A stretch of 64,000 nucleotides of DNA from an uncultured Verrucomicrobia subdivision 3 bacterium (GTDB lineage Bacteria; Verrucomicrobiota; Verrucomicrobiia; Limisphaerales; UBA11358): positions 1-64,000 of the forward strand of contig CAIQWB010000019.1 of NCBI GenBank assembly GCA_903875465.1, in the 5' to 3' direction. The notes under the pieces were generated by a model, which saw only the letters and a program-made list of their open reading frames with translations, was not told the DNA's origin and searched no databases. Positions within the stretch are counted from its first letter, which is position 1. Each line of letters opens with the position of its first letter. Both the position numbers and the translations under genes were made by a program. Below, in pieces: positions 1 to 64,000 of the stretch.

Positions 1-59
1 ACCCCAACGGGGTTGTGCCCTGGGGCGGTGCCGGCCAACGGGCACAACCCCGTTGGGGT
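1..59. repeat. Perfect 20-bp inverted repeat (REP-like hairpin)
   Basis: Bases 1-20 (ACCCCAACGGGGTTGTGCCC) are the exact reverse complement of bases 40-59, with a 19-nt spacer. Each arm is itself partly palindromic (CCCCAACGGGG). A smaller related palindrome, AATCCC-GTT-GGGATT, lies at 123-137. These look like dispersed extragenic palindromes. The element may extend to the left of the window. Confidence 0.75.
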
Positions 60-344
60 TGGCGGTCGTTGGGGGGAATACCCAAGGTAGCTCGTGCCGC
101 GCAACCTTGGGCTGGCGGGCGCAATCCCGTTGGGATTGAAGCAGCAATTCCCCAACCGCTCAAATGGTCAGCTCGATTCACATGCCACCGAAAACAGCGA
201 GGAACCTCCCAGCCATTTTAATTTCGGAGTTAGGGCTTAAATCAATGGGGAGCTGATTGAAAAGGCGTGGGATTCAGGCCGAGGGCGCGTGAAAATCACG
301 CGCTCAAGTGAGGTGAGCCATGGGAGCATGGCTGAGACAGGCGA
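60..344. other. Non-coding stretch downstream of the FHA gene
   Basis: Apart from the AATCCC/GGGATT palindrome at 123-137, I see no convincing gene, RNA or promoter here. The short open frame at 15-221 runs through the palindromes and has Trp/Gly/Pro-rich low-complexity composition, so I treat it as non-coding. Confidence 0.5.
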
Positions 345-920
345 CTATTTGCCGCTGGCGGGCACCTGATTGAACACGATGACGAGCAGGACGATGATGA
401 TAATGGCGACCACAACGCCGGCCACGATAAAAATCAGGTTGGTCTTGTTCTTCTTTTTGGAGAAGGCGGTGGCGGAGGCCAGGCCTTTGCCCGCGCCGCC
501 CTGTTCCAACTGGTCCATGCTGACGCCACGGGGGATGACCATGGTGGCATCCACCTGGCGGGGCTTGGCCGGGGCGGGGGCGGAGGCGGAGGGGGTGCCG
601 GGAGTGGCCGGCAGGGAGGTGGAATCACCACTGGACCCGGGGTCGAGTTTCAATTCCACCTGGCCGAGACGCAAGGTCTGGCCGGGTTTCAAAACGGCTT
701 CGGAAATCTTTTCGTTGTTGATGAAGGTGCCGTTCGTGGAGTTTAAGTCACGAATCAGAATTTCCGGACCACGCAGGTGAACTTCGCAGTGATGGCTGGA
801 GATGGAGGCGTCCTGAATATGGAACGTGTTATCGTCAACGCGCCCGATCGTGGTGCGATCCACGGTGAGTTCGTGCGTGCGGCCGGTCATGCCTTGATTG
901 AGGATAACTAGTTTGGCCAT
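345..920 (-). CDS. FHA-domain protein with a C-terminal membrane anchor
   Basis: A 191-residue protein. The N-terminal forkhead-associated domain (about residues 1-92) shows the family's phosphothreonine-binding signature: GR at 26-27, S-S-H at 41-43 and N-S-T-N-G-T at 60-65. A Pro/Ala-rich linker follows (about 95-125), then a basic stretch (SKKKNK) and one hydrophobic helix near residues 163-187 close to the C-terminus. The FHA head should therefore face the cytoplasm on a tail anchor. FHA domains bind phosphothreonine peptides, but no kinase or phosphatase lies nearby, so the partner is unknown. It lies 82 nt downstream of carA on the same strand and could be co-transcribed with it. Confidence 0.9.
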   Translation of the reverse strand: MAKLVILNQGMTGRTHELTVDRTTIGRVDDNTFHIQDASISSHHCEVHLRGPEILIRDLNSTNGTFINNEKISEAVLKPGQTLRLGQVELKLDPGSSGDSTSLPATPGTPSASAPAPAKPRQVDATMVIPRGVSMDQLEQGGAGKGLASATAFSKKKNKTNLIFIVAGVVVAIIIIVLLVIVFNQVPASGK

Positions 921-1002
921 ATTTGCTACGTGATGATTACCAGTGGAGACCCTTTCAAGTCAAACGCAAATCACTAATGTATTTTCGGGGACGTTCACTG
1001 AA

Positions 1003-2163
1003 TCAACCCCGGGTTTCGACCAACTGACGAAATTCGGCGAACAACGGATTCGAATCATGGGGGCCCGGTGCGGCCTCCGGATGATACTGGACACAAAAAA
1101 TCGGCTTGGTCTTATGGCGCAAGCCTTCCACGGTCTGATCGTTCAAATTGATGCGGTTGACGGCCACAGTATCGGGCAAACTGGCCGGATCCACGGCAAA
1201 CCCATGATTTTGGGAGGTGATTTCCACCCGGCCGGATTCCAAATCCTTAACGGGCTGGTTGCCGCCGCGGTGGCCGAACTTGAGCTTGAAGGTCTTGCCA
1301 CCCAGGGCCTGGCCCAAAATTTGGTGCCCCAGGCAAATCCCGAAAATGGGGATGCCGGTGCCGGTGAGGGTCTGGACTTCGCGCACAATATAATCCAGGG
1401 CGGCCGGGTCGCCGGGGCCATTGGAGAGGAAAATGCCGGCGGGTTTGTATTTTAAGGCGTCGGCCGCGGTGGCGGTGGCGGGCAACACCTGGACGGCAAA
1501 ACCTTGCTGGCGCAAGCGGCGCAGGATGTTGTATTTCATGCCGTAATCAAACGCCACGATGGGAATGTCGGCCGGTGGCAGGGGCTTGCGGGTCTGGCGG
1601 GCATCCACTTGCAAGTTGCCGCGCACGAGGTCGAAGTCCGCGCTTTGCTCATCCTTTTCATCCCAGCGAAAGGCCTGGGGATGGGTGACTTCCCTGACGT
1701 AATCCACGCCGACCAAACCGGGCCAGTTTTTGGCGCGCTCCAGCGCTTCGCCCTCAGAAATGTCTTCGGTGGTGATAAAGCCATTCAACGCCCCGTGCAC
1801 CCGGAGTTTTTTGGTCAGCGCCCGGGTATCGATGCCCTGGATGCCGGGAATGCCGTTCTGGGCCAGATAATCGGAGAGGGAATAATCCGCCCGCCAGTTG
1901 CTGACGACCGGGGATAATTCGCGGATGACGAAGCCGGCGGCATGGGTCCGCCAGGATTCCACATCCTGCTGGTTCACCCCGTAGTTGCCGATCAACGGGT
2001 AGGTCATGGTGACAATCTGGCCTTTGTAGGAGGGATCGGTGAGGATTTCCTGATAGCCGGTCATGGAGGTGTTGAAACACACCTCGCCACAGGCCGACGC
2101 GGGCGCGCCGAAACCCTGACCGCGAAACACCGTGCCATCTTCAAGGGCTAAAATTGCGTTCAT
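1003..2163 (-). CDS. carA: Carbamoyl-phosphate synthase small (glutaminase) subunit
   Basis: A 386-residue protein of normal family length. CarA releases ammonia from glutamine and passes it to CarB for carbamoyl phosphate synthesis, feeding pyrimidine and arginine synthesis. The N-terminal CPSase_sm domain begins with LEDGTVFRGQGFG. The C-terminal class I amidotransferase domain has the nucleophile in FGICLGHQ (Cys277) and the His/Glu pair in YHPEA (His361, Glu363). The ATG at 2163 is a natural family start. carB is not in this window. With pyrC upstream on the same strand, it forms a partial pyrimidine cluster. Confidence 0.97.
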   Translation of the reverse strand: MNAILALEDGTVFRGQGFGAPASACGEVCFNTSMTGYQEILTDPSYKGQIVTMTYPLIGNYGVNQQDVESWRTHAAGFVIRELSPVVSNWRADYSLSDYLAQNGIPGIQGIDTRALTKKLRVHGALNGFITTEDISEGEALERAKNWPGLVGVDYVREVTHPQAFRWDEKDEQSADFDLVRGNLQVDARQTRKPLPPADIPIVAFDYGMKYNILRRLRQQGFAVQVLPATATAADALKYKPAGIFLSNGPGDPAALDYIVREVQTLTGTGIPIFGICLGHQILGQALGGKTFKLKFGHRGGNQPVKDLESGRVEITSQNHGFAVDPASLPDTVAVNRINLNDQTVEGLRHKTKPIFCVQYHPEAAPGPHDSNPLFAEFRQLVETRG

Positions 2164-2202
2164 CTGGTACGGCCTAGTTTAGGCGAAAAGCTGGTCTGAA
2201 GC

Positions 2203-2233
2203 AAAAAAAAAGGCGCGGCATCTTTGCCGCGCC
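2203..2233 (-). terminator. Intrinsic terminator after the thioredoxin-like gene
   Basis: Read on the minus strand: GGCGCGGCA, loop AAGA, TGCCGCGCC, then a run of nine or more T. It sits just after the stop of the thioredoxin-like gene and before carA, so carA probably needs its own promoter or read-through. Confidence 0.85.
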
Positions 2234-2260
2234 GGGGAAAATTGTAAAAATGGACAATTA

Positions 2261-2698
2261 TTATTTGTGGGCCGCATCCAGTTGCGTAATGAGGGCCTTG
2301 GGGCCACCCTCAAGATACCCATCCGTGCGCCAGGCGACGGTGCCATCCGGCTTTAAAGCGACCAGGGTGGGGAAGCCATCCACCTTGAATTTTTTCTGCA
2401 ACGCGTCATTGGCGGCTTTCAACCCGGCGGATTGTTCCTTGTGGTTGGGGAAATCCACTTGGACCAGTACCAGGTTGGTCTGGGCGTAGGTGGCAAATTC
2501 CGGCTGGTTGAAGGTGTCGGCATCCAGTTTTTTGCACCACACGCACCAATCGGAGCCGGTGAAATCGAGCAGGACGAGTTTTTTCTCGGTTTTAGCCTGG
2601 GCCAACGCCTTGGGGACATCGGTTTGCCAGGTTAAATCCGCAGCGCTGGCCTGCCAGAGGGCAAAACCGGCGATAAGTCCGAAAATATATTTTTTCAT
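2261..2698 (-). CDS. Secreted thioredoxin-fold protein
   Basis: A 145-residue protein with an N-terminal signal peptide (MKKYIFGLIAGFALWQASA, cleavage near residue 19). The mature part is a thioredoxin fold of the thioredoxin_7/DUF255-like group: LVLLDFTGSDWCVWCKK carries the CxxC redox pair WCVWC. Near the C-terminus, VDGFPTLVALKPDG contains the cis-proline (FPT) and GYLEGG follows. Likely an exported disulfide reductase or cytochrome-maturation type thiol protein; the specific partner is not visible. It lies between pyrC and carA on the same strand, with its own terminator. Confidence 0.88.
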   Translation of the reverse strand: MKKYIFGLIAGFALWQASAADLTWQTDVPKALAQAKTEKKLVLLDFTGSDWCVWCKKLDADTFNQPEFATYAQTNLVLVQVDFPNHKEQSAGLKAANDALQKKFKVDGFPTLVALKPDGTVAWRTDGYLEGGPKALITQLDAAHK

Positions 2699-2761
2699 AG
2701 TAATAAGACCAGAATGCTTGGGAAATGTTCAGTGGAGGGAACGAAATGGCCCGGGGAACAC

Positions 2762-4147
2762 TCAGGATGTGGTGGTGGCGGGCAGCTGCCAGACCACTTT
2801 CCCGGCGACAATGGTCGCGGTGGCCCGGCCTTTCAAAGGCCAGCCGTAGAAGGGGTTATTGTGGGATTTGCTGGCGGCGGCGGCCCGTTCAAAGACCCAC
2901 GGGCGGTCAGGATCCAGCACGGTGACATCGGCATCCGCCCCGACGCTGAGGGTGCCCTTGGGCAGATTGAGGAGCCGGGCGGGATTCACGGTGTATTTCG
3001 CGAGCATGTCCCCGAGGGAGAGGCGGCCGCTATGGACCAACTGCATGAGGGACAACGCCAATTCGTTCTCCAGGCCGGTAATGCCAAAGGGCGCATAATC
3101 AAACTCGACTTCCTTCTCGTAATTGCAATGCGGCGCGTGGTCGCTGCACAAAATTTCGATCGTGCCGTCCACGAGGCCTTCCAAAATGGCCGCCCGGTCT
3201 TTCACAGACCGCAGGGGGGGATTCATTTTGAAATGGGTGTCGTAGGCGGGCCAAACCGGCAATGGCTGGGTGGGCGATTTAAAGCCCTCAATCCCCTTGC
3301 CGTCAAATTTCCAAAATTGTTCACTGCCGGCCACGGCGGCATCGGTGAGGGTAAAATGATGGGCACAGGCCTCGCCGGAGATGGGAATGCCGCGTTTTTT
3401 GGCCTCGCGAATCAAGGTCACGCTGCCGGCGGCGCTCAAATGCTGGCAATGGATGCGGGTGCCGGTGAGTTCGGCGAGCATGATGTTGCGCGCCACGATC
3501 ATTTCCTCGCCCGCCGCGGGCCAGCCGCGCAGGCCCAGGGCGGTGCTCCAGTAGCCTTCGTGCATGACGCCATCGGTGACCAGGGAGTAATCCTGGCAAT
3601 GATCCATGACCGGGAGGTGGAACATGCGGGCATATTCGCAGGCCCGGCGCATCAATTCATTATTCTGCACGCAATGGCCGTCGTCGGTGATGGCCACCAC
3701 GCCGGCCTTGTGGAGGGAGCCAATGGGCGCCAGTTCTTCACCAGCGATGCCCTTGGTGATGGCACCGGTGACATAGACATTGACGGTACCCTGCTCGCGA
3801 GCGCGTTCTTCAATGAGAGCGACGGTGCCGGCATTATCAATGGCCGGGGTGGTGTTGGGCATGCAGACGACGGAGGTAAAGCCGCCTTGGGCGGCGGCCC
3901 GGATGCCGGTCGCGATGGTTTCCTTGGCGGTTTGGCCGGGTTCACGAAAATGGACGTGCAAATCAATGAGTCCGGGGCAGACAACCTGGCCCTTGACATC
4001 CAGCCGGGGAATGCCGGCGGGAGCCGAAGCGGCCAAATGGGGACCCACGGCGGCAATTTTGCCATCCAAAATCAACAGATCGGCAAGGGCATCGAATTGA
4101 CTGGCGGGGTCGAGGACGCGTCCGCCGATGAGGAGCAACGAATTCAC
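2762..4147 (-). CDS. pyrC: Dihydroorotase (class I)
   Basis: A 461-residue protein when started at the GTG at 4147 (VNSLLLIGGRVLDP). The frame is open further upstream to 4225, but that extension is not family-like. It catalyses cyclisation of carbamoyl aspartate to dihydroorotate in pyrimidine synthesis. Visible signatures are the metal-binding DLHVHFREPG, the carboxylated-lysine region around GVVAITDDGHCVQN, GEACAHHFTLTD, and CSDHAPH containing the catalytic aspartate. The C-terminal GVGADADVTVLDP-type strand is present, as in the amidohydrolase superfamily. It is the first gene of the minus-strand pyrC-thioredoxin-carA cluster. The length suggests an active class I enzyme rather than a PyrX-type pseudo-subunit. 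Confidence 0.95.
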   Translation of the reverse strand: MNSLLLIGGRVLDPASQFDALADLLILDGKIAAVGPHLAASAPAGIPRLDVKGQVVCPGLIDLHVHFREPGQTAKETIATGIRAAAQGGFTSVVCMPNTTPAIDNAGTVALIEERAREQGTVNVYVTGAITKGIAGEELAPIGSLHKAGVVAITDDGHCVQNNELMRRACEYARMFHLPVMDHCQDYSLVTDGVMHEGYWSTALGLRGWPAAGEEMIVARNIMLAELTGTRIHCQHLSAAGSVTLIREAKKRGIPISGEACAHHFTLTDAAVAGSEQFWKFDGKGIEGFKSPTQPLPVWPAYDTHFKMNPPLRSVKDRAAILEGLVDGTIEILCSDHAPHCNYEKEVEFDYAPFGITGLENELALSLMQLVHSGRLSLGDMLAKYTVNPARLLNLPKGTLSVGADADVTVLDPDRPWVFERAAAASKSHNNPFYGWPLKGRATATIVAGKVVWQLPATTTS

Positions 4148-4293
4148 AGGACGAAAGGCTAGCGCGGGGAGGTTGACAAGGCAAGCGCGGCGGTTAATAT
4201 GAAGCCAGTGCCTGGTCTGGCCCAAAGTGAAAAGCGTTTGGGCCCTGGCCGGTGCGTTGGAACCCCGGGTGCGTCATGGACCCGGTCAGGGAT

Positions 4294-4367
4294 GCGGGCG
4301 TAGCTCAATGGTAGAGCGCTAGTCTTCCAAACTAGTTACGAGGGTTCGATTCCCTTCGCCCGCTCCA
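4294..4367 (+). tRNA. tRNA-Gly(UCC)
   Basis: A complete cloverleaf. Acceptor arms GCGGGCG (4294-4300) and CGCCCGC (4357-4363) pair. The D-arm has GCTC...GAGC. The anticodon stem CTAGT/ACTAG encloses loop CTTCCAA with anticodon TCC at 4326-4328. The T-arm contains GGTTCGATT. CCA is encoded (4365-4367). A degenerate copy of the last 25 nt recurs at 5513-5537. Confidence 0.96.
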
Positions 4368-4470
4368 TTTATATTTTACCAACCGGCTTCCTAATTTAAA
4401 ATTCTGGTCAATTATTCATGGATTTGCTTTCATTTCCCCTATTAAAGCCAGCCCCTACCCCAGCCAAAGT

Positions 4471-5448
4471 ATGAATCAACAGTTCTTGAAAAACGCCCGG
4501 TGGTTTTCCGCCCTGACCCTGGCCGTGAGCCTGGGGTCGGCGTGCCAGGGGGGAACCACTTTGAAATGGGAAGAAATTCCGGTGCCGGTACAGCAAACCA
4601 TTCTGGCCCATGGCGGGGTGGCCGGGCAGCCGGTGGATCAGGAAAGCGCCGGGGACAAGGTAAACGGAATGACCCTGTTTGAAGCGGGGGTGAAGGACCA
4701 AAAAGGCCATGCGGTGGACCTGAACGTGACGGCCGACGGCACGTTGGTAGCCATCAAAACGGATGATGCGTCGGATGCCGCGGCCGAGCAGGCCATCCGG
4801 GCTCAAACTAAAGCCGGGCCCATGAAATTCAGCCATGCCCGGGACATTACCAATCCGTACCTGCCCCTCGCCTACTTGAAACAAGATGTGCTCGACGGGC
4901 GCGAGGATGGCAAGGTGACGCACGTGGAACGCACCCAACTCCCGAACCAGCGCAAAATATTTCAAATTGGCGGGCAGTCGGTGGAGGCGCTGACGGTGGA
5001 GGACCGGGCCTGGGAAAATGGCAAACTGGCGGAGGTGGCCACCGACTATTTTGCCCAGGATGATGCGGGCAATGTGTATTATCTAGGCGAGGACGTGGAT
5101 GAATATACCGAGGGCCGGGTGACCAGCCATGAGGGGTCCTGGCTGCTCGGCAAAGACACGCAAATCCCGGGCATGATCATCCCGGCGCATCCGAAAGTCG
5201 GGGACAAATTCAAATCGGAAGAGGTTTCCCCCACGATCAGCGAAACCGATGTGGTGGTGGCGGTTAACGAGACGGTGACGGTGCCGGCGGGAACCTTTAA
5301 ACATTGTGTGAAAATTGCGGAACATGCCGCCGGCGAGGGGGTGGAATATAAGTATTATGCGCCGGGCGTGGGCGTGGTACGGGAAGTTCCCGCCACGGGG
5401 GATGAGCAACTGGTGGCACACACCAGCGGTTCCGGCCTGTTGAAATAG
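4471..5448 (+). CDS. Secreted protein of unknown function
   Basis: A 325-residue protein. The N-terminus MNQQFLKNARWFSALTLAVS is a signal peptide; SACQGG just after it could be a lipoprotein-like box, though it is not canonical. The region WEEIPVPVQQTILAHGG resembles PepSY-like segments of secreted proteins. The C-terminal half (VGDKFKSEEV..., VPAGTFKHCVKIAEH, YYAPGVGVVREV) is typical of a beta-rich domain seen in many uncharacterised exported proteins. I do not recognise a specific function. The gene lies alone between tRNA-Gly and a degenerate copy of that tRNA's 3' end, which may mean it arrived by integration at the tRNA. Confidence 0.85.
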   Translation: MNQQFLKNARWFSALTLAVSLGSACQGGTTLKWEEIPVPVQQTILAHGGVAGQPVDQESAGDKVNGMTLFEAGVKDQKGHAVDLNVTADGTLVAIKTDDASDAAAEQAIRAQTKAGPMKFSHARDITNPYLPLAYLKQDVLDGREDGKVTHVERTQLPNQRKIFQIGGQSVEALTVEDRAWENGKLAEVATDYFAQDDAGNVYYLGEDVDEYTEGRVTSHEGSWLLGKDTQIPGMIIPAHPKVGDKFKSEEVSPTISETDVVVAVNETVTVPAGTFKHCVKIAEHAAGEGVEYKYYAPGVGVVREVPATGDEQLVAHTSGSGLLK

Positions 5449-5512
5449 GTTTTCGGCAGGCGACAGCTGCGCCGGAGTGGCAACGTTACCAAGCGGAGGC
5501 GGGTGATTCCTT

Positions 5513-5537
5513 GGGTTCGATTGGCTTTGCCCGCTCC
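5513..5537 (+). repeat. Degenerate copy of the tRNA-Gly 3' end (possible att remnant)
   Basis: This 25-nt stretch matches the T-arm/acceptor end of tRNA-Gly (4342-4366) at 22 of 25 positions; GGGTTCGATT and GCCCGCTCC are identical. The differing bases break the T-stem and no 5' half is present, so it is not a functional tRNA. The arrangement tRNA, one gene, partial tRNA repeat is typical of integration at a tRNA 3' end. No integrase is present. Confidence 0.55.
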
Positions 5538-5592
5538 CTTTTGCGCTGGGGGCTCGACAACGGCGCTCCCGCCGGTTTAGCCTTTTTGACGC

Positions 5593-6303
5593 ATGCTGCC
5601 ATTCTCCCTGCCGGCCGATTATCCCCGCATTCAGCGCGTGAATAGTTTTCACGAATTAGTGACGACGCGGTTCGCCCGGGGGGTAAATGCGCTGTGTTGG
5701 GAACGTGAATTGGCAGGGGATTTTGACGAGATCGTGGAGCGGCTTGGCCCGGGGGAGGCCATTACTGCGATTGCCGACGACCAGCTGCGGGCGCTGGACG
5801 TGAGCGCGGCCGGACGCCTGGCCATGGCACAACTGCTGGAGGATCAGCGCCGGCTACGCGAGCATCAACTGGACCCGGCGCTCAACTGCATCCACGGCTA
5901 TCCCCGGGACGAGACGCTCGAACCGGTGGCGACGGATGTGTTTTCCTGGCACGCGGACAGTGCCACGGTGGAAACCGACACGTGGCTGTGCACTTATTCG
6001 GGGGCGTGCAGTGAGGGCTTGCGCAACGAGGAGGCGCGGCGGCGCATCGACGTGCCCGCCACCCGCGCGGAACTGCTTCGAGGTTTTGGCGGGGAGGACG
6101 ATGAAGCCTTTCGCACCTATTTGCAGGAGCATTGCTATGATCTCCATTACGAGCCCCTTCCGGGAGCCCGGCCGTTTGTTTTTGGCCGGGGCAATCTGTG
6201 GCGGATCGCGGTGGATTGGCCGGGCAGCCCCGTGCCGCCTTGCATTCATCGGGCACCGGAAACCCGCACCGGCGAGCCACCGCGGTTATTACTGATCAGT
6301 TGA
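5593..6303 (+). CDS. DUF1826-like protein
   Basis: A 236-residue soluble protein with no signal peptide or membrane segment. The central motif VFSWHADSATVETDTWLCTY followed by SGACSEGL, and the C-terminal RPFVFGRGNLWRIAVDWPG then IHRAPETRTGEPPRLLL, resemble DUF1826 proteins (conserved D/H, CTY and HR(S/A)P segments). This is family recognition from memory, and the biochemical role of DUF1826 is not known to me. The start at 5593 (ATG) is plausible. It ends 14 nt before the GTG start of the DNA polymerase IV gene, so the two are probably co-transcribed. Confidence 0.75.
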   Translation: MLPFSLPADYPRIQRVNSFHELVTTRFARGVNALCWERELAGDFDEIVERLGPGEAITAIADDQLRALDVSAAGRLAMAQLLEDQRRLREHQLDPALNCIHGYPRDETLEPVATDVFSWHADSATVETDTWLCTYSGACSEGLRNEEARRRIDVPATRAELLRGFGGEDDEAFRTYLQEHCYDLHYEPLPGARPFVFGRGNLWRIAVDWPGSPVPPCIHRAPETRTGEPPRLLLIS

Positions 6304-6317
6304 GGGAGGGGGGTTCT

Positions 6318-7403
6318 GTGAGTGGCACCATGTTTCGCGTGATTCTCCATCTGGATATGGATGCGTTTTTTGCCTCGGTGGAACAACGCGACCATCCGGA
6401 ATTGCGGGGCCGGCCGGTGATTGTGGGTGCCCCGCCGACGCAGCGGGGCGTGGTGTGCGCGGCCAGTTATGAGGCCCGCCAATTTGGTGTGCGCTCAGCC
6501 CTGCCGAGTGCCACGGCCGGGCGGCTCTGTCCCAACGGCATTTTTGTTCGCCCGCGCATGGAACGTTACCGGGAGGAGTCGCGGCACATCATGCAAATCG
6601 TGGCGCAGACGGGCGCCATCGTTGAACCCATGTCGATTGACGAGGCTTATCTGGACCTCTCGGCCGTTTGCCAGGCGGAAACGGCGGATGCCGCCCTGGC
6701 CCGTGCCCGGCCACTGGCACGAGCGATTAAACAACGGATTCAGTCGGAACGGCAATTAAGCGCGACGATTGGCATAGCGGCCAACAAGCTGCTGGCGAAG
6801 ATCGCCAGTGACCACCAAAAGCCGGACGGCCTGACCCTGATTACCCAGGCGGAATGCCTGGCGTTCTTAAGGCCCCTGCCCGTGCGTGCGCTCTATGGCG
6901 TGGGCCAGGTAACGGAACAGATTCTCCTGCGTGCGGGGCTGCAGACGGTGGGACAGTTGCAGGATTATCCGGGGGATTTGCGCGCGCTGGTGGGCTCCTT
7001 TGGTCCGCGCCTGAAACAATTTGCCCGGGGCGAGGATGACCGTCCGCTGGAAATGGGTGAGGAAATCAAGAGCATCAGCGGCGAAGAAACTTTTTTAGCC
7101 GACACAGCGGACCGGAAGATTCTGCGGGCTTGCCTGAAGGAACAGGCGGGCGATATCGCCGCCCGGCTCAGGCAGCGCGGACTGGGGGCACACACCGTGC
7201 AGGTGAAGGTGCGCTATGGTGATTTCACCACGCTCACCCGGCAACTTTCCGTGGAGGAGCCGCTGGCGGAAGCAGCCGACATTTACCGGCTGGGGTGCTT
7301 TCTGCTGGGTCGGGACAAATTGGTTTCCCGCCCCTTGCGGTTGCTGGGATTAGGCGTGAGTCATTTGCGCGAACCGGTGGCCCGGCAACTGGCCCTGTTT
7401 TAA
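6318..7403 (+). CDS. dinB: DNA polymerase IV (Y-family translesion polymerase)
   Basis: A 361-residue protein. The GTG at 6318 is preferred because GGGAGGGGGG lies just upstream; the ATG at 6330 (MFRVILHLDMDAFFASVEQ) is the alternative. Palm-domain signatures are HLDMDAFFASVEQRD (metal-binding Asp, steric-gate region), RGVVCAASYEAR, and SIDEAYLDLS with the catalytic Asp-Glu. GIAANKLLAKIASD and helix-hairpin-helix VRALYGVGQVTEQIL follow, then a little-finger domain. It copies past damaged template bases with low fidelity. The C-terminus ends ARQLALF, close to the QLxLF beta-clamp-binding motif of this family, matching the dnaN gene elsewhere in the window. Confidence 0.97.
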   Translation: MSGTMFRVILHLDMDAFFASVEQRDHPELRGRPVIVGAPPTQRGVVCAASYEARQFGVRSALPSATAGRLCPNGIFVRPRMERYREESRHIMQIVAQTGAIVEPMSIDEAYLDLSAVCQAETADAALARARPLARAIKQRIQSERQLSATIGIAANKLLAKIASDHQKPDGLTLITQAECLAFLRPLPVRALYGVGQVTEQILLRAGLQTVGQLQDYPGDLRALVGSFGPRLKQFARGEDDRPLEMGEEIKSISGEETFLADTADRKILRACLKEQAGDIAARLRQRGLGAHTVQVKVRYGDFTTLTRQLSVEEPLAEAADIYRLGCFLLGRDKLVSRPLRLLGLGVSHLREPVARQLALF

Positions 7404-7427
7404 GCAACCGCCGGTGAGGCCGGCCAG

Positions 7428-7652
7428 ATCATGAGGCTTGGTCACGGTCACGGCGAGCAGTTCACACACCTGGCGGGATTGCAGGGCGTGCACCACGGAC
7501 AGGGCCAGGGCATCATACACATCATTGCCGATATCGGTGTCGAAAATTATTTTTACTGGTCCCGGACGGGGTTCATCAGCGTCGAACCTGCCCGCGCAGG
7601 CGAGGAATAGCAGACCGCAGGCGAGGGTCCAAACGGGAGCGGTGAATTTCAT
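7428..7652 (-). pseudogene. Truncated nucleoside hydrolase remnant
   Basis: On the minus strand an ATG at 7652 opens a signal peptide (MKFTAPVWTLACGLLFLACA), then PVKIIFDTDIGNDVYDALAL and CELLAVTVTK. That is the N-terminus of an inosine-uridine-type nucleoside hydrolase, whose calcium site is DTDxGxDxDD. Here the next-to-last Asp is Tyr46 (TAT for GAT), which would damage the metal site. Similarity stops after about residue 70 and the frame runs into the convergent dinB gene. Full enzymes are over 300 residues, so this is a broken, 3'-deleted gene. Confidence 0.75.
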
Positions 7653-7952
7653 GAGTGCCCCAGCTTTTAGCGATTACCCGAATTTTGTAAAGGCAGCTTA
7701 AAACAGAACTGCGAAATTTAAATGGCCAGAATATCCGGGGTGAGCATGGGTGCCAAGGCGCCAAGCTTGTTGGTTCCAGTCAACGGGCGATTTTACGCGA
7801 ACCCGCGTTGAGGCGGGCTGAAGCCCGCGCTCCGAGGGCGGGAAGGTGCGCCGAGACCGTTACTCCCGCAGAAAACTCCTTGTTGCCTCACCGCGAAAAT
7901 CATAAGGTGGCGGACATGCGAGCATTAACCGCACTGGTTGCCCCTCCTGCCC
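7653..7952. other. Intergenic region with a GC-rich palindromic element
   Basis: Between the nucleoside hydrolase remnant and the M61 peptidase. Positions about 7806-7850 carry GTTGAGGCGGGCTGAAGCCC and then GCGCTCCGAGGGCGGG. The same element recurs in modified form at 28328-28372 (GTTGAGGCGGCGTGAACGCC, GCGCTCCGAAGGCCGGGAGG). It is a member of an extragenic palindrome family. No gene is visible. Confidence 0.5.
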
Positions 7953-9854
7953 ATGAATAAGCGCACCCTGCCCTTGCTGGCGGCCCTGTGGCCATGGTTG
8001 GCGCAGGCCGAAAACACCGCCCCGGAAGCGGAACCCATCGTGGATGCCATCCCGGCCGCCCGCGACATCGCCTGGCCGGGAGTACTGGCCCTGGCAGTGG
8101 ATGCCTCCGATGTCACCCGGGGCATTTTTCAAGTGCACGAGACGATTCCCGTGAGCACGGCTGGTCCGCTCACCCTGCTCTACCCTAAGTGGCTGCCGGG
8201 CAACCATTGTCCGTCGGGTCCCATCACAGCGCTCGCGGGGATCCAATTTTCGGCGGGTGGACACACCCTGGCCTGGCAGCGGGATCCGGTCGATGTTTTT
8301 GCCTTCCATCTCGATGTGCCACGGGGCGTCAAAGCGGTTGAAGCGCGGTTCCAATGGCTGGCACCCACGGAGATTACCCAAGGCCGGGTGGTAACCACCC
8401 CGTACATGCTGAATTTGGAATGGAATACGGTGGTACTATATCCGGCCGGTTATTATGTGCGCCGCCTCCCGGTGGCGGCCACACTGACGCTGCCCCCGCA
8501 TTGGCAGGCGGCCAGCGCGCTGGAAATCGCCGGGCAGACCGGAGCCACAGTCCATTATCAGCCGACCAGCCTGGATACGCTGGTGGACAGCCCGGTGTTT
8601 GCCGGGGCCAATGTGCGCGTGGTGACGCTGGCCCCGGGCGTGCACCTGGACGTGGTGGCGGATGACCCGGCACAACTCGCCGCGACGGAGGAGGAGATCC
8701 AGCGTCACCGCAATCTGGTGAGCCAGGCCGTAAAACTCTTCGGTGCGCAGCATTACGATCATTATGATTTCCTGCTGGCCTTAAGCGACCGCCAGAGCGG
8801 CGTGGGGTTGGAACACCATCGTTCCTCGGAGAATGGTGTGCCAGAGGGCTATTTCACGGAATGGACCAACAGCCCCGCCCGGCGTGACCTGCTGCCGCAT
8901 GAATATACCCACAGTTGGAATGGCAAATTCCGCCGGCCGGCCGACCTGTGGACGCCCGACTACGCCACGCCCATGCAGGACAGCCTGCTCTGGGTTTACG
9001 AGGGGCAGACTCAGTTCTGGGGCCTGGTGCTGGCCGCGCGTTCGGGGCTGCTGACCAAAGAAGAAGCCCTCGGCGCACTGGCGAATATTGCCGCGCACCT
9101 GGACACGGACCCTGGCCGGTCCTGGCGTCCGCTGGCGGACACCACGGAGGATCCCATCATGGCGCAGCGCCGGCCGAAGGGCTGGCGGAGCTGGCAGCGC
9201 GCGGAGGATTATTACAACGAGGGGGCGCTAATCTGGCTCGACGCCGACAGCCTGATTCGCGAACGCTCGCATGGTGCCCGCTCGCTGGACGATTTTGCCC
9301 GCGCCTTCTTCGGGGTGAATAACGGTGATTGGGGCGAACTGACCTATCATTTTGACGATGTGGTGAAGACCCTCAACGCGGTACAAACCAATGATTGGGC
9401 TGCGTTTCTCAGGGCACGCCTGGACCAGGTCAGCACCCATGCTCCACTGGATGGTTTCACGCGCGGCGGGTATCAACTCGTGTATAAGGACACGCCCACG
9501 GCGTGGTTCAAGGCGAGTGAGAAAGCCCGGAAAATCACAGACCTTACTTATTCCGGCGGGCTGGTCTTGGACAAAGAAGGTGCGGTCTCCGAAGTGCTTT
9601 GGGATGGCCCGGCGTTTAATGCCGGCCTGACGGTGGGCACCAAATTGATTGCCCTGAACGGCCGCACCTTCGATGCCGAACAGTTGAAAGCAGCGCTCAA
9701 GGCGCGGAAATCACCGCTCAACTTGCTGGTTAAAACCGGCGACCTGTTTCGCTCGGTGGACTTGAATTACACCGGTGGATTGCGTTACCCCCGGCTCGAA
9801 CCCACCAGCGACCGTCCCGGCAGTCTGGAGGCCCTCCTCGCCCCCAAATCCTGA
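7953..9854 (+). CDS. Secreted M61-family metallopeptidase with PDZ domain
   Basis: A 633-residue protein started at the ATG at 7953 (MNKRTLPLLAALWPWLAQA, signal peptide); a TTG 15 nt upstream is less likely. An N-terminal beta-domain (PKWLPGNHCPSGP) is followed by the zinc-binding motif HEYTHSWNGKFRRP (His316, Glu317, His320). A downstream WVYEGQTQFWG supplies the likely third ligand Glu. This is the glycyl-aminopeptidase (M61) layout. The C-terminal part, about 530-600, is PDZ-like (GLVLDKEGAVSEVLWDGPAFNAGLTVGTKLIALNG). It probably trims peptides outside the cytoplasm. No obvious operon partner. Confidence 0.93.
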   Translation: MNKRTLPLLAALWPWLAQAENTAPEAEPIVDAIPAARDIAWPGVLALAVDASDVTRGIFQVHETIPVSTAGPLTLLYPKWLPGNHCPSGPITALAGIQFSAGGHTLAWQRDPVDVFAFHLDVPRGVKAVEARFQWLAPTEITQGRVVTTPYMLNLEWNTVVLYPAGYYVRRLPVAATLTLPPHWQAASALEIAGQTGATVHYQPTSLDTLVDSPVFAGANVRVVTLAPGVHLDVVADDPAQLAATEEEIQRHRNLVSQAVKLFGAQHYDHYDFLLALSDRQSGVGLEHHRSSENGVPEGYFTEWTNSPARRDLLPHEYTHSWNGKFRRPADLWTPDYATPMQDSLLWVYEGQTQFWGLVLAARSGLLTKEEALGALANIAAHLDTDPGRSWRPLADTTEDPIMAQRRPKGWRSWQRAEDYYNEGALIWLDADSLIRERSHGARSLDDFARAFFGVNNGDWGELTYHFDDVVKTLNAVQTNDWAAFLRARLDQVSTHAPLDGFTRGGYQLVYKDTPTAWFKASEKARKITDLTYSGGLVLDKEGAVSEVLWDGPAFNAGLTVGTKLIALNGRTFDAEQLKAALKARKSPLNLLVKTGDLFRSVDLNYTGGLRYPRLEPTSDRPGSLEALLAPKS

Positions 9855-9918
9855 TTTTAAATTTGTGCGCCCCGGCGAAAGGCTTTAGCTTGGCGCTCAA
9901 TTGAAAGGCAACTGACCC

Positions 9919-10569
9919 ATGGCCAAAGAAGAACGCGTGCTTTGTTTTGAACGGAAACTCCTGGAAGAACTGGGGGTGTTCCAAGGCCTCAGTCTGGAGA
10001 CAGAAAAATATCTGGCCCAGGTGACTGCCACGGCAAATATTTTATACCTCAACCGCAGCGAAGCCGAGTTGGACAAGCGCTACAAACAACTGATCCCGTA
10101 TGTGCTCGTGATCCATGAGGATAAAATTCTGCGCTACCGCCGGGGCAAAGGCGGCCAGGAAACCCGGTTGCACGGCCTGTATTCCGTGGGCATTGGCGGC
10201 CACATATCCGAGGAGGATAATGATATGTTTTCCAGCGGCGCCGGCTATCAGGAGGGGATGCAGCGCGAATTGAAGGAGGAAGTGGATATTGCGGAAATGA
10301 ATGAACGCGTTGTGGCCGTCATAAATGATGACAGCACCGAGGTGGGCTACGTCCATTTCGGGGTGGTGCATATTTTGCTGGTGACCCGGGAGGACGTGGC
10401 GGGCGGGCGCAGTGGCATTCAGAATCCCGAGTTTGTGCCCATCACGGAGGCGCTGAAAGACCCGGCGAGTTATGAGTCCTGGTCGCGGTTCTGCCTGGAA
10501 AACCTGCCGGTGCTGCTGGCGAAGGCCAAGGCCGCCGGGCTCGCGGTGACGGTTCCGGCCGGGGCTTAA
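9919..10569 (+). CDS. NUDIX-fold hydrolase
   Basis: A 216-residue cytoplasmic protein. The NUDIX region spans about residues 50-190: YVLVIHEDKILRYRR, SVGIGGHISEEDN, and the helix GYQEGMQRELKEEVDI, which carries the REXXEE metal-binding core. This group is often labelled 'phosphoesterase' in Firmicutes and has a longer spacing between the GG and the REXXEE helix than MutT. Substrate unknown, probably a nucleoside diphosphate derivative. AAAGG lies upstream of the ATG. A dienelactone hydrolase-like gene starts 24 nt downstream, so the two may be co-transcribed. Confidence 0.9.
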   Translation: MAKEERVLCFERKLLEELGVFQGLSLETEKYLAQVTATANILYLNRSEAELDKRYKQLIPYVLVIHEDKILRYRRGKGGQETRLHGLYSVGIGGHISEEDNDMFSSGAGYQEGMQRELKEEVDIAEMNERVVAVINDDSTEVGYVHFGVVHILLVTREDVAGGRSGIQNPEFVPITEALKDPASYESWSRFCLENLPVLLAKAKAAGLAVTVPAGA

Positions 10570-10593
10570 GCAGGGCTAAAGGAACCTTATTGG

Positions 10594-11385
10594 ATGACCA
10601 TTAGAGAGCTTGAATGGGTGGACTTGGAAACGCCCACGGGGGGGATGCGCACGGGCATTTGGCGGCCAGCGGCCCCGGGCCGTTATCCGGGCATCCTGCT
10701 GTATTCCGAAATCTTCCAAATCACCGGCCCCATCCGCCGCACGGCGGCTTTGCTGGCGGGTCATGGTTTTATCGTGGCCGTCCCGGAAGTATATCATGAA
10801 TTCGAACCGGCCGGCACGGTGCTGGCCTATGACCAAGCCGGGGCCGAACGCGGCAACGCCCTCAAAACCACCAAAGAACTGGCCGCTTACGACCAGGATG
10901 CCCGGGCGGTGCTGGCTTGGTTGCAGGCCAGCCCGCATTGCACGGGCCGGCTGGGCGTGATGGGCATGTGCCTGGGCGGTCACCTCGCTTTCCGGGCGGC
11001 CATGAATCCGAGCGTGCTGGCCGGGGTCTGTTTTTACGCAACTGACATCCACAAACGTGGACTTGGACGTGGCATGAAGGATGACACGCTGGAGCGAATG
11101 GGCGAGATCCAGGCAGAATTGCTAATGATCTGGGGCCGGCAGGACCCACATGTACCCGCCGAAGGCCGGGCCCTGATTTACCAGGCCATGAACGCAGCCG
11201 GCCTTAACTTCACTTGGGCCGAATTCAACGGCCAGCACGCCTTCCTGCGCGACGAAGGCCCGCGCTACGATGCCCAACTTGCTTTTCAGTGCCTGGGGCT
11301 GGCCATTGACCTATGCAAACGCAAACTTGGCGAAGGTGATGAGACCGCAAAACGGACCAGCGCTCCGGTCGAAACGCGGCATTAA
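10594..11385 (+). CDS. Dienelactone hydrolase-family alpha/beta hydrolase
   Basis: A 263-residue protein. The alpha/beta hydrolase fold has the full dienelactone hydrolase triad: nucleophilic Cys126 in GMCLGGH, Asp184 in GRQDPHVP and His215 in NGQHAF. GILLYSEIFQITGPIRRTA is the typical N-terminal strand and oxyanion region. Family members hydrolyse lactones or esters; this substrate is unknown. No signal peptide, so cytoplasmic. It follows the NUDIX gene closely, with AAAGGAA upstream of its ATG. The last 20 or so residues are polar and probably disordered. Confidence 0.93.
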   Translation: MTIRELEWVDLETPTGGMRTGIWRPAAPGRYPGILLYSEIFQITGPIRRTAALLAGHGFIVAVPEVYHEFEPAGTVLAYDQAGAERGNALKTTKELAAYDQDARAVLAWLQASPHCTGRLGVMGMCLGGHLAFRAAMNPSVLAGVCFYATDIHKRGLGRGMKDDTLERMGEIQAELLMIWGRQDPHVPAEGRALIYQAMNAAGLNFTWAEFNGQHAFLRDEGPRYDAQLAFQCLGLAIDLCKRKLGEGDETAKRTSAPVETRH

Positions 11386-11550
11386 AAATCGGAAATCCGG
11401 GTTTCAATCATCCATTGGTTGTGCCCTTGACAATCCGGACGGCAAATTGAATGGTGTGGGCATGAGTGTCCGCCAGCTTGCACCCAGAGGAAAGACCGCC
11501 CGGCGGTCCGCGGTGTGGCAGCGGGTTTCAGCAGGCCAATTTATTTAATC

Positions 11551-12183
11551 ATGAGTACTTTCATTCCGGTGTTTCCGCTGGGTTTGGTGGTGTATCCCGG
11601 CGAGGAGTTGCATTTGCACATTTTTGAGCCCCGCTACAAACAATTGATTCAGGAATGTGCTGATTCGGGCGAACCCTTTGGCATTCCGACCGTGCTGGAC
11701 AAGCAGATTGCGGACCTGGGCACGCTGGTGCGCCTGCGGGAGATCTCGGCCGTTGATGCGGACGGGGAAATGGACATTATTGTGGACGGTTTGCAAGTCC
11801 TGCAAATCGCGGGGCCGGTGAAACTGGTCCGGAACAAATTGTACAGCGGGGCGATGGTGGATTATCCGGAAAATGACCCGGCCGGCGATCGCAAGCTGAT
11901 GCGTGAAATCATCCTCGCCATCAAACAACTGCATGTCACCCTGAAGATCAAAAAGAAATTTGCGAAACGGGAGTCCTCACTGTGGAGTTATGACGTGGCG
12001 CATCACGCCGGGCTTTCGCTGCGCGATGAATATCATTTGCTGGGCCTCTTTTCAGAGCGGGACCGGCAGGCTTTCCTGCAACAGCACTTGCTAAAAATCC
12101 TGCCACTGGCCATGCAAATGGAAGACCTGAAGGAGCGGGTGAAACTCAACGGCCATTTTATCCGGGGCCAGGCGGATTTTTAA
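11551..12183 (+). CDS. Lon N-terminal (substrate-binding) domain protein
   Basis: A 210-residue stand-alone LON_substr_bdg domain protein, started at the ATG at 11551 (MSTFIPVFPLGLVVYPGEEL). The family signature is FPL...VVYPGEELHLHIFEPRYKQLI. It lacks the AAA+ and protease domains of Lon, so it is not the protease itself. Such proteins are common and may act in protein quality control or as adaptors. The C-terminal part (about 120-210) is helical, as in the Lon N-domain. It stands alone, with argS convergent downstream. Confidence 0.92.
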   Translation: MSTFIPVFPLGLVVYPGEELHLHIFEPRYKQLIQECADSGEPFGIPTVLDKQIADLGTLVRLREISAVDADGEMDIIVDGLQVLQIAGPVKLVRNKLYSGAMVDYPENDPAGDRKLMREIILAIKQLHVTLKIKKKFAKRESSLWSYDVAHHAGLSLRDEYHLLGLFSERDRQAFLQQHLLKILPLAMQMEDLKERVKLNGHFIRGQADF

Positions 12184-12305
12184 GGCAGGCCCGGGAGAGA
12201 GGCCGGATATTGGGCGGGCACCCGCCGGAAAAATAGCCGGACCAAAGCGGAGGGTTATGGACCCGGGCCCGGATGATTAATGCTTCCAGGCACCGGCCCG
12301 GGCGG

Positions 12306-14081
12306 TCACATCTGCTCAATGGTCTCAATGCCCAAGGCGGCGAGGCCTTGTTTCAAGACGGTGGCGGTGAGGTGACACAGGGCCAGGCGGGAATCGCGGG
12401 TGGCGGTGGCCTCCGCTTTTAACACCGGGCAATTTTCGTAGAAGGAGGTGAATTTACCGGCGAGTTCGTACAGGTAATTGCACAGGAAATTCGGACGGTA
12501 TTCGTCGGCCACACCTTCCAGCGCCAGACCGAAGTTCAGCAAATGTTTGGCGAGGACGAGTTCCTCGGGAGCGAGCAGGTGGATGACTTCGGGATGGGCA
12601 ATCGAGAAATCCGGTTGTTCCAGTTTGCGGAAGATGCTGCGAATGCGCGAATAAGCGTATAGCAAATAGGGGGCGGTGTTGCCTGTGAAGGCGAGCATTT
12701 TATCCCAGCTAAAGACGTAGTCGCTCTGGCGGTTGGGGAGGAGGTCGGCGTACTTTACGGCGGCAAGGCCCACCACGCGGGCGATTTCGCGACACCGTTC
12801 GGGCGAAAGATCCGGGTTTTTCTCGGTGACGAGTTTCAGGCTGCGTTCCTCGGCCTCGTCCAGCAAATCGCCAAGCTTCACCGTGTCGCCGGAGCGGGTT
12901 TTGAAGGGCTTGCCATCGTCACCCATGATTTTTCCGAAGCCGACATGCACGAGCTTCACGGTTTTGGCGGCGTCCGGCTGCCAGCGGGCGAAGGCGAGAA
13001 ATAACTTTTTAAAATGAGGTCCCTGGCGGTCGTCCACGACATAAATGATTTCCTGCGGGGACCACGTTTTCAGGCGGTAATCCACGGTGGCCAGATCGGT
13101 GGTCGTATAATTAAAGCCGCCATCGCTTTTGCGCACGAGGGCGGGATCGGGGATCCACTCGCCATCGCGGTTGACGAGGAAGGGATCCTCCTTGGGGGGC
13201 AGGGAGCCATCGCTAAAGACGGCCACGGCGCCAGCGCTTTCGCGGGCGATGCCGCGGCGCAGCAGGTCAACCACGACGTCGTTCAGCCAGGGATTATAAA
13301 AGCTCTCGCCGAGAGTGTGGTCGAATTTCACCCCAAGGCGGGAGTAAATCGTATCAAATTGCTTTTGCGAGAGGACGGTCATTTCCTGCCAGATGGCGAG
13401 GTTTTCCGGGTCACCGGCCTGGAGTTTCACCAGTTCCTGCTTCGCTTCCTCCAGCCGCGCGGGATTCGTATCGCACTCGGTATTGATGATTTTGTAGAGC
13501 CGCTCCAGCTCGGCAATGGCATCGCGCGCGAGGGCGGGGCGGTCGAGAATTTGTTTCCAGCCGAGGAGCAATTTGCCGAAGGCGGTGCCCCAGTCGCCGA
13601 TGTGATTATCGGTGATGACGTGGTGGCCGAGGAGGCGCAGGGAGCGCTGGAGGGCGTCGCCAATGCCGGTGGACCGTATATGGCCCACGTGCATGGGCTT
13701 GGCGACATTGGGCGAGCTGAAATCCACGACGATGGTGCGCGGCTGGGCGGTCCGGGCGAAAAACAAATGTTCGCCGCGCGCCGCGGATTGCAACGCGGCA
13801 TCCAGGGCGGTGGGTTTGAGGCGGAAATTCAGGAAACCCGCGCCGGCGATTTCCACGGGTTCGCACCATTCGGCGACCTCCAGTTTCGCCACGACCTCCG
13901 TGGCGAGCTGGCGGGGGTTCATTTTGCGGGCCTTGGCCACGGCCATAAGGGCGTTGCTTTGGTAATCGCCAAATTTGGGATCGGGACAGGGCCGGACGAG
14001 CACGGCGGTGACATCGGCTTCCGGCAAAATGGCGCGGACGGCGGCTTGCAGGCGCAATTGGATCGATAAATAAGGCAGCAC
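12306..14081 (-). CDS. argS: Arginyl-tRNA synthetase
   Basis: A 591-residue class I aminoacyl-tRNA synthetase charging tRNA-Arg. An N-terminal ArgRS additional domain is followed by the ATP-binding HIGH-type motif in AKPMHVGHIRST. The second class I signature is replaced by the degenerate KPFKTRSGDTVKLGDLLDEA, as is usual for bacterial ArgRS lacking a canonical KMSKS. The C-terminal anticodon-binding DALR domain (FTGNTAPYLLYAYSRIRSIFRKL to HLTATVLKQGLAALGIETIEQM) is complete. Length and both ends fit the family. It is convergent with the Lon-domain gene. Confidence 0.97.
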   Translation of the reverse strand: MLPYLSIQLRLQAAVRAILPEADVTAVLVRPCPDPKFGDYQSNALMAVAKARKMNPRQLATEVVAKLEVAEWCEPVEIAGAGFLNFRLKPTALDAALQSAARGEHLFFARTAQPRTIVVDFSSPNVAKPMHVGHIRSTGIGDALQRSLRLLGHHVITDNHIGDWGTAFGKLLLGWKQILDRPALARDAIAELERLYKIINTECDTNPARLEEAKQELVKLQAGDPENLAIWQEMTVLSQKQFDTIYSRLGVKFDHTLGESFYNPWLNDVVVDLLRRGIARESAGAVAVFSDGSLPPKEDPFLVNRDGEWIPDPALVRKSDGGFNYTTTDLATVDYRLKTWSPQEIIYVVDDRQGPHFKKLFLAFARWQPDAAKTVKLVHVGFGKIMGDDGKPFKTRSGDTVKLGDLLDEAEERSLKLVTEKNPDLSPERCREIARVVGLAAVKYADLLPNRQSDYVFSWDKMLAFTGNTAPYLLYAYSRIRSIFRKLEQPDFSIAHPEVIHLLAPEELVLAKHLLNFGLALEGVADEYRPNFLCNYLYELAGKFTSFYENCPVLKAEATATRDSRLALCHLTATVLKQGLAALGIETIEQM

Positions 14082-14355
14082 GGGAGTATTAAATCATAAA
14101 AGGGCGGCGGGGGGCACGGAGAAAAAGATTGGCCGGCAACTTTGGCCGGGCACTTGCAAGGCAGTCTGGCCAGGGCTTGCTTGAATGCTGATTACACCGC
14201 AGGAATTCGGTCTGGCAGATCGGGATTCTCCACCAAAGGAGTAAACTCTTACCAAAATTAATTTGCCCAGCAGGCAGCCCGAGGCCGTTCATTGACGTTC
14301 GGCATTTCCCTGGTGCCTCGACGCTGGAATTTGGCGCATTCGCCCCAAAGGGGCC

Positions 14356-14820
14356 TTACTTCTTGCCGTATTCGCGGATAATATTCAGCATGGATTCGGC
14401 GTCGGGCGCGTTTTCGAGGGCCTGGCGGAAATCCACCTTGTGGAGTAATTTGGCAATGTTGGCGAGCGTGTGCAGATGTTTCTGAAACTGACCTTGGGGA
14501 ACGAGAAAAAGCATGACGAGCTTGACGGGCTGGTTGTCGAGGGCCTCGAAGTTGACCCCAGTTTTGGAGCGGCCCAACGCACCGACGACCTCGTAAATCA
14601 AATCGGTGGAGGCGTGGGGAATGCCAATCCCAAAACCGATGCCGGTGCTCATGGAGGTTTCGCGCTTTTTCACGGCGGCGGTCACGGCATCCCGATCGCC
14701 GGGCTGGATTTTCCCAGTGATTACCAAATTGCCTATCAATTCGTCAATCGCTTCCCAGCGGTTGGTGGCGCGCAATTCGGGGATGATTTGCGCCTTCGTC
14801 AAAATGTCAGCCAAGTCCAT
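14356..14820 (-). CDS. PTS EIIA (fructose/nitrogen type) domain protein
   Basis: A 154-residue protein from the ATG at 14820 (MDLADILTKAQIIPEL). It is a single PTS_EIIA_2 domain with the phospho-acceptor His in GIGFGIGIPHAST and conserved segments RETSMSTGIG and VKLVMLFLVP. No EIIB, EIIC, HPr or EI genes lie nearby, so it is more likely a regulatory PtsN-like protein than a sugar importer. It is on the same strand as argS with about 270 nt between. A short GC hairpin (GGCCCCTTTGGGGC) follows its stop. Confidence 0.9.
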   Translation of the reverse strand: MDLADILTKAQIIPELRATNRWEAIDELIGNLVITGKIQPGDRDAVTAAVKKRETSMSTGIGFGIGIPHASTDLIYEVVGALGRSKTGVNFEALDNQPVKLVMLFLVPQGQFQKHLHTLANIAKLLHKVDFRQALENAPDAESMLNIIREYGKK

Positions 14821-14860
14821 AAGTTGTCCAGAGAGCATTTGACCTGATTGCCAGCGCAAT

Positions 14861-15559
14861 TCAAGAATGAATTGTTAACATTTTCATGACAACCCAGTTA
14901 TGGAGGGTGGCGAACCAGTGGAAAACGAGCTGCAAATATTGCCACCACCAGCTCAACGCCTGGGTTAATGCGGGGTTTCCGGTGATCAAGGGCACGCCCA
15001 GCAGCAGCCAGGCCAGGTTGCCCATAAAAATAACCACCCCGGAGAACAGCCAGCCTTGGGAAGTGATGTCCGATTGCTGGGTTTGCAACACATGCCACGT
15101 GAGCGAGACATGGAAGGCATAGGCGGCGCCGAGCGCGAGGTGAAACCAGAGGCGGTAGGGCTGCCAGCCCCAGAGCCAGTTGCCCAACAGATACATCAGA
15201 ACCACCAAAATGGCATACAAGGGGAAAAAATAAGGGGCCAGGACGATGAGGAAATTGTGTTTGCTGACCATGACATGGCCGCCAGCGGAACTGATCTTCA
15301 TGCTTTTCACCTGGCCACCGAAGAGCCAGGTCCACAAGGCATGGGTGAGTTCGTGACCCAGGACGTAAATCCACATGGGTTTGGGGAGGAGTGAAAAAAT
15401 CACGAGCCAGCAGGCGAAGCCGGCCAGGAGAGGAATCCAAGTGGTATCCGCGCTACCGCTCACGGCCAGAACGCGTTCCAGCGCCATGGCTTGGGCAACC
15501 GCGACGGGCAGCAGGAGCAGGGCGAGTATTAGTTTGATCCACTTAGGCATCGGCCTCAT
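14861..15559 (-). CDS. M50-like membrane metalloprotease homologue
   Basis: A 232-residue polytopic membrane protein with about five to six hydrophobic segments. The motif VLGHELTHALWTWLFGG carries the HExxH zinc-binding sequence inside a membrane-proximal segment, like M50/DUF3267-type proteins. The second ligand motif of site-2 proteases (NxxPxxxLDG) is not evident, so proteolytic activity is uncertain. The tail HWFATLHNWVVMKML is hydrophobic. It lies 40 nt upstream of the EIIA-like gene on the same strand, and the two could be co-transcribed. The start could also be the ATG at 15550. Confidence 0.8.
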   Translation of the reverse strand: MRPMPKWIKLILALLLLPVAVAQAMALERVLAVSGSADTTWIPLLAGFACWLVIFSLLPKPMWIYVLGHELTHALWTWLFGGQVKSMKISSAGGHVMVSKHNFLIVLAPYFFPLYAILVVLMYLLGNWLWGWQPYRLWFHLALGAAYAFHVSLTWHVLQTQQSDITSQGWLFSGVVIFMGNLAWLLLGVPLITGNPALTQALSWWWQYLQLVFHWFATLHNWVVMKMLTIHS

Positions 15560-15680
15560 TTAGCCATAAGGCGGGGGCAACCGGGATGAAAATTTTCAGA
15601 AATTTGACAGCGCACGTTTCTAAGCTTGCACGCCGGAGGCTTCCGGTTTATCACCCTAGGACTGCTTGCGCACGCTTTTT

Positions 15681-17276
15681 ATGAATTATACCAAACTGGA
15701 ATGGTGGGAACGGTTTCAACAGTATCACACCGCATTTCCCACGGTGGGCCTGGCGGTGGATTTGAGCCGGATGAAAGTGGATGAGGCCTTCTTTGCCGGG
15801 ATGGAACCGGCGATTAACCACGCTTTTACCGCCATGGCGGCCTTGGAAAAAGGGGCGATTGCCAACCCGGATGAAAACCGGATGGTGGGGCATTACTGGC
15901 TCCGCAACCCCGCGCTGGCACCGACGCCGGAGATTGCGGGGGAAATCCAGCGGGCGGTGGCCCAGATTCACGAGTTCGCTGGCAAGGTTCACAAAGGCAC
16001 AGTGGCGGGGGCGGGCGGGACTTTTAAACACTTTCTACTGGTGGGGATTGGCGGTTCGGCGCTGGGGCCGCAGTTTGTGGCGAATGCGCTGGGGGATCCG
16101 CGGAGCGACAAATTAAAGCCGTTCTTTTTTGATAATACGGATCCGGATGGCATGAACCGGGTGCTCGCGACGATTGGGGCGGAATTGAACCGCACCCTAA
16201 CCATCGTGATTTCCAAATCCGGGGGCACGAAGGAAACCCGCAATGGCATGCTGGTGGCGCAGGCCGCCTATGAAAGCGCCGGACTGCATTTCGGTCATCA
16301 TTGCGTGGCCATTACGACCACCGGAAGTGATCTGGACAAGGTGGCCGTGCAGGGCGAATGGCTGGAGCGTTTTCCCATGTGGGACTGGGTGGGTGGCCGC
16401 ACGAGTGAGTTATCGGCCGTGGGCTTGTTGCCCGCAGCGCTGCAAGGGCTGGACATCAACGGGGTATTGGCGGGGGCCAAGGCGATTGATGAGGTGACGC
16501 GCAGCACGGACTATAAAACCAATCCGGCGGCGTTGCTGGCGCTGGCTTGGTACGCAGCCGGTAACGGTAAAGGTTTGAAGAACATGGTGGTTTTGCCTTA
16601 TAAAGACCGCCTGGAGTTATTTTCGAAATATCTGCAACAATTGGTGATGGAATCGCTGGGCAAGGCGTTGGACTTGGACAAAAAGCTCGTGAACCAGGGG
16701 ATTACGGTGTTTGGGAATAAAGGGGCCACGGACCAGCATTCTTACATCCAGCAGTTGCGGGATGGGCTGAATGATTTCTTTGCGACCTTTATCGAGGTCT
16801 TACACGATCAGGATGGACCGGCGCTGGAAGTGGAACCGGACACGACTTCGGGTGACTTTTTGCACGGGTTCTTTTTGGGCACCCGCCAGGCCTTGGCGGA
16901 GAATGACCGGGAATCCATTACGCTCACCATCGACACAGTTTCCCCGTTCTCGGTGGGTTTGTTAATTGCGCTGTTTGAACGGGCAGTGGGTTTTTATGCT
17001 TCGCTGGTCAATATCAACGCTTATCACCAGCCCGGGGTGGAAGCGGGCAAAAAGGCGGCGGGTAATGTGATCGCGATCCAACGGCTCCTGATCCAATACC
17101 TGACGGAACACCCGGGCAAAGGCCTGACGGCGGGCGAACTGGCGGTGGCGATAGGCAAGCCGGAGGAAATTGAGACGGTATATAAGGTGGCGCGGCATCT
17201 CTCCGCGAATGGCTGTGCGGTGGAAATGATTTCTGCGGCGACGCTCGCGGCCACGCAGTTCGGCGTTTTTCAGTAA
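15681..17276 (+). CDS. pgi: Glucose-6-phosphate isomerase
   Basis: A 531-residue protein from the ATG at 15681 ([15 protein letters not shown]). It interconverts glucose 6-phosphate and fructose 6-phosphate in glycolysis and gluconeogenesis. Signatures are [28 protein letters not shown] (sugar-phosphate binding SIS-like folds), [31 protein letters not shown] with the catalytic His, and [13 protein letters not shown] with the Lys. The C-terminus carries an extra helical tail ([22 protein letters not shown]) resembling a winged-helix element, as in some long bacterial PGI forms. It converges with the esterase gene with 9 nt between. Confidence 0.96.
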
Positions 17277-17285
17277 GCGGGGGTT

Positions 17286-18873
<1,588 letters not shown>

Positions 18874-20871
18874 ATGTTCGTTTATCCGAAGCATTATGAT
18901 GTGATTGTGGTGGGGGCGGGCCATGCCGGGGTGGAAGCGGCCCTGGCGGCGGCGCGCATGGGGTGCTCGACACTACTCCTGACCATGAATGCCGACAGCA
19001 TCGGGCAGATGTCGTGCAATCCGGCGATTGGCGGGCTGGCCAAGGGGCATTTGGCCCGGGAGATTGATGCGCTGGGGGGGGAGATGGGGCGGGCGACGGA
19101 CATGACAGGGCTGCAATTTCGGATGTTGAACACGAAGAAAGGTCCGGCGGTTTGGGCTCCCCGGGCGCAGTGCGACAAGAAGGCCTACCAATTTCGACTC
19201 AAGCGGGTGTGTGAATCGGAACCCAACCTGGACGTGAAGCAGGGGCAGACGACAGGGCTGGTGCTGAAAGGTGGAGCGGTCAAGGGCGTGGAGACGGCTT
19301 TGCAAGTGCAGTACCTGGGCAAAACGGTGGTCATCACGACCGGAACCTTTCTGCGGGGGTTGATGCACATTGGGACGAACCAGCAATCGGGCGGTCGGGC
19401 GGGGGATGTGGCGGCGATGAATCTCTCGGCTTCGCTGAAGGAAGCGGGTTTGGAATTGGGCCGACTCAAGACCGGCACCCCGCCCCGGCTGCTGCGCCGG
19501 TCGATTGATTTCTCCAAAACGGAGATGCAGCATGGGGATGAGCCGGTGCCCTATTTCACTTTTTGGAAGGATGATTTGTTCCACGTGGAACATTCGGCCG
19601 GTAATGGTGTGAAAAAGTTCCACGTGGAACAATCCGGTCCGCGCGTGGATGCGGATGTTCCGCCCAACCCATATCCTCCCGGATCCATTCTGAGCCGAAT
19701 CAATGGACAGTTGCCTTGTCATATTACTTTTACCACGGCGGAAACCGCCCGAGTCATTCGCGAGAACATTCACAAGTCGCCGATGTATTCGGGAGTGATC
19801 GAGGGGGTGGGACCGCGGTACTGTCCGTCCATTGAGGACAAAATCGTGAAGTTTCCGGAAAAAGAGCGGCATCAGATCTTTCTGGAACCAGAAGGGATTG
19901 AAACGGACGAGTTTTATGTGAATGGGTTTTCGACCTGTCTGCCGTATGAGGTGCAGGTGGATTTGATCAAAACCATTATTGGCTGTGAAAACGCGGAAAT
20001 CATGCGTCCGGCCTATGCCGTGGAGTATGATTTCGCCTTTCCGACGCAGTTGCAGCCGTCATTGGAGACGAAAGTCTGCGAGAATTTGTTTCTGGCGGGA
20101 CAGATCAACGGGACTTCGGGGTATGAGGAGGCGGGCGCGCAGGGGTTGATCGCCGGGATTAACGCGGCGCGCAAGGTGCAGAACCGTCACCCGATCAGCC
20201 TGCGGCGGGATCAGGCTTACATTGGGGTGCTGATTGATGACTTGATTACCAAGGGCACCTCGGAGCCGTACCGGATGTTCACTTCGCGGGCGGAGTACCG
20301 GCTGCTGCTGCGGCAGGATAATGCGGACCTGCGGCTTTCGGACATTGGGCATGACATTGGGCTGTTGCCGGAACGGCATTTTAAGACGTTCGTGGCGAAG
20401 CGGCAGGCGATTGAGGACGAGATTAATCGGCTGCACAAAACCTTTCACGTCTCGGATTCCCTGGCGAAAATTCTCTCGCGGCCGGAAATGCTGTATAAGG
20501 ATCTGCCCAACCGGCTGGAGAACCTGGCCGAGGACGTGATTCAGCAGATTGAGATCACGGTGAAATATGCGGGGTACATCCAGCGGCAGGAAGTGGAGGT
20601 GGAGAAATTCAAGGTGCTGGAGGACAAAACCATTCCAGCGGGGTTTGATTTTGGGACGGTGCCGAGCCTGAAGCCGGAAGCGCGGCAAAAACTCATCAAG
20701 ATTCGGCCGGCGACCATTGGTCAGGCGGCGCGCATTTCCGGGGTAAATCCTTCGGATATTAGTATTTTGATGATCTGGCTGAAGCGTTATGGACAGGCGA
20801 CCACGGCGGCGGCGGAGTCAGCAACGGATCAGGCGGGGTGTGAGCCGTGCGGGGGGGATTTGGAGGATTGA
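18874..20871 (+). CDS. mnmG: tRNA uridine-34 5-carboxymethylaminomethyl modification enzyme MnmG
   Basis: A 665-residue FAD enzyme that, with MnmE, modifies U34 of tRNAs. The ATG at 18874 (MFVYPKHYDVIVVGAGHAG) is chosen because the Rossmann FAD motif GAGHAGVEAA follows at once. Also visible are CNPAIGGLAKGHLAREIDALGGEMG, LKTGTPPRL, GVGPRYCPSIEDK, GYEEAGAQGLIAGINAA and FTSRAEYRLLLRQDNADLRL. Compared with E. coli MnmG there is an extra segment of roughly 35 residues between PYFTFW and LPCHITFTT. It contains FHVEH (from Phe236) and FHVEQ (from Phe249), which are the translations of two parS-like palindromes. The C-terminal helical domain is complete. Confidence 0.97.
   Translation: MFVYPKHYDVIVVGAGHAGVEAALAAARMGCSTLLLTMNADSIGQMSCNPAIGGLAKGHLAREIDALGGEMGRATDMTGLQFRMLNTKKGPAVWAPRAQCDKKAYQFRLKRVCESEPNLDVKQGQTTGLVLKGGAVKGVETALQVQYLGKTVVITTGTFLRGLMHIGTNQQSGGRAGDVAAMNLSASLKEAGLELGRLKTGTPPRLLRRSIDFSKTEMQHGDEPVPYFTFWKDDLFHVEHSAGNGVKKFHVEQSGPRVDADVPPNPYPPGSILSRINGQLPCHITFTTAETARVIRENIHKSPMYSGVIEGVGPRYCPSIEDKIVKFPEKERHQIFLEPEGIETDEFYVNGFSTCLPYEVQVDLIKTIIGCENAEIMRPAYAVEYDFAFPTQLQPSLETKVCENLFLAGQINGTSGYEEAGAQGLIAGINAARKVQNRHPISLRRDQAYIGVLIDDLITKGTSEPYRMFTSRAEYRLLLRQDNADLRLSDIGHDIGLLPERHFKTFVAKRQAIEDEINRLHKTFHVSDSLAKILSRPEMLYKDLPNRLENLAEDVIQQIEITVKYAGYIQRQEVEVEKFKVLEDKTIPAGFDFGTVPSLKPEARQKLIKIRPATIGQAARISGVNPSDISILMIWLKRYGQATTAAAESATDQAGCEPCGGDLED
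19577..19592. promoter_or_regulatory. parS: parS-like centromere site 1, inside mnmG
   Basis: TGTTCCACGTGGAACA is a perfect 16-bp palindrome identical to the ParB-binding parS consensus used by, for example, pseudomonads, and one step from the Bacillus form TGTTTCACGTGAAACA. It is read in frame as FHVEH within a non-conserved insert of MnmG. parB is not in the window. Confidence 0.85.
19616..19631. promoter_or_regulatory. parS: parS-like centromere site 2, inside mnmG
   Basis: AGTTCCACGTGGAACA contains the 14-bp palindrome GTTCCACGTGGAAC (19617-19630). Its centre lies 39 bp from that of site 1, exactly 13 codons, so both sites are read in the same frame as FHVE. Confidence 0.82.
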
Positions 20872-21097
20872 AAATGGACGGCAGTCACCCTGCCCTGCGT
20901 GGCGGCCCGAGGTGAGGTAAAAGGAGGGTGGGAAGGAGATTTGGCGGGATTAGGTGGTTTCGATGTTGAGGCGTCGTGAGCGAGGCGCTGGTCGTCGCGA
21001 TTCATGGCTTGATAAAGCGCTCTGGGATAAGCCTCGAACAATGGTCCAATCTTAAATTGCGTTCATCCATATGAGAGTATCATAAACCCTTTGTGCC

Positions 21098-21460
21098 CGA
21101 GTCAGGCGTCGCTACGCGACGCAAAGGGTTGGTTGGGAACCGATGCCGTGGGCTGAAGCCGCACGGCTACCATCGGGAAGTCGCTCCGCGACGGGGGAAG
21201 TTTGAGGCGGTACGTGGCAGGTAATCTGGGCGAGGATTGGGCTGGCCTTGCTGAGGCGGCGCGATTGGGGACGGACCCAGGCAGGCGATTGGGGAGGTGG
21301 CACCCCTCCGGGGTGCAGGACGTTTGGGGAACCTTTTCGGGGGTGTCACTGCGTGAAACCCCCGGCTACAGGTTGTCAACCCTCCGGGTTGAATAAACGG
21401 GCAAGGCTTCGCTTTTGGGACAGGTCATTCACCAGGTAATTGTTTCGAGGTTGAGGCGGT
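21098..21460. repeat. Dispersed structured repeat, copy 1
   Basis: The core (about 21281-21400) holds three consecutive hairpins: GCACCCC-TCC-GGGGTGC, then CGGGGGT...ACCCCCG with inner TCAC-TGC-GTGA, then CAACCC-TCC-GGGTTG. The 5' part (GCTACGCGAC; GTGGGCTGAAGCC then ACGGCTACCATCGG; CTGGGCGAGGATTGGGCTGG) matches copy 4. The 3' part (GGCAAGGCTTCG, TTTTGGGACAGGT, ATTCACCAGG) matches copies 3 and 4. The rest of the 20872-21547 intergenic region holds a partial GTTGAGGCG palindrome element near 20960 and no gene. Confidence 0.85.
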
Positions 21461-21505
21461 CGGAAGACAGGGAATTGTTTTCAGGACGCAGGGCAGAGCT
21501 TGACT

Positions 21506-21527
21506 TAATAAAATGTTTGTTTTATTA
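21506..21527. promoter_or_regulatory. Candidate TetR operator upstream of the regulator gene
   Basis: A 22-bp AT-rich element with inverted arms TAATAAAA and TTTTATTA around TGTTTG. Read on the minus strand it aligns with the element at 22140-22161, sharing TAAAACAAA-(2 nt)-TTTTATTA. It sits about 20 nt before the tetR start, so autoregulation is likely. Confidence 0.65.
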
Positions 21528-21547
21528 TTAATGGAGTAATGCAGGTT

Positions 21548-22126
21548 ATGTCGCGCACTAAAGAATATGATCGGGAGACGGTTTTGCGGCGGGCGGTCCA
21601 GGTGTTCTGGGCGCATGGCCTGGCGGGGACGTCCATGGCGCAGCTGGTGCGGGCCACGGGGCTGAACACGGCGAGCATGTATCAGGAGTTTGGCGGGAAG
21701 GAGCAGTTTTACCTGGCGGTGCTGGAGGCGGCGTATCAAATGGTTTACGCCCCCATGCTGGAGCCCATGCACAAGCAGCCGGGTTTGGTGGCGATCAAAT
21801 TGTATCTCGGCAAAATGGGCGAATATGCGACGTGCAAGGATTATTGCGGTTGCATTTTCTTGAACAATCTCGCGGGGCGCAATGATGTGCCGGAGCCGGT
21901 GTTGCGCCAGGTGGATGACCTGTGCCGGCAGATCCACCAATTGCTGGAGCGCTCGCTGACGGCCGCGCAGCAGGCCGGGGATATTCCCGCCGGGCGGGAT
22001 CCCAAGGCTTTGGCCAGTTATGTGGGCTGTTTTATCCAGGGCCTGACCTTGTTTGGCCGCACGGCGCGGCACAAAAGCCAGATTCCCGGCGTGGTGGACC
22101 AGTTGGTGAAGTCGCTGGCGCATTAA
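21548..22126 (+). CDS. TetR/AcrR-family transcriptional regulator
   Basis: A 192-residue protein from the ATG at 21548 (MSRTKEYDRETVLRRAVQVFW); an in-frame ATG at 21539 lies too close to GGAG (21533-21536). The N-terminal helix-turn-helix is clear: VLRRAVQVFWAHGLAGTSMAQLVRATG and NTASMYQEFGGKEQFY. The C-terminal ligand domain resembles the TetR_C group with ...CGCIFLNNLAGR. Similar operator-like elements precede both this gene and the following reductase gene, so it probably represses itself and the two downstream genes. The ligand is unknown. Confidence 0.93.
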   Translation: MSRTKEYDRETVLRRAVQVFWAHGLAGTSMAQLVRATGLNTASMYQEFGGKEQFYLAVLEAAYQMVYAPMLEPMHKQPGLVAIKLYLGKMGEYATCKDYCGCIFLNNLAGRNDVPEPVLRQVDDLCRQIHQLLERSLTAAQQAGDIPAGRDPKALASYVGCFIQGLTLFGRTARHKSQIPGVVDQLVKSLAH

Positions 22127-22139
22127 TTTTTTTATCGTT

Positions 22140-22161
22140 TTCTAAAACAAATGTTTTATTA
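22140..22161. promoter_or_regulatory. Candidate TetR operator upstream of the 4Fe-4S/SCP2 gene
   Basis: TAAAAC-AAAT-GTTTTA is a perfect 6-bp inverted repeat followed by TTA. It resembles the reverse complement of the element at 21506-21527. It abuts the ATG of the next gene (22161), so a repressor bound here would block initiation. There is no space for a normal Shine-Dalgarno sequence, which raises the possibility of a leaderless transcript. Confidence 0.65.
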
Positions 22162-23489
22162 TGAGTGAACCCACCTTAAACCAGAAAGCCTTCGCCGGAC
22201 CGGCCAGGGCTGCGGGGAACGGACCACTGGATGCCGGCTGGCTGCGGCAGCTGTGCCTGGCCGCGGGCGCGGATGATGTGGGCTTTGTGGAGGTGGAACG
22301 GCCGGCACTGGCCGGGGAGCGGGCGCATCTAGCGGCGGCGTTTCCGCGCACGCGCAGTTTGATTAGCGTGGTATTGCGGATGAACCGCGACAATGTGCGG
22401 AGCCCGGCGCGGTCGGTGGCCAACAGTGAGTTTCATCACACGGGCGACGCAGTGGATCACGTGGCGCGGCGCATCACGGCCCGGCTGGAGCGGGAGGGAA
22501 TCCGGGTGATGAATCCGCCGATGGCATTTCCGATGGAAGCGGACAAATGGACCACGGAGCGGATGTGGGTGGTATCGCACAAACCGGTGGCGGTGGCCGC
22601 CGGCCTGGGTCATATGGGCATTCATCGCAATGTGATTCATCCACGCTTTGGGAATTTTATCCTGCTGGGAACGATTTTGGTGGGCGAGGAGATCAGTCAA
22701 TATGCCCAGCCCTTGGATTACAATCCCTGCGTGGAATGCAAACTGTGCGTGGCGGCCTGTCCAGTGGGAGCCATCAGTCCGGAGGGGGCCTTTAACTTTT
22801 CGGCCTGCTATACACATAACTACCAGGAGTTCATGGGGGGGTTTGCCAATTGGGTGGAAACGATCGCGGACAGCCGCAGTGGGAAGGATTACCGCCGCCG
22901 GGTGCCAGAATCGGAAACGATCTCGAAATGGCAGAGTCTGGCCTATGGGCCTAATTACAAAGCGGCTTATTGCATGGCGGTTTGTCCGGCGGGGGAGGAT
23001 TTGATCGGAATTTACCGGGCGAACAAAAAGGAGCATTTGGAGGAATTCGTAAAGCCGTTGCAGGCGAAGCGTGAACCGATTTATGTGATTCGCGGGTCGG
23101 ATGCGGAGACGTTTGTGAAACGGCGGCATCCGCATAAGACGGTGCGTTATGTGCGCGGGTCCTTACGGGCCAGGAGCATCGCGAACCTGTTGCGGGGCAT
23201 GGCGCTGACGTTTCAACCGGGGGCGGCGAAGGGACTGGAGGCGGTGTATCACTTTACGTTTACGGGGGCGGAGACGGCGGAGGCCACGGTGACGATCAAG
23301 GAGGGCAAGTTGCGGGTGCAGCCGGGTTTGACCGGGGAGCCGAATTTGCGGATGACGGCGGATGCGGCGACCTGGCTGGGGTTTCTGGCGCAAGAAAAGA
23401 GCCTGCTGTGGGCGTTGCTCACCAGGCGCATCAGACTTAAGGGCAATCCCAAGTGGTTACGGGCGTTTGGGAAGTGTTTTCCGACCTGA
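22161..23489 (+). CDS. 4Fe-4S reductase-like protein (QueG-related) fused to an SCP2 domain
   Basis: A 442-residue protein. Residues about 20-330 resemble epoxyqueuosine-reductase/reductive-dehalogenase-like iron-sulfur proteins: VSHKPVAVAAGLGHMGIHRN, then the ferredoxin motif CVECKLCVAACPVG (Cys190, 193, 196, 200). A second, atypical Cys set follows (FSACYTH, then AAYCMAVCPAGED). Residues about 340-442 form an SCP2-type lipid-binding domain (VYHFTFTGAETAEATVTI, LRMTADAATWLGFL). A soluble redox enzyme with a built-in hydrophobic-ligand pocket suggests a lipid-like substrate. It sits under a TetR-type operator and 18 nt before an SDR gene. Confidence 0.85.
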   Translation: MSEPTLNQKAFAGPARAAGNGPLDAGWLRQLCLAAGADDVGFVEVERPALAGERAHLAAAFPRTRSLISVVLRMNRDNVRSPARSVANSEFHHTGDAVDHVARRITARLEREGIRVMNPPMAFPMEADKWTTERMWVVSHKPVAVAAGLGHMGIHRNVIHPRFGNFILLGTILVGEEISQYAQPLDYNPCVECKLCVAACPVGAISPEGAFNFSACYTHNYQEFMGGFANWVETIADSRSGKDYRRRVPESETISKWQSLAYGPNYKAAYCMAVCPAGEDLIGIYRANKKEHLEEFVKPLQAKREPIYVIRGSDAETFVKRRHPHKTVRYVRGSLRARSIANLLRGMALTFQPGAAKGLEAVYHFTFTGAETAEATVTIKEGKLRVQPGLTGEPNLRMTADAATWLGFLAQEKSLLWALLTRRIRLKGNPKWLRAFGKCFPT

Positions 23490-23507
23490 ACACAGAACCA
23501 TTTTAAA

Positions 23508-24317
23508 ATGATTATGAACGCTAAAAAGACGATGGAATTTAAAAAGCGATACGGTCCCTGGGCCGTGGTGACCGGGGCCTCGTCGGGGATTGGACGGGCG
23601 ATGGCGGCGGAACTGGGAGCCAAAGGCCTGAACGTGATCCTGGTGGCGCGCCGGCAGGCGGAGCTGGAATTAGTGGCCCGGGAGCTGTCCACCCGGCATG
23701 GGGTGGAGGCACGGGTGCTGGCGGTAGATTTGGCCACAACCGATGGCCCGGAAGAAGTGGTGCAGGCGACAAAGACCATCGATGTGGGGCTGCTGGTGGC
23801 GGCGGCCGGTTTCGGCACTGCGGGAAATTTTATTGAAGCGAAATTGGAGCAGGAACTGGACATGCTGGCCGTGAACTGCCGGGCGTTAATGCAGTTGAGC
23901 CGGCATTTTGGCCAGGAAATGGTGGAGCGCGGCAGTGGCGGGCTGATTTTATTTGGCTCACTCGTGGGTTATCAAGGCACGCCGAGGGCGGCGCATTACG
24001 CCGCGACCAAGGCTTATGTGCAAACCCTGGCGGAGGCCTTGCATGTGGAGCTGGCACCGAAGGGAGTGGATGTGCTAGCCACGGCGCCGGGTCCCGTGAA
24101 CAGCGGGTTTGCGGCGCGCGCCGACATGCAAATGGGCGCGGCGGAGAAAACGGAAACGATCGCGCGCGTGACGCTGGCGGCGCTCGGCAAGCAAATGACG
24201 GTGACGCCGGGAGCGTTGTCCAAATTGCTCACCTGGTCGCTCATGACGGCACCCCGCGGATGGCGGGTGCGGATCATGGGAAAAATCATGGGGGGGATGA
24301 CCCGGCACCGGGGTTAA
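23508..24317 (+). CDS. Short-chain dehydrogenase/reductase (SDR)
   Basis: A 269-residue classical SDR. The cofactor motif TGASSGIG (TGxxxGxG) follows YGPWAVV. The Arg pair in VARRQAEL suggests NADPH preference. The catalytic Ser (LFGSLVGYQGTP) and YxxxK (HYAATKAYVQTL) are present. It resembles the DltE/YqjQ-like ketoreductases. It follows the 4Fe-4S/SCP2 gene by 18 nt, presumably in the same TetR-controlled operon, so it probably reduces a keto group in the same pathway. Its stop codon (24315-24317) lies within the start of dispersed repeat copy 2. Confidence 0.92.
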   Translation: MIMNAKKTMEFKKRYGPWAVVTGASSGIGRAMAAELGAKGLNVILVARRQAELELVARELSTRHGVEARVLAVDLATTDGPEEVVQATKTIDVGLLVAAAGFGTAGNFIEAKLEQELDMLAVNCRALMQLSRHFGQEMVERGSGGLILFGSLVGYQGTPRAAHYAATKAYVQTLAEALHVELAPKGVDVLATAPGPVNSGFAARADMQMGAAEKTETIARVTLAALGKQMTVTPGALSKLLTWSLMTAPRGWRVRIMGKIMGGMTRHRG

Positions 24318-24540
24318 CCGCCTATTTGGCAATAGTAGTGGGCGGAATATGCAGCGGGTGTGATGAGGGTGATTGGCCGAGTCAGGCGGCGCGATCATGG
24401 ACGGACACAGGCAGGCAGGCGATTGGGGAGGTGGCACCCCTCCGGGGTGCAGGACGTTCGGGGACGTTTTCCGGGGGTGTCACTGCGTGAAACCCCCGGC
24501 TACAGGTTGTCAACCCTCCGGGTTGAACAGACGGTCAAGC
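24309..24540. repeat. Dispersed structured repeat, copy 2
   Basis: Begins with GGGGTTAACCGCCTATTTGG, matching the junction before copy 4 (27907 onward), then GGTGATTGGCCGAGTCAGGC. The three-hairpin core follows (about 24411-24530). It overlaps the last codons of the SDR gene. It lacks the ACGGCTACCATCGG portion of copies 1 and 4. The region between 24541 and the next gene shows nothing else. Confidence 0.85.
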
Positions 24541-24646
24541 TCAAGTGGTTGGTGGCGTTGGGGGGAAGGGTTTTCCCGGCTGAATAAATTTCGGATTCAG
24601 AGTTTCATGGGCGGGAGTAGAAACGGCATAATACGGGAGCAGACGC

Positions 24647-25603
24647 ATGATTTATAAGAATACAATTCCGCAGCCGGCGATTGGGTTTCCCAAAATCCTG
24701 CGCTGGAAATTTGGTTTTGGGCCGCGCGAGGAACGGGGGCCGGCATTGCCAAAAGTAGAAGACTCGCGTTGGGAGAATCAGCGACCCGATTTTAAACGGA
24801 TTCAGGAACCTGATCCCGGGCGCATTCAGGTGACGTGGATTGGGCACTCGTCCTTTTTGATTCAGGAGCGGGGCCGAAATATCCTGACGGACCCAATCTT
24901 TGGCAACTGCCTGACGCCCATCCGGGGATTTAGCCTGAAACGGGAACGGCCACCGGGTTTGACGCTGGAGGAGTTGCCGCCCATTCATGAAGTGCTGATT
25001 AGTCATAATCACTACGACCATTTGGATGCGCCAACGGTCAAGCACCTGGCGGGAATATCCGGCGAGACCCGTTTCTGGGTGCCCTCGGGACTGAGCGGCT
25101 GGTTTCGCCGCAAAGGAATCGTCAACGTTCAAGAACTGGCGTGGTGGGAAGCGACCAAGCTGTCCGATACGGCAGAACTGCACTGCGTGCCGGCCCAGCA
25201 TTTTGCAGCGCGAGGGCCGTTTGATCGCGACCGGACGCATTGGTGCGGGTGGGTGTTACGCAGCGGGGGGAAAACAATTTATTATGCGGGTGACAGCGGT
25301 TACAGCGCGGAGTTTCGGGAGATTGGAAAGCGTTTTGGCGGGATGGATTTGGCGCTGATACCGATTGGGGCATACCACCCGCGCTGGATCATGCAGTCGG
25401 TGCATGTGGATCCGGCGGAGGCGGTAACGATTCATGAGGAGGTGCGGTCGCGCTTTTCGATCGGCGGGCATTGGGGCACGTTTCGCCTCACGGACGAGCC
25501 GATGGATGAGCCGCCGGCACGGTTGCAACAGGCCCTGGGGGAACGCGGGCTTTCGGAAAAAGACTTTGCGGTGTTGCGAGCCGGTCAAAGTGTGCTGATT
25601 TAA
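24647..25603 (+). CDS. MBL-fold metallo-hydrolase (NAPE-PLD/UlaG-like)
   Basis: A 318-residue metallo-beta-lactamase-fold protein. The dinuclear zinc site is in ISHNHYDHLD (HxHxDH). Other metal-ligand regions are VPAQHFAARG, IYYAGDSGYSAEF with the bridging Asp, and SIGGHWGTFRLTDEP with the last His. FKRIQEPDPGRIQVTWIGHSSFLIQ is the typical N-terminus of the NAPE-hydrolysing phospholipase D/RomA group. Likely a cytoplasmic hydrolase of a phosphodiester or lactone; substrate unknown. Stands alone, with a strong hairpin just downstream. Confidence 0.92.
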   Translation: MIYKNTIPQPAIGFPKILRWKFGFGPREERGPALPKVEDSRWENQRPDFKRIQEPDPGRIQVTWIGHSSFLIQERGRNILTDPIFGNCLTPIRGFSLKRERPPGLTLEELPPIHEVLISHNHYDHLDAPTVKHLAGISGETRFWVPSGLSGWFRRKGIVNVQELAWWEATKLSDTAELHCVPAQHFAARGPFDRDRTHWCGWVLRSGGKTIYYAGDSGYSAEFREIGKRFGGMDLALIPIGAYHPRWIMQSVHVDPAEAVTIHEEVRSRFSIGGHWGTFRLTDEPMDEPPARLQQALGERGLSEKDFAVLRAGQSVLI

Positions 25604-25626
25604 CTGGACACGCAATGGGGGGCCGG

Positions 25627-25662
25627 CATCCCCGGCCGGGCGGTTTGGGCCGGCCGGGGATG
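25627..25662. terminator. Bidirectional terminator-like hairpin
   Basis: CATCCCCGGCCGG (25627-25639) pairs perfectly with CCGGCCGGGGATG (25650-25662) around a 10-nt loop. It lies between the convergent MBL-fold and SDR genes. There is no strong T-run on either side, so Rho-independent termination is plausible but not certain. Confidence 0.6.
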
Positions 25663-25674
25663 GGAGCGGGGGTT

Positions 25675-26439
25675 TTATTGGGTCGTCCAGCCACCGTCGA
25701 CGGTCAGGATGGTGCCGGTGATGAAGGGATTTTCCAGCAGCGCGAGCACGGCTTGGGAGGCTTCGGCCACGGTGCCGATGCGGCCGACGGGATGGACGCC
25801 GGCGAGCCAGTCGCGCTGGGGATTATTGGTTTTGGCCTCGCCGATGAACCGGTCGAGCATGGGGGTTTGAATCGCGCCAAAGGCGACGGCGTTGACGCGC
25901 ACGCCCTGCTTGGCCACTTCCAGCGCGGCCGAACGGGTCAGGCCGTTCACGGCATGCTTGGAGGCCACATAAACCCCAAACCCGGGCATGCCCACCTGGC
26001 CGGCCACGGAGGAGGTGTTGACGATGGCTCCGCCGTGGGGCAGGAGCGCGGGGATTTCATGCTTCATGCTCAACAACACACCGAGCACATTAATGTCAAA
26101 GGTCTGGCGGTAATTGGCTTCGGTTTGCTGTTCGGTCGTGAGGCCGGGCGTGCCTTCAATGCCGGCGTTGTTGAAGGCGAAGTCCAGGCGGCCATAGGTT
26201 TTGACCGTAAACTCCACGAGGGCTTTGACATCGGCTTCCTTGCTGGTATCGGCCGGAAAGAACGCGGCGGTGCCGCCGGCGGCCTGGATGGCTTTGACGA
26301 CCGCCTCGCCTTCGGCGGGGCGGCGGCCGGAGACGACGACCCGGGCGTGACGGGCGGCGAGGTCATGGGCGACTTGGGTGCCGATGCCGCTGGTAGCACC
26401 GGTGATGAGAGCGACTTTGTTTTGGAAGGCATTAGACAT
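25675..26439 (-). CDS. SDR-family oxidoreductase
   Basis: A 254-residue classical SDR. It has TGATSGIG at the N-terminus, NNAG (FAFNNAGIEGTPG), the catalytic Ser in IVNTSSVAGQVG, YVASKHAV (YxxxK), and the closing ITGTILTVDGGW typical of the glucose/3-oxoacyl reductase group. The Arg in SGRRPAEGE hints at NADP use. It is transcribed divergently from a LysR-type regulator gene about 130 nt away, the usual arrangement for a regulator and its target. Confidence 0.95.
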   Translation of the reverse strand: MSNAFQNKVALITGATSGIGTQVAHDLAARHARVVVSGRRPAEGEAVVKAIQAAGGTAAFFPADTSKEADVKALVEFTVKTYGRLDFAFNNAGIEGTPGLTTEQQTEANYRQTFDINVLGVLLSMKHEIPALLPHGGAIVNTSSVAGQVGMPGFGVYVASKHAVNGLTRSAALEVAKQGVRVNAVAFGAIQTPMLDRFIGEAKTNNPQRDWLAGVHPVGRIGTVAEASQAVLALLENPFITGTILTVDGGWTTQ

Positions 26440-26571
26440 AAGATTTGATGGTTTGGTTAAATTTTTCGGTGAACGTTTTGTTCAACGCCCACACGATAGC
26501 CGAGGCTGAGGTTCAAGCCCAATACCACCTTGCTTGCGCAGCGATGCTTTTTGGGCATAATGGCCGGCAGC

Positions 26572-27483
26572 ATGGAACTCCGGCACCTGCGTTATTATGT
26601 GGCGGTGGCAGAAGCCTTGAATTTCACCAAGGCGGCGGCCCGGTTGCGCGTGGCCCAGCCGGCCCTGAGCCGGCAGGTGCGGGACTTGGAGGAGGAAATT
26701 GGGGTGGATCTGCTCCGACGGAGTCCGCGCGGGGTGACGCTGACAGCGGAAGGGAAATTATTTCTCGAGGAAGCGCGGGACTTGCTGAAGCGGACGGTCG
26801 AGGCGGTGGAAAAAACCCGGGCGCTGGCCCGGGGGGAGTACGGCGAACTGCCGGTGGGTTATTCGCCCTCGCCCACGGTGGATATACTGCCACCGGCGCT
26901 GGGGGCATTCCAAAAATCCGTGCCGCGCGTGACGGTGCGGTTGCATGACCTGGCCGGGAATGAACTGGCGGACGGGCTGCGCAACGGCGTGCTGGAGCTG
27001 GCCATCATGCAACGGCCGACAGGCAGCAATGGCGCGGGACTGACATTTGAACCGTTGCAGGCGTATCCGATTTGTGTGGCGGTGGCGCCGGGGCATCCAC
27101 TGGCGAAACTGAAGGTCGTGCCGCTGGCGCGGCTGGCCGGGGAAAAGCTGGTGGTCTTTCGCCGGCAGGAATACACGGATTATCATGCCCTGCTGGAGCG
27201 GGTGCTGCAGGAGGTGCACCCCAGGCCGGTAATTGCGGTGGAGTGCGACGGTTCGAGCAGTCTCATCACGGAAGTGGCCACGGGCCGGGGGGTGGCAATT
27301 CTCTCGGCAGTTTTTGGCAAAACCATCGGTCCGCGCCTTAAACTGCGGCCGCTCACACCGGCCCCGGAGCCGCAGGAGGTGGGTATCGTGCGGGCGCTGA
27401 GCGGCGACGTGACGCCGGCGGGAGAAAAATTTTGTGAGCATTTGCGGGCAGTGGCGGGGGCTTTGGGTGAACGGGGGTGCTGA
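26572..27483 (+). CDS. LysR-type transcriptional regulator
   Basis: A 303-residue protein from the ATG at 26572 (MELRHLRYYVAVAEALNFTKAAARL). The N-terminal winged helix-turn-helix has the family signature FTKAAARLRVAQPALSRQV and LEEEIGVDLLRRSPRGVTLTAEG. A periplasmic-binding-like effector domain follows from about residue 90. LysR proteins usually activate a divergent gene, here the SDR at 25675-26439. The shared intergenic region (26440-26571) would contain the binding site; T-N11-A boxes cannot be assigned with confidence. Confidence 0.95.
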   Translation: MELRHLRYYVAVAEALNFTKAAARLRVAQPALSRQVRDLEEEIGVDLLRRSPRGVTLTAEGKLFLEEARDLLKRTVEAVEKTRALARGEYGELPVGYSPSPTVDILPPALGAFQKSVPRVTVRLHDLAGNELADGLRNGVLELAIMQRPTGSNGAGLTFEPLQAYPICVAVAPGHPLAKLKVVPLARLAGEKLVVFRRQEYTDYHALLERVLQEVHPRPVIAVECDGSSSLITEVATGRGVAILSAVFGKTIGPRLKLRPLTPAPEPQEVGIVRALSGDVTPAGEKFCEHLRAVAGALGERGC

Positions 27484-27524
27484 AGTGGCAGCTACCCATC
27501 AACAGAAGAAATCAGCTCCGGTGG

Positions 27525-27850
27525 GAGACGGCAGGTAATCCGGGGGAGGATTGGGTGGCAATGATGAGGCGGGCTGAGCGATGCTGGGGTGTCAATGCGG
27601 AGAGATAAGATGGTTGCGACGTTGAGGCGGCGCGAGCGTGAACGGACACAGGCAGGCAGGCGATTGGGGAGGTGGCACCCCTCCGGGGTGCAGGACGTTT
27701 GGGGACGTTTTCCGGGGGTGTCACTGCGTGAAACCCCCGGCTACAGGTTGTCAACCCTCCGGGTTGAACAGACGGTCAAGGCTTCGGTTTTGGGACAGGT
27801 ATGTCACCAGGCAATTGTTTCGATGTGGAGGCGGTGTGAACGCCGCGCGC
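27525..27850. repeat. Dispersed structured repeat, copy 3
   Basis: The three-hairpin core is at about 27650-27775, preceded by GGCAGGTAATCC, GGAGGATTGGG and CAATGATGAGGCGGG. It is followed by AAGGCTTCGGTTTTGGGACA and AATTGTTTCGATG. It then runs into a GC palindrome (27838 onward, AACGCCGCGCGCGG) of the GTTGAGGCGG family. Confidence 0.85.
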
Positions 27851-27906
27851 GGCAGCGCGGGGAGGTCGGTGCGCGGCAGGTTATCGAGGAGGGGATTGGG
27901 GTGGCA

Positions 27907-28375
27907 GCGGGGTTAAACACCTATTTGGCAATAGCAGTGGGTTTGACGAGGGTGATCGGCCGAGTCAGGCGGCGCTACGCGACGCGGGGGATTTCTTGGT
28001 GAAACGATCCGTGGGCTGAAGCCACACGGCTACCATCGGCAGGTCGCTACGCGACTGGGGGATTTGGATCGGTGCGCAGCAGGCAGTCTGGGCGAGGATT
28101 GGGCTGGCCATGATGAGGCGGGGCGATCGTGGACGGACACAGGCAGGCAGGCGATTGGGGAGGTGGCACCCCTCCGGGGTGCAGGACGTTTGGGGACCCT
28201 TTCCGGGGGTGTCACTACGTGAAACCCCCCGGCTACAGGTTGTCAACCCTCCGGGTTGAACGGACGGGCAAGGCTTCGGTTTTGGGACAGTTAATTCACC
28301 AGGTTAAACAAGTTAAAATGGTTTCGATGTTGAGGCGGCGTGAACGCCGCGCTCCGAAGGCCGGGAGGTGGCGCT
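27907..28375. repeat. Dispersed structured repeat, copy 4
   Basis: The most complete copy: CGGGGTTAAACACCTATTTG, GGTGATCGGCCGAGTCAGGC, GCTACGCGAC, GTGGGCTGAAGCC and ACGGCTACCATCGG, then CTGGGCGAGGATTGGGCTGG. The three-hairpin core is at about 28140-28260, and the TGTTGAGGCGGCGTGAACGC palindrome ends it (28329-28372). Together with copy 3 it fills most of the 1.1 kb between the LysR gene and dnaK; no gene is visible there. Confidence 0.85.
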
Positions 28376-28397
28376 GCGAACGCGAACTGACACCAAC

Positions 28398-28466
28398 TGT
28401 GCCATGCCAGTGTGCCATGGCGCGGTTAAGTGTGCCATAACGGCGCATTTGGCACAGTTTTGGCAC
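28398..28466 (+). promoter_or_regulatory. TGTGCCA array and sigma-54-like promoter upstream of dnaK
   Basis: TGTGCCAT occurs at 28398, 28411 and 28431, and its inverse TGGCACA at 28450-28456. The third and the inverse form a symmetrical pair with a 12-nt spacer. TGGCACAGTTTTGGCA (28450-28465) matches the sigma-54 pattern TGGCACR-N4-TTGCW with one mismatch. No CIRCE element (TTAGCACTC/GAGTGCTAA) is present. Position suggests control of dnaK. Promoter class is inference. Confidence 0.45.
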
Positions 28467-28592
28467 GGCCGGCAACCGGTCGAAAAAGAGACTTGGCCCT
28501 TTATTCAATGGGGTCTCGGGGGGTTTTACCCACTTCGGCATCATTCCTGCGTAAGGAGAGGTAGTAATTTAGTAACAACAACCAATTTTTAT

Positions 28593-30530
<1,938 letters not shown>

Positions 30531-30547
30531 TCACGTTCAACCCCTTT

Positions 30548-30575
30548 GGTTCCCGTTGCGCGAGCGACGGGAACC
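30548..30575 (+). terminator. Hairpin between dnaK and groES
   Basis: GGTTCCCGT (30548-30556) pairs with ACGGGAACC (30567-30575). There is no T-run downstream, so it may be an attenuating or RNA-stabilising hairpin rather than a full terminator. Confidence 0.55.
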
Positions 30576-30657
30576 TTGCCGGTAACATTTTCCCGCCGCG
30601 CGTGCGGATGGGAGTTAATTCGTAAGTAAAACAACAACCAAACCAAAAGAAATTAAT

Positions 30658-30951
30658 ATGGCATTAAACGTCAAGCCTCTCGGTGACCGCATCCTGGTGG
30701 AGCAGGCCGAAGAGAAGGAAACCAAAAAAGGCGGGATTATCATTCCTGACTCCGCCAAGGAAAAGCCGTCCGAAGCCATCGTCGTTGCCCTGGGCACCGG
30801 CAAAGTGGATGACAAGGGCAACAAAGTGGCCTTTGAAGTGAAGAAGGGCGACCGCGTGCTCGTTTCCAAATACGGCGGCACGGAGATCAAGATTGATGGC
30901 AAGGAATACAAAATCCTGTCGGCGGACGACATCCTGGCAGTGCTGGAATAA
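30658..30951 (+). CDS. groES: Co-chaperonin GroES
   Basis: A 97-residue protein of normal size. [34 protein letters not shown] includes the mobile loop ([12 protein letters not shown]) that contacts GroEL, and [24 protein letters not shown] follows. It caps the GroEL folding chamber. It begins 127 nt after dnaK and ends 45 nt before groEL, so groES-groEL form an operon. The upstream stretch is A-rich with no CIRCE element. Confidence 0.98.
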
Positions 30952-30981
30952 TCGCAAGGCAAATACAATTTAACCGTTTAA

Positions 30982-32649
<1,668 letters not shown>

Positions 32650-32704
32650 GGTGACTGGCCGGTCCGCAAGGACCGGTCCACCTGATGATAAAGAGGAACC
32701 GAGG

Positions 32705-32737
32705 CGGGGCGGGAAGCAATTCCCGCCCCGTTTTATT
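32705..32737 (+). terminator. Intrinsic terminator of the groES-groEL operon
   Basis: CGGGGCGGGAA (32705-32715), loop GCAA, TTCCCGCCCCG (32720-32730), then TTTTATTTATTTATT. A second hairpin, GGCCGGTCC-GCAA-GGACCGGTC, lies upstream at about 32657-32679. Confidence 0.92.
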
Positions 32738-32937
32738 TATTTATTGAGGTCGTCCGGCGGATGCCAGGGCAGGGGAAACTACGCTGGGGGACGATTTTTT
32801 GATGAACCCAAACCCACAAGGCTGTTGAAGTGGATTTCCCGGTTCAGTCAAGAAAGGCTATATTGCTGGGAGAGACACGCAGTTTAAGTTGCTGGTGAGC
32901 AGCAAAGGCTTGTACGTTTCGGAATAAAATTTCGTCC

Positions 32938-33186
32938 ATGATCGCGTTATCAAGCAGGGGTGGCCATTCCGCCCAAGTAATTATGCGCCTGATGGTTAAT
33001 GGAAGTTCGCTGGCCATTACCCAAATGGGCCCGGACTTCCTGTTGTTGGACTCGCCCAGCAACCATCCGCCTGGCAAGGCCAGCGTGATTATGCAAGTAG
33101 ATCAAAGTGAAAGCCGCTGGAACGTGCAGCTGCCCGAAGGCATCTCCGCGGATTCCAAAAAAGTTCTGATCGCCACGTGCGCGTAA
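32938..33186 (+). CDS. Small hypothetical protein
   Basis: An 82-residue soluble protein of unknown function. From Met16 the sequence MRLMVNGSSLAITQMGPDFL then DSPSNHPPGKASVIMQVDQS and VQLPEGISADSKKVLIA alternates polar and hydrophobic residues as in a small beta-barrel fold, and its composition is protein-like rather than random. The start may be the ATG at 32938 or at 32983. It lies between the groEL terminator and the convergent dnaN gene. No family name recognised. The antisense frame at 32844-33077 is considered a shadow. Confidence 0.6.
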   Translation: MIALSSRGGHSAQVIMRLMVNGSSLAITQMGPDFLLLDSPSNHPPGKASVIMQVDQSESRWNVQLPEGISADSKKVLIATCA

Positions 33187-33201
33187 GCCCGCGCAGGCCG
33201 C

Positions 33202-34311
33202 TCAGCTCAGACGCATGGGCATCACGACGTACAGAAACGGCCCGTTGATTTTCAACACACCGGGGCTCAGTTCATCGATCAATTCAAAATAAACCTCGTC
33301 CTCGGACAGGGCATTCAAAGCCTCGATCAGGTAGCGGGGATTGAAAGCAATGGCCATTTCCTTGCCTTTGTAGTTGACGGCCAAGGTTTCGCGGGCCTCA
33401 CCGACTTCGGGTGAGTTGGCCGTGATGGCCAGGGTGTTTTTGCCAAAGGTGAGGCGCACGGAATTGGCTTTTTCGCTGGTCATGATTTCCGCGCGGCGCA
33501 AGGCATGCACGAATTCTTCGCGAACGAGGGGTACGCGTTCCTTGGCCTCGCCGGGGATGACCTGGCGGTAATTAGGATAATTGCCCTCAATCAACTTGGT
33601 GATGAGGAGGACAGAAAAACCTTTTTCGTCTTTCAAGGCAAAGGAAGCCTGGTTTTCGCCGAGCTTGAGTTCCACATTGCCGGTATCGGTCAGCAACCGG
33701 TTCAATTCACCGACGGCTTTGGCGGGGATAATGAATTCGCCCTGGCTCTTTTCGCTGATGTCCACTTCCTCGTCCACCAGGGCCAGCCGGCGGCCATCGG
33801 TGGCCACCATGGTCATTTTGTTGTCCTTGAGGCTCAAGAAGAGGCCGTTTAGGACATAGCGGGATTCATCGGTGGAAACGGCAAAGGAGGTTTTGCGCAT
33901 CATCCCTTTGATGGTGACTTGCGGCAAAGTGACTTTTTTATCGTCCTTGAAGACGGGGAGGGGCGGAAATTCATCGGCGCTCAGACCGTTGATTTTGTAA
34001 AAGGAGGACCCGGCGCGAATGCTGCACAGATTTTTGTCGTCCACTTCAATTTCGATGTCCCCGGCCGGCAGTTCACGAATGATGCCGAACAATTTTTTTA
34101 CGGGCACCGTGGTGGCCCCTGGCTGGCTCACCTTGGCCTCGACCTTGCAGGCGATGGTGACGTCCAGGTCGGTGGCGGTAAATTCAATGGCGGACCCTTC
34201 GGCGCGCAGGAGCACGTTGGAGAGGATCGGCAGTGTCGTGCGGGAGCCAACGACGCTTTGTACGGCTTGGAGGCCCAAAAGAATTTGGTCCTTGGCAATG
34301 GTCAGGTTCAT
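33202..34311 (-). CDS. dnaN: DNA polymerase III beta subunit (sliding clamp)
   Basis: A 369-residue protein made of three similar clamp domains. Recognised from the N-terminal MNLTIAKDQILLGLQAVQSVVGSRTTLPILSNVLL, central FAVSTDESRYVLNGLFLSL and DGRRLALVDEEV, and the C-terminal FLYVVMPMRLS, which matches the usual end (VMPMRL). It forms a dimeric ring that holds polymerase III, and also Pol IV (dinB is in this window), on DNA. dnaA, recF and gyrB are not adjacent. The 216-nt upstream region contains an AT-rich segment and DnaA-box-like sites. Confidence 0.97.
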   Translation of the reverse strand: MNLTIAKDQILLGLQAVQSVVGSRTTLPILSNVLLRAEGSAIEFTATDLDVTIACKVEAKVSQPGATTVPVKKLFGIIRELPAGDIEIEVDDKNLCSIRAGSSFYKINGLSADEFPPLPVFKDDKKVTLPQVTIKGMMRKTSFAVSTDESRYVLNGLFLSLKDNKMTMVATDGRRLALVDEEVDISEKSQGEFIIPAKAVGELNRLLTDTGNVELKLGENQASFALKDEKGFSVLLITKLIEGNYPNYRQVIPGEAKERVPLVREEFVHALRRAEIMTSEKANSVRLTFGKNTLAITANSPEVGEARETLAVNYKGKEMAIAFNPRYLIEALNALSEDEVYFELIDELSPGVLKINGPFLYVVMPMRLS

Positions 34312-34527
34312 GCTGGCTTAATAGTATTCTTTTTTAAATTAAAAATCTATCAGTATTAAGGGTTGTGAATAATGCAAACAACTCAGCGAGTCAAGCAACC
34401 ACAGCCCGGAACGCAATAATGAAACGGGGAATCCCCGGGGGAGGCCAGCCAAAAAGGCGAACAAGGGGTGGTTTGTTCACACTGTCAGCAACCTATTCAC
34501 AGGCCGTTCACGAGTAAATCCAAGTTA
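34312..34527. other. dnaN upstream region with DnaA-box-like sites (candidate oriC)
   Basis: An AT-rich segment (34321-34360) is followed by a perfect DnaA box TTATTCACA on the minus strand (34364-34372). One-mismatch boxes TTGTTCACA (34473-34481) and CTATTCACA (34493-34501) lie further on. An AT-rich unwinding stretch plus boxes next to dnaN resembles bacterial oriC. Only three boxes are seen and dnaA is absent, so this may be just a DnaA-regulated dnaN promoter. Confidence 0.35.
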
Positions 34528-35673
34528 TCAGCCGAGTTGTGCGCGGCGGATGACTTCCGGCAACAGTTCCGCCACTTCCGCTACTTCCGCCGCGGTGGAA
34601 TCCCGACCCAGGGAGAAACGCACCAGGGAGTTGGCGGTTTCCGGGCGGCCCAGGGCCACAATGACATGGGAAGGTTCGAGGGAGCCGGCCGAACAGGCGG
34701 AACCACTCGAGGCGCAAACGCCTTCGACATCCAGCCCGGCCATCAGGGCGATGCTATCCGCCCCGGCCACCACAAACGAAACGGTGTTATTCAGGCAGCC
34801 CGACGACGGGCTTACCAAGGTGCAACCGTTCACGGTGGCAATGACCGAGCGCAATTCAGCGCGCAAGGTGGCAAGCTTGACGGGGTCAAACACGGGAAGG
34901 CGCACAAACCGTTCCAAGGCGGCCACCAAGCCGGCAATCCCAGCCAGATTTTCGGTGCCGGCCCGCTGCTCATTTTCATGGCCGCCGCCAAAGGCCACGG
35001 GATCCAGGTGTAACGGGGAGCGGATGTATAAAAGGCCGGCGCCCTTGGGACCGTGAAACTTGTGGGCGCAAACGGAGACTAAATCCGCCTGAAACTGGTC
35101 CAGGCTGGCCACGGGTTCCTTGCCAAACCATTGCACCGCATCGGTGTGAAAGATAATTCCTTTCGCGCGGCACAGGGCCCCGATTTCCGCCACCGGTTGC
35201 AGCGTGCCAATTTCATTATTCGCCGCCATGATGGAGACCAGACTGGTGTCTGGCCGGATCGCCTGGCGCACAGCTTCCACGGATACCCGCCCGGCGCCAT
35301 CCACCGGCAGCCGCGTGACCTGGAACCCTGCCTTTTTTTCCAAATAATCAAAGCAGTGCAACACGGCATGGTGCTCAATGGCTGAGGTGATCAGGTGTTT
35401 GCCCCTGCCCGCCCGGGAGCGCGCGGCGCCGAAAATGGCCAGATTGTTGCTTTCCGTGCCGCCACTGGTGAAGATGAGTTCACTGGGTTTGGTGCCGAGC
35501 AGGATGGCGGCCCGATCGCGGGCATCATCCAGAAGGGCCCGCGCCCGGCGGCCCACGTGATGCACGCTGGAGGGATTGCCCCACACTTCCGTCAGAAACG
35601 GCAGCATGCTTTCCCGCACGGCCGGATCCAGAGGCGTGGTGGCGTTGTAATCAAAATAAATCGTGCGCGGCAC
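34528..35673 (-). CDS. Cysteine desulfurase (NifS/IscS family)
   Basis: A 381-residue PLP enzyme from the GTG at 35673 (VPRTIYFDYNATTPLDPAV); the frame is open to 35757 but the extra residues are not family-like. It removes sulfur from cysteine for Fe-S clusters and tRNA thiolation. Visible are FTSGGTESNNLAI, the cofactor His/Asp (SAIEHHAVLH, IIFHTDAVQ), the PLP lysine in CAHKFHGPKG, and the active-site cysteine loop SSGSACSAGS. The many iron-sulfur proteins in this window are potential clients. No iscU or sufBC nearby. Confidence 0.93.
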   Translation of the reverse strand: MPRTIYFDYNATTPLDPAVRESMLPFLTEVWGNPSSVHHVGRRARALLDDARDRAAILLGTKPSELIFTSGGTESNNLAIFGAARSRAGRGKHLITSAIEHHAVLHCFDYLEKKAGFQVTRLPVDGAGRVSVEAVRQAIRPDTSLVSIMAANNEIGTLQPVAEIGALCRAKGIIFHTDAVQWFGKEPVASLDQFQADLVSVCAHKFHGPKGAGLLYIRSPLHLDPVAFGGGHENEQRAGTENLAGIAGLVAALERFVRLPVFDPVKLATLRAELRSVIATVNGCTLVSPSSGCLNNTVSFVVAGADSIALMAGLDVEGVCASSGSACSAGSLEPSHVIVALGRPETANSLVRFSLGRDSTAAEVAEVAELLPEVIRRAQLG

Positions 35674-35853
35674 ACCGCCAGCATGCCCAAGAAGCGGTCG
35701 TGAGACGAGCGGATTATGGCAATCTGATTTGAAATTTTCTCGCCCTGAAACTGGCAAAACCCCGCCCAGGTAGGTCAGCCAGACGCGGTTGGGTTCCTTG
35801 CAGGGACGTCGATATCGGATTCCGGAGATACCGCCGTCTATTGGCCCATAAAT

Positions 35854-36219
35854 TTAAATCCGGTACGGTACGCGAATTCCAGGGTTGGTTGGGGGAAAAT
35901 CCTTGGTATTGCGGGTCACCAGCATCCGGCCCAGCGCCATCGCCGTAGCCCAAATAATGGCGTCTGGCAATTTCAGCTTGTGCTGCCGCCGGATTTTAAT
36001 CGCGCGTTCGGCCACGCTTTTATCCAGGGACTGAATCTTAAATTGGGACAGAAAATCCCGAGTAACGGCTTCCTCCGCCGCATCTTCCGCGCCCGCCAGA
36101 ACTTCCATCCAGGTCACCATGCTGATGGTCACCTCCTCGTATTGTTCCAATTCGCGTGCGGCCGCGGGAAGGCCGTTCAAATAATCGATGAGGATGTTTG
36201 TGTCGAAAACGACTTTCAT
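35854..36219 (-). CDS. VapC-like PIN-domain toxin
   Basis: A 121-residue PIN domain from the ATG at 36219 (MKVVFDTNILIDYLNG). Acidic metal-binding residues appear in FDTNILIDYL (first Asp), TWMEVLAG (Glu), KLPDAIIWATA (Asp) and LVTRNTKDF (Asp), so the nuclease site looks intact. PIN toxins cleave RNA. Its start overlaps the stop of the upstream ribbon-helix-helix gene by 4 nt (ATGA), the usual translational coupling of antitoxin and toxin. Confidence 0.92.
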   Translation of the reverse strand: MKVVFDTNILIDYLNGLPAAARELEQYEEVTISMVTWMEVLAGAEDAAEEAVTRDFLSQFKIQSLDKSVAERAIKIRRQHKLKLPDAIIWATAMALGRMLVTRNTKDFPPTNPGIRVPYRI

Positions 36220-36440
36220 GGGACTGACCATTCCGCACGCAGTTTGGCTTCATAATCCAGGGCATTGAGCTTTTTCTTTTGCCAAAGACCAAAAGCCCGC
36301 TTGCCCTGGCCGGATTGATTGCTTTGCAGGTACTGGCCCACTGCCCGGCGGATGATTTCCGCGCGGGACGTTTTTTCCCGGGAACAGAGGTCGCGCAAGG
36401 CGGCCAACTGTTCTTCGGGCAGTTCCACAATCGTTCGCAT
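36216..36440 (-). CDS. Ribbon-helix-helix antitoxin (CopG/VapB-like)
   Basis: A 74-residue protein. MRTIVELPEEQLAALRDLCSREKTSRAEIIRRAVGQYL is a standard ribbon-helix-helix DNA-binding domain. The C-terminal tail (FGLWQKKKLNALDYEAKLRAEW) would wrap the toxin. It overlaps the downstream PIN gene by 4 nt. Such antitoxins neutralise the toxin and autoregulate the operon. Confidence 0.9.
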   Translation of the reverse strand: MRTIVELPEEQLAALRDLCSREKTSRAEIIRRAVGQYLQSNQSGQGKRAFGLWQKKKLNALDYEAKLRAEWSVP

Positions 36441-36854
36441 GCCGTCATCATATCACGGCATCATTAGATGTGCAATTGATTGCTGCGCGTCGCGGCCTGC
36501 TTTGGGCGTGGGAGAAATTTCTGCCAAAAGCGGTTTTTATAACCATTTGATCGGGAGGGAGGTTGGCTGGCAACTTCGGCGGACAGGCCGGCTGCCAGCC
36601 GGCGATACAGCCGATTAACCATCGGCGCTACCCGGCCAGACCGGGCGGTTTCCTGAAATTTGTCTCACACCCGGCCTGCTTTGGGTCATCCACCAACCGC
36701 CTGCCGCCAGTGACCAAAGTCCGGCCGGCCTGGCTGCCTTGCCGCCGCCTCTGCGCCCCCCAATTTCAAATGTGAAATCCGGTCCCCAAACAACTGGCCA
36801 AACCGCAAAATTGGCTTAAACTGGTTTCTGAATGCTGAATGCGCAGGCATCCCC
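36441..36854. other. Intergenic region between vapB-like gene and trpF
   Basis: About 410 nt upstream of both the minus-strand antitoxin operon and trpF. It contains a GC-rich imperfect palindromic stretch near 36560-36610 (CCGGCTGCCAGCCGG) and a 14-bp direct repeat CGGCCTGCTTTGGG near 36496 and 36674. No leader peptide rich in Trp codons, no riboswitch and no RNA gene recognised. Confidence 0.4.
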
Positions 36855-37481
36855 ATGAGCACCAAAGTCAAAATTTGCGGAATTACCAACCTGCCCGACG
36901 CCCAGGCCGCCATCGCCGCCGGTGCCGACATGCTGGGCTTGGTTTTTTACGACCAAAGCCCGCGTAATCTCACCATTCCGGCGGCGGCGGAAATTACGCG
37001 GCAATTGCCGCCGGATGTCCTGCGTGTGGGCCTGTTTGTGAATGCGGAGGAACCCTTCATTTTCTCGGCCATCCAGGCTTGCGGGTTAAACTTGCTGCAA
37101 TTCCACGGGGATGAACCGCCGGAATTCTGCACCCAGTTTGGGATGATGACGATCAAGGCGTTCCGCATCAGCGATGCCGCCTCGCTCGCGGGCCTGCGCC
37201 ACTACGCCACGGATGCGTATCTGCTGGATGCCTACACGCCCGGCATTCGCGGCGGCTCGGGGCACCGGTTCAACTGGGAACTGGCGGTGCAAGCCAGTGA
37301 ATTCGGCAAACCCATTTTCCTGGCGGGCGGACTTACCCCGGAGAATGTGGGGGAAGCCGTGCGCCAAGTCCGGCCCTTTGCGGTGGATGTTTCGAGCGGC
37401 GTGGAACTCGCTCCCGGCAAGAAAGATGCGGCGAAGATACAGAACTTTATCGCTAACGTTCGTCAGGCGGATGCGGAATGA
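36855..37481 (+). CDS. trpF: Phosphoribosylanthranilate isomerase
   Basis: A 208-residue TIM-barrel enzyme of tryptophan synthesis. The N-terminus MSTKVKICGITNLPDAQAAI carries the catalytic Cys in KICG. GADMLGLVFYDQSPRNL, LQFHGDE and LLDAYTPGIRGGSGHRFNW (catalytic Asp) follow, then FLAGGLTPENV and VDVSSGVE, the phosphate-binding end. It normally sits beside trpB and trpA. Here a minus-strand ATPase gene separates it from trpB, and trpA is absent. Confidence 0.96.
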   Translation: MSTKVKICGITNLPDAQAAIAAGADMLGLVFYDQSPRNLTIPAAAEITRQLPPDVLRVGLFVNAEEPFIFSAIQACGLNLLQFHGDEPPEFCTQFGMMTIKAFRISDAASLAGLRHYATDAYLLDAYTPGIRGGSGHRFNWELAVQASEFGKPIFLAGGLTPENVGEAVRQVRPFAVDVSSGVELAPGKKDAAKIQNFIANVRQADAE

Positions 37482-37496
37482 GGGAAATGTTTGGAT

Positions 37497-38960
37497 TCAA
37501 TCCACTTCGCCGGTGGATGGCCGGTTCGCGTTCTCCACTTCCGAACGTCCCAGCCAATAGCAGGCCAAGGGGGCGGGGATTTTAACCACCGCCACCGCCT
37601 GGCCCGCTGCCACCAGTGGCAGCACCCCAAAGTCCATGACATCCCTGGTAATGACATAGCCCCGGCTTACCTGGCGTTCCGCGCAGAACTGTTGCAGGCC
37701 TTTTAATTCACCTGCCCCAGTGGACTGTGATCGGTACTTCACTTCAAACGGGACAAGCCGCCCGTTGATGGTGGCGATTATATCCACCTCATAATCCTTC
37801 TTTCCCCGCCAATAATTGAAAGCCACACTTTGGTCGTAATAGCGGGTGGCGATATGCTTAAAAAAGGCCGTTTCCACCGCCACGCCCAGCGCCCCGTCAT
37901 CCGCCAGCAGAGACAAGCCTTTGAGCATCACACTCGGTGCGATGGCCGCATCTGCCAGGTAAACTTTGTATCGCGCCCGCAGGATTTCCTGCCCATAACC
38001 AAACGGGGCCAACCGGTGGATCAGGTGGGTGTTTTCCAGCAAGGAGATGAAATTATTGGCTGTGGGTTTTTTAACTTGGAGATTTTGGCAGAGCACCGTC
38101 ATGTCCAGCAACCCACCATCGTGCAGGCACAAATATAAAAAGGTTTGCTCCAGTTCCAATACTCGTCGCACCCCAAACAAAGCAGTCATGTCCCGCTTGA
38201 GCACCTTGTCCACGATATCCTCACGCAGGAGTTTTTGCGCCCGGGTAATATTTTCCACCATCGCCGTCTGGGGAAATCCTCCACGTAATAAATACTCGTG
38301 GAAATGCGCCACCAGCCCCCGGCCTTCCTCACCGGTTCGGGCAAATTGCGCGGGTGTCCACGCGAACAACTGGGTGAACGATCCCACGGCTGGCAAGGCC
38401 GGCCCGGAGACGTTTTTTATTTGCAGATATTCATAAAAGGACAATGTGGCCAATGGCAGTGTGTGCCACCGGCCCACCCCGGACTCCTGGCCGGCGATCA
38501 CCAGGGGCGTGGCCGAACCCGTCACCGCGATTCGCCGGTTTTTTTGGAAATCAACCTGGTGTTTCAACCAAGTCTGCCAGTCTTTCGTATATTGAATCTC
38601 ATCCAAAAATAAATACTCAATGCCTTCACGCACCGGTTCGATTTCCCGCCATAGATTGATCAGGCCATCCAAGCCGGCCAGCTTGACCAAAGGATGATCG
38701 AAGGTGGCGTAAAGGATTTTCGCTGGCGGTACGCCGCTATCAATCAATGCCTCCACGGTCTGCAACAGCAAGGTCGTCTTGCCCACCTGCCGGGCACCCG
38801 AAATCAGTAGCGCCCGGTGCGCGGGTGGCTTGGTCATCCAAGCCAGCACTTGGGCAAATGCCGCCCGCCGCCACTTCGGTAGATCGCCGATTCGGCTATC
38901 CCGCCACCAGGGATTATATTGACTAAGCACCGACATCAATTCCGTTTTCGATGCGATCAT
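37497..38960 (-). CDS. AAA-type ATPase with DUF4143 domain
   Basis: A 487-residue protein. The N-terminal ATPase has Walker A GARQVGKTTLL and Walker B EYLFLDEIQYTKDW, followed by sensor RRIAVTGSATP. The C-terminal half (YEVDIIATINGRLVPFEVKY) is a nuclease-like DUF4143 fold containing the D...EVK motif. Members are widespread, mobile-looking genes of unclear role, sometimes proposed as toxin-antitoxin or defence ATPases. It is inserted, in opposite orientation, between trpF (15 nt from its stop) and trpB. Its upstream region (38961-39060) is strikingly AT-rich, which suggests acquisition by transfer. Confidence 0.9.
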   Translation of the reverse strand: MIASKTELMSVLSQYNPWWRDSRIGDLPKWRRAAFAQVLAWMTKPPAHRALLISGARQVGKTTLLLQTVEALIDSGVPPAKILYATFDHPLVKLAGLDGLINLWREIEPVREGIEYLFLDEIQYTKDWQTWLKHQVDFQKNRRIAVTGSATPLVIAGQESGVGRWHTLPLATLSFYEYLQIKNVSGPALPAVGSFTQLFAWTPAQFARTGEEGRGLVAHFHEYLLRGGFPQTAMVENITRAQKLLREDIVDKVLKRDMTALFGVRRVLELEQTFLYLCLHDGGLLDMTVLCQNLQVKKPTANNFISLLENTHLIHRLAPFGYGQEILRARYKVYLADAAIAPSVMLKGLSLLADDGALGVAVETAFFKHIATRYYDQSVAFNYWRGKKDYEVDIIATINGRLVPFEVKYRSQSTGAGELKGLQQFCAERQVSRGYVITRDVMDFGVLPLVAAGQAVAVVKIPAPLACYWLGRSEVENANRPSTGEVD

Positions 38961-39169
38961 GCAATAAATAACAGTTAATAGACTATTTTAAGTAAAGTAT
39001 ATATTACTAAAAACACCTATTTTAGCTAATTATTTAATTTAACGGTCAAAATGGCGAACCCTTGGCATGGTGCGGCGAGTTGAGAATTCAAGCTGGATAC
39101 CCAGACCCCCTTGCCAGCGGAGGCAAATTAATTCGTTGCGTCGGCGGCTTAATCCGCGAGAATTAGGCT
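38961..39169. promoter_or_regulatory. AT-rich divergent promoter region
   Basis: Between the ATPase gene (minus) and trpB (plus). Bases 38961-39050 are mostly A and T (AGTATATATTACTAAAAACA and similar), in sharp contrast with the GC-rich flanks. It likely belongs to the ATPase gene's imported segment. The half nearer trpB is of ordinary composition. Confidence 0.5.
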
Positions 39170-40384
<1,215 letters not shown>

Positions 40385-40389
40385 CTATC

Positions 40390-41697
40390 ATGCCCGGCAA
40401 GCTGGCAACTCGCCATCCGCTGCGTCAGGTGAAGCACACGCTCCGGACGCTGAGTGAAAAGCATATGGAACGACACCGGCCCACCGGGCGGGAGTTTGCG
40501 TTTGCGGATCGGGTGGATTACTTGAACGCCGCTGCGTGGGACCAGGTGACCCAGGGGGGGAGCCTGTTTCTGCGCCGGGAGGTGCTGCGGGTGCTGGAAC
40601 AGCATGGACCGGACAATGTGGCACCCCGCTATGCCATGATTTACCGGGAGGAAACCCCGGTGGCCGCCGTGGCCGCCCAGGTCGTTGCCATCACGGGCCA
40701 GCAATTTCACCGGGAAAATGGCAGTGAGCCCCTGCCGCCGCGCTCCCGCAATCTCTTAAAGCGCGCGCTGACCCCCGCCGCCAAAATCGCGGCTGCCCGG
40801 ATCAACGAGCGCCTGCTGGTTACCGGCAATCTCATGTCCTGGGGCTTTAATGGCATCGCCCTGGCCCCGCAGGAAAACCCGGAGGCCCTTTGGCCGGCGA
40901 TTGCCGAGGCACTGTATCGCATCCGCCGGGCGGAGCGCCTGGCCGGGCAGACCAATTTCGTGATGGTCAAGGACGTGCCGGACACGACCGGCGGGCTGGA
41001 AGCCATCCGGCGCTTTAGTTATCGCCCCCTGGAGACCGAGCCGAACATGGTCCTGAGCCTCAATCCCCACTGGCGAAATTACGACGACTATTTGTCGGCA
41101 TTGGATGCCAAGTACCGCCGCAATGCCCGGGACCAGCTCAAGAAGCTCACCGCCGCCGGCTGTGTGATTGAATCATTAACGGATCTGAAACCGCACACGC
41201 GCCGGTTGCACGAATTGTATATGGCGGTGCATCAGAATGCCTCCGTGCGCCTGGTCACGCTGCCGGAAACGTACCTGCCGAGCCTCGCCACGACCCTGGG
41301 CGATCAGTTTCGCTGCAACATCGTCCGGCGGGGCGAGGAGATTCTGGGGTTTGTGACCAGCTTGCGCGATGGGCCCACCGCCATTGCCTATTACATCGGT
41401 TTTGACCGCGCCGCGGCGGCGGCGGGCCTGCCCATTTATTTGCGCTTGCTCCACTCCACCATTGGCGATGCCATGGCCTGGGGCTGCACCCGCCTCTCCC
41501 TCGGGCGCACGGCCTTGGAACCCAAAGCCGCGCTGGGGGCGAAACCGGAGACCCTGAACGTGTGGCTGCGCCATCGCGTCCCGGTCTTTAACTGGTTGCT
41601 GCGGGGTGTCATGGGTTCGGTGACGCATGATGAGGCTCCGGAGCGAAACCCTTTTAAGCTGGCGGTGGAAGGTTCCGTGCCACCGGCTGGTGTTTGA
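40390..41697 (+). CDS. GNAT/FemAB-like acyltransferase
   Basis: A 435-residue cytoplasmic protein with a FemAB/GNAT architecture: a C-terminal acetyltransferase_6-like domain (about 230-400) with YRRNARDQLKKLTAAGCVIE, EEILGFVTSLRDGPTAIAYYIGFD and DAMAWGCTRLSLGRTALEPK. Family members transfer amino acids or acyl groups to peptidoglycan, lipids or peptides; this substrate is unknown. It follows trpB by 5 nt, so it is co-transcribed with it, in the place where trpA is usually found. It is followed after one nucleotide by the GH28 gene. Confidence 0.82.
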   Translation: MPGKLATRHPLRQVKHTLRTLSEKHMERHRPTGREFAFADRVDYLNAAAWDQVTQGGSLFLRREVLRVLEQHGPDNVAPRYAMIYREETPVAAVAAQVVAITGQQFHRENGSEPLPPRSRNLLKRALTPAAKIAAARINERLLVTGNLMSWGFNGIALAPQENPEALWPAIAEALYRIRRAERLAGQTNFVMVKDVPDTTGGLEAIRRFSYRPLETEPNMVLSLNPHWRNYDDYLSALDAKYRRNARDQLKKLTAAGCVIESLTDLKPHTRRLHELYMAVHQNASVRLVTLPETYLPSLATTLGDQFRCNIVRRGEEILGFVTSLRDGPTAIAYYIGFDRAAAAAGLPIYLRLLHSTIGDAMAWGCTRLSLGRTALEPKAALGAKPETLNVWLRHRVPVFNWLLRGVMGSVTHDEAPERNPFKLAVEGSVPPAGV

Positions 41698-41698
41698 T

Positions 41699-43003
41699 AT
41701 GAAAATGCTACTCCCCCACCGTCTGTTTGTCGCTGGCCTTTGGTTTGTCCTCGCCACCCGGCTGCCCGCGGCGGTCAACCCCGCCCTGCCCGTCATCCCC
41801 ACCCGGGTTGTGGCGATCACGCATTTTGGGGCGGTGGGCGACGGGGTGATCACCAATACGGCCGCGTTGCAAGCGGCGATTGACGACACCCGGGCGGCGG
41901 GCGGTGGCACGGTGGAAGTTCCCGCCGGGGTGTTTTTGTGCGGGCCCGTCACGCTGGCCAGTAATCTGCGGTTGCAACTGGATGCCGGGGCCGTTTTACG
42001 CCTGCTGCCGTTGGACAAATATCCCGGCGGCACGGTGAGCCCGGCTAATTTTCTGAGTGGCAGCGGCTTGCACGACGTGGCGATTGGGGGCCCGGGGATG
42101 ATTGATGGGCAGGGGGTGCCGTGGTGGCCGCTGGCGAAGGAGAAGCGGGCGCACCGGCCGCGGCTGATTGCGCTCGCCGCCGCCCAGCGCCTGTTGATTG
42201 AACAGGTGACCCTCACGAACTCGCCGATGTTCCACATTGCCATCAGCGGGCATTCCGGCAACGTCACGGTGCGGGGTGTGACCATTCGCGCCAATCCCTC
42301 CACCGATCCGGTGAATCCCGGGCACAACACGGATGCCTGCGATGTGAGCGGCACCAACATTCTCATTCAAGATTGCAACGTCAGCGTGGGGGACGACAAT
42401 TTCACCTGCGGCGGGGGCACTTCGGATGTGTTGATCACGAATTGCACGTACGGTTACGGGCATGGCGTTTCCGTGGGCAGTTACACGCACAGCGGCGGGG
42501 TTTCGAATATCACCGTTATTAACTGCACCTTTAACAACACGGAGGCGGGCATCCGCATCAAATCGGACCGGGATCGCGGCGGGCTGGTGCAGCACATGGC
42601 CTACCTGAACCTGAGCATGACGAATGTGGGCATTCCCATTTTGATTTATGCGGCGTATACCAATGCCAATCCGGTGTACCGCGCGCTGGCCCGGCTGACC
42701 CCGGCCCAGGCGGCGGCGTATCCGGCGGCGGACATCGGCGAACGCACCCCGATTTACCGGGACCTGGTGTTCAGCAATCTCACGGCCACGGTCCAGCCGG
42801 GCCGCCGGGCGGGCCTGATCTGGGGGCTGCCGGAAATGGCCATCACCAATATTTTATTGCAGCAGGTGCACATCACGGCGGACCGCTCGTTCGGGGTTTA
42901 TGACGCGCAACAGGTGCGGGTGGTGGATTCGGAGATTCGCACGCCGGAGGGGGTGCCGCCGTGGGCGGTCACGAATTCCGACCTGGTGCCGGGGCCGCGC
43001 TAG
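41699..43003 (+). CDS. Secreted glycoside hydrolase family 28 (polygalacturonase-like)
   Basis: A 434-residue protein from the ATG at 41699 (MKMLLPHRLFVAGLWFVLATRLPAAV, signal peptide). It is a right-handed beta-helix with the GH28 catalytic signatures: NTDACDVSGT (Asp), SVGDDNFTCGGG (Asp-Asp pair), GYGHGVSVGS (His) and AGIRIKSDRDRGG (Arg-Lys). It should hydrolyse pectin-type galacturonides or related sugars outside the cytoplasm. It begins right after the GNAT-like gene, and converges with fabH 13 nt downstream. Together with the secreted esterase, it points to plant polysaccharide use. Confidence 0.94.
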   Translation: MKMLLPHRLFVAGLWFVLATRLPAAVNPALPVIPTRVVAITHFGAVGDGVITNTAALQAAIDDTRAAGGGTVEVPAGVFLCGPVTLASNLRLQLDAGAVLRLLPLDKYPGGTVSPANFLSGSGLHDVAIGGPGMIDGQGVPWWPLAKEKRAHRPRLIALAAAQRLLIEQVTLTNSPMFHIAISGHSGNVTVRGVTIRANPSTDPVNPGHNTDACDVSGTNILIQDCNVSVGDDNFTCGGGTSDVLITNCTYGYGHGVSVGSYTHSGGVSNITVINCTFNNTEAGIRIKSDRDRGGLVQHMAYLNLSMTNVGIPILIYAAYTNANPVYRALARLTPAQAAAYPAADIGERTPIYRDLVFSNLTATVQPGRRAGLIWGLPEMAITNILLQQVHITADRSFGVYDAQQVRVVDSEIRTPEGVPPWAVTNSDLVPGPR

Positions 43004-43016
43004 CCGGCCGGCGGGC

Positions 43017-44042
43017 TCACCATTCAATCACCGAGGCACCCCAGGTCAGGCCCGCGCCGAAAACGACGAGCAGGATGAGGTCGCCGCGCTGGATATTCCC
43101 GGAGGCAACGGCTTCATCGAGGGCAATGGCGACGGACGCGGCGGAGGTGTTGCCGTATTTGTCCAGGTTGACGAAGACTTGTTCGGGTTTGGCGCCCAGG
43201 CGGCTGCCGACGGCCTCAATAATGCGGAGGTTGGCCTGATGCGGGATGAGGCACTTGATTTGGGAAATATTGAGGCCGCAACGGTTGAGGGCTTCCGTGG
43301 CGGCGCTGCACATGGCCTGGACGGCGTTTTTAAAAGTTTCCTTGCCCGTCATGCGCAGATAATGCTGTTTGGCGGCGACGGATTCCAAGGTGGCGGGGCA
43401 GCGGCTGCCGCCGCCGGGCATGGAGAGGAGGTCGGCTTTCTGGCCATCGGCCCCGAGGACGGAGGTGAGGAGGCCAGCGGAGTTTTCCCGGTGTTGCAAA
43501 ATGGCCGCGCCGGCGCCATCGCCAAAGAGGACGCAGGTGTTGCGATCGGTCCAGTCCACAATGGAGGAGATTTTTTCCGCCCCGATCACGAGCACGGTGT
43601 CGTAGGTGCGGGACATGACAAATTGCATGCCAAGCTCGAGACCATAAATGAAGCCGGAGCAGGCGGCTTCGAGGTCAAAGGCGGGAACATTGCGGATGCC
43701 CAGCTTGTGCTGCACGATGCAGGCGGTGTTGGGAAAGGGCATGTCCGGCGTGATGGTGGCCACGATAATGAGCTGGAGCTGGCTGGCGGTGACGCCCGCC
43801 ATGGCCATGGCCCGTTCGGCGGCCTTGACGGCCATGTCCGAGGTGAATTCATCGGCGGCGGCGATGCGGCGTTCCTTGATGCCGGTGCGGGTGGTGATCC
43901 ATTCATCACTGGTTTCCACGAGCTTTTCGAGGTCGGCATTGGTCAGCACCCGTGCGGGCACATAGGAACCGACACCGGTAATGGAGCAGGAACGGCCGAC
44001 AAAGGCATGCCGGGCCCGGGGATTGGTGAATTCAACACTCAT
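43017..44042 (-). CDS. fabH: 3-oxoacyl-ACP synthase III
   Basis: A 341-residue protein that condenses acetyl-CoA with malonyl-ACP to start fatty acid synthesis. The triad is visible: Cys in LEAACSGFIYGLE, His in LIPHQANLRIIEA and Asn in KYGNTSAASV. The N-terminal ITGVGSYVPARVLTN and WITTRTGIKERRI are typical. Its ATG overlaps the stop of plsX by 4 nt, so it is translationally coupled as the last gene of coaD-yceD-rpmF-plsX-fabH. Confidence 0.97.
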   Translation of the reverse strand: MSVEFTNPRARHAFVGRSCSITGVGSYVPARVLTNADLEKLVETSDEWITTRTGIKERRIAAADEFTSDMAVKAAERAMAMAGVTASQLQLIIVATITPDMPFPNTACIVQHKLGIRNVPAFDLEAACSGFIYGLELGMQFVMSRTYDTVLVIGAEKISSIVDWTDRNTCVLFGDGAGAAILQHRENSAGLLTSVLGADGQKADLLSMPGGGSRCPATLESVAAKQHYLRMTGKETFKNAVQAMCSAATEALNRCGLNISQIKCLIPHQANLRIIEAVGSRLGAKPEQVFVNLDKYGNTSAASVAIALDEAVASGNIQRGDLILLVVFGAGLTWGASVIEW

Positions 44043-45079
44043 GAGGCGGTCGGAATGGGGGCTTGAGCGGCGGCGAGGGCGACGTTGGCGCGGGCGATTT
44101 CCTGGATAATGGTTTGATTAACCTGGTGTTGCAGGGCTTCCACGGCAACGCGAACGGCACTGGCCACGGCTTTTTCGCGGGCCGAGGCGTGGGCTTTAAA
44201 AACCGCGCCACTGAAACCCAGGAGGGGTGCGCCGCCGTACACTTCAGGATCCATGCGCCGGCGGAGGGTCCGAAAGGCTTCTTTGGCCAGATAGGCACCG
44301 ATCTTCCGCTTGGTGTTTTGGGTGAGCTCCCGTTTGAGCATGGAGAACATGGCCAAGGCGAGGCTTTCGGCGGTTTTCAGGACGATATTACCCACAAAGC
44401 CATCGCAAACCACCACATCCACATGATCCTTGAACAGATCGTGGCCTTCGACATTACCAATGAAATTCAGGTCGAGCTGTTTGCACAGGCGGAAGGCTTC
44501 GAGGGTGAGTTCATTGCCCTTGGAATCTTCCGTGCCAATGCTGAGCACGCCCACGCGCGGTTTGGCGTGGCCGAGGACTTCCCGGGAATAGACGCTGCCC
44601 ATGACAGCAAATTGGGCCAGATGGCAGGGTTTGCATTCGATGTTGGCGCCGGCATCCAGCAGCACAAATTCATTCCCCTGGCGGGGAATGACCGTGGCAA
44701 TGCAGCCCCGGTCCACACCGGCAACCCGGCCAACCTTGAAGGTGGCGGCAGCAAAGATACCACCGGTGTTACCGAGGGAAATCAGGGCGTCGGCCTTGCC
44801 GTCATGAACCAATTCCGAAGCGCGAACGATGGAGCTATCCCGTTTTTTGCGAAGGGCAACCACGGGTTTATCCTCCATGGTGATGACCTCGGAGGCATGG
44901 ACCACCTTCATGCGGTGGTCGCGAAAACCCCGTTCGGGCAATGCGGCATGAATGGCGGCCTGATCCCCAACCAAATAAAGCGCGGAGATTTTTTTATTGT
45001 TTTCGAGGGCCATGCGGGCACCCTCAATCACCACTCCGCAGCCGTGGTCGCCACCCATCACATCCACTGCAATTCGCAT
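44039..45079 (-). CDS. plsX: Phosphate acyltransferase PlsX
   Basis: A 346-residue protein from the ATG at 45079 (MRIAVDVMGGDHG), the classic PlsX start. It converts acyl-ACP to acyl-phosphate for phospholipid synthesis. Conserved segments include DAGANIECKP, GHDLFKDHVDVVVCDGFVGNI-type and GAPLLGFSGAVFKAHASA. It is followed by fabH with a 4-nt overlap and preceded by rpmF, the standard order in many bacteria. Confidence 0.97.
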   Translation of the reverse strand: MRIAVDVMGGDHGCGVVIEGARMALENNKKISALYLVGDQAAIHAALPERGFRDHRMKVVHASEVITMEDKPVVALRKKRDSSIVRASELVHDGKADALISLGNTGGIFAAATFKVGRVAGVDRGCIATVIPRQGNEFVLLDAGANIECKPCHLAQFAVMGSVYSREVLGHAKPRVGVLSIGTEDSKGNELTLEAFRLCKQLDLNFIGNVEGHDLFKDHVDVVVCDGFVGNIVLKTAESLALAMFSMLKRELTQNTKRKIGAYLAKEAFRTLRRRMDPEVYGGAPLLGFSGAVFKAHASAREKAVASAVRVAVEALQHQVNQTIIQEIARANVALAAAQAPIPTAS

Positions 45080-45119
45080 AGACGAAGGAAAGCGGAAATC
45101 AACCCGCACCCCGGCGCAG

Positions 45120-45308
45120 TTAAGCGCCTGCTGAGATCGTCAGTACCTGGCGGCCTTTGTAAAAACCACAGGCCGGGCACACCCGGTGCGGCATATACGG
45201 TTGCGCGCATTGGGGACAGGTGCTGATTTGCGGCAATTTGAGCACGCTGTTATAAGCACGGCGCATACGCTGCCGGCTCCGAGAAGGTTTACGCTTTGGA
45301 ACGCCCAT
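45120..45308 (-). CDS. rpmF: 50S ribosomal protein L32
   Basis: A 62-residue zinc-binding ribosomal protein. MGVPKRKPSRSRQRMRRAYN is the usual basic N-terminus. The zinc ribbon CPQC...CPAC (CPQCAQPYMPHRVCPACGFY) has all four cysteines. It lies between yceD and plsX, where it is usually found. Confidence 0.97.
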   Translation of the reverse strand: MGVPKRKPSRSRQRMRRAYNSVLKLPQISTCPQCAQPYMPHRVCPACGFYKGRQVLTISAGA

Positions 45309-45325
45309 AAATTATCTTTGTCTGA

Positions 45326-45808
45326 CTACAGTTTCAGTTTGTTTAGCTCCGCCCAGGCGGACACTTTCAGTTCAGGCTTTTCCCCGGCTGCGGGGGCCTG
45401 TTTTTCACTCGTTTTCTTTAAACCGGCGCATTCCGGTTTGCACAACGGATGTTGCGGAAATTCGAGTATCATATCTTCCCGCAGAAACGGAGTCAAGTCC
45501 ACGTTATCGTTGTCCATGGTCACCGCCTCGTCGCCGGTCAGGGGCAGATGAATGGTGAGCTCAGCCAGATTCAAGAGCTGGGTAAAGCGTTGCAAGCACC
45601 GAACACATTCACAATCCAGCGTCGCCTGGAGCTGGCCGCGGACCAGAAGGGCGTCCTCGACCATGGCAACCTCCAGGTCATAGGCAACGGGCTGGGTGAT
45701 TTGAAACATGGCATCCTGCAGGCCGAAGTCGAGTTCAGCGGGGGAGAGGTCGCCTTGTAAAAACAAGGTTTCCTGGGAGAGGAGACGCAGATTGACGATT
45801 AAGGCCAT
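45326..45808 (-). CDS. yceD: DUF177/YceD-family protein
   Basis: A 160-residue protein, homologous to E. coli YceD and plant DUF177 proteins needed for 23S rRNA accumulation. The signature is CECVRCLQRF, with Cys pairs further on (HPLCKPECAGL), giving a CxxC...CxxxC type metal-binding layout. The acidic segment DLTPFLREDMILEFPQ is typical. Its gene is 17 nt upstream of rpmF, as in many bacteria. Confidence 0.92.
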   Translation of the reverse strand: MALIVNLRLLSQETLFLQGDLSPAELDFGLQDAMFQITQPVAYDLEVAMVEDALLVRGQLQATLDCECVRCLQRFTQLLNLAELTIHLPLTGDEAVTMDNDNVDLTPFLREDMILEFPQHPLCKPECAGLKKTSEKQAPAAGEKPELKVSAWAELNKLKL

Positions 45809-45820
45809 GGCAATAAGGGA

Positions 45821-46312
45821 TTAAAGCGGGGTGCCGGGGGCAAATTTCGCCTGCAAGGCGGTCTGGACATGCTCCGGCACAAAGACAGCGACATCACCGC
45901 CCAGGCGGGCGATTTCCTTGACGATGCGGGAGCTGAGGAAGGTGTAGGTATCCTTGGGCATCATGAAAATGGTTTCCACATTTTCATTGAGCTTGCGGTT
46001 CATCAGGGCCAGTTGGAATTCGAATTCAAAGTCGGAGACGGCGCGCAAACCGCGCACGATGGACTGGGCTTTTTGGCGAACGACATAATTCACCAGCAAT
46101 CCCTCAAAGGTGTCCGCTTCGACGTTGGGGAGATGGCCGATGGATTTTTTTACCAATGCGAGACGTTCCGCCAGGCTAAACAGCGGGTGTTTGTCTTCAT
46201 TCTTGGCCACGGCCACGACCACGCGGTCAAATAACTTGGCCGCCCGTTGCACCACGTCCAAATGGCCATTGGTGATGGGATCAAAACTGCCGGGATAAAT
46301 CGCCGTGCGCAC
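45821..46312 (-). CDS. coaD: Phosphopantetheine adenylyltransferase
   Basis: A 163-residue nucleotidyltransferase of CoA synthesis, acting on 4'-phosphopantetheine. TAIYPGSFDPITNGHLDVVQRA has the catalytic TxGH-like His. SIVRGLRAVSDFEFEFQLALMNRKL and FLSSRIVKEIA are diagnostic. It heads the minus-strand cluster yceD-rpmF-plsX-fabH, with 12 nt to yceD. Confidence 0.97.
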   Translation of the reverse strand: MRTAIYPGSFDPITNGHLDVVQRAAKLFDRVVVAVAKNEDKHPLFSLAERLALVKKSIGHLPNVEADTFEGLLVNYVVRQKAQSIVRGLRAVSDFEFEFQLALMNRKLNENVETIFMMPKDTYTFLSSRIVKEIARLGGDVAVFVPEHVQTALQAKFAPGTPL

Positions 46313-46355
46313 AAATGGAGATTACCCATTGGGCCGGAAATGACGAGCAAGAAAA

Positions 46356-48647
46356 TCAGGGGGAGGGTGGGGTCTGCCAGGGGACTTCGAAAATCCGGAC
46401 GGCTGTGCGAATGCCTTTCACCGTGACGGCCGGCAACTCGACACACGTGGCGGCGAGAGCCGGGTCGGCCCGCAGCAAGTGGCCGTGGGTGACTTCGCTG
46501 ATGATAATGCGTCCACTGCCCGAAACCCCTTCGAGGCGGCTGGCCAGGTTGACGTCACGGCCGAAAATCGTGTAATTGGCGATGTGTTCGCCAGAGCCCA
46601 TCAAACCCACGATAACCGTGCCGGTATTGATGCCCGTTCCCAATTGCAAGGCGCGCAGCGGTGGTTTGGGCGGCAATCCGCTGGCGATCCGCCCGCGGTT
46701 TTCCACTTCGCGAGTCTGGTTTTCCGCCTGGCGGGCTTCGTTTAACTGGCGGATGGCGCGCTGGGCATCGACGGCGGCGCGCACACAACCCAGGGCGTGT
46801 TCGGCGTTGCCCAGTGGGGCGCCCCAAAAGGCCATGACGCAATCGCCGATGTATTTATCGAGGGTGCCGCCATGGGCGATCACGGCATCAGCCACCTTGG
46901 TGAGATACATGTTCACGGTAGCGAGGGTTTCCCGGGCAGATTCATCGTAGCACTGTTCGGCGGCGGCCCCGGTGAGCTGATGCTGGCGGACATATTCCAC
47001 GGAGTTTTCCTGCATTTCATCCGTGAGGGTGGTGAACCCGCGGATGTCGGCAAAAAAGACGGTGACTTCACGGCGGCTGCCGACCATGGAAAATTTCTCC
47101 GAGGCCAGCAATTCGTTCACGACATCCGGCGAGACAATTTTGGAGAACACGGATTTGACGCGGCGCTTTTCGCGTTCTTCAATCATGACCAAATAAACAA
47201 TCAGCAAACCGTGTTCGACCAGCATGGCGCCCACGACGGGGTAGAACAGGGGCAGCCAGTAGCGCCAGGCAATATAGGCGAAAAAACAAACGGCCACATA
47301 TGCCAAGACCAGGCCGGCCACGGCAAGACTGGCGTAGATGATCCGGGTGCGCCATTGCCAAGTGACCCAAGCCACGGTGATGGCTAACAACGTCATGATG
47401 CCGAGTTCCGCGGATAGCGGGGCGCGATGGATGAAGTGGCCGGTGATGACCGAGTTGGCCACGTTCCAGTAAGTGCTCACGAGCAGCGTGTCGTTTTCCA
47501 GCGGAGTGGCGCCGCGGTCGGTCAGGTCATTGCCCTCAGCGGCGGAGCCAACGATGACCAACTTGCCGCGAAAATCATCGCGCAGGCCGTTAGTTTCGCC
47601 CTCGGCGCGATGTTTGTGCTGGTAGAGGAGTTGTTCGATGGGTTCCTGCTCAATACGGGGATCCGTATGGGTCAAACGCCAGTCCACATAGAAAAAGCCA
47701 TCCGCATCGATGGGGATGATTCGTTCAAGACCCGCACGGCCATGGAGGATGATGCGGCCATGGGGACGGTCGATGATGGCGTGGTTCAAGTCCAGATGGA
47801 GTTCCTGAGCCGCCAATTGGACGCCCATCTGCCAGATGCGTTCCTCAGAGAAAGCCGGGGCTTTGGCGGGCAATCCGGCGGGCAAGGGATCTCCCACCAA
47901 ATCAGCCAGTTGGAAGTTGTTCTCCGCATCCACCGGGAGGGTCACAATGTTGGTGGTGCCGTTTTGGGGCAGCAGAATCTTACCAGGCAGGAAGGCGGCC
48001 CGCTTTAAATCCAAGTCAATTTCCGGATCCGCCGCCGCCTTGGCAATGACGGGATGCCAGCGCCGTTGCAGGTGAAAAGCCCGGACGCGCCGCAGGGTGC
48101 CATCCGAGTCCTTTTCAGTGGAGACATCGCCGACAGCGAGGGCATTGGTGACGAACAAGTCGGGGGGGGAAATTTGCGGGGTGGCAGCGATGAGCACATT
48201 GCCGGACTGCCGGGAGGTGCGGGCAAAAAAATCGTCGGATTCCAGATATTTGCCATCGGGAAGTGCCACCATGGGGTGGTCGTTGCGCAATTCGCCGAAG
48301 AGGACGTCAAAACCCACCGCCCGGGCACCCTGGGCACTGAGTTCCTCCACCAAACGGCCGTAAACGAGGCGGGGCCAATAGAGGCCGTAATGATAATTCA
48401 AATAGCGGTCATTTTTGATCGCATCAATGCTGGAATCCTCCATGGCCACAAAAGCCAGATTGGTGGCGGCGGGGGCGGGAAAATGGAGGGCCATTTGCAC
48501 CCGCCAGTCGAAGGTAATTTGTTCCAAGCGCTCCAGCCCGGCCCAGCGGGGAAAGTAGTAAGGCAGCAGCAGCCGCACGGCAAACACGAGCAGCAAAACC
48601 ACCAGAGCCAGCAGGACTGGGGTGCGCTTAAGCGGTTGGAGCTTCAC
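46356..48647 (-). CDS. CHASE2-domain class III adenylate/guanylate cyclase
   Basis: A 763-residue membrane protein. After an N-terminal membrane helix (VLLALVVLLLVFAVRLLLPYY) comes a large extracytoplasmic CHASE2 sensor domain (about 40-400), then two to three membrane helices and a cytoplasmic class III cyclase domain: VTVFFADIRGFTTLTDEM (metal Asp), YIGDCVMAFWGAPL (second Asp), and INTGTVIVGLMGSG then YTIFGRDVNLASRLE. It should make cAMP or cGMP in response to an external signal. It follows the FecR gene. Two cyclic-nucleotide-binding-like domains occur in the protein at 56865-58613. Confidence 0.93.
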   Translation of the reverse strand: MKLQPLKRTPVLLALVVLLLVFAVRLLLPYYFPRWAGLERLEQITFDWRVQMALHFPAPAATNLAFVAMEDSSIDAIKNDRYLNYHYGLYWPRLVYGRLVEELSAQGARAVGFDVLFGELRNDHPMVALPDGKYLESDDFFARTSRQSGNVLIAATPQISPPDLFVTNALAVGDVSTEKDSDGTLRRVRAFHLQRRWHPVIAKAAADPEIDLDLKRAAFLPGKILLPQNGTTNIVTLPVDAENNFQLADLVGDPLPAGLPAKAPAFSEERIWQMGVQLAAQELHLDLNHAIIDRPHGRIILHGRAGLERIIPIDADGFFYVDWRLTHTDPRIEQEPIEQLLYQHKHRAEGETNGLRDDFRGKLVIVGSAAEGNDLTDRGATPLENDTLLVSTYWNVANSVITGHFIHRAPLSAELGIMTLLAITVAWVTWQWRTRIIYASLAVAGLVLAYVAVCFFAYIAWRYWLPLFYPVVGAMLVEHGLLIVYLVMIEEREKRRVKSVFSKIVSPDVVNELLASEKFSMVGSRREVTVFFADIRGFTTLTDEMQENSVEYVRQHQLTGAAAEQCYDESARETLATVNMYLTKVADAVIAHGGTLDKYIGDCVMAFWGAPLGNAEHALGCVRAAVDAQRAIRQLNEARQAENQTREVENRGRIASGLPPKPPLRALQLGTGINTGTVIVGLMGSGEHIANYTIFGRDVNLASRLEGVSGSGRIIISEVTHGHLLRADPALAATCVELPAVTVKGIRTAVRIFEVPWQTPPSP

Positions 48648-48662
48648 ACCGGCTGTTTAACG

Positions 48663-48697
48663 AAAAACCCGGAGCAACACAAGGCTGCTCCGGGTTT
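48663..48697 (-). terminator. Intrinsic terminator of the FecR gene
   Basis: On the minus strand AAACCCGGAGCA pairs with TGCTCCGGGTTT around a 9-nt loop, followed by TTTTTCG. It lies between the FecR gene and the CHASE2 cyclase gene. Confidence 0.85.
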
Positions 48698-48738
48698 AGT
48701 TCAGTTAATTTTGGCTCAGGTTATAGAACCAAGGCAAA

Positions 48739-49671
48739 TCACGGATGCGTGGTATTTTGCTGCTGGCCACTGTCGGTCGGAATACCCACGCCGCCCGTCA
48801 CCGTGATGATGGGGCCGTTGACGGATTTTAAAACATCGGTGAGAGATCTTACAACGCCAGCGTCCAAGGTTTGCACAGCGGCCGTGGCGATGGTGTCCAG
48901 TTGCTGAATAATTCCTTGAATATCGGCAGCGCCACCAGCCGTCAAAGTACTGACGAGCTGGCTCACCAAGGTGGCGGTCAAATTAAAGGACTGGCCGGGG
49001 TTGAGAGTGACTTGAATGGGGGGAATCGGCTGGCCATTGGCGCCAGCGACGGGATTGCCATTGGCATCGGTGAGGGAGAAGGAAAGCCATACGGTGCCGC
49101 TGACGACCGCGCAGGAGGAGGAGCTGCCATCGGTGCTCAAATCCAATTCCGTGCCGCGAACGGCGGCCACGCCGTTGGGGATTTTGACAAAATATTCAGA
49201 GGACGGGCTGACTTTCTTGACGCTGGCCAGGATCCGACCTTTTTTGAGATTCAGAACGGCGTCGCTGATGGAAGTCGGATCGGATTCGGGAACGAGCAAT
49301 TTATCAATGCCCAGAGTGGTGTTCGGCCGCAGGCGAATCATGTTGTTTTCTCGAATGGGGGGAATATTGGGCGCAGGGTTGTCCTTGCCATTGATTTTCA
49401 TAACGGTCACGTTCTTCTCGGCCGGGGACTGGCCGATCAAAACGTCCACGATGGAGGCATCACCGGAGCGAAGAATAGCTCCGGCGGACAAATATTTGCC
49501 GACCAAGGCGGGAATGAAGGTGGTGCCACCATCCAAAGAATATTCCGCACGACCTTGAATGCGCACGATGGTGACGACGCCATTTTTGTCATTGTCAGCC
49601 TGGACGGCCAAATTGACCAATAAAATGGTGCCACTCAACACCGCAGCGAACAACAACTTATAAATTTTCAT
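48739..49671 (-). CDS. Secreted FecR-domain protein
   Basis: A 310-residue exported protein with a signal peptide (MKIYKLLFAAVLSGTILLVNL, cleaved near AVQA). A FecR-like domain spans about residues 30-200: GRAEYSLDGGTTFIPALVGKYL, GRILASVKKVSPSSEYFVKIPNGVAAVRGTELDL and VSGTVWLSF. The C-terminal part is Gln/Thr-rich and low in complexity. FecR domains in such proteins commonly occur beside CHASE2 cyclases, as here. The exact function is unknown; sensing or surface assembly is possible. Confidence 0.88.
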   Translation of the reverse strand: MKIYKLLFAAVLSGTILLVNLAVQADNDKNGVVTIVRIQGRAEYSLDGGTTFIPALVGKYLSAGAILRSGDASIVDVLIGQSPAEKNVTVMKINGKDNPAPNIPPIRENNMIRLRPNTTLGIDKLLVPESDPTSISDAVLNLKKGRILASVKKVSPSSEYFVKIPNGVAAVRGTELDLSTDGSSSSCAVVSGTVWLSFSLTDANGNPVAGANGQPIPPIQVTLNPGQSFNLTATLVSQLVSTLTAGGAADIQGIIQQLDTIATAAVQTLDAGVVRSLTDVLKSVNGPIITVTGGVGIPTDSGQQQNTTHP

Positions 49672-49772
49672 AGCGACCTTTTTTAAATCTTTTACAATAC
49701 TTCCTCAGTATAAGTGGTTGAGGTCAAATGTCAACCCATAAATCTTGCAGAAAATAAACGCCGAGGATGGCG

Positions 49773-51656
49773 TTAGGGCTGGGCACCGGCGAGATCGGAT
49801 AAATCTTGTTCCACGGCGGTCCAGCAAGCGTGGGCCACGGGGTTGTTTTCCGGCTGGAGTTGCAAGGAGCGCCAGAGCCAAGGGCGGGCGGCGGTGGATT
49901 GGCCCTGTTGAAGATAGTGCCAGCCGTAATAGGCGGCGGGAAAATAGCCATTGGGGTCATGGAGGTCGGCCGCGGCAAACGACGCCCCAGCCTCGCTGGG
50001 AAAGCCTAGTTCATCCAGGCAGATGCCGGCTTGCACATAACTGAGGGCAAAGTGGGGGTTGAGCTGCTGGCTGCGCTGGTACCAGGCGAGGGCGTTAGTC
50101 ATGAGGCTTACGCTCCCTGACGAGGGTTTCAGGGCGGGGAGGCGATAATCTTCGGCGATGGCGTAGGCGTTGGCGGCGTCCATGGGTTCCCAGGCAAAAG
50201 CTTTTTCCCGGGCACGGGCTTGGGACTGGGTGTAATCTGGGAGCTGTCCGGCGCGGACCAGCCACCAGGTCTCGCCCCCCAAGCGGCAGGTTTGCCAGCT
50301 CAAATAGCCGATTCCGCCGGCGAGCAGGACGGTGACGCCTAATTTTCCCGGGAGGCGAACTTTATGCCAGTAACGTTCGGTGGCGAACCGGAGGTTGCTG
50401 CTTAACAAAGCGAGCCAGGTGAGGGCGACCAGGGCATCGGCGGGAATGTGCATGTTAAAATCCACCAGGGAATGAACCATCATGGCCACCAAACCGCCCA
50501 ACATGCCCAAAAAGCCGGCGAAACGGTTGCTCAAGCCACTGCCAAAGTCATTATCGGAGCGGCGCACCCGGGGCCAGGTTTGCACGAGGCCGCGAACGAC
50601 CAAAACCAGCGCCGTTACCACGAGCAGACCGCCCACGACACCATAATCCACGAGCACATGCAAATAATCACAGTGCACCCAGCCGGCGCGCATTTGGACG
50701 GCGGGCGGGCGGTACTCATTAAAGAGTTCGTTAAAATGGGCCGGGCCGACGCCCCACCAGAAATGGTCCAGCCACATCCGGGTGGCGGCCAGCCAGATTT
50801 TTACCCGGACAAAGACATCCAGGTTGAGGCCGTTCTCCGAGGTGGCGATGCGTTGCGAGAAGGTGGTGGTATGCGAGAGCCAGCCCGCCACGGCGAGGGC
50901 GGCTCCGCCCACCAAGAGTATGAGGGTGAGGCCGGCAAATTTCCGATGCTGGCGATGGCTGATGAGAATGAGGAGGACCACCAGCAAACCGACGGCGGCC
51001 GCCACCCAGCCCGCGCGCGAGAAGGTCACGGCAATGCCGCCCAAAATGACCAGGACGCAATAGCCGAGTAAAATCCGGGTGAGTGGTTCGATGCGGCCGA
51101 CGAGAATGAGGGCGATGGCGAGGGGCAAAATCATCTCCAAATACCCGCAAAAGTGATCGGCCGAGTAAAACGGCCCGGAGGCGCGGCCCGGTTCCGACCA
51201 GGCGACCCACCAAATGTGAGTGGAATGGGTGATATATTGGAGCACCGCATAACTGGCGGCAGCCATGGCCAGGAAAATCAGCGTCATGCCGATGGTTAAA
51301 ATACTTTCCTGCTGGTACGTGTGATTGAGCACGGCCAGAAACAGGCTGGCATACACCACCACCTGCAATAATTCCAGCCGGCCGGCATATTCCACCTCGC
51401 AGGTCAGGTAACGGCCGATGGCATAGAGGGTGAAAAGCAATACGGGCCAGATGATGGGGGGGCAGAGGAGCCGGGGTTTGGGACTGACCCACAAGCGCAC
51501 GGTCCACAAGGCGAGCACGCCGATGGCGAGGGTTTGCACCACCAAGAATTCCCAGAGGTCAACGCCGCTAAAGGCCAGCGTAACAAATACCAAAATGGCC
51601 AGTATCAGCCCGAAGATGCCCTGCTGGCAGCGCTCGTCCCAAGTTTCGCGGTTCAT
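49773..51656 (-). CDS. O-antigen ligase-like (Wzy_C) membrane protein with C-terminal TPR-like region
   Basis: A 627-residue protein from the ATG at 51656 (MNRETWDERCQQGIFGLIL). About ten to twelve membrane helices include the Wzy_C signature region IRVGVGPAHF-like GVGPAHFNELFNEYRPPAVQMRAGWVHCDYLHVLVDYGVVG. The last 150 or so residues are soluble helices (AWYQRSQQLNPHFALSYVQAGICLDELG), like TPRs. It probably joins or polymerises surface polysaccharide. The stop of the BNR-like surface protein gene lies 8 nt upstream, so they may be co-transcribed. Confidence 0.88.
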   Translation of the reverse strand: MNRETWDERCQQGIFGLILAILVFVTLAFSGVDLWEFLVVQTLAIGVLALWTVRLWVSPKPRLLCPPIIWPVLLFTLYAIGRYLTCEVEYAGRLELLQVVVYASLFLAVLNHTYQQESILTIGMTLIFLAMAAASYAVLQYITHSTHIWWVAWSEPGRASGPFYSADHFCGYLEMILPLAIALILVGRIEPLTRILLGYCVLVILGGIAVTFSRAGWVAAAVGLLVVLLILISHRQHRKFAGLTLILLVGGAALAVAGWLSHTTTFSQRIATSENGLNLDVFVRVKIWLAATRMWLDHFWWGVGPAHFNELFNEYRPPAVQMRAGWVHCDYLHVLVDYGVVGGLLVVTALVLVVRGLVQTWPRVRRSDNDFGSGLSNRFAGFLGMLGGLVAMMVHSLVDFNMHIPADALVALTWLALLSSNLRFATERYWHKVRLPGKLGVTVLLAGGIGYLSWQTCRLGGETWWLVRAGQLPDYTQSQARAREKAFAWEPMDAANAYAIAEDYRLPALKPSSGSVSLMTNALAWYQRSQQLNPHFALSYVQAGICLDELGFPSEAGASFAAADLHDPNGYFPAAYYGWHYLQQGQSTAARPWLWRSLQLQPENNPVAHACWTAVEQDLSDLAGAQP

Positions 51657-51664
51657 CCGGTGAT

Positions 51665-53635
51665 TTAATAGGCACGGATCGTGCCTTCGTGATTGACGGG
51701 TAAAAAGAGGCCGTTGCCCACGTACTGAAGTTCGATGGATGAGAGGGTGCCGCCCACGAGAAAGCCGTTGGTGCCGGTGGAGGAGGTGGAACCCTGGGAG
51801 GAGGTCCAGAGATTGCCGTCGCTGGCGGCGGCCACCAATTTGCTGCCGTCGGCAGAAGAAGCCACCGCTGTCCATTGGGCGTTCGTGGCCCCGCTGCGCT
51901 GGAGCCAGGTGGAGCCAGAGTCAGCCGAGGTAAACACATAACCGGGGCCACTGTAGGCGGCGATGAGGCGGGAGCCATCGGCCGAGGAGGCCACGGCTTT
52001 CCAGGCGACGGAATTCAATTGCGTCTGGGGATTCCAGGTTACCCCGCCATCCGCGGAGGTATAAATACTGCCGCCATTGACGGTGGCGACCAAGTTGGAG
52101 CCATTGGCCGAGGAGGCGACGGCGGACCAATTGTGCAGTCCGGCGGAGGGGGTGCTCGCACCGGAGACATAAATGTAGCCACCCGCACCACCACCAGTGG
52201 AGCAGGCAATTAACTTGGACCCGCTGGCGTTGCAGGCGAGTCCGGTAAAGAGGATGCTGCCACTCGTATAAGGAACCCAAGAAGAACCAGAACCGGAATT
52301 CACCGAGGTATAAATATAACCGTTATAACTGGCCACAAACATTTTGGTGCCATCCGCCGAACAGGCACACGCAATCCACGGGGCGCTGAAAAGCACCGGG
52401 GTCCAAGAAGCGCCGGAATTGACGGATACATAAACCAGGCCGAAATGCCCAGCGGTATCCCCGACCGTGGCAATGAGATGGGTGCCGTCGGCGGAAGAGG
52501 CCACGGAAGACCAATAGGCAGCACCCAAACCGGGGGCGGCGACGAAGCTGGCACCGGAATTGACCGAAATGGCGACGGTGCCCGTGGTGGCACTGCTGGT
52601 GGCGGCGATCAGACGGGTGCCATCCGCCGAGGAGGCCACACCGGTAAAATTGCCCGAGCCCGGGCCGAAGCGTTGCACCCAGTTCATGCCGATGCTGCTG
52701 GCGAGATTACCCGCCAGAATTTGCTGGCCGGCGTTTTGGGACAAAATCCAGCCGGCCGCCCCGACCCCGGCGATCTTAAACGTGTCGCCGATACTGGGGC
52801 TGGGGGGGAGTGTGATGGTGACGGCGGTGGTGTTGTTCGTAACGATAAAGCCTAAATTCGAACTGGCTTGGGCGGCCGTCCCATTGACCGTGAGCCAGAA
52901 AAAGGCACCGGGTACGTTGGTGAGGCCATGCCCACTGCCGGTGTACTGCACGGCGGTGAGATTGCCCAAAAAGTTATTACTACTGGCACTGAGCAGCGGC
53001 ACGTTGGGGGAAAGCGTGGCATCCGGGAGGATTCCGGTGAGGTTGGGAGCGGGAATGCCCGTTAAACCCGAGCCATTACCGTTAAAGGTGCCGGCAAAGA
53101 CATTTGCCGCGTTGGGGGCGGTTACGACCCCTAGAAACTGGTTGGAGGCGGTGAATGTCTGGTTGCTGCTGAGCAGCACCACATTCGTGGAAAGCCGGCT
53201 CACGGGGAGCGTGCCGGTAATATTGGTCGCCGGCAGGGGGAGCGAGAGGGATTGCGCGTTGGAGGCGGTGATGGACTGGATGGCGTAGGGGACGGAGTTC
53301 AGGAGTTGCAGGGGGGAAAGGGCGTTGTAGGCGTTGGTATTGCCGTAGGGACGCACGGCGATTTCGAGCCAGCGGGGGTTGCCGTTAAATCCGGCCGCGC
53401 CCAAGTCCACGGCGGTGGAGAACACCCCATTGGTCACGCCCACCGGGGCATTCGTCACCGGGCCGGCGACCTGGTTGGTGGCCCCGTCAAACAGGCGGAA
53501 GCGCAAATCGTAGTTCCCGGTCACCGCAGTGCCGGCGCTGGCGAGCCGACCCTGATAGGTGAAGGCCGTGAGCTGGGCGGAGGCCACGTGAACCCCGAGG
53601 GCGAGCGCCCCGACCAGGCTGAATTTGAAATTCAT
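51665..53635 (-). CDS. Secreted surface protein with BNR/Ycf48-like repeats
   Basis: A 656-residue protein from the ATG at 53635 (MNFKFSLVGALALGVHVASA, signal peptide). The N-terminal module FTYQGRLASAGTAVTGNYDL then LSPLQLLNSVPYAIQS resembles that of the protein at 61128. A middle region (about 130-300) has phage-tail-fibre-like repeats. From about 300 there are seven or more repeats of the type SADGSKLVAA...GYIYTSVNSG...W, each about 42 residues, forming a beta-propeller-like fold. A surface-exposed or adhesin role is likely; the function is not known. It shares an operon with the O-antigen ligase-like gene. Confidence 0.85.
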   Translation of the reverse strand: MNFKFSLVGALALGVHVASAQLTAFTYQGRLASAGTAVTGNYDLRFRLFDGATNQVAGPVTNAPVGVTNGVFSTAVDLGAAGFNGNPRWLEIAVRPYGNTNAYNALSPLQLLNSVPYAIQSITASNAQSLSLPLPATNITGTLPVSRLSTNVVLLSSNQTFTASNQFLGVVTAPNAANVFAGTFNGNGSGLTGIPAPNLTGILPDATLSPNVPLLSASSNNFLGNLTAVQYTGSGHGLTNVPGAFFWLTVNGTAAQASSNLGFIVTNNTTAVTITLPPSPSIGDTFKIAGVGAAGWILSQNAGQQILAGNLASSIGMNWVQRFGPGSGNFTGVASSADGTRLIAATSSATTGTVAISVNSGASFVAAPGLGAAYWSSVASSADGTHLIATVGDTAGHFGLVYVSVNSGASWTPVLFSAPWIACACSADGTKMFVASYNGYIYTSVNSGSGSSWVPYTSGSILFTGLACNASGSKLIACSTGGGAGGYIYVSGASTPSAGLHNWSAVASSANGSNLVATVNGGSIYTSADGGVTWNPQTQLNSVAWKAVASSADGSRLIAAYSGPGYVFTSADSGSTWLQRSGATNAQWTAVASSADGSKLVAAASDGNLWTSSQGSTSSTGTNGFLVGGTLSSIELQYVGNGLFLPVNHEGTIRAY

Positions 53636-53893
53636 ATGATGATTATTAACATACTTTGGCTCAGGCACAAGCCACGAGCGGCGCGCGCGGGGGGGAATTG
53701 CCACGGGGGGAATGGCGAGGGCTTTTCGGTGGGCCGGCTGGGGGGGCGAGCAAAGTCACTGTTTCAGGTTGGGGATAATTCGTCATGCATGGCGAATTCA
53801 GCCGATAATTCATGATTAATCGCCAGCAATGACGCATTGACCCGAAACCAATCCTGGCAAATAGGGCCTACGCCGTGCTTAACCGGCCCGTGC

Positions 53894-54082
53894 CTACAGT
53901 CGGAAATAGCGTCCAGACTGGATTTCGCGTTCGTCGATTTCGGAGAGCACTTCAATCACGGGCGGGAGCATTACGCCGCTAAAAATCCCCCGCCAGTTGC
54001 CCTCGGGGTCCTGAAACGCGGTGCAGCGGAACGCTTCGCCTTGCACCACGGCCACTTTCGGTTTTTTCTCAATCGTTTTCAT
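53894..54082 (-). CDS. Small hypothetical protein
   Basis: A 62-residue protein from the ATG at 54082 (MKTIEKKPKVAVVQGEAFRC). The composition is protein-like (KVAVVQGEAFRCTAFQDPEG, GIFSGVMLPPVIEVLSEI), but I recognise no family. An upstream in-frame ATG at 54136 would add 18 Gly/Trp/Pro-rich residues and is less likely. It stands alone between the surface-protein promoter region and the tetraheme cytochrome gene. Confidence 0.5.
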   Translation of the reverse strand: MKTIEKKPKVAVVQGEAFRCTAFQDPEGNWRGIFSGVMLPPVIEVLSEIDEREIQSGRYFRL

Positions 54083-54287
54083 GCAGGGCGGCCACCCTAG
54101 CAAACGGGGACCGCCGCTCCACCCGTTTTTTGGCAAAACGGCAACCGCGGTTGCCGTTTGATTTGCGATGACTCATTTCCGGTGCTGGTTGGACACAGCC
54201 CAGGCTTGAGCACCATTTTGCCGTACCTCCGGCAACGCCTCTGAAGAGGGAGGATTCAAGCGATTCCCGGCGCTGTTTGGCGATCGG

Positions 54288-55523
54288 CTAAGGCTGCAAT
54301 ATCCCGGCAAACTGCCCCAGCGTGACCCCAAATCCAGCCGGTTCGAAATCCGGGATGGATTGGGCGGCTTTAAATAGTTCGTTGAGCTTGTCGCTGGCGG
54401 AGGGCGGGGCCGGTGGGCTTTGGGCCAGCAATAAGCGATCGAGGGCCAGGACCAGGCGTTCGGCCTGGCGGGCGGGCAGTTCGCCGGTGACGGGGGTGGC
54501 AAAATCGGCGGTGGTTCCGGCGAGGCGGGCCAGCATGGCGGGGGCCAGGGTGGCGGGCCAGTTCAGCGTGGCGGCGGTGAGGGCGGCGGTGTCGGCGGCG
54601 CGCTGCGCAGTCCGGAAATTATCGGGGGTGGCCGCGGAGGCCAGGGTGCCGACACCGGGCAGGGCCGGGTCCAGGCCATTGAGTTTTTGGAGCAACCAGG
54701 CCAGGGCCTGCCAGCGGGCGATAAGGTGCGGGTCGGACTGCGGTTCGCGACCGAGTTGCCAGCTCAATTCGCGCAAGGCCACGGCCTGGCCCACGTACCA
54801 GGTTTGGGCGCGGTTCCAGTTGGTGGCTTCCTGCCAGTGGCGGGGTTCGGCGGCACTCTGGCCATCCAGTTCAAAGGTGAGTTCGGGGTGTCCGGCCGAG
54901 AGCAGGGGCAATTCCACGGTTTGGTGGCAGGCCACGCAGGTGTTGGCGCGGACGTAGAGATTCGACAAATCGCGCAGGCCGGCAAACACGCGGTCGGCAT
55001 GGCTCCAGTCGTGGCGGGTATGGGCGCGCAGCCAGTTTTCGGCCGGGCCATGACAGGATTCGCAGGTCACTCCCTCCGCGGCATTAAAGCCCGGGCCGCG
55101 CAGGCCGGCGGGCACGGCTTGCAGGGGCGCATGGCAGGTTGTGCAGCGGGCGTCGCTGGTGGGATCGCTGAGGTGCAGGGCGTCGGCGATTTGACGGGAG
55201 CGGGCGGTGGCCAGGGTGGCGACCGGGCGTTGGGAATGGTAGTCTTTCAAGGACCACACCAGATGCTGGTTCTGGTGCTCGCCGCCGCCGCCGTGGCAGG
55301 AGGAACTGGCGCAGGAGGGGGCGCCGAGGTATTTGGCGGAGACGCCCGTGGGGGCGGCGGACTGGGCGGGGAGGGTGCCAGGGGCGACCAGCGCGAGCAG
55401 GGTTACCAGCCCAAGCGCGCCCCAAATGGCAGCGGGACGCGGCCGCAACGAGCAGGCGAGGGCACCGGCGCCACAGGGGAGCTGATCGAGCGGCCGGTGG
55501 CCAAGATTAAAGAGTTTACTCAC
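54288..55523 (-). CDS. Exported multiheme cytochrome c (c554-like, four heme motifs)
   Basis: A 411-residue protein if the GTG at 55523 is the start; a TTG at 55562 would overlap the divergent gene. A hydrophobic segment (AIWGALGLVTLLALVAPGTLPAQ) acts as signal peptide or anchor. Heme motifs are CASSSCH (CX4CH), CTTCH, CESCH and CVACH. The spacing and the YLGAPSCASSSCHGG start resemble tetraheme cytochrome c554-type proteins. The CX4CH form is unusual but occurs in this group. The C-terminal 150 residues are helical and lack hemes. It is divergent from the four-gene electron-transfer operon, and likely works with it. Confidence 0.85.
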   Translation of the reverse strand: MSKLFNLGHRPLDQLPCGAGALACSLRPRPAAIWGALGLVTLLALVAPGTLPAQSAAPTGVSAKYLGAPSCASSSCHGGGGEHQNQHLVWSLKDYHSQRPVATLATARSRQIADALHLSDPTSDARCTTCHAPLQAVPAGLRGPGFNAAEGVTCESCHGPAENWLRAHTRHDWSHADRVFAGLRDLSNLYVRANTCVACHQTVELPLLSAGHPELTFELDGQSAAEPRHWQEATNWNRAQTWYVGQAVALRELSWQLGREPQSDPHLIARWQALAWLLQKLNGLDPALPGVGTLASAATPDNFRTAQRAADTAALTAATLNWPATLAPAMLARLAGTTADFATPVTGELPARQAERLVLALDRLLLAQSPPAPPSASDKLNELFKAAQSIPDFEPAGFGVTLGQFAGILQP

Positions 55524-55556
55524 GGCTATAAATTCGTTAATTGAGTGACGGTTCAA

Positions 55557-56861
55557 ATGCAATCTTTAATTGAATACTTGCGCAGTGCCACGGGTGGCAG
55601 TTTGAGCCTCGGGGTGGGGGTGACCTTGACCGTGGTGCTGGGCCTATGGGCCTTGCTCGAAAGTTTGCGCGCGGTGGGCCGGCTGTATGGTGACCGCCAG
55701 CAGCAGCAGGCCAGCCGGCAAAAATTGCGGGCGGAGGTGCAGGAAGTGAAACTGCGCTGCCGGGAACTGGAACAATCCCAGGCGGGTTGGAATGGCAGCC
55801 GGAAATTTACCGTCTTCAAAAAAGTCGCGGAGTGCGAGGACGTCAATGCGTTTTACCTCAAACCGCATGACGGGCGGCCGCTGCCGGCCTTCAAACCCGG
55901 TCAGTACCTGACGTTCCAACTGGATTTGCCGGGCCGTGACAAGCCGTTGATCCGCTGCTATTCCCTCTCCGACAGTCCGCATCAGAAAGATTATTATCGG
56001 GTCACCATCAAGAAGGAGAAAGCGCCCCCGGACAAGCCGGAATGGACGCACGGGGCCGGTTCCAGTTATTTCACCGACGTGGTGAAAGAGGGGGATATCC
56101 TGAATGTGAAGGCACCCACCGGGCATTTCTTTCTGGATATGACCCGCATGAACCCGATCGTGCTGATTGCGGGCGGGGTGGGCATCACGCCGATGTTGTG
56201 CATGGCCAATGCCATTGCCGCGAGCGGTTCCAAGCGGGAGGCGTGGTTTTTCTTCGGGGTGCGCAACCAGCGCGAGCATATTCACAAGGCGGAGTTGGAA
56301 ACGCTGGCGGCGGAACATGAGAACATTCATTTGCACGTCTGCTACAGCCGTCCGAGCCCCGGTGAGGTGAAAGGCAAAGATTATCAACACGAGGGCCGGG
56401 TGAGCATTGAATTGCTCAAGGAATTGCTGCCTTCGAATAACTTTGAATATTATTTGTGCGGCAACGGGGCCTTCATGAAGAGCATCACGGATGGCCTGGA
56501 AGCCTGGGGCGTGCCGGAAAAGGATGTGCATTTTGAGGCGTTTGGACCGGCCACGGTGAAGAAAAAAACGGTCGCGCCCACCGCCTCGGAAACCGTCCAC
56601 CTGGCCAAATTGGAAGTGACCTTCAGCCGCACTGGCAAAACCGTGCGCTGGGAGCCTTCCGCCGGCAACCTGCTGGATTTTGCCCGTTCGCAAAATGTCA
56701 AAATCGACTCGGGCTGTTGCGCCGGCAGTTGCGGTTCCTGTTCGGTGGCCATCAAATCCGGCGCGGTGGATTACATTACCCCGCCCACCAGCACCCCCGA
56801 GGCGGGCACGTGCCTCACGTGTGTCTGCCGGCCCAAGGGCAATTTGGTGATCGACGCCTAG
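55557..56861 (+). CDS. NqrF-like flavo-ferredoxin reductase (membrane-anchored)
   Basis: A 434-residue protein from the ATG at 55557. One N-terminal membrane helix (LSLGVGVTLTVVLGLWALL) and a short coiled segment (QASRQKLRAEVQEVKLRCRE) precede a ferredoxin-NADP reductase module: YLTFQLDLPGRDKPLIRCYS (FAD) and IVLIAGGVGITPMLCMAN (NAD(P)H). The C-terminal ferredoxin has the CX4CX2C...C pattern in CCAGSCGSC and GTCLTCVC. It should take electrons from NADH or NADPH and pass them to the next gene's Fe-S clusters. This is the reverse order of domains to NqrF, where the ferredoxin is N-terminal. Confidence 0.92.
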   Translation: MQSLIEYLRSATGGSLSLGVGVTLTVVLGLWALLESLRAVGRLYGDRQQQQASRQKLRAEVQEVKLRCRELEQSQAGWNGSRKFTVFKKVAECEDVNAFYLKPHDGRPLPAFKPGQYLTFQLDLPGRDKPLIRCYSLSDSPHQKDYYRVTIKKEKAPPDKPEWTHGAGSSYFTDVVKEGDILNVKAPTGHFFLDMTRMNPIVLIAGGVGITPMLCMANAIAASGSKREAWFFFGVRNQREHIHKAELETLAAEHENIHLHVCYSRPSPGEVKGKDYQHEGRVSIELLKELLPSNNFEYYLCGNGAFMKSITDGLEAWGVPEKDVHFEAFGPATVKKKTVAPTASETVHLAKLEVTFSRTGKTVRWEPSAGNLLDFARSQNVKIDSGCCAGSCGSCSVAIKSGAVDYITPPTSTPEAGTCLTCVCRPKGNLVIDA

Positions 56862-56864
56862 TTC

Positions 56865-58613
56865 ATGCCTGCCATGCCTGAAGTCGCCTCCATACTCGAA
56901 CGACCGCAGCGCTGGGATGCGCCGTTTAGCCCGGACATGACGGAGGTGGACGTGGACCGGCTGCTGACCATCGCCCCGTTCCGGCAAATGGCGGCGGATA
57001 AATTTCCCAAGCGCACGCCCCTGCGCGACATCCTGGCAAATGACACGCGCATCCTGAGTTTCCGGCAGGGCGAAATCATCATGCGCCAGGGGGATTATGG
57101 CACCTCGGCTTACTTGATTTTGTCCGGCGCGGCGCGGGTGATCCAAAAGCCCGGGCTGCCGGCCAGCTTGCTGGGCCGGAAAGAGCCGGTGAAAAAGGGC
57201 GTGTTTCAAACCCTCGCGCAATTGTGGTCGGCCCGCCGGCCGCCGGAGAGTTACCCACGCTCCCTGTGGGGCGGTTCCAAGGGGGTGGGCACGCGCCAGA
57301 CGGAAAATCAGGATGCCCGGGTGTTTTTGCAGGACGTGCCCCGCGTGCTGAATGAGCACCGGACGGACCTGATGCGCGATGGCGAGTTCTTCGGCGAAAT
57401 TGCCGCGCTGAGCCGCATGCCCCGCACCTCCACGATTTATGCGGAGGGCGAGGGGACGATTCAATTGCTGGAGATCCGGTGGCAGGGGCTGCGGGATTTG
57501 ATGAAGTACGATGATGCCCTCAAGCAGCACATCGATAAAATCTACCGGGAGCGCGCGTTGAATTCCTATCTCAATGCCCACACGCTCTTTCGCCACCTGA
57601 CCGAGGACCAGCGCCATCAGGTGGCCAGCCAGATTGAATTTGCCACCTACGGGGAATATGACTGGTCCGGCGACTACAAACGCCTGGCCCAGACCGGCAC
57701 GGTGCAGCCGGAGAAGGAGCCGATCATCGTGCAGCAGGGCGATTATCCCAACGGCGTGGTGCTGTTGCGCGCCGGGTTTGGGCGGGTGGGCCAGAAATTT
57801 GGCGCCGGGGAGCGCACGCTGAATTACATTGGGGCGGGCGTGGCCTTTGGCCTGCAGGAAATCGCCCATAATTGGCGGAACCCCAGCGCTCCGGTTAATA
57901 TGCAATACACCCTGCGGGCGATTGGCTACACGCATTTACTGGTGGTACCCACGCGGGTGATGGAACAAATCGTGCTGCCTTCCCTGCCCGCCCAGGAATT
58001 GCCGGCCGCAGTCGAACCGGTGGTGGCCCCCACCGACAACCTGGCGGAGGATTTTCCGGCTCTGGAGCAACGGGACAAAATCAGCGCGGAAACCCTGGAA
58101 TTTCTCACCTCCAACCGGTTCTTCAATGGCACGGCCTCCATGGTCATTGACCTGGAACGCTGCACGCGCTGTGATGATTGTGTGCGGGCCTGTGCCGCCA
58201 CCCACGACAACAACCCCCGCTTTCTTCGCCATGGACCGGCCAGCGGCCGCCTGATGGTGGCCAACGCCTGTATGCATTGCGCCGATCCGGTGTGCATGAT
58301 TGGCTGTCCCACCGGGGCGATTCATCGCGAATCCTTTGCCGGCCAGGTGGTGATCAACCCGCTGACGTGCGTGGCCTGCAAGGCGTGCTTTAATAATTGC
58401 CCTTACGGGGCGATTCGGATGGTGGATATTCGCGATGAAAGCGGCCAGTTCGTGCTGGATCAGGATTTAAAGCCCTTGAGCAAGGCCACCAAGTGCGATC
58501 TGTGTGTGGAAAATCGCGGTGGCCCGGCGTGTGAACGCGCCTGCCCGCACGGTGCCCTCGCGCGCATCAACTTGAACAACCTGGATGCCCTGGCCAAATG
58601 GTTGAACCGATGA
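56865..58613 (+). CDS. Cyclic-nucleotide-binding-like / tetra-[4Fe-4S] ferredoxin fusion protein
   Basis: A 582-residue protein. An N-terminal cNMP-binding-like domain (about 35-225) has ILSFRQGEIIMRQGDYGTSAY and DGEFFGEIAALSRMPRTST (phosphate-binding cassette FGE..AL....RT); a second, weaker one follows (about 245-370, EPIIVQQGDYPNGVVLL). Residues about 420-580 hold four cluster motifs of the DmsB/NrfC type: CTRCDDCVRAC, CMHCADPVCMIGCP, CVACKACFNNCP and CDLCVENRGGPACERACP. It is probably a soluble or peripheral electron carrier whose activity may be regulated by cyclic nucleotide. It is 3 nt after the reductase gene and overlaps the next gene. Confidence 0.93.
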   Translation: MPAMPEVASILERPQRWDAPFSPDMTEVDVDRLLTIAPFRQMAADKFPKRTPLRDILANDTRILSFRQGEIIMRQGDYGTSAYLILSGAARVIQKPGLPASLLGRKEPVKKGVFQTLAQLWSARRPPESYPRSLWGGSKGVGTRQTENQDARVFLQDVPRVLNEHRTDLMRDGEFFGEIAALSRMPRTSTIYAEGEGTIQLLEIRWQGLRDLMKYDDALKQHIDKIYRERALNSYLNAHTLFRHLTEDQRHQVASQIEFATYGEYDWSGDYKRLAQTGTVQPEKEPIIVQQGDYPNGVVLLRAGFGRVGQKFGAGERTLNYIGAGVAFGLQEIAHNWRNPSAPVNMQYTLRAIGYTHLLVVPTRVMEQIVLPSLPAQELPAAVEPVVAPTDNLAEDFPALEQRDKISAETLEFLTSNRFFNGTASMVIDLERCTRCDDCVRACAATHDNNPRFLRHGPASGRLMVANACMHCADPVCMIGCPTGAIHRESFAGQVVINPLTCVACKACFNNCPYGAIRMVDIRDESGQFVLDQDLKPLSKATKCDLCVENRGGPACERACPHGALARINLNNLDALAKWLNR

Positions 58614-59431
58614 AGCGCTTTCGCAAACAATTTTGGCGGGGAACGGTGGTTTTCGTACTGGCCGGCTGGCTGGCGCTCGAACTCCATCAGACGTGGCAGG
58701 CACGGTTGCCGAACGAGACCTTTATCACGGGCTGGGTGCTGTTTGGCTGCATGCTCCTGCTGACGCTGCTCAACGCGCGGAAGAAACTGCCCTTTCTGCC
58801 GTTGCTCCGGGCGGAGACCTGGCTGCAAGTCCACATTTACGGCGGCTTTTTCACCGTCATCCTGTTTTTGATTCACCTCCATTTCCGGGTGCCGCACGGC
58901 GGCTTTGACCTGACCCTGACGGGCTTGTTTGGCATCGTGACCATTAGCGGCATCGTGGGATTGATCTTCAGCCGAGTCCTGCCGCGGCGGCTAAAAGTGC
59001 GGGGGGGTGAGGTGCTTTTTGAAAAGATTCCGGCCATTCGCCACAGTATGAAACGCCAGGCGGAGAACCTGGTCTTGGGCAGCCAGGCGGCTTCACCGGT
59101 GCTCGCCGAATTTTACGCCCGCCGGCTGGCCGGGTTTTTTGCCGGACCGGAGAATTTCTGGCTGCATTTGTTGTTGGAATCCCGCCAGCCGATCAATGAA
59201 TTGCTGGCGGACATGACGGATCTGCGACGGCTGTTGAAGGAAACCGATGCCCGGGTGCTGGATCAACTGATGGACCTGGCCCGGCAAAAGGATGGGCTGG
59301 ACTATCATTATTCGCTGCAAAAGACCCTGAAAATGTGGTTGTTTGTGCATTTGCCGTTCACCTACGGGCTGATGCTCTTCGTGCTCTGGCACATTGTGGT
59401 GGTGTTTGCCTTTTCCGGAGGTGCCCAATGA
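58610..59431 (+). CDS. Integral membrane protein of the electron-transfer operon (possible cytochrome b)
   Basis: A 273-residue protein from the ATG at 58610, which overlaps the previous stop (ATGA). About five membrane helices are seen: VVFVLAGWLALEL, ITGWVLFGCMLLLTLL, VHIYGGFFTVILFLIHLHF, LFGIVTISGIVGLIFS and FTYGLMLFVLWHIVVVFAF. His residues lie in two of them (VHIY..IHLHF and VHLPF..LWHIVVV), consistent with b-type heme ligation, though this is inference. The middle (about 130-240) is a soluble helical domain. It probably conducts electrons or quinol-linked reducing equivalents between the ferredoxin protein and the multiheme cytochrome. Confidence 0.82.
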   Translation: MKRFRKQFWRGTVVFVLAGWLALELHQTWQARLPNETFITGWVLFGCMLLLTLLNARKKLPFLPLLRAETWLQVHIYGGFFTVILFLIHLHFRVPHGGFDLTLTGLFGIVTISGIVGLIFSRVLPRRLKVRGGEVLFEKIPAIRHSMKRQAENLVLGSQAASPVLAEFYARRLAGFFAGPENFWLHLLLESRQPINELLADMTDLRRLLKETDARVLDQLMDLARQKDGLDYHYSLQKTLKMWLFVHLPFTYGLMLFVLWHIVVVFAFSGGAQ

Positions 59432-61086
59432 GCGAGCAACTGCCCGCGCCGGAATTTGACGCCCAGAATTATGTGCGACCGAACCAGGCCTGGACCTGTG
59501 GGCACGCGGCGGAAGGCCGGTGCTGTCCGCTGGGGCCGGATCGCTGGGGCCGGTGCCAGGCCACGTTTGAGTGCCGGCCGGTTTTGGAAATCCGGCCGGG
59601 TGAAACGAAGGGGCGCTGGAAGTGCACCCGCACCGGCGGCCCCTGTGAAACCGGGCCGCGCCCGGATGGCAGTTGTTGCCAGCCCATTCCCCCCTGTTCG
59701 CCGGTGCCCAGCCTGCGCTGGCAGCGGGGCCGGGTCACACTGGCGGTGGTGGTGGCGTGCCTGGCGGGTCTCTTGATCGTTTTGGGCAGCCCGCCACTGC
59801 GGAACCGGTTTTTTAATCCCGGCACCCTTTCCCAGGCGCACAGGGGCGCGGCTTTTGCCGCACTGGCGGCCACCAATCATCTGAACCCGGGTTGCGGGGC
59901 CTGCCATGTGGCCGGGAACGCGGGACCGAATGGGATGGTGCGCACGGCGTTCGCGGCCGAACCCGCGCCCTTGGAGATGGTGAAGTTATTTTCAGCCACT
60001 CCGGCGGAAGTCACGGCGTTGGATGGCCATTGCGAAACCTGTCATACCGGCCACTCCTTCCACCAGCCCATGGTGAACACCATTGCGTGTACTTACTGTC
60101 ACCAGGAGCATCAAGGCCCCCGGATGGCGTCCGTGGGGGATGCCGGCTGCGCATTCTGCCATGGGAATGCCGCCACCATGGCGGCGGCCGGGGCGGCCGG
60201 GGCAAAACTGCCCGTTGAGGCCTTTCATTTGGGCATGGTCACCCACGGAGTGACGTTCCCGGCGCCGCACCCGGCGGCGGGCTTTACGGCGGTCGTCCAT
60301 GGTTTTGCCGAGGATCACCCCCAATTTCGGCACGTGACCGACCATTGGCGCGATCCGGACACCCTCAAGTTTAATCATGCCCTGCATCTGACCGGCACAA
60401 CCATCCCCGCCCTGCCGAATGGCCGGAAACTGGATTGCACCTTTTGCCATCAACCTGATGCCGGGGGAGCGTATATGCGGCCGGTCCAGTTTGAACAGAA
60501 CTGCCGGGTGTGCCATTCCTTGCAATTTGATCCGGCCACCCCCGGCCTGACCCTGCCACATGGCCGGACGGAACAAGTGGTGGCCTTTTTGCACAGTTTA
60601 CCCAAGCAATATGCGGATTTTGCCAGCCGCCAGGGCATCGCCGCCGAGCAGCAGCAGAATTTTGTGGCGGGGAAACTGGCGCAATTGCAAGGCGCGGTGG
60701 GGTCGGGTGATGCTTTAATGCAGCAGGTGTTCCTGAGCACGGCCAAAACCGGACCGTTGACGCACGTCGGCACCGTCACCGGGGCGACCCGCCCGGTGTT
60801 TCCGGGGTGTGCGGTGTGCCACGAAGTGCAGGTCAGCAGCGCAAGTGGTTTCCAAATCACGCCGCCGGTTCTTTTTGAGCGCTGGCTGACGCACGCCTCA
60901 TTTAACCATGCCAAACATCCTGGCGTGAGCTGCGAACAATGCCATGCGGCGCGGACCAGCAAGGACACGGCGGATGTGCTGCTGCCCGCGCGGGAAACCT
61001 GCGCCACGTGTCACAGCCCGAAAGGCGGGGTGGCCAACACTTGTGCGACCTGCCACGCCTACCATAAACGGCTCCCGCAGAGGTAA
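59428..61086 (+). CDS. Membrane-anchored decaheme cytochrome c with Cys-rich N-terminus
   Basis: A 552-residue protein from the ATG at 59428, overlapping the previous stop (ATGA). The first 95 residues contain ten cysteines (TCGH, RCCPLG, RCQATFEC, KCTRTGGPC, GSCCQPIPPC) before a membrane helix (TLAVVVACLAGLLIVLGSP). The rest carries ten CXXCH motifs: CGACH, CETCH, CTYCH, CAFCH, CTFCH, CRVCH, CAVCH, CEQCH and two CATCH. It resembles cytochrome c3/NrfH-like multiheme chains. It should carry electrons outward into the periplasm; the Cys-rich head would remain in the cytoplasm. Confidence 0.92.
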   Translation: MSEQLPAPEFDAQNYVRPNQAWTCGHAAEGRCCPLGPDRWGRCQATFECRPVLEIRPGETKGRWKCTRTGGPCETGPRPDGSCCQPIPPCSPVPSLRWQRGRVTLAVVVACLAGLLIVLGSPPLRNRFFNPGTLSQAHRGAAFAALAATNHLNPGCGACHVAGNAGPNGMVRTAFAAEPAPLEMVKLFSATPAEVTALDGHCETCHTGHSFHQPMVNTIACTYCHQEHQGPRMASVGDAGCAFCHGNAATMAAAGAAGAKLPVEAFHLGMVTHGVTFPAPHPAAGFTAVVHGFAEDHPQFRHVTDHWRDPDTLKFNHALHLTGTTIPALPNGRKLDCTFCHQPDAGGAYMRPVQFEQNCRVCHSLQFDPATPGLTLPHGRTEQVVAFLHSLPKQYADFASRQGIAAEQQQNFVAGKLAQLQGAVGSGDALMQQVFLSTAKTGPLTHVGTVTGATRPVFPGCAVCHEVQVSSASGFQITPPVLFERWLTHASFNHAKHPGVSCEQCHAARTSKDTADVLLPARETCATCHSPKGGVANTCATCHAYHKRLPQR

Positions 61087-61127
61087 TGGCGGTGGCACCA
61101 TCCGAGGCAGACTCAATTTAAGGACCT

Positions 61128-64000
61128 ATGAAAAAAAATGTATGTGGCTTAGTCGCCCTGGCCCTGATGGCCGGGGTTTTAATTTTTCCAGCAACGGTTA
61201 AGGCCCAGGGCACGGCGTTCAGTTATGAGGGACGGTTAAACAGCTCCAGTGGGCCCGCCACCGGCAGTTATGATTTGCTCTTCGCGCTCTACACGACCAA
61301 CAGCGGTGGCTTCCTGATCGCCGGCCCGGTCACCAACCGGGCCACGGGGGTGACCAATGGTTTGTTTACGGTCACCCTGGATTTCGGTCCCGGCGTGTTC
61401 AACGGTTACAATTACTGGCTGGAGATCGGCGTGCAGACCAATGGCGGCAACGGTTTCACGCTGCTCAGCCCCCGCCAGCGTCTGCTACCCGTGCCCTATG
61501 CCATGTTCGCCACCGCGGCCGGCACACTGTCGGGCACCCTGCCCGCCAGCCAGATCACCGGCACGGTGCCGTTGACCCAAATTCCAAGCGGAGTCATTAC
61601 CAATGGCCAGAGCGGGGTGAATTTTAACGGCACGTTTTCCGGCAACGGCATTGGGCTGACGAACGTGCCGGTGAATTCGCTGGCGTGGGTGACCAATTAT
61701 CCGGTGGTGGCGTGGGGCGACAATGATTTTGCCGAGGCCACCGTGCCGCCGGGCGTGAGCAATGCGGTCGCGGTCGCGTCCGGTTATGCGCATACCCTGG
61801 CGTTGCTCCCCAACGGCACCGTGACGGCCTGGGGCCAGAACACGGCGGGCGACACCACCGTTCCCGCCGGATTAAGCCAGGTGACCCAGATCGCCGCCGG
61901 TGCCTTTCACAGTCTGGCTTTAAAAAGCAACGGCATGGTGGTGGGCTGGGGTGATCCAACGAATGGGCAAATTGCGATTCCGGCCAGTTTAAGCAATGTG
62001 GTGGCCGTGGCGGCCGGGGGGTATCACAGCCTCGCCCTGAAAAGCAACGGCACGGTGGCGGCCTGGGGCTACGGATATCAAGGCCAGACGAATGTGCCAG
62101 CGGGCCTGACCAACGTCACGGCGATTGCCGGCGGCTATCTTTACAGTCTGGCCTTGAAGAACCATGGCCCGGTGGTGGCGTGGGGCGACAATACTTTCGG
62201 CCAGACCTCCGTGCCGGCGGGCCTGAGCAACGTGGTGGCCATTGCCGCCGGATCCGTGCACGCCCTGGCCCTCAAGAGCAATGGCACGGTGGTGGCCTGG
62301 GGCGATAACTCGCACGGTCAGAGCAGTGTGCCGGCCGGCTTGAGCAATGTGGTGGCCGTGGCGGCGGGCGCTTATCAAAGTGTGGCGTTGCAGGCCAATG
62401 GCATGGTTACTGTCTGGGGGGACAACTCTTATGGCCAGCTTAACCTGCCGGTGGGCTTGAGCAACGTGGTGGCCCTGGCCAGCGGTTGCATGGCTTATGA
62501 TGTGGTGGTCATTCAGCAACAAGCCCTTTCGCCGTTTGCGGCCCTGCTGACGGCGGGGAATAATATTTTCCCGGGCAACCTGCAAATTGGGGGCACCATG
62601 GCGGCGGTTTATTTTACCGGTGGTGGTGGGGGCTTGACGGAACTGGATGCATCGCACCTCGCCACCGGCACGGTGCCGCTGGCGCAATTGCCGCCGCAAT
62701 TGTTGACCAACGGGGCCAGCGGGGTCACGCTCGCCGGCTCTTGGACCGGGAATCTCAATGGCAATGCGACCACGGCCACGACAGCCAGCTCAGCCCTGCA
62801 AGCCAGCAGTGTGGTGCCGGGGATTGTGCTGGCGAATGAATTTATTACGAATTCGATTCTGGCGGGCAATGGCGCCGGCCTGACCAACCTGGCCTATGCC
62901 AATCTTACCGGGGCACCGGTGATTCCCTCAACCAACGGCTTTGTCACGGCGGCGGTGACCAATGGTCTGGCGACGATAAACTTTGTGACTTCACAGGGTT
63001 ATCTGACCAGTGCCAACGCAGCGAATGCCGCGCTGGCCACCAATGTGGTGTCCGGAATCAGCATCACGAATGCTTTTATAACCAACTCCGTATTCGCCGG
63101 TGACGGCAGTGGTTTAACCAGAGTCAGTGTGAGTGCGGCGAATATTTCCGGTGCTTTATCCACGGGACAACTGCCATTCGGGGTGGTGATTAGTGGATCC
63201 AACGGGGTGAATATCAACGGCACGCTGACGGGCACCTTGATTGGCAAAGCCACCAGCGCGACGAGCGCGGGGGTGGCGAGCAATCTGGTGGCGGGCATCG
63301 GCATCACGAATGCTTTTATTACGAATTCCATCCTGGCGGGCAACGGGGCCGGCCTGACCAACCTGGCCTACGCCAATCTTACCGGGGCACCGGTGATTCC
63401 CTCGACCAACGGCTTCGTGACGGCGGCGGTCACCAATGGTCTGGCGACGATAAATTTTGTGACTTCGCAGGGTTATTTGAGCAGTGCCAACGCAGCGAAT
63501 GCCGCACTGGCCACCAATGTGGTGTCCGGAATCAGCATCACCAATGCCTTCATTACCAACTCCGTATTCGGGGGCAATGGCGCCGGGTTGACGAATGTCA
63601 CGGTGAGTGCCGGAAATATCCTGGGCGTGCTCCCGGCCGCACAACTGCCGGCGGGTTTGCTCACCAACGGCGCGAGTGGCGTGACACTGGCGGGCGTATT
63701 CAATGGGAACGGGGGCGGCTTGACCAATGTGAGTATCAATGCGGCGGCAATTTCCGGAATCCTGTCTGCGGGACAACTGCCATCCGGGGTGGTGATTAGT
63801 GGATCCAACGGGGTGAATATCAACGGCACGCTGACGGGCACCTTGATCGGCAAAGCCACCAGCGCGACGAGCGCGGGAGTGGCGAGCAATTTGGTGGCGG
63901 GTATCGGCATCACGAACGCTTTTATTACGAATTCCATCCTGGCGGGCAACGGGGCCGGCCTGACCAACCTGGCCTACGCCAATCTTACCGGCACACCGGT
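61128..64000 (+). CDS. Giant secreted repeat protein (RCC1-like and tail-fibre-like), runs off the window
   Basis: Starts at ATG 61128 after AAGGA; open to the window end (957 codons so far), so partial. Signal peptide MKKNVCGLVALALMAGVLIF, then a FSYEGRLNSSSGPATGSYDL module resembling that of the protein at 51665-53635. About residues 190-460 hold seven or so RCC1-like repeats (VAIAAGSVHALALKSNGTVV then AWGDN.HGQ..VPAGLSN), about 39 residues each. After residue 480 come long tail-fibre-like repeats (ITNAFITNSILAGNGAGLTN, NGVNINGTLTGTLIGKATSA). Two DNA segments 606 nt apart are about 97% identical. Probably a surface adhesin or fibre; the C-terminus is not seen. Confidence 0.9.
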   Translation, partial: MKKNVCGLVALALMAGVLIFPATVKAQGTAFSYEGRLNSSSGPATGSYDLLFALYTTNSGGFLIAGPVTNRATGVTNGLFTVTLDFGPGVFNGYNYWLEIGVQTNGGNGFTLLSPRQRLLPVPYAMFATAAGTLSGTLPASQITGTVPLTQIPSGVITNGQSGVNFNGTFSGNGIGLTNVPVNSLAWVTNYPVVAWGDNDFAEATVPPGVSNAVAVASGYAHTLALLPNGTVTAWGQNTAGDTTVPAGLSQVTQIAAGAFHSLALKSNGMVVGWGDPTNGQIAIPASLSNVVAVAAGGYHSLALKSNGTVAAWGYGYQGQTNVPAGLTNVTAIAGGYLYSLALKNHGPVVAWGDNTFGQTSVPAGLSNVVAIAAGSVHALALKSNGTVVAWGDNSHGQSSVPAGLSNVVAVAAGAYQSVALQANGMVTVWGDNSYGQLNLPVGLSNVVALASGCMAYDVVVIQQQALSPFAALLTAGNNIFPGNLQIGGTMAAVYFTGGGGGLTELDASHLATGTVPLAQLPPQLLTNGASGVTLAGSWTGNLNGNATTATTASSALQASSVVPGIVLANEFITNSILAGNGAGLTNLAYANLTGAPVIPSTNGFVTAAVTNGLATINFVTSQGYLTSANAANAALATNVVSGISITNAFITNSVFAGDGSGLTRVSVSAANISGALSTGQLPFGVVISGSNGVNINGTLTGTLIGKATSATSAGVASNLVAGIGITNAFITNSILAGNGAGLTNLAYANLTGAPVIPSTNGFVTAAVTNGLATINFVTSQGYLSSANAANAALATNVVSGISITNAFITNSVFGGNGAGLTNVTVSAGNILGVLPAAQLPAGLLTNGASGVTLAGVFNGNGGGLTNVSINAAAISGILSAGQLPSGVVISGSNGVNINGTLTGTLIGKATSATSAGVASNLVAGIGITNAFITNSILAGNGAGLTNLAYANLTGTP

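Follow-up and report, generated by a model that had tools for sequence, protein, structure and literature searches.

A candidate NAD(P)H-linked transmembrane redox complex with a cyclic-nucleotide-binding ferredoxin in Verrucomicrobia

We analyzed a 64,000-nt stretch (the window) of contig CAIQWB010000019.1 from an uncultured Verrucomicrobia subdivision 3 bacterium, in which four genes, here termed A–D, form an operon at 55557–61086 on the forward strand, with a divergent tetrahaem cytochrome gene (T) upstream. An earlier note, made from the sequence alone, had described four coupled genes, and both the junctions and the gene content were borne out: A runs from its ATG at 55557 to 56861 and is separated by 3 nt from B (56865–58613), which shares an ATGA with C (58610–59431) at 58610–58613, as C does with D (59428–61086) at 59428–59431. 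The assignment of A as a membrane-anchored NAD(P)H-FAD-[2Fe-2S] reductase likewise agrees with Pfam matches to FAD_binding_6, NAD_binding_1, and Fer2 and with one predicted N-terminal transmembrane (TM) segment at residues 15–33. Its RCYS motif, GGxGxTP motif, and 2Fe-2S cysteines are all invariant in an alignment of 78 homologues.

Matches to the Pfam cNMP_binding and Fer4 families, together with alignments, identify B as two cyclic-nucleotide-binding domains (CNBDs) fused to a four-[4Fe-4S] ferredoxin; the protein scores 75.2 bits against PF00027, for which the gathering score is 27.5. The cluster motifs (58137–58559) contain 16 cysteines, each 99–100% conserved among 85 sequences. Thus, the two binding regions and the four clusters proposed earlier are present, and the check suggested for the ligand cassette gave a split answer, the cassette being retained in the first domain only. 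CNBD1 (residues 53–223; 57021–57533) carries a long internal insertion and the phosphate-binding cassette FGEIAALSRMPRTST (residues 176–190), in which the Glu178 and Arg187 of the FGE-(8)-R pattern occur in 85/85 sequences, reaching down to ~28% identity and including a Sphingobium protein. Judged by these residues, its cyclic-nucleotide pocket is apparently intact. CNBD2 (residues 284–370; 57714–57974; 29.2 bits against PF00027 in the genome search) is degenerate at this position, with no FGE..R cassette in the alignment columns spanning residues 320–358.

C, earlier read as a multi-helix protein with intramembrane histidines, has the features of a diheme cytochrome b. The haem-b ligands H75/H89 and H247/H261 are invariant in 82/82 sequences, and they form two intramembrane pairs on helices 68–89 and 211–271 of an AlphaFold model (pLDDT 92.2) whose long helices are compatible with five TM spans. 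C itself matches no Pfam family at E ≤ 0.01; members of its family give sub-threshold matches to DUF4405, cytochrome b561, and Ferric_reduct, and a fold search returned b561 (4o6y, Z 7.4) and SpNOX (8qq7, Z 6.3) alongside other helical bundles. Foldseek with the C model gave no match at E ≤ 0.001, the C profile matched no PDB sequence above chance, and a DNA-similarity search of E. coli genomes found no relative of C.

D is a membrane-anchored decahaem cytochrome c, as had been proposed, with one TM segment at 103–121, a Pfam match to Cytochrom_c3_2, and ten CXXCH motifs that are found in 76/76 complete homologues; no match to PF03264, the NapC/NirT domain of CymA-type quinol oxidases, was obtained at E ≤ 0.01. 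Beyond what the earlier note had seen, it bears a cytosolic N-terminal domain (59497–59697) of two four-Cys repeats that has no Pfam match and whose eight cysteines are conserved in 97% of 77 sequences. The upstream gene T (ORF limits 54288–55562, reverse strand) indeed encodes a tetrahaem, cytochrome c554-like protein (PF13435, E 6e-9), with the refinement that its motifs, counted over 65 aligned homologues, are three CXXCH plus one CX4CH.

Had these genes been found in isolation elsewhere, the proposal of a functional unit would have been refuted; instead, A–D co-occur in 76/80 loci among the best 80 of 367 matches, which come from Verrucomicrobiota, Planctomycetota, Latescibacterota, and Zixibacteria. 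A is absent from only one of these 80 loci, where the contig begins within B. Overlaps of 4 nt also recur, at the B/C junction in 47/83 loci and at the C/D junction in 52/81, and together with the co-occurrence they argue that the gene order is not due to chance. A chance or purely local arrangement was rejected on the basis of this conservation across phyla. The cofactor ligands (Fe-S cysteines, haem-b histidines, CXXCH motifs, and the CNBD1 Glu/Arg) are nearly invariant, and their conservation in ~80 homologues supports the wire order put forward earlier, from NAD(P)H-FAD-2Fe2S through four [4Fe-4S] clusters and two b haems to ten periplasmic c haems. The module is widespread among uncultured freshwater and soil Verrucomicrobia. 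A rearranged version lies on a Sphingobium plasmid; it keeps the CNBDs, the [4Fe-4S] clusters, the diheme cytochrome b, a multihaem cytochrome c, and a decahaem protein of the LVIVD type, uses as its NAD(P)H module another kind of flavoprotein domain, joined to B, and carries an FHA-like domain in place of the cytosolic N-terminal Cys domain of D.

Directly downstream of D, many genomes, the complete one of IMCC26134 among them, encode an outer-membrane barrel together with a decahaem (LVIVD) protein of 1,300 residues. Both are also adjacent to each other in the present genome, on a different contig from A–D. The decahaem protein occurs in 17/17 sampled genomes with B versus 4/42 without (Fisher p 2e-11), and in a sample of the phylum the two are shared by 6 genomes where ~0.3 would be expected (p 5e-8), p values that overstate independence because congeners share ancestry; three phylum genomes carry the decahaem protein but not B, and five show the reverse. 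Verrucomicrobial copies of the decahaem protein share 62–89% sequence identity, and a protein from an alphaproteobacterial plasmid still reaches 45%. The surroundings constantly include an HbpS-like protein. The barrel stood beside the decahaem protein in every case read, so that, as in porin-cytochrome systems of the MtrAB/PCC type, an outer-membrane barrel is encoded with a multihaem cytochrome. The barrel model is of low confidence (pLDDT 56.5 overall) and predicts 18 strands, and by Foldseek it resembles 18-strand AlgE (E 6e-13) rather than a known porin-cytochrome barrel; on this model and the absence of MtrB among the matches listed, an MtrB-like 26-strand barrel is the less favoured alternative. 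A second, unrelated-looking barrel and multihaem pair is attached to A–D in Planctomycetota and Latescibacterota, and the module has thus been paired twice with an outer-membrane route.

A gene for a CHASE2 nucleotide cyclase (PF00211 and PF05226) lies 7.7 kb downstream of D. Among congeners, it is present in 10/11 with B versus 0/25 without, where the p of 4e-8 again overstates independence, given common ancestry. In two congeners (G008 and G011) the cyclase adjoins the barrel and decahaem genes, with A–D on a different contig, indicating that the link is more than physical neighbourhood. The two metal-binding Asp residues and the transition-state Asn/Arg are present, with TDLR, LGDQ, and (V/I)NEAAR kept in 12 homologues; a His occupies the usual position of the base-recognition Lys, leaving both ATP and GTP possible as substrates. 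Linkage of this cyclase to A–D is limited to the genus, so other hosts of the module would need another cyclase. A search of the present genome gave three cyclases of class III and some eight proteins with a CNBD.

The earlier note had not recognized A–D as a named complex, and membership of a known one was rejected on NCBIfam cut-offs, as A, B, and D fall below every curated cut-off. The Hmc, Tmc, Qrc, and Dsr complexes of sulfate reducers combine, in one operon, a periplasmic multihaem cytochrome c, a membrane diheme cytochrome b, and a four-[4Fe-4S] protein. A–D share this combination, and HmcB, QrcC, and DsrO are weak matches of B; the corresponding equivalogs, however, score far under cut-off (DsrO 46 vs 200, HmcB 33 vs 420, QrcC 32 vs 400, and QrcA 22 vs 180 bits), the cytosolic side of A–D is an NAD(P)H/FAD/2Fe-2S reductase rather than an HdrD-like or CISM subunit, and its Fe-S protein bears CNBDs. 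A resembles subunit F of Na+-NQR in its membrane-anchored FAD/NAD/2Fe-2S plan but has its 2Fe-2S domain at the C terminus, scores 111.6 bits against an nqrF cut-off of 295, and is accompanied by no other Nqr or Rnf subunit at the locus. CymA, CbcL/MtrH/MtoC, and ImcH, families of quinol oxidases/quinone reductases and multihaem cytochromes (PMC6295460), feed periplasmic haems from the inner membrane, as A–D would, whereas the donor to A–D is likely NAD(P)H via FAD and Fe-S centres. Porin-multihaem clusters of Verrucomicrobia described by He et al. in 2017 also pair a barrel with a multihaem cytochrome, there an octahaem partner, and IMCC26134 is among the genomes they covered; their text leaves the inner-membrane step unnamed ("ET in IM") and mentions neither the A–D module nor a CNBD (PMC5615132). 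In Shewanella, a membrane-bound class III cyclase, CyaC, and cAMP are tied to multihaem respiration (PMC4830989 and references therein), with cAMP acting on transcription through CRP; in the A–D system, by contrast, the binding domain sits on the electron carrier. Our literature search found no account of the system, none pairing "cyclic nucleotide-binding" with "multiheme," and no description of a CNBD with 4Fe-4S or of LVIVD cytochromes.

We propose that A–D constitute a transmembrane redox complex under cyclic-nucleotide gating, in which electrons leave NAD(P)H, reach haems in the periplasm, and continue to a haem system of the outer membrane, a reading to which we assign a probability of roughly 0.5. 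A would take hydride from NAD(P)H onto FAD and pass electrons to its [2Fe-2S] center, B would relay them along its four clusters, C would move them across the inner membrane via two stacked b haems, and D would accept them on its ten c haems. T, the barrel, and the giant decahaem protein would then hand them on, the final acceptor probably lying outside the cell, with humics and Fe(III) as examples. A cyclic nucleotide, for which the linked cyclase would be the source at least in this genus, would bind CNBD1 and thereby open or close the path.

On paper, the chain of cofactors reads equally well in either direction, and outer-membrane haem systems are known to work both ways (PMC6295460); electrons from an extracellular or periplasmic donor, e.g., Fe(II) or reduced humics, might thus allow A to reduce NAD(P)+, with the membrane potential acting across the two b haems as the driving force. 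We judge this quite improbable, as such a reduction is strongly uphill and neither an oxidase-type nor a carbon-fixation partner was found among the neighbouring genes. Outward flow might also serve something other than extracellular respiration, with the decahaem protein acting as a one-substrate periplasmic or surface reductase or as a redox-balancing or protective device. Its identity across hosts is high for a mere surface conductor, the usually aerobic Sphingobium is among those hosts, and the HbpS-like neighbour fits as well; a purely periplasmic enzyme would leave the ever-present barrel unexplained, and we consider this alternative unlikely.

Ligand-free CNBDs exist, and there is a real chance that those of B have a structural or docking role and sense no nucleotide, the neighbouring cyclase serving a transcription factor. 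Loss of the CNBD2 cassette and the insertion in CNBD1 would suit that role, and the other CNBD proteins of the genome offer the cyclase possible targets; against it stand the invariance of the CNBD1 Glu/Arg pair even in distant homologues and the inheritance of the cyclase with the module within the genus. This co-inheritance strengthens the case that the CNBD regulates B and, with the intact-looking CNBD1, suggests that the cell may switch the current by a second messenger. Its most specific form is tentative, and we would sooner doubt than assert it: the CHASE2 cyclase would sense a periplasmic signal and its product bind the ferredoxin subunit, so that a second messenger directly gates the transmembrane complex and an NAD(P)H-driven surface current is switched post-translationally, without the quinone pool.

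The associations with the barrel and decahaem protein and with the CHASE2 cyclase, and the rearranged Sphingobium version, go beyond the earlier note, and the proteins are directly testable, also from the sequenced isolate IMCC26134. Known inner-membrane gateways of extracellular electron transfer use quinol (PMC6295460); A–D would use NAD(P)H, and they could fill the inner-membrane gap in the earlier account of Verrucomicrobia (PMC5615132). If the CNBD is active, this would be a case of cyclic-nucleotide control exerted on an electron carrier, rather than on a gene, kinase, or channel.

Genes A–D lie on the forward strand of the window (55557-61086), joined by a 3-nt gap and then two ATGA overlaps, and a tetrahaem cytochrome c gene (T) diverges from the upstream region that it shares with them. 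The coordinates bear out this layout, which the earlier note had described, and that note's descriptions of the five products proved correct in all particulars that were checkable. The source genome belongs to the Limisphaerales (Verrucomicrobia subdivision 3); the nearest named relative of protein B, 82% identical, comes from an uncultured subdivision 3 bacterium.

Protein A begins with a membrane segment, continues with FAD and NAD-binding domains and ends in a plant-type [2Fe-2S] domain. Its FAD motif (RCYS), NAD motif (GGxGxTP) and four cluster Cys are invariant up to one substitution among 78 homologues, in agreement with its initial reading as a membrane-anchored NAD(P)H-FAD-2Fe2S reductase. 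In B, two cyclic-nucleotide-binding domains (CNBD1 and CNBD2) precede four [4Fe-4S] motifs, as had been proposed, and all 16 Fe-S Cys are conserved at 99-100% in 85 sequences. Whether the phosphate-binding cassette retains its Arg and Glu has a divided answer: CNBD1 (FGEIAALSRMPRTST) keeps Glu178 and Arg187 in 85/85, whereas a cassette of this type is absent from CNBD2 in the alignment of B homologues. Protein C, noted earlier as a multi-helix protein with intramembrane His, has four His invariant in 82/82 homologues, which fall on the third and last long helices of a structure model (pLDDT 92). They form two pairs (75/89 and 247/261) with a separation of 14 residues in each, as for the haem ligands of bc1-complex cytochrome b; members of the C family give weak matches to three haem-b families (DUF4405, b561 and ferric reductase). 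Protein D is the membrane-anchored cytochrome expected, with one membrane segment and ten CXXCH motifs in all 76 complete homologues. Its cytosolic N-terminal domain, which matched no Pfam family, carries eight conserved Cys as two tandem four-Cys repeats (residues 24-90; window 59497-59697), possibly a zinc or Fe-S site. The four haems ascribed to T correspond to three CXXCH and one CX4CH in most homologues and to four CXXCH in some.

The A–D system is real and conserved. Full-length B occurs in 11 of the 36 genomes of the genus, this one counted; elsewhere in the order, six more of the sampled families have it. A search across GTDB representatives yielded 367 relatives, mostly from Verrucomicrobiota but also from Planctomycetota, Latescibacterota, Zixibacteria and Uabimicrobium (MAG titles are the depositors' own, and several are plainly wrong). 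Among the best 80 of these 367 loci, A is found in 79, C in 79, D in 77 and all four genes in 76. The module is sparse when the phylum is sampled evenly (11/289 genomes). Two genomes (G057 and G052; loci L044 and L045) hold, besides a verrucomicrobial copy, a second, planctomycete-like A-T-B-C-D copy beside a five-haem protein, which suggests horizontal transfer.

Directly 3' of D, many genomes encode an ~800-residue protein followed by a decahaem protein of ~1,300 residues with ten CXXCH motifs and LVIVD repeats; in the complete genome of IMCC26134 the run A-B-C-D-barrel-decahaem is uninterrupted. The ~800-residue protein, without a match in Pfam, is a predicted beta barrel of ~18 strands with the alginate porin AlgE closest (mean pLDDT only 56.5; strands 70-90). 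Here contig C39 carries the pair, accompanied by genes for an HbpS-like protein and a protein with NHL repeats. Going by the order at locus L050, C39 may follow the end of C19, the A–D contig, where a masked-base run occurs near 72.4-73.4 kb (L149:12417-13350). Three loci (L153, L154, L155; genomes G071, G225, G316) contain the barrel, decahaem and HbpS-like genes without A–D. Within the order, the decahaem is present in 17/17 sampled genomes with B versus 4/42 without (p 2e-11, inflated by shared ancestry); of these four, G058 has its own divergent B-C-D set and another is 57% complete. Phylum-wide, B and the decahaem coincide in 6 genomes (p 5e-8, likewise inflated). In Planctomycetota and Latescibacterota, the genes ahead of A–D encode another multihaem protein and another barrel-like protein, of 471 residues, both distinct from the pair above. 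The strongest argument that the electrons are destined to go beyond the periplasm is this association of one inner-membrane module with two different outer-membrane pairs.

In most congeners read, an outer-membrane protein, a FecR protein and a CHASE2-adenylate/guanylate cyclase come 3' of D; here the cyclase (contig 68817-70937) begins 7.7 kb past D, outside the window. At E <= 1e-100, the linked cyclase is found in 10/11 congeners with B versus 0/25 without. In G008 and G011 its neighbours are the barrel and decahaem genes, and A–D are not on that contig; it thus follows the system, not merely the place. Outside this genus no such link was seen, save a 28%-identical cyclase near locus L122. 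The catalytic domain keeps the metal Asp and the Asn/Arg pair and has His where the base-recognition Lys is usual, so its product may be either cAMP or cGMP. A second CHASE2-type class III cyclase with a canonical DKYIGD motif (window 46356-48647), paired with a FecR-like protein (48739-49671), both on the reverse strand, is found some 6 kb upstream of T; the operon thus lies between two of the three class III cyclases that the genome encodes. Locus L063, too, carries another cyclase upstream. Because there are three such cyclases and about eight CNBD proteins in the genome, the role of target need not fall to B alone. A forward-strand gene between D and the downstream cyclase (window 61128-64000, on to contig 66761; L149:1128-6761) encodes a secreted protein of 1,877 residues whose repeats include RCC1-like and other types; it is absent there in L050. 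Upstream of T, 51665-53704 on the reverse strand encodes a secreted protein with BNR/sortilin-like repeats that looks related to it.

On a Sphingobium plasmid, B carries a fused N-terminal pyridine-nucleotide oxidoreductase domain that replaces gene A, D has an FHA-like instead of a Cys-rich N-terminal domain, the C homologue matches b561 (E 1e-4) and an LVIVD decahaem is also present. Compared with A–D, this version leaves as the constant core the CNBDs with four [4Fe-4S] clusters, the diheme b, the multihaem c and the decahaem, and marks as exchangeable both the site where NAD(P)H enters and D's cytosolic domain. The comparison supports a flavoprotein that would feed B.

A–D are akin to transmembrane redox complexes with multihaem partners, a known class, and we agree with the earlier judgement that the complete set is not a recognised named complex. 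Porin-multihaem systems have been proposed in Verrucomicrobia, with IMCC26134 a named carrier and the inner-membrane step left without a name (He et al. 2017, PMC5615132). The periplasmic partner in that work is an octahaem, and we therefore do not equate the barrels. All three inner-membrane families listed by Zhong and Shi (2018, PMC6295460) are linked to quinol. Shewanella controls respiration at the level of transcription through a membrane class III cyclase and cAMP-CRP (PMC4830989). In the open-access literature searched, we found no work combining a cyclic-nucleotide-binding domain with multihaem cytochromes.

Building on the observed domains, ligands, anchors, operon, conservation and associations, we propose that A–D would form one complex in which electrons pass from NAD(P)H through FAD/[2Fe-2S], the four [4Fe-4S] clusters and the b haems to the c haems of D, then through T and the outer-membrane pair to an extracellular acceptor, with CNBD1 binding a cyclic nucleotide and gating the flow. 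We put the probability that this whole statement is mostly right at about 0.5. That electrons cross the inner membrane from NAD(P)H to haems in the periplasm is likely, and that they go on at least as far as the outer membrane is somewhat favoured; direct nucleotide gating has even odds or slightly less. This direct control is the less certain and the more interesting part of the claim, and comparison with the Sphingobium proteins supports the view that cytosolic control domains, whether CNBD, FHA or Cys-rich, would belong to the design.
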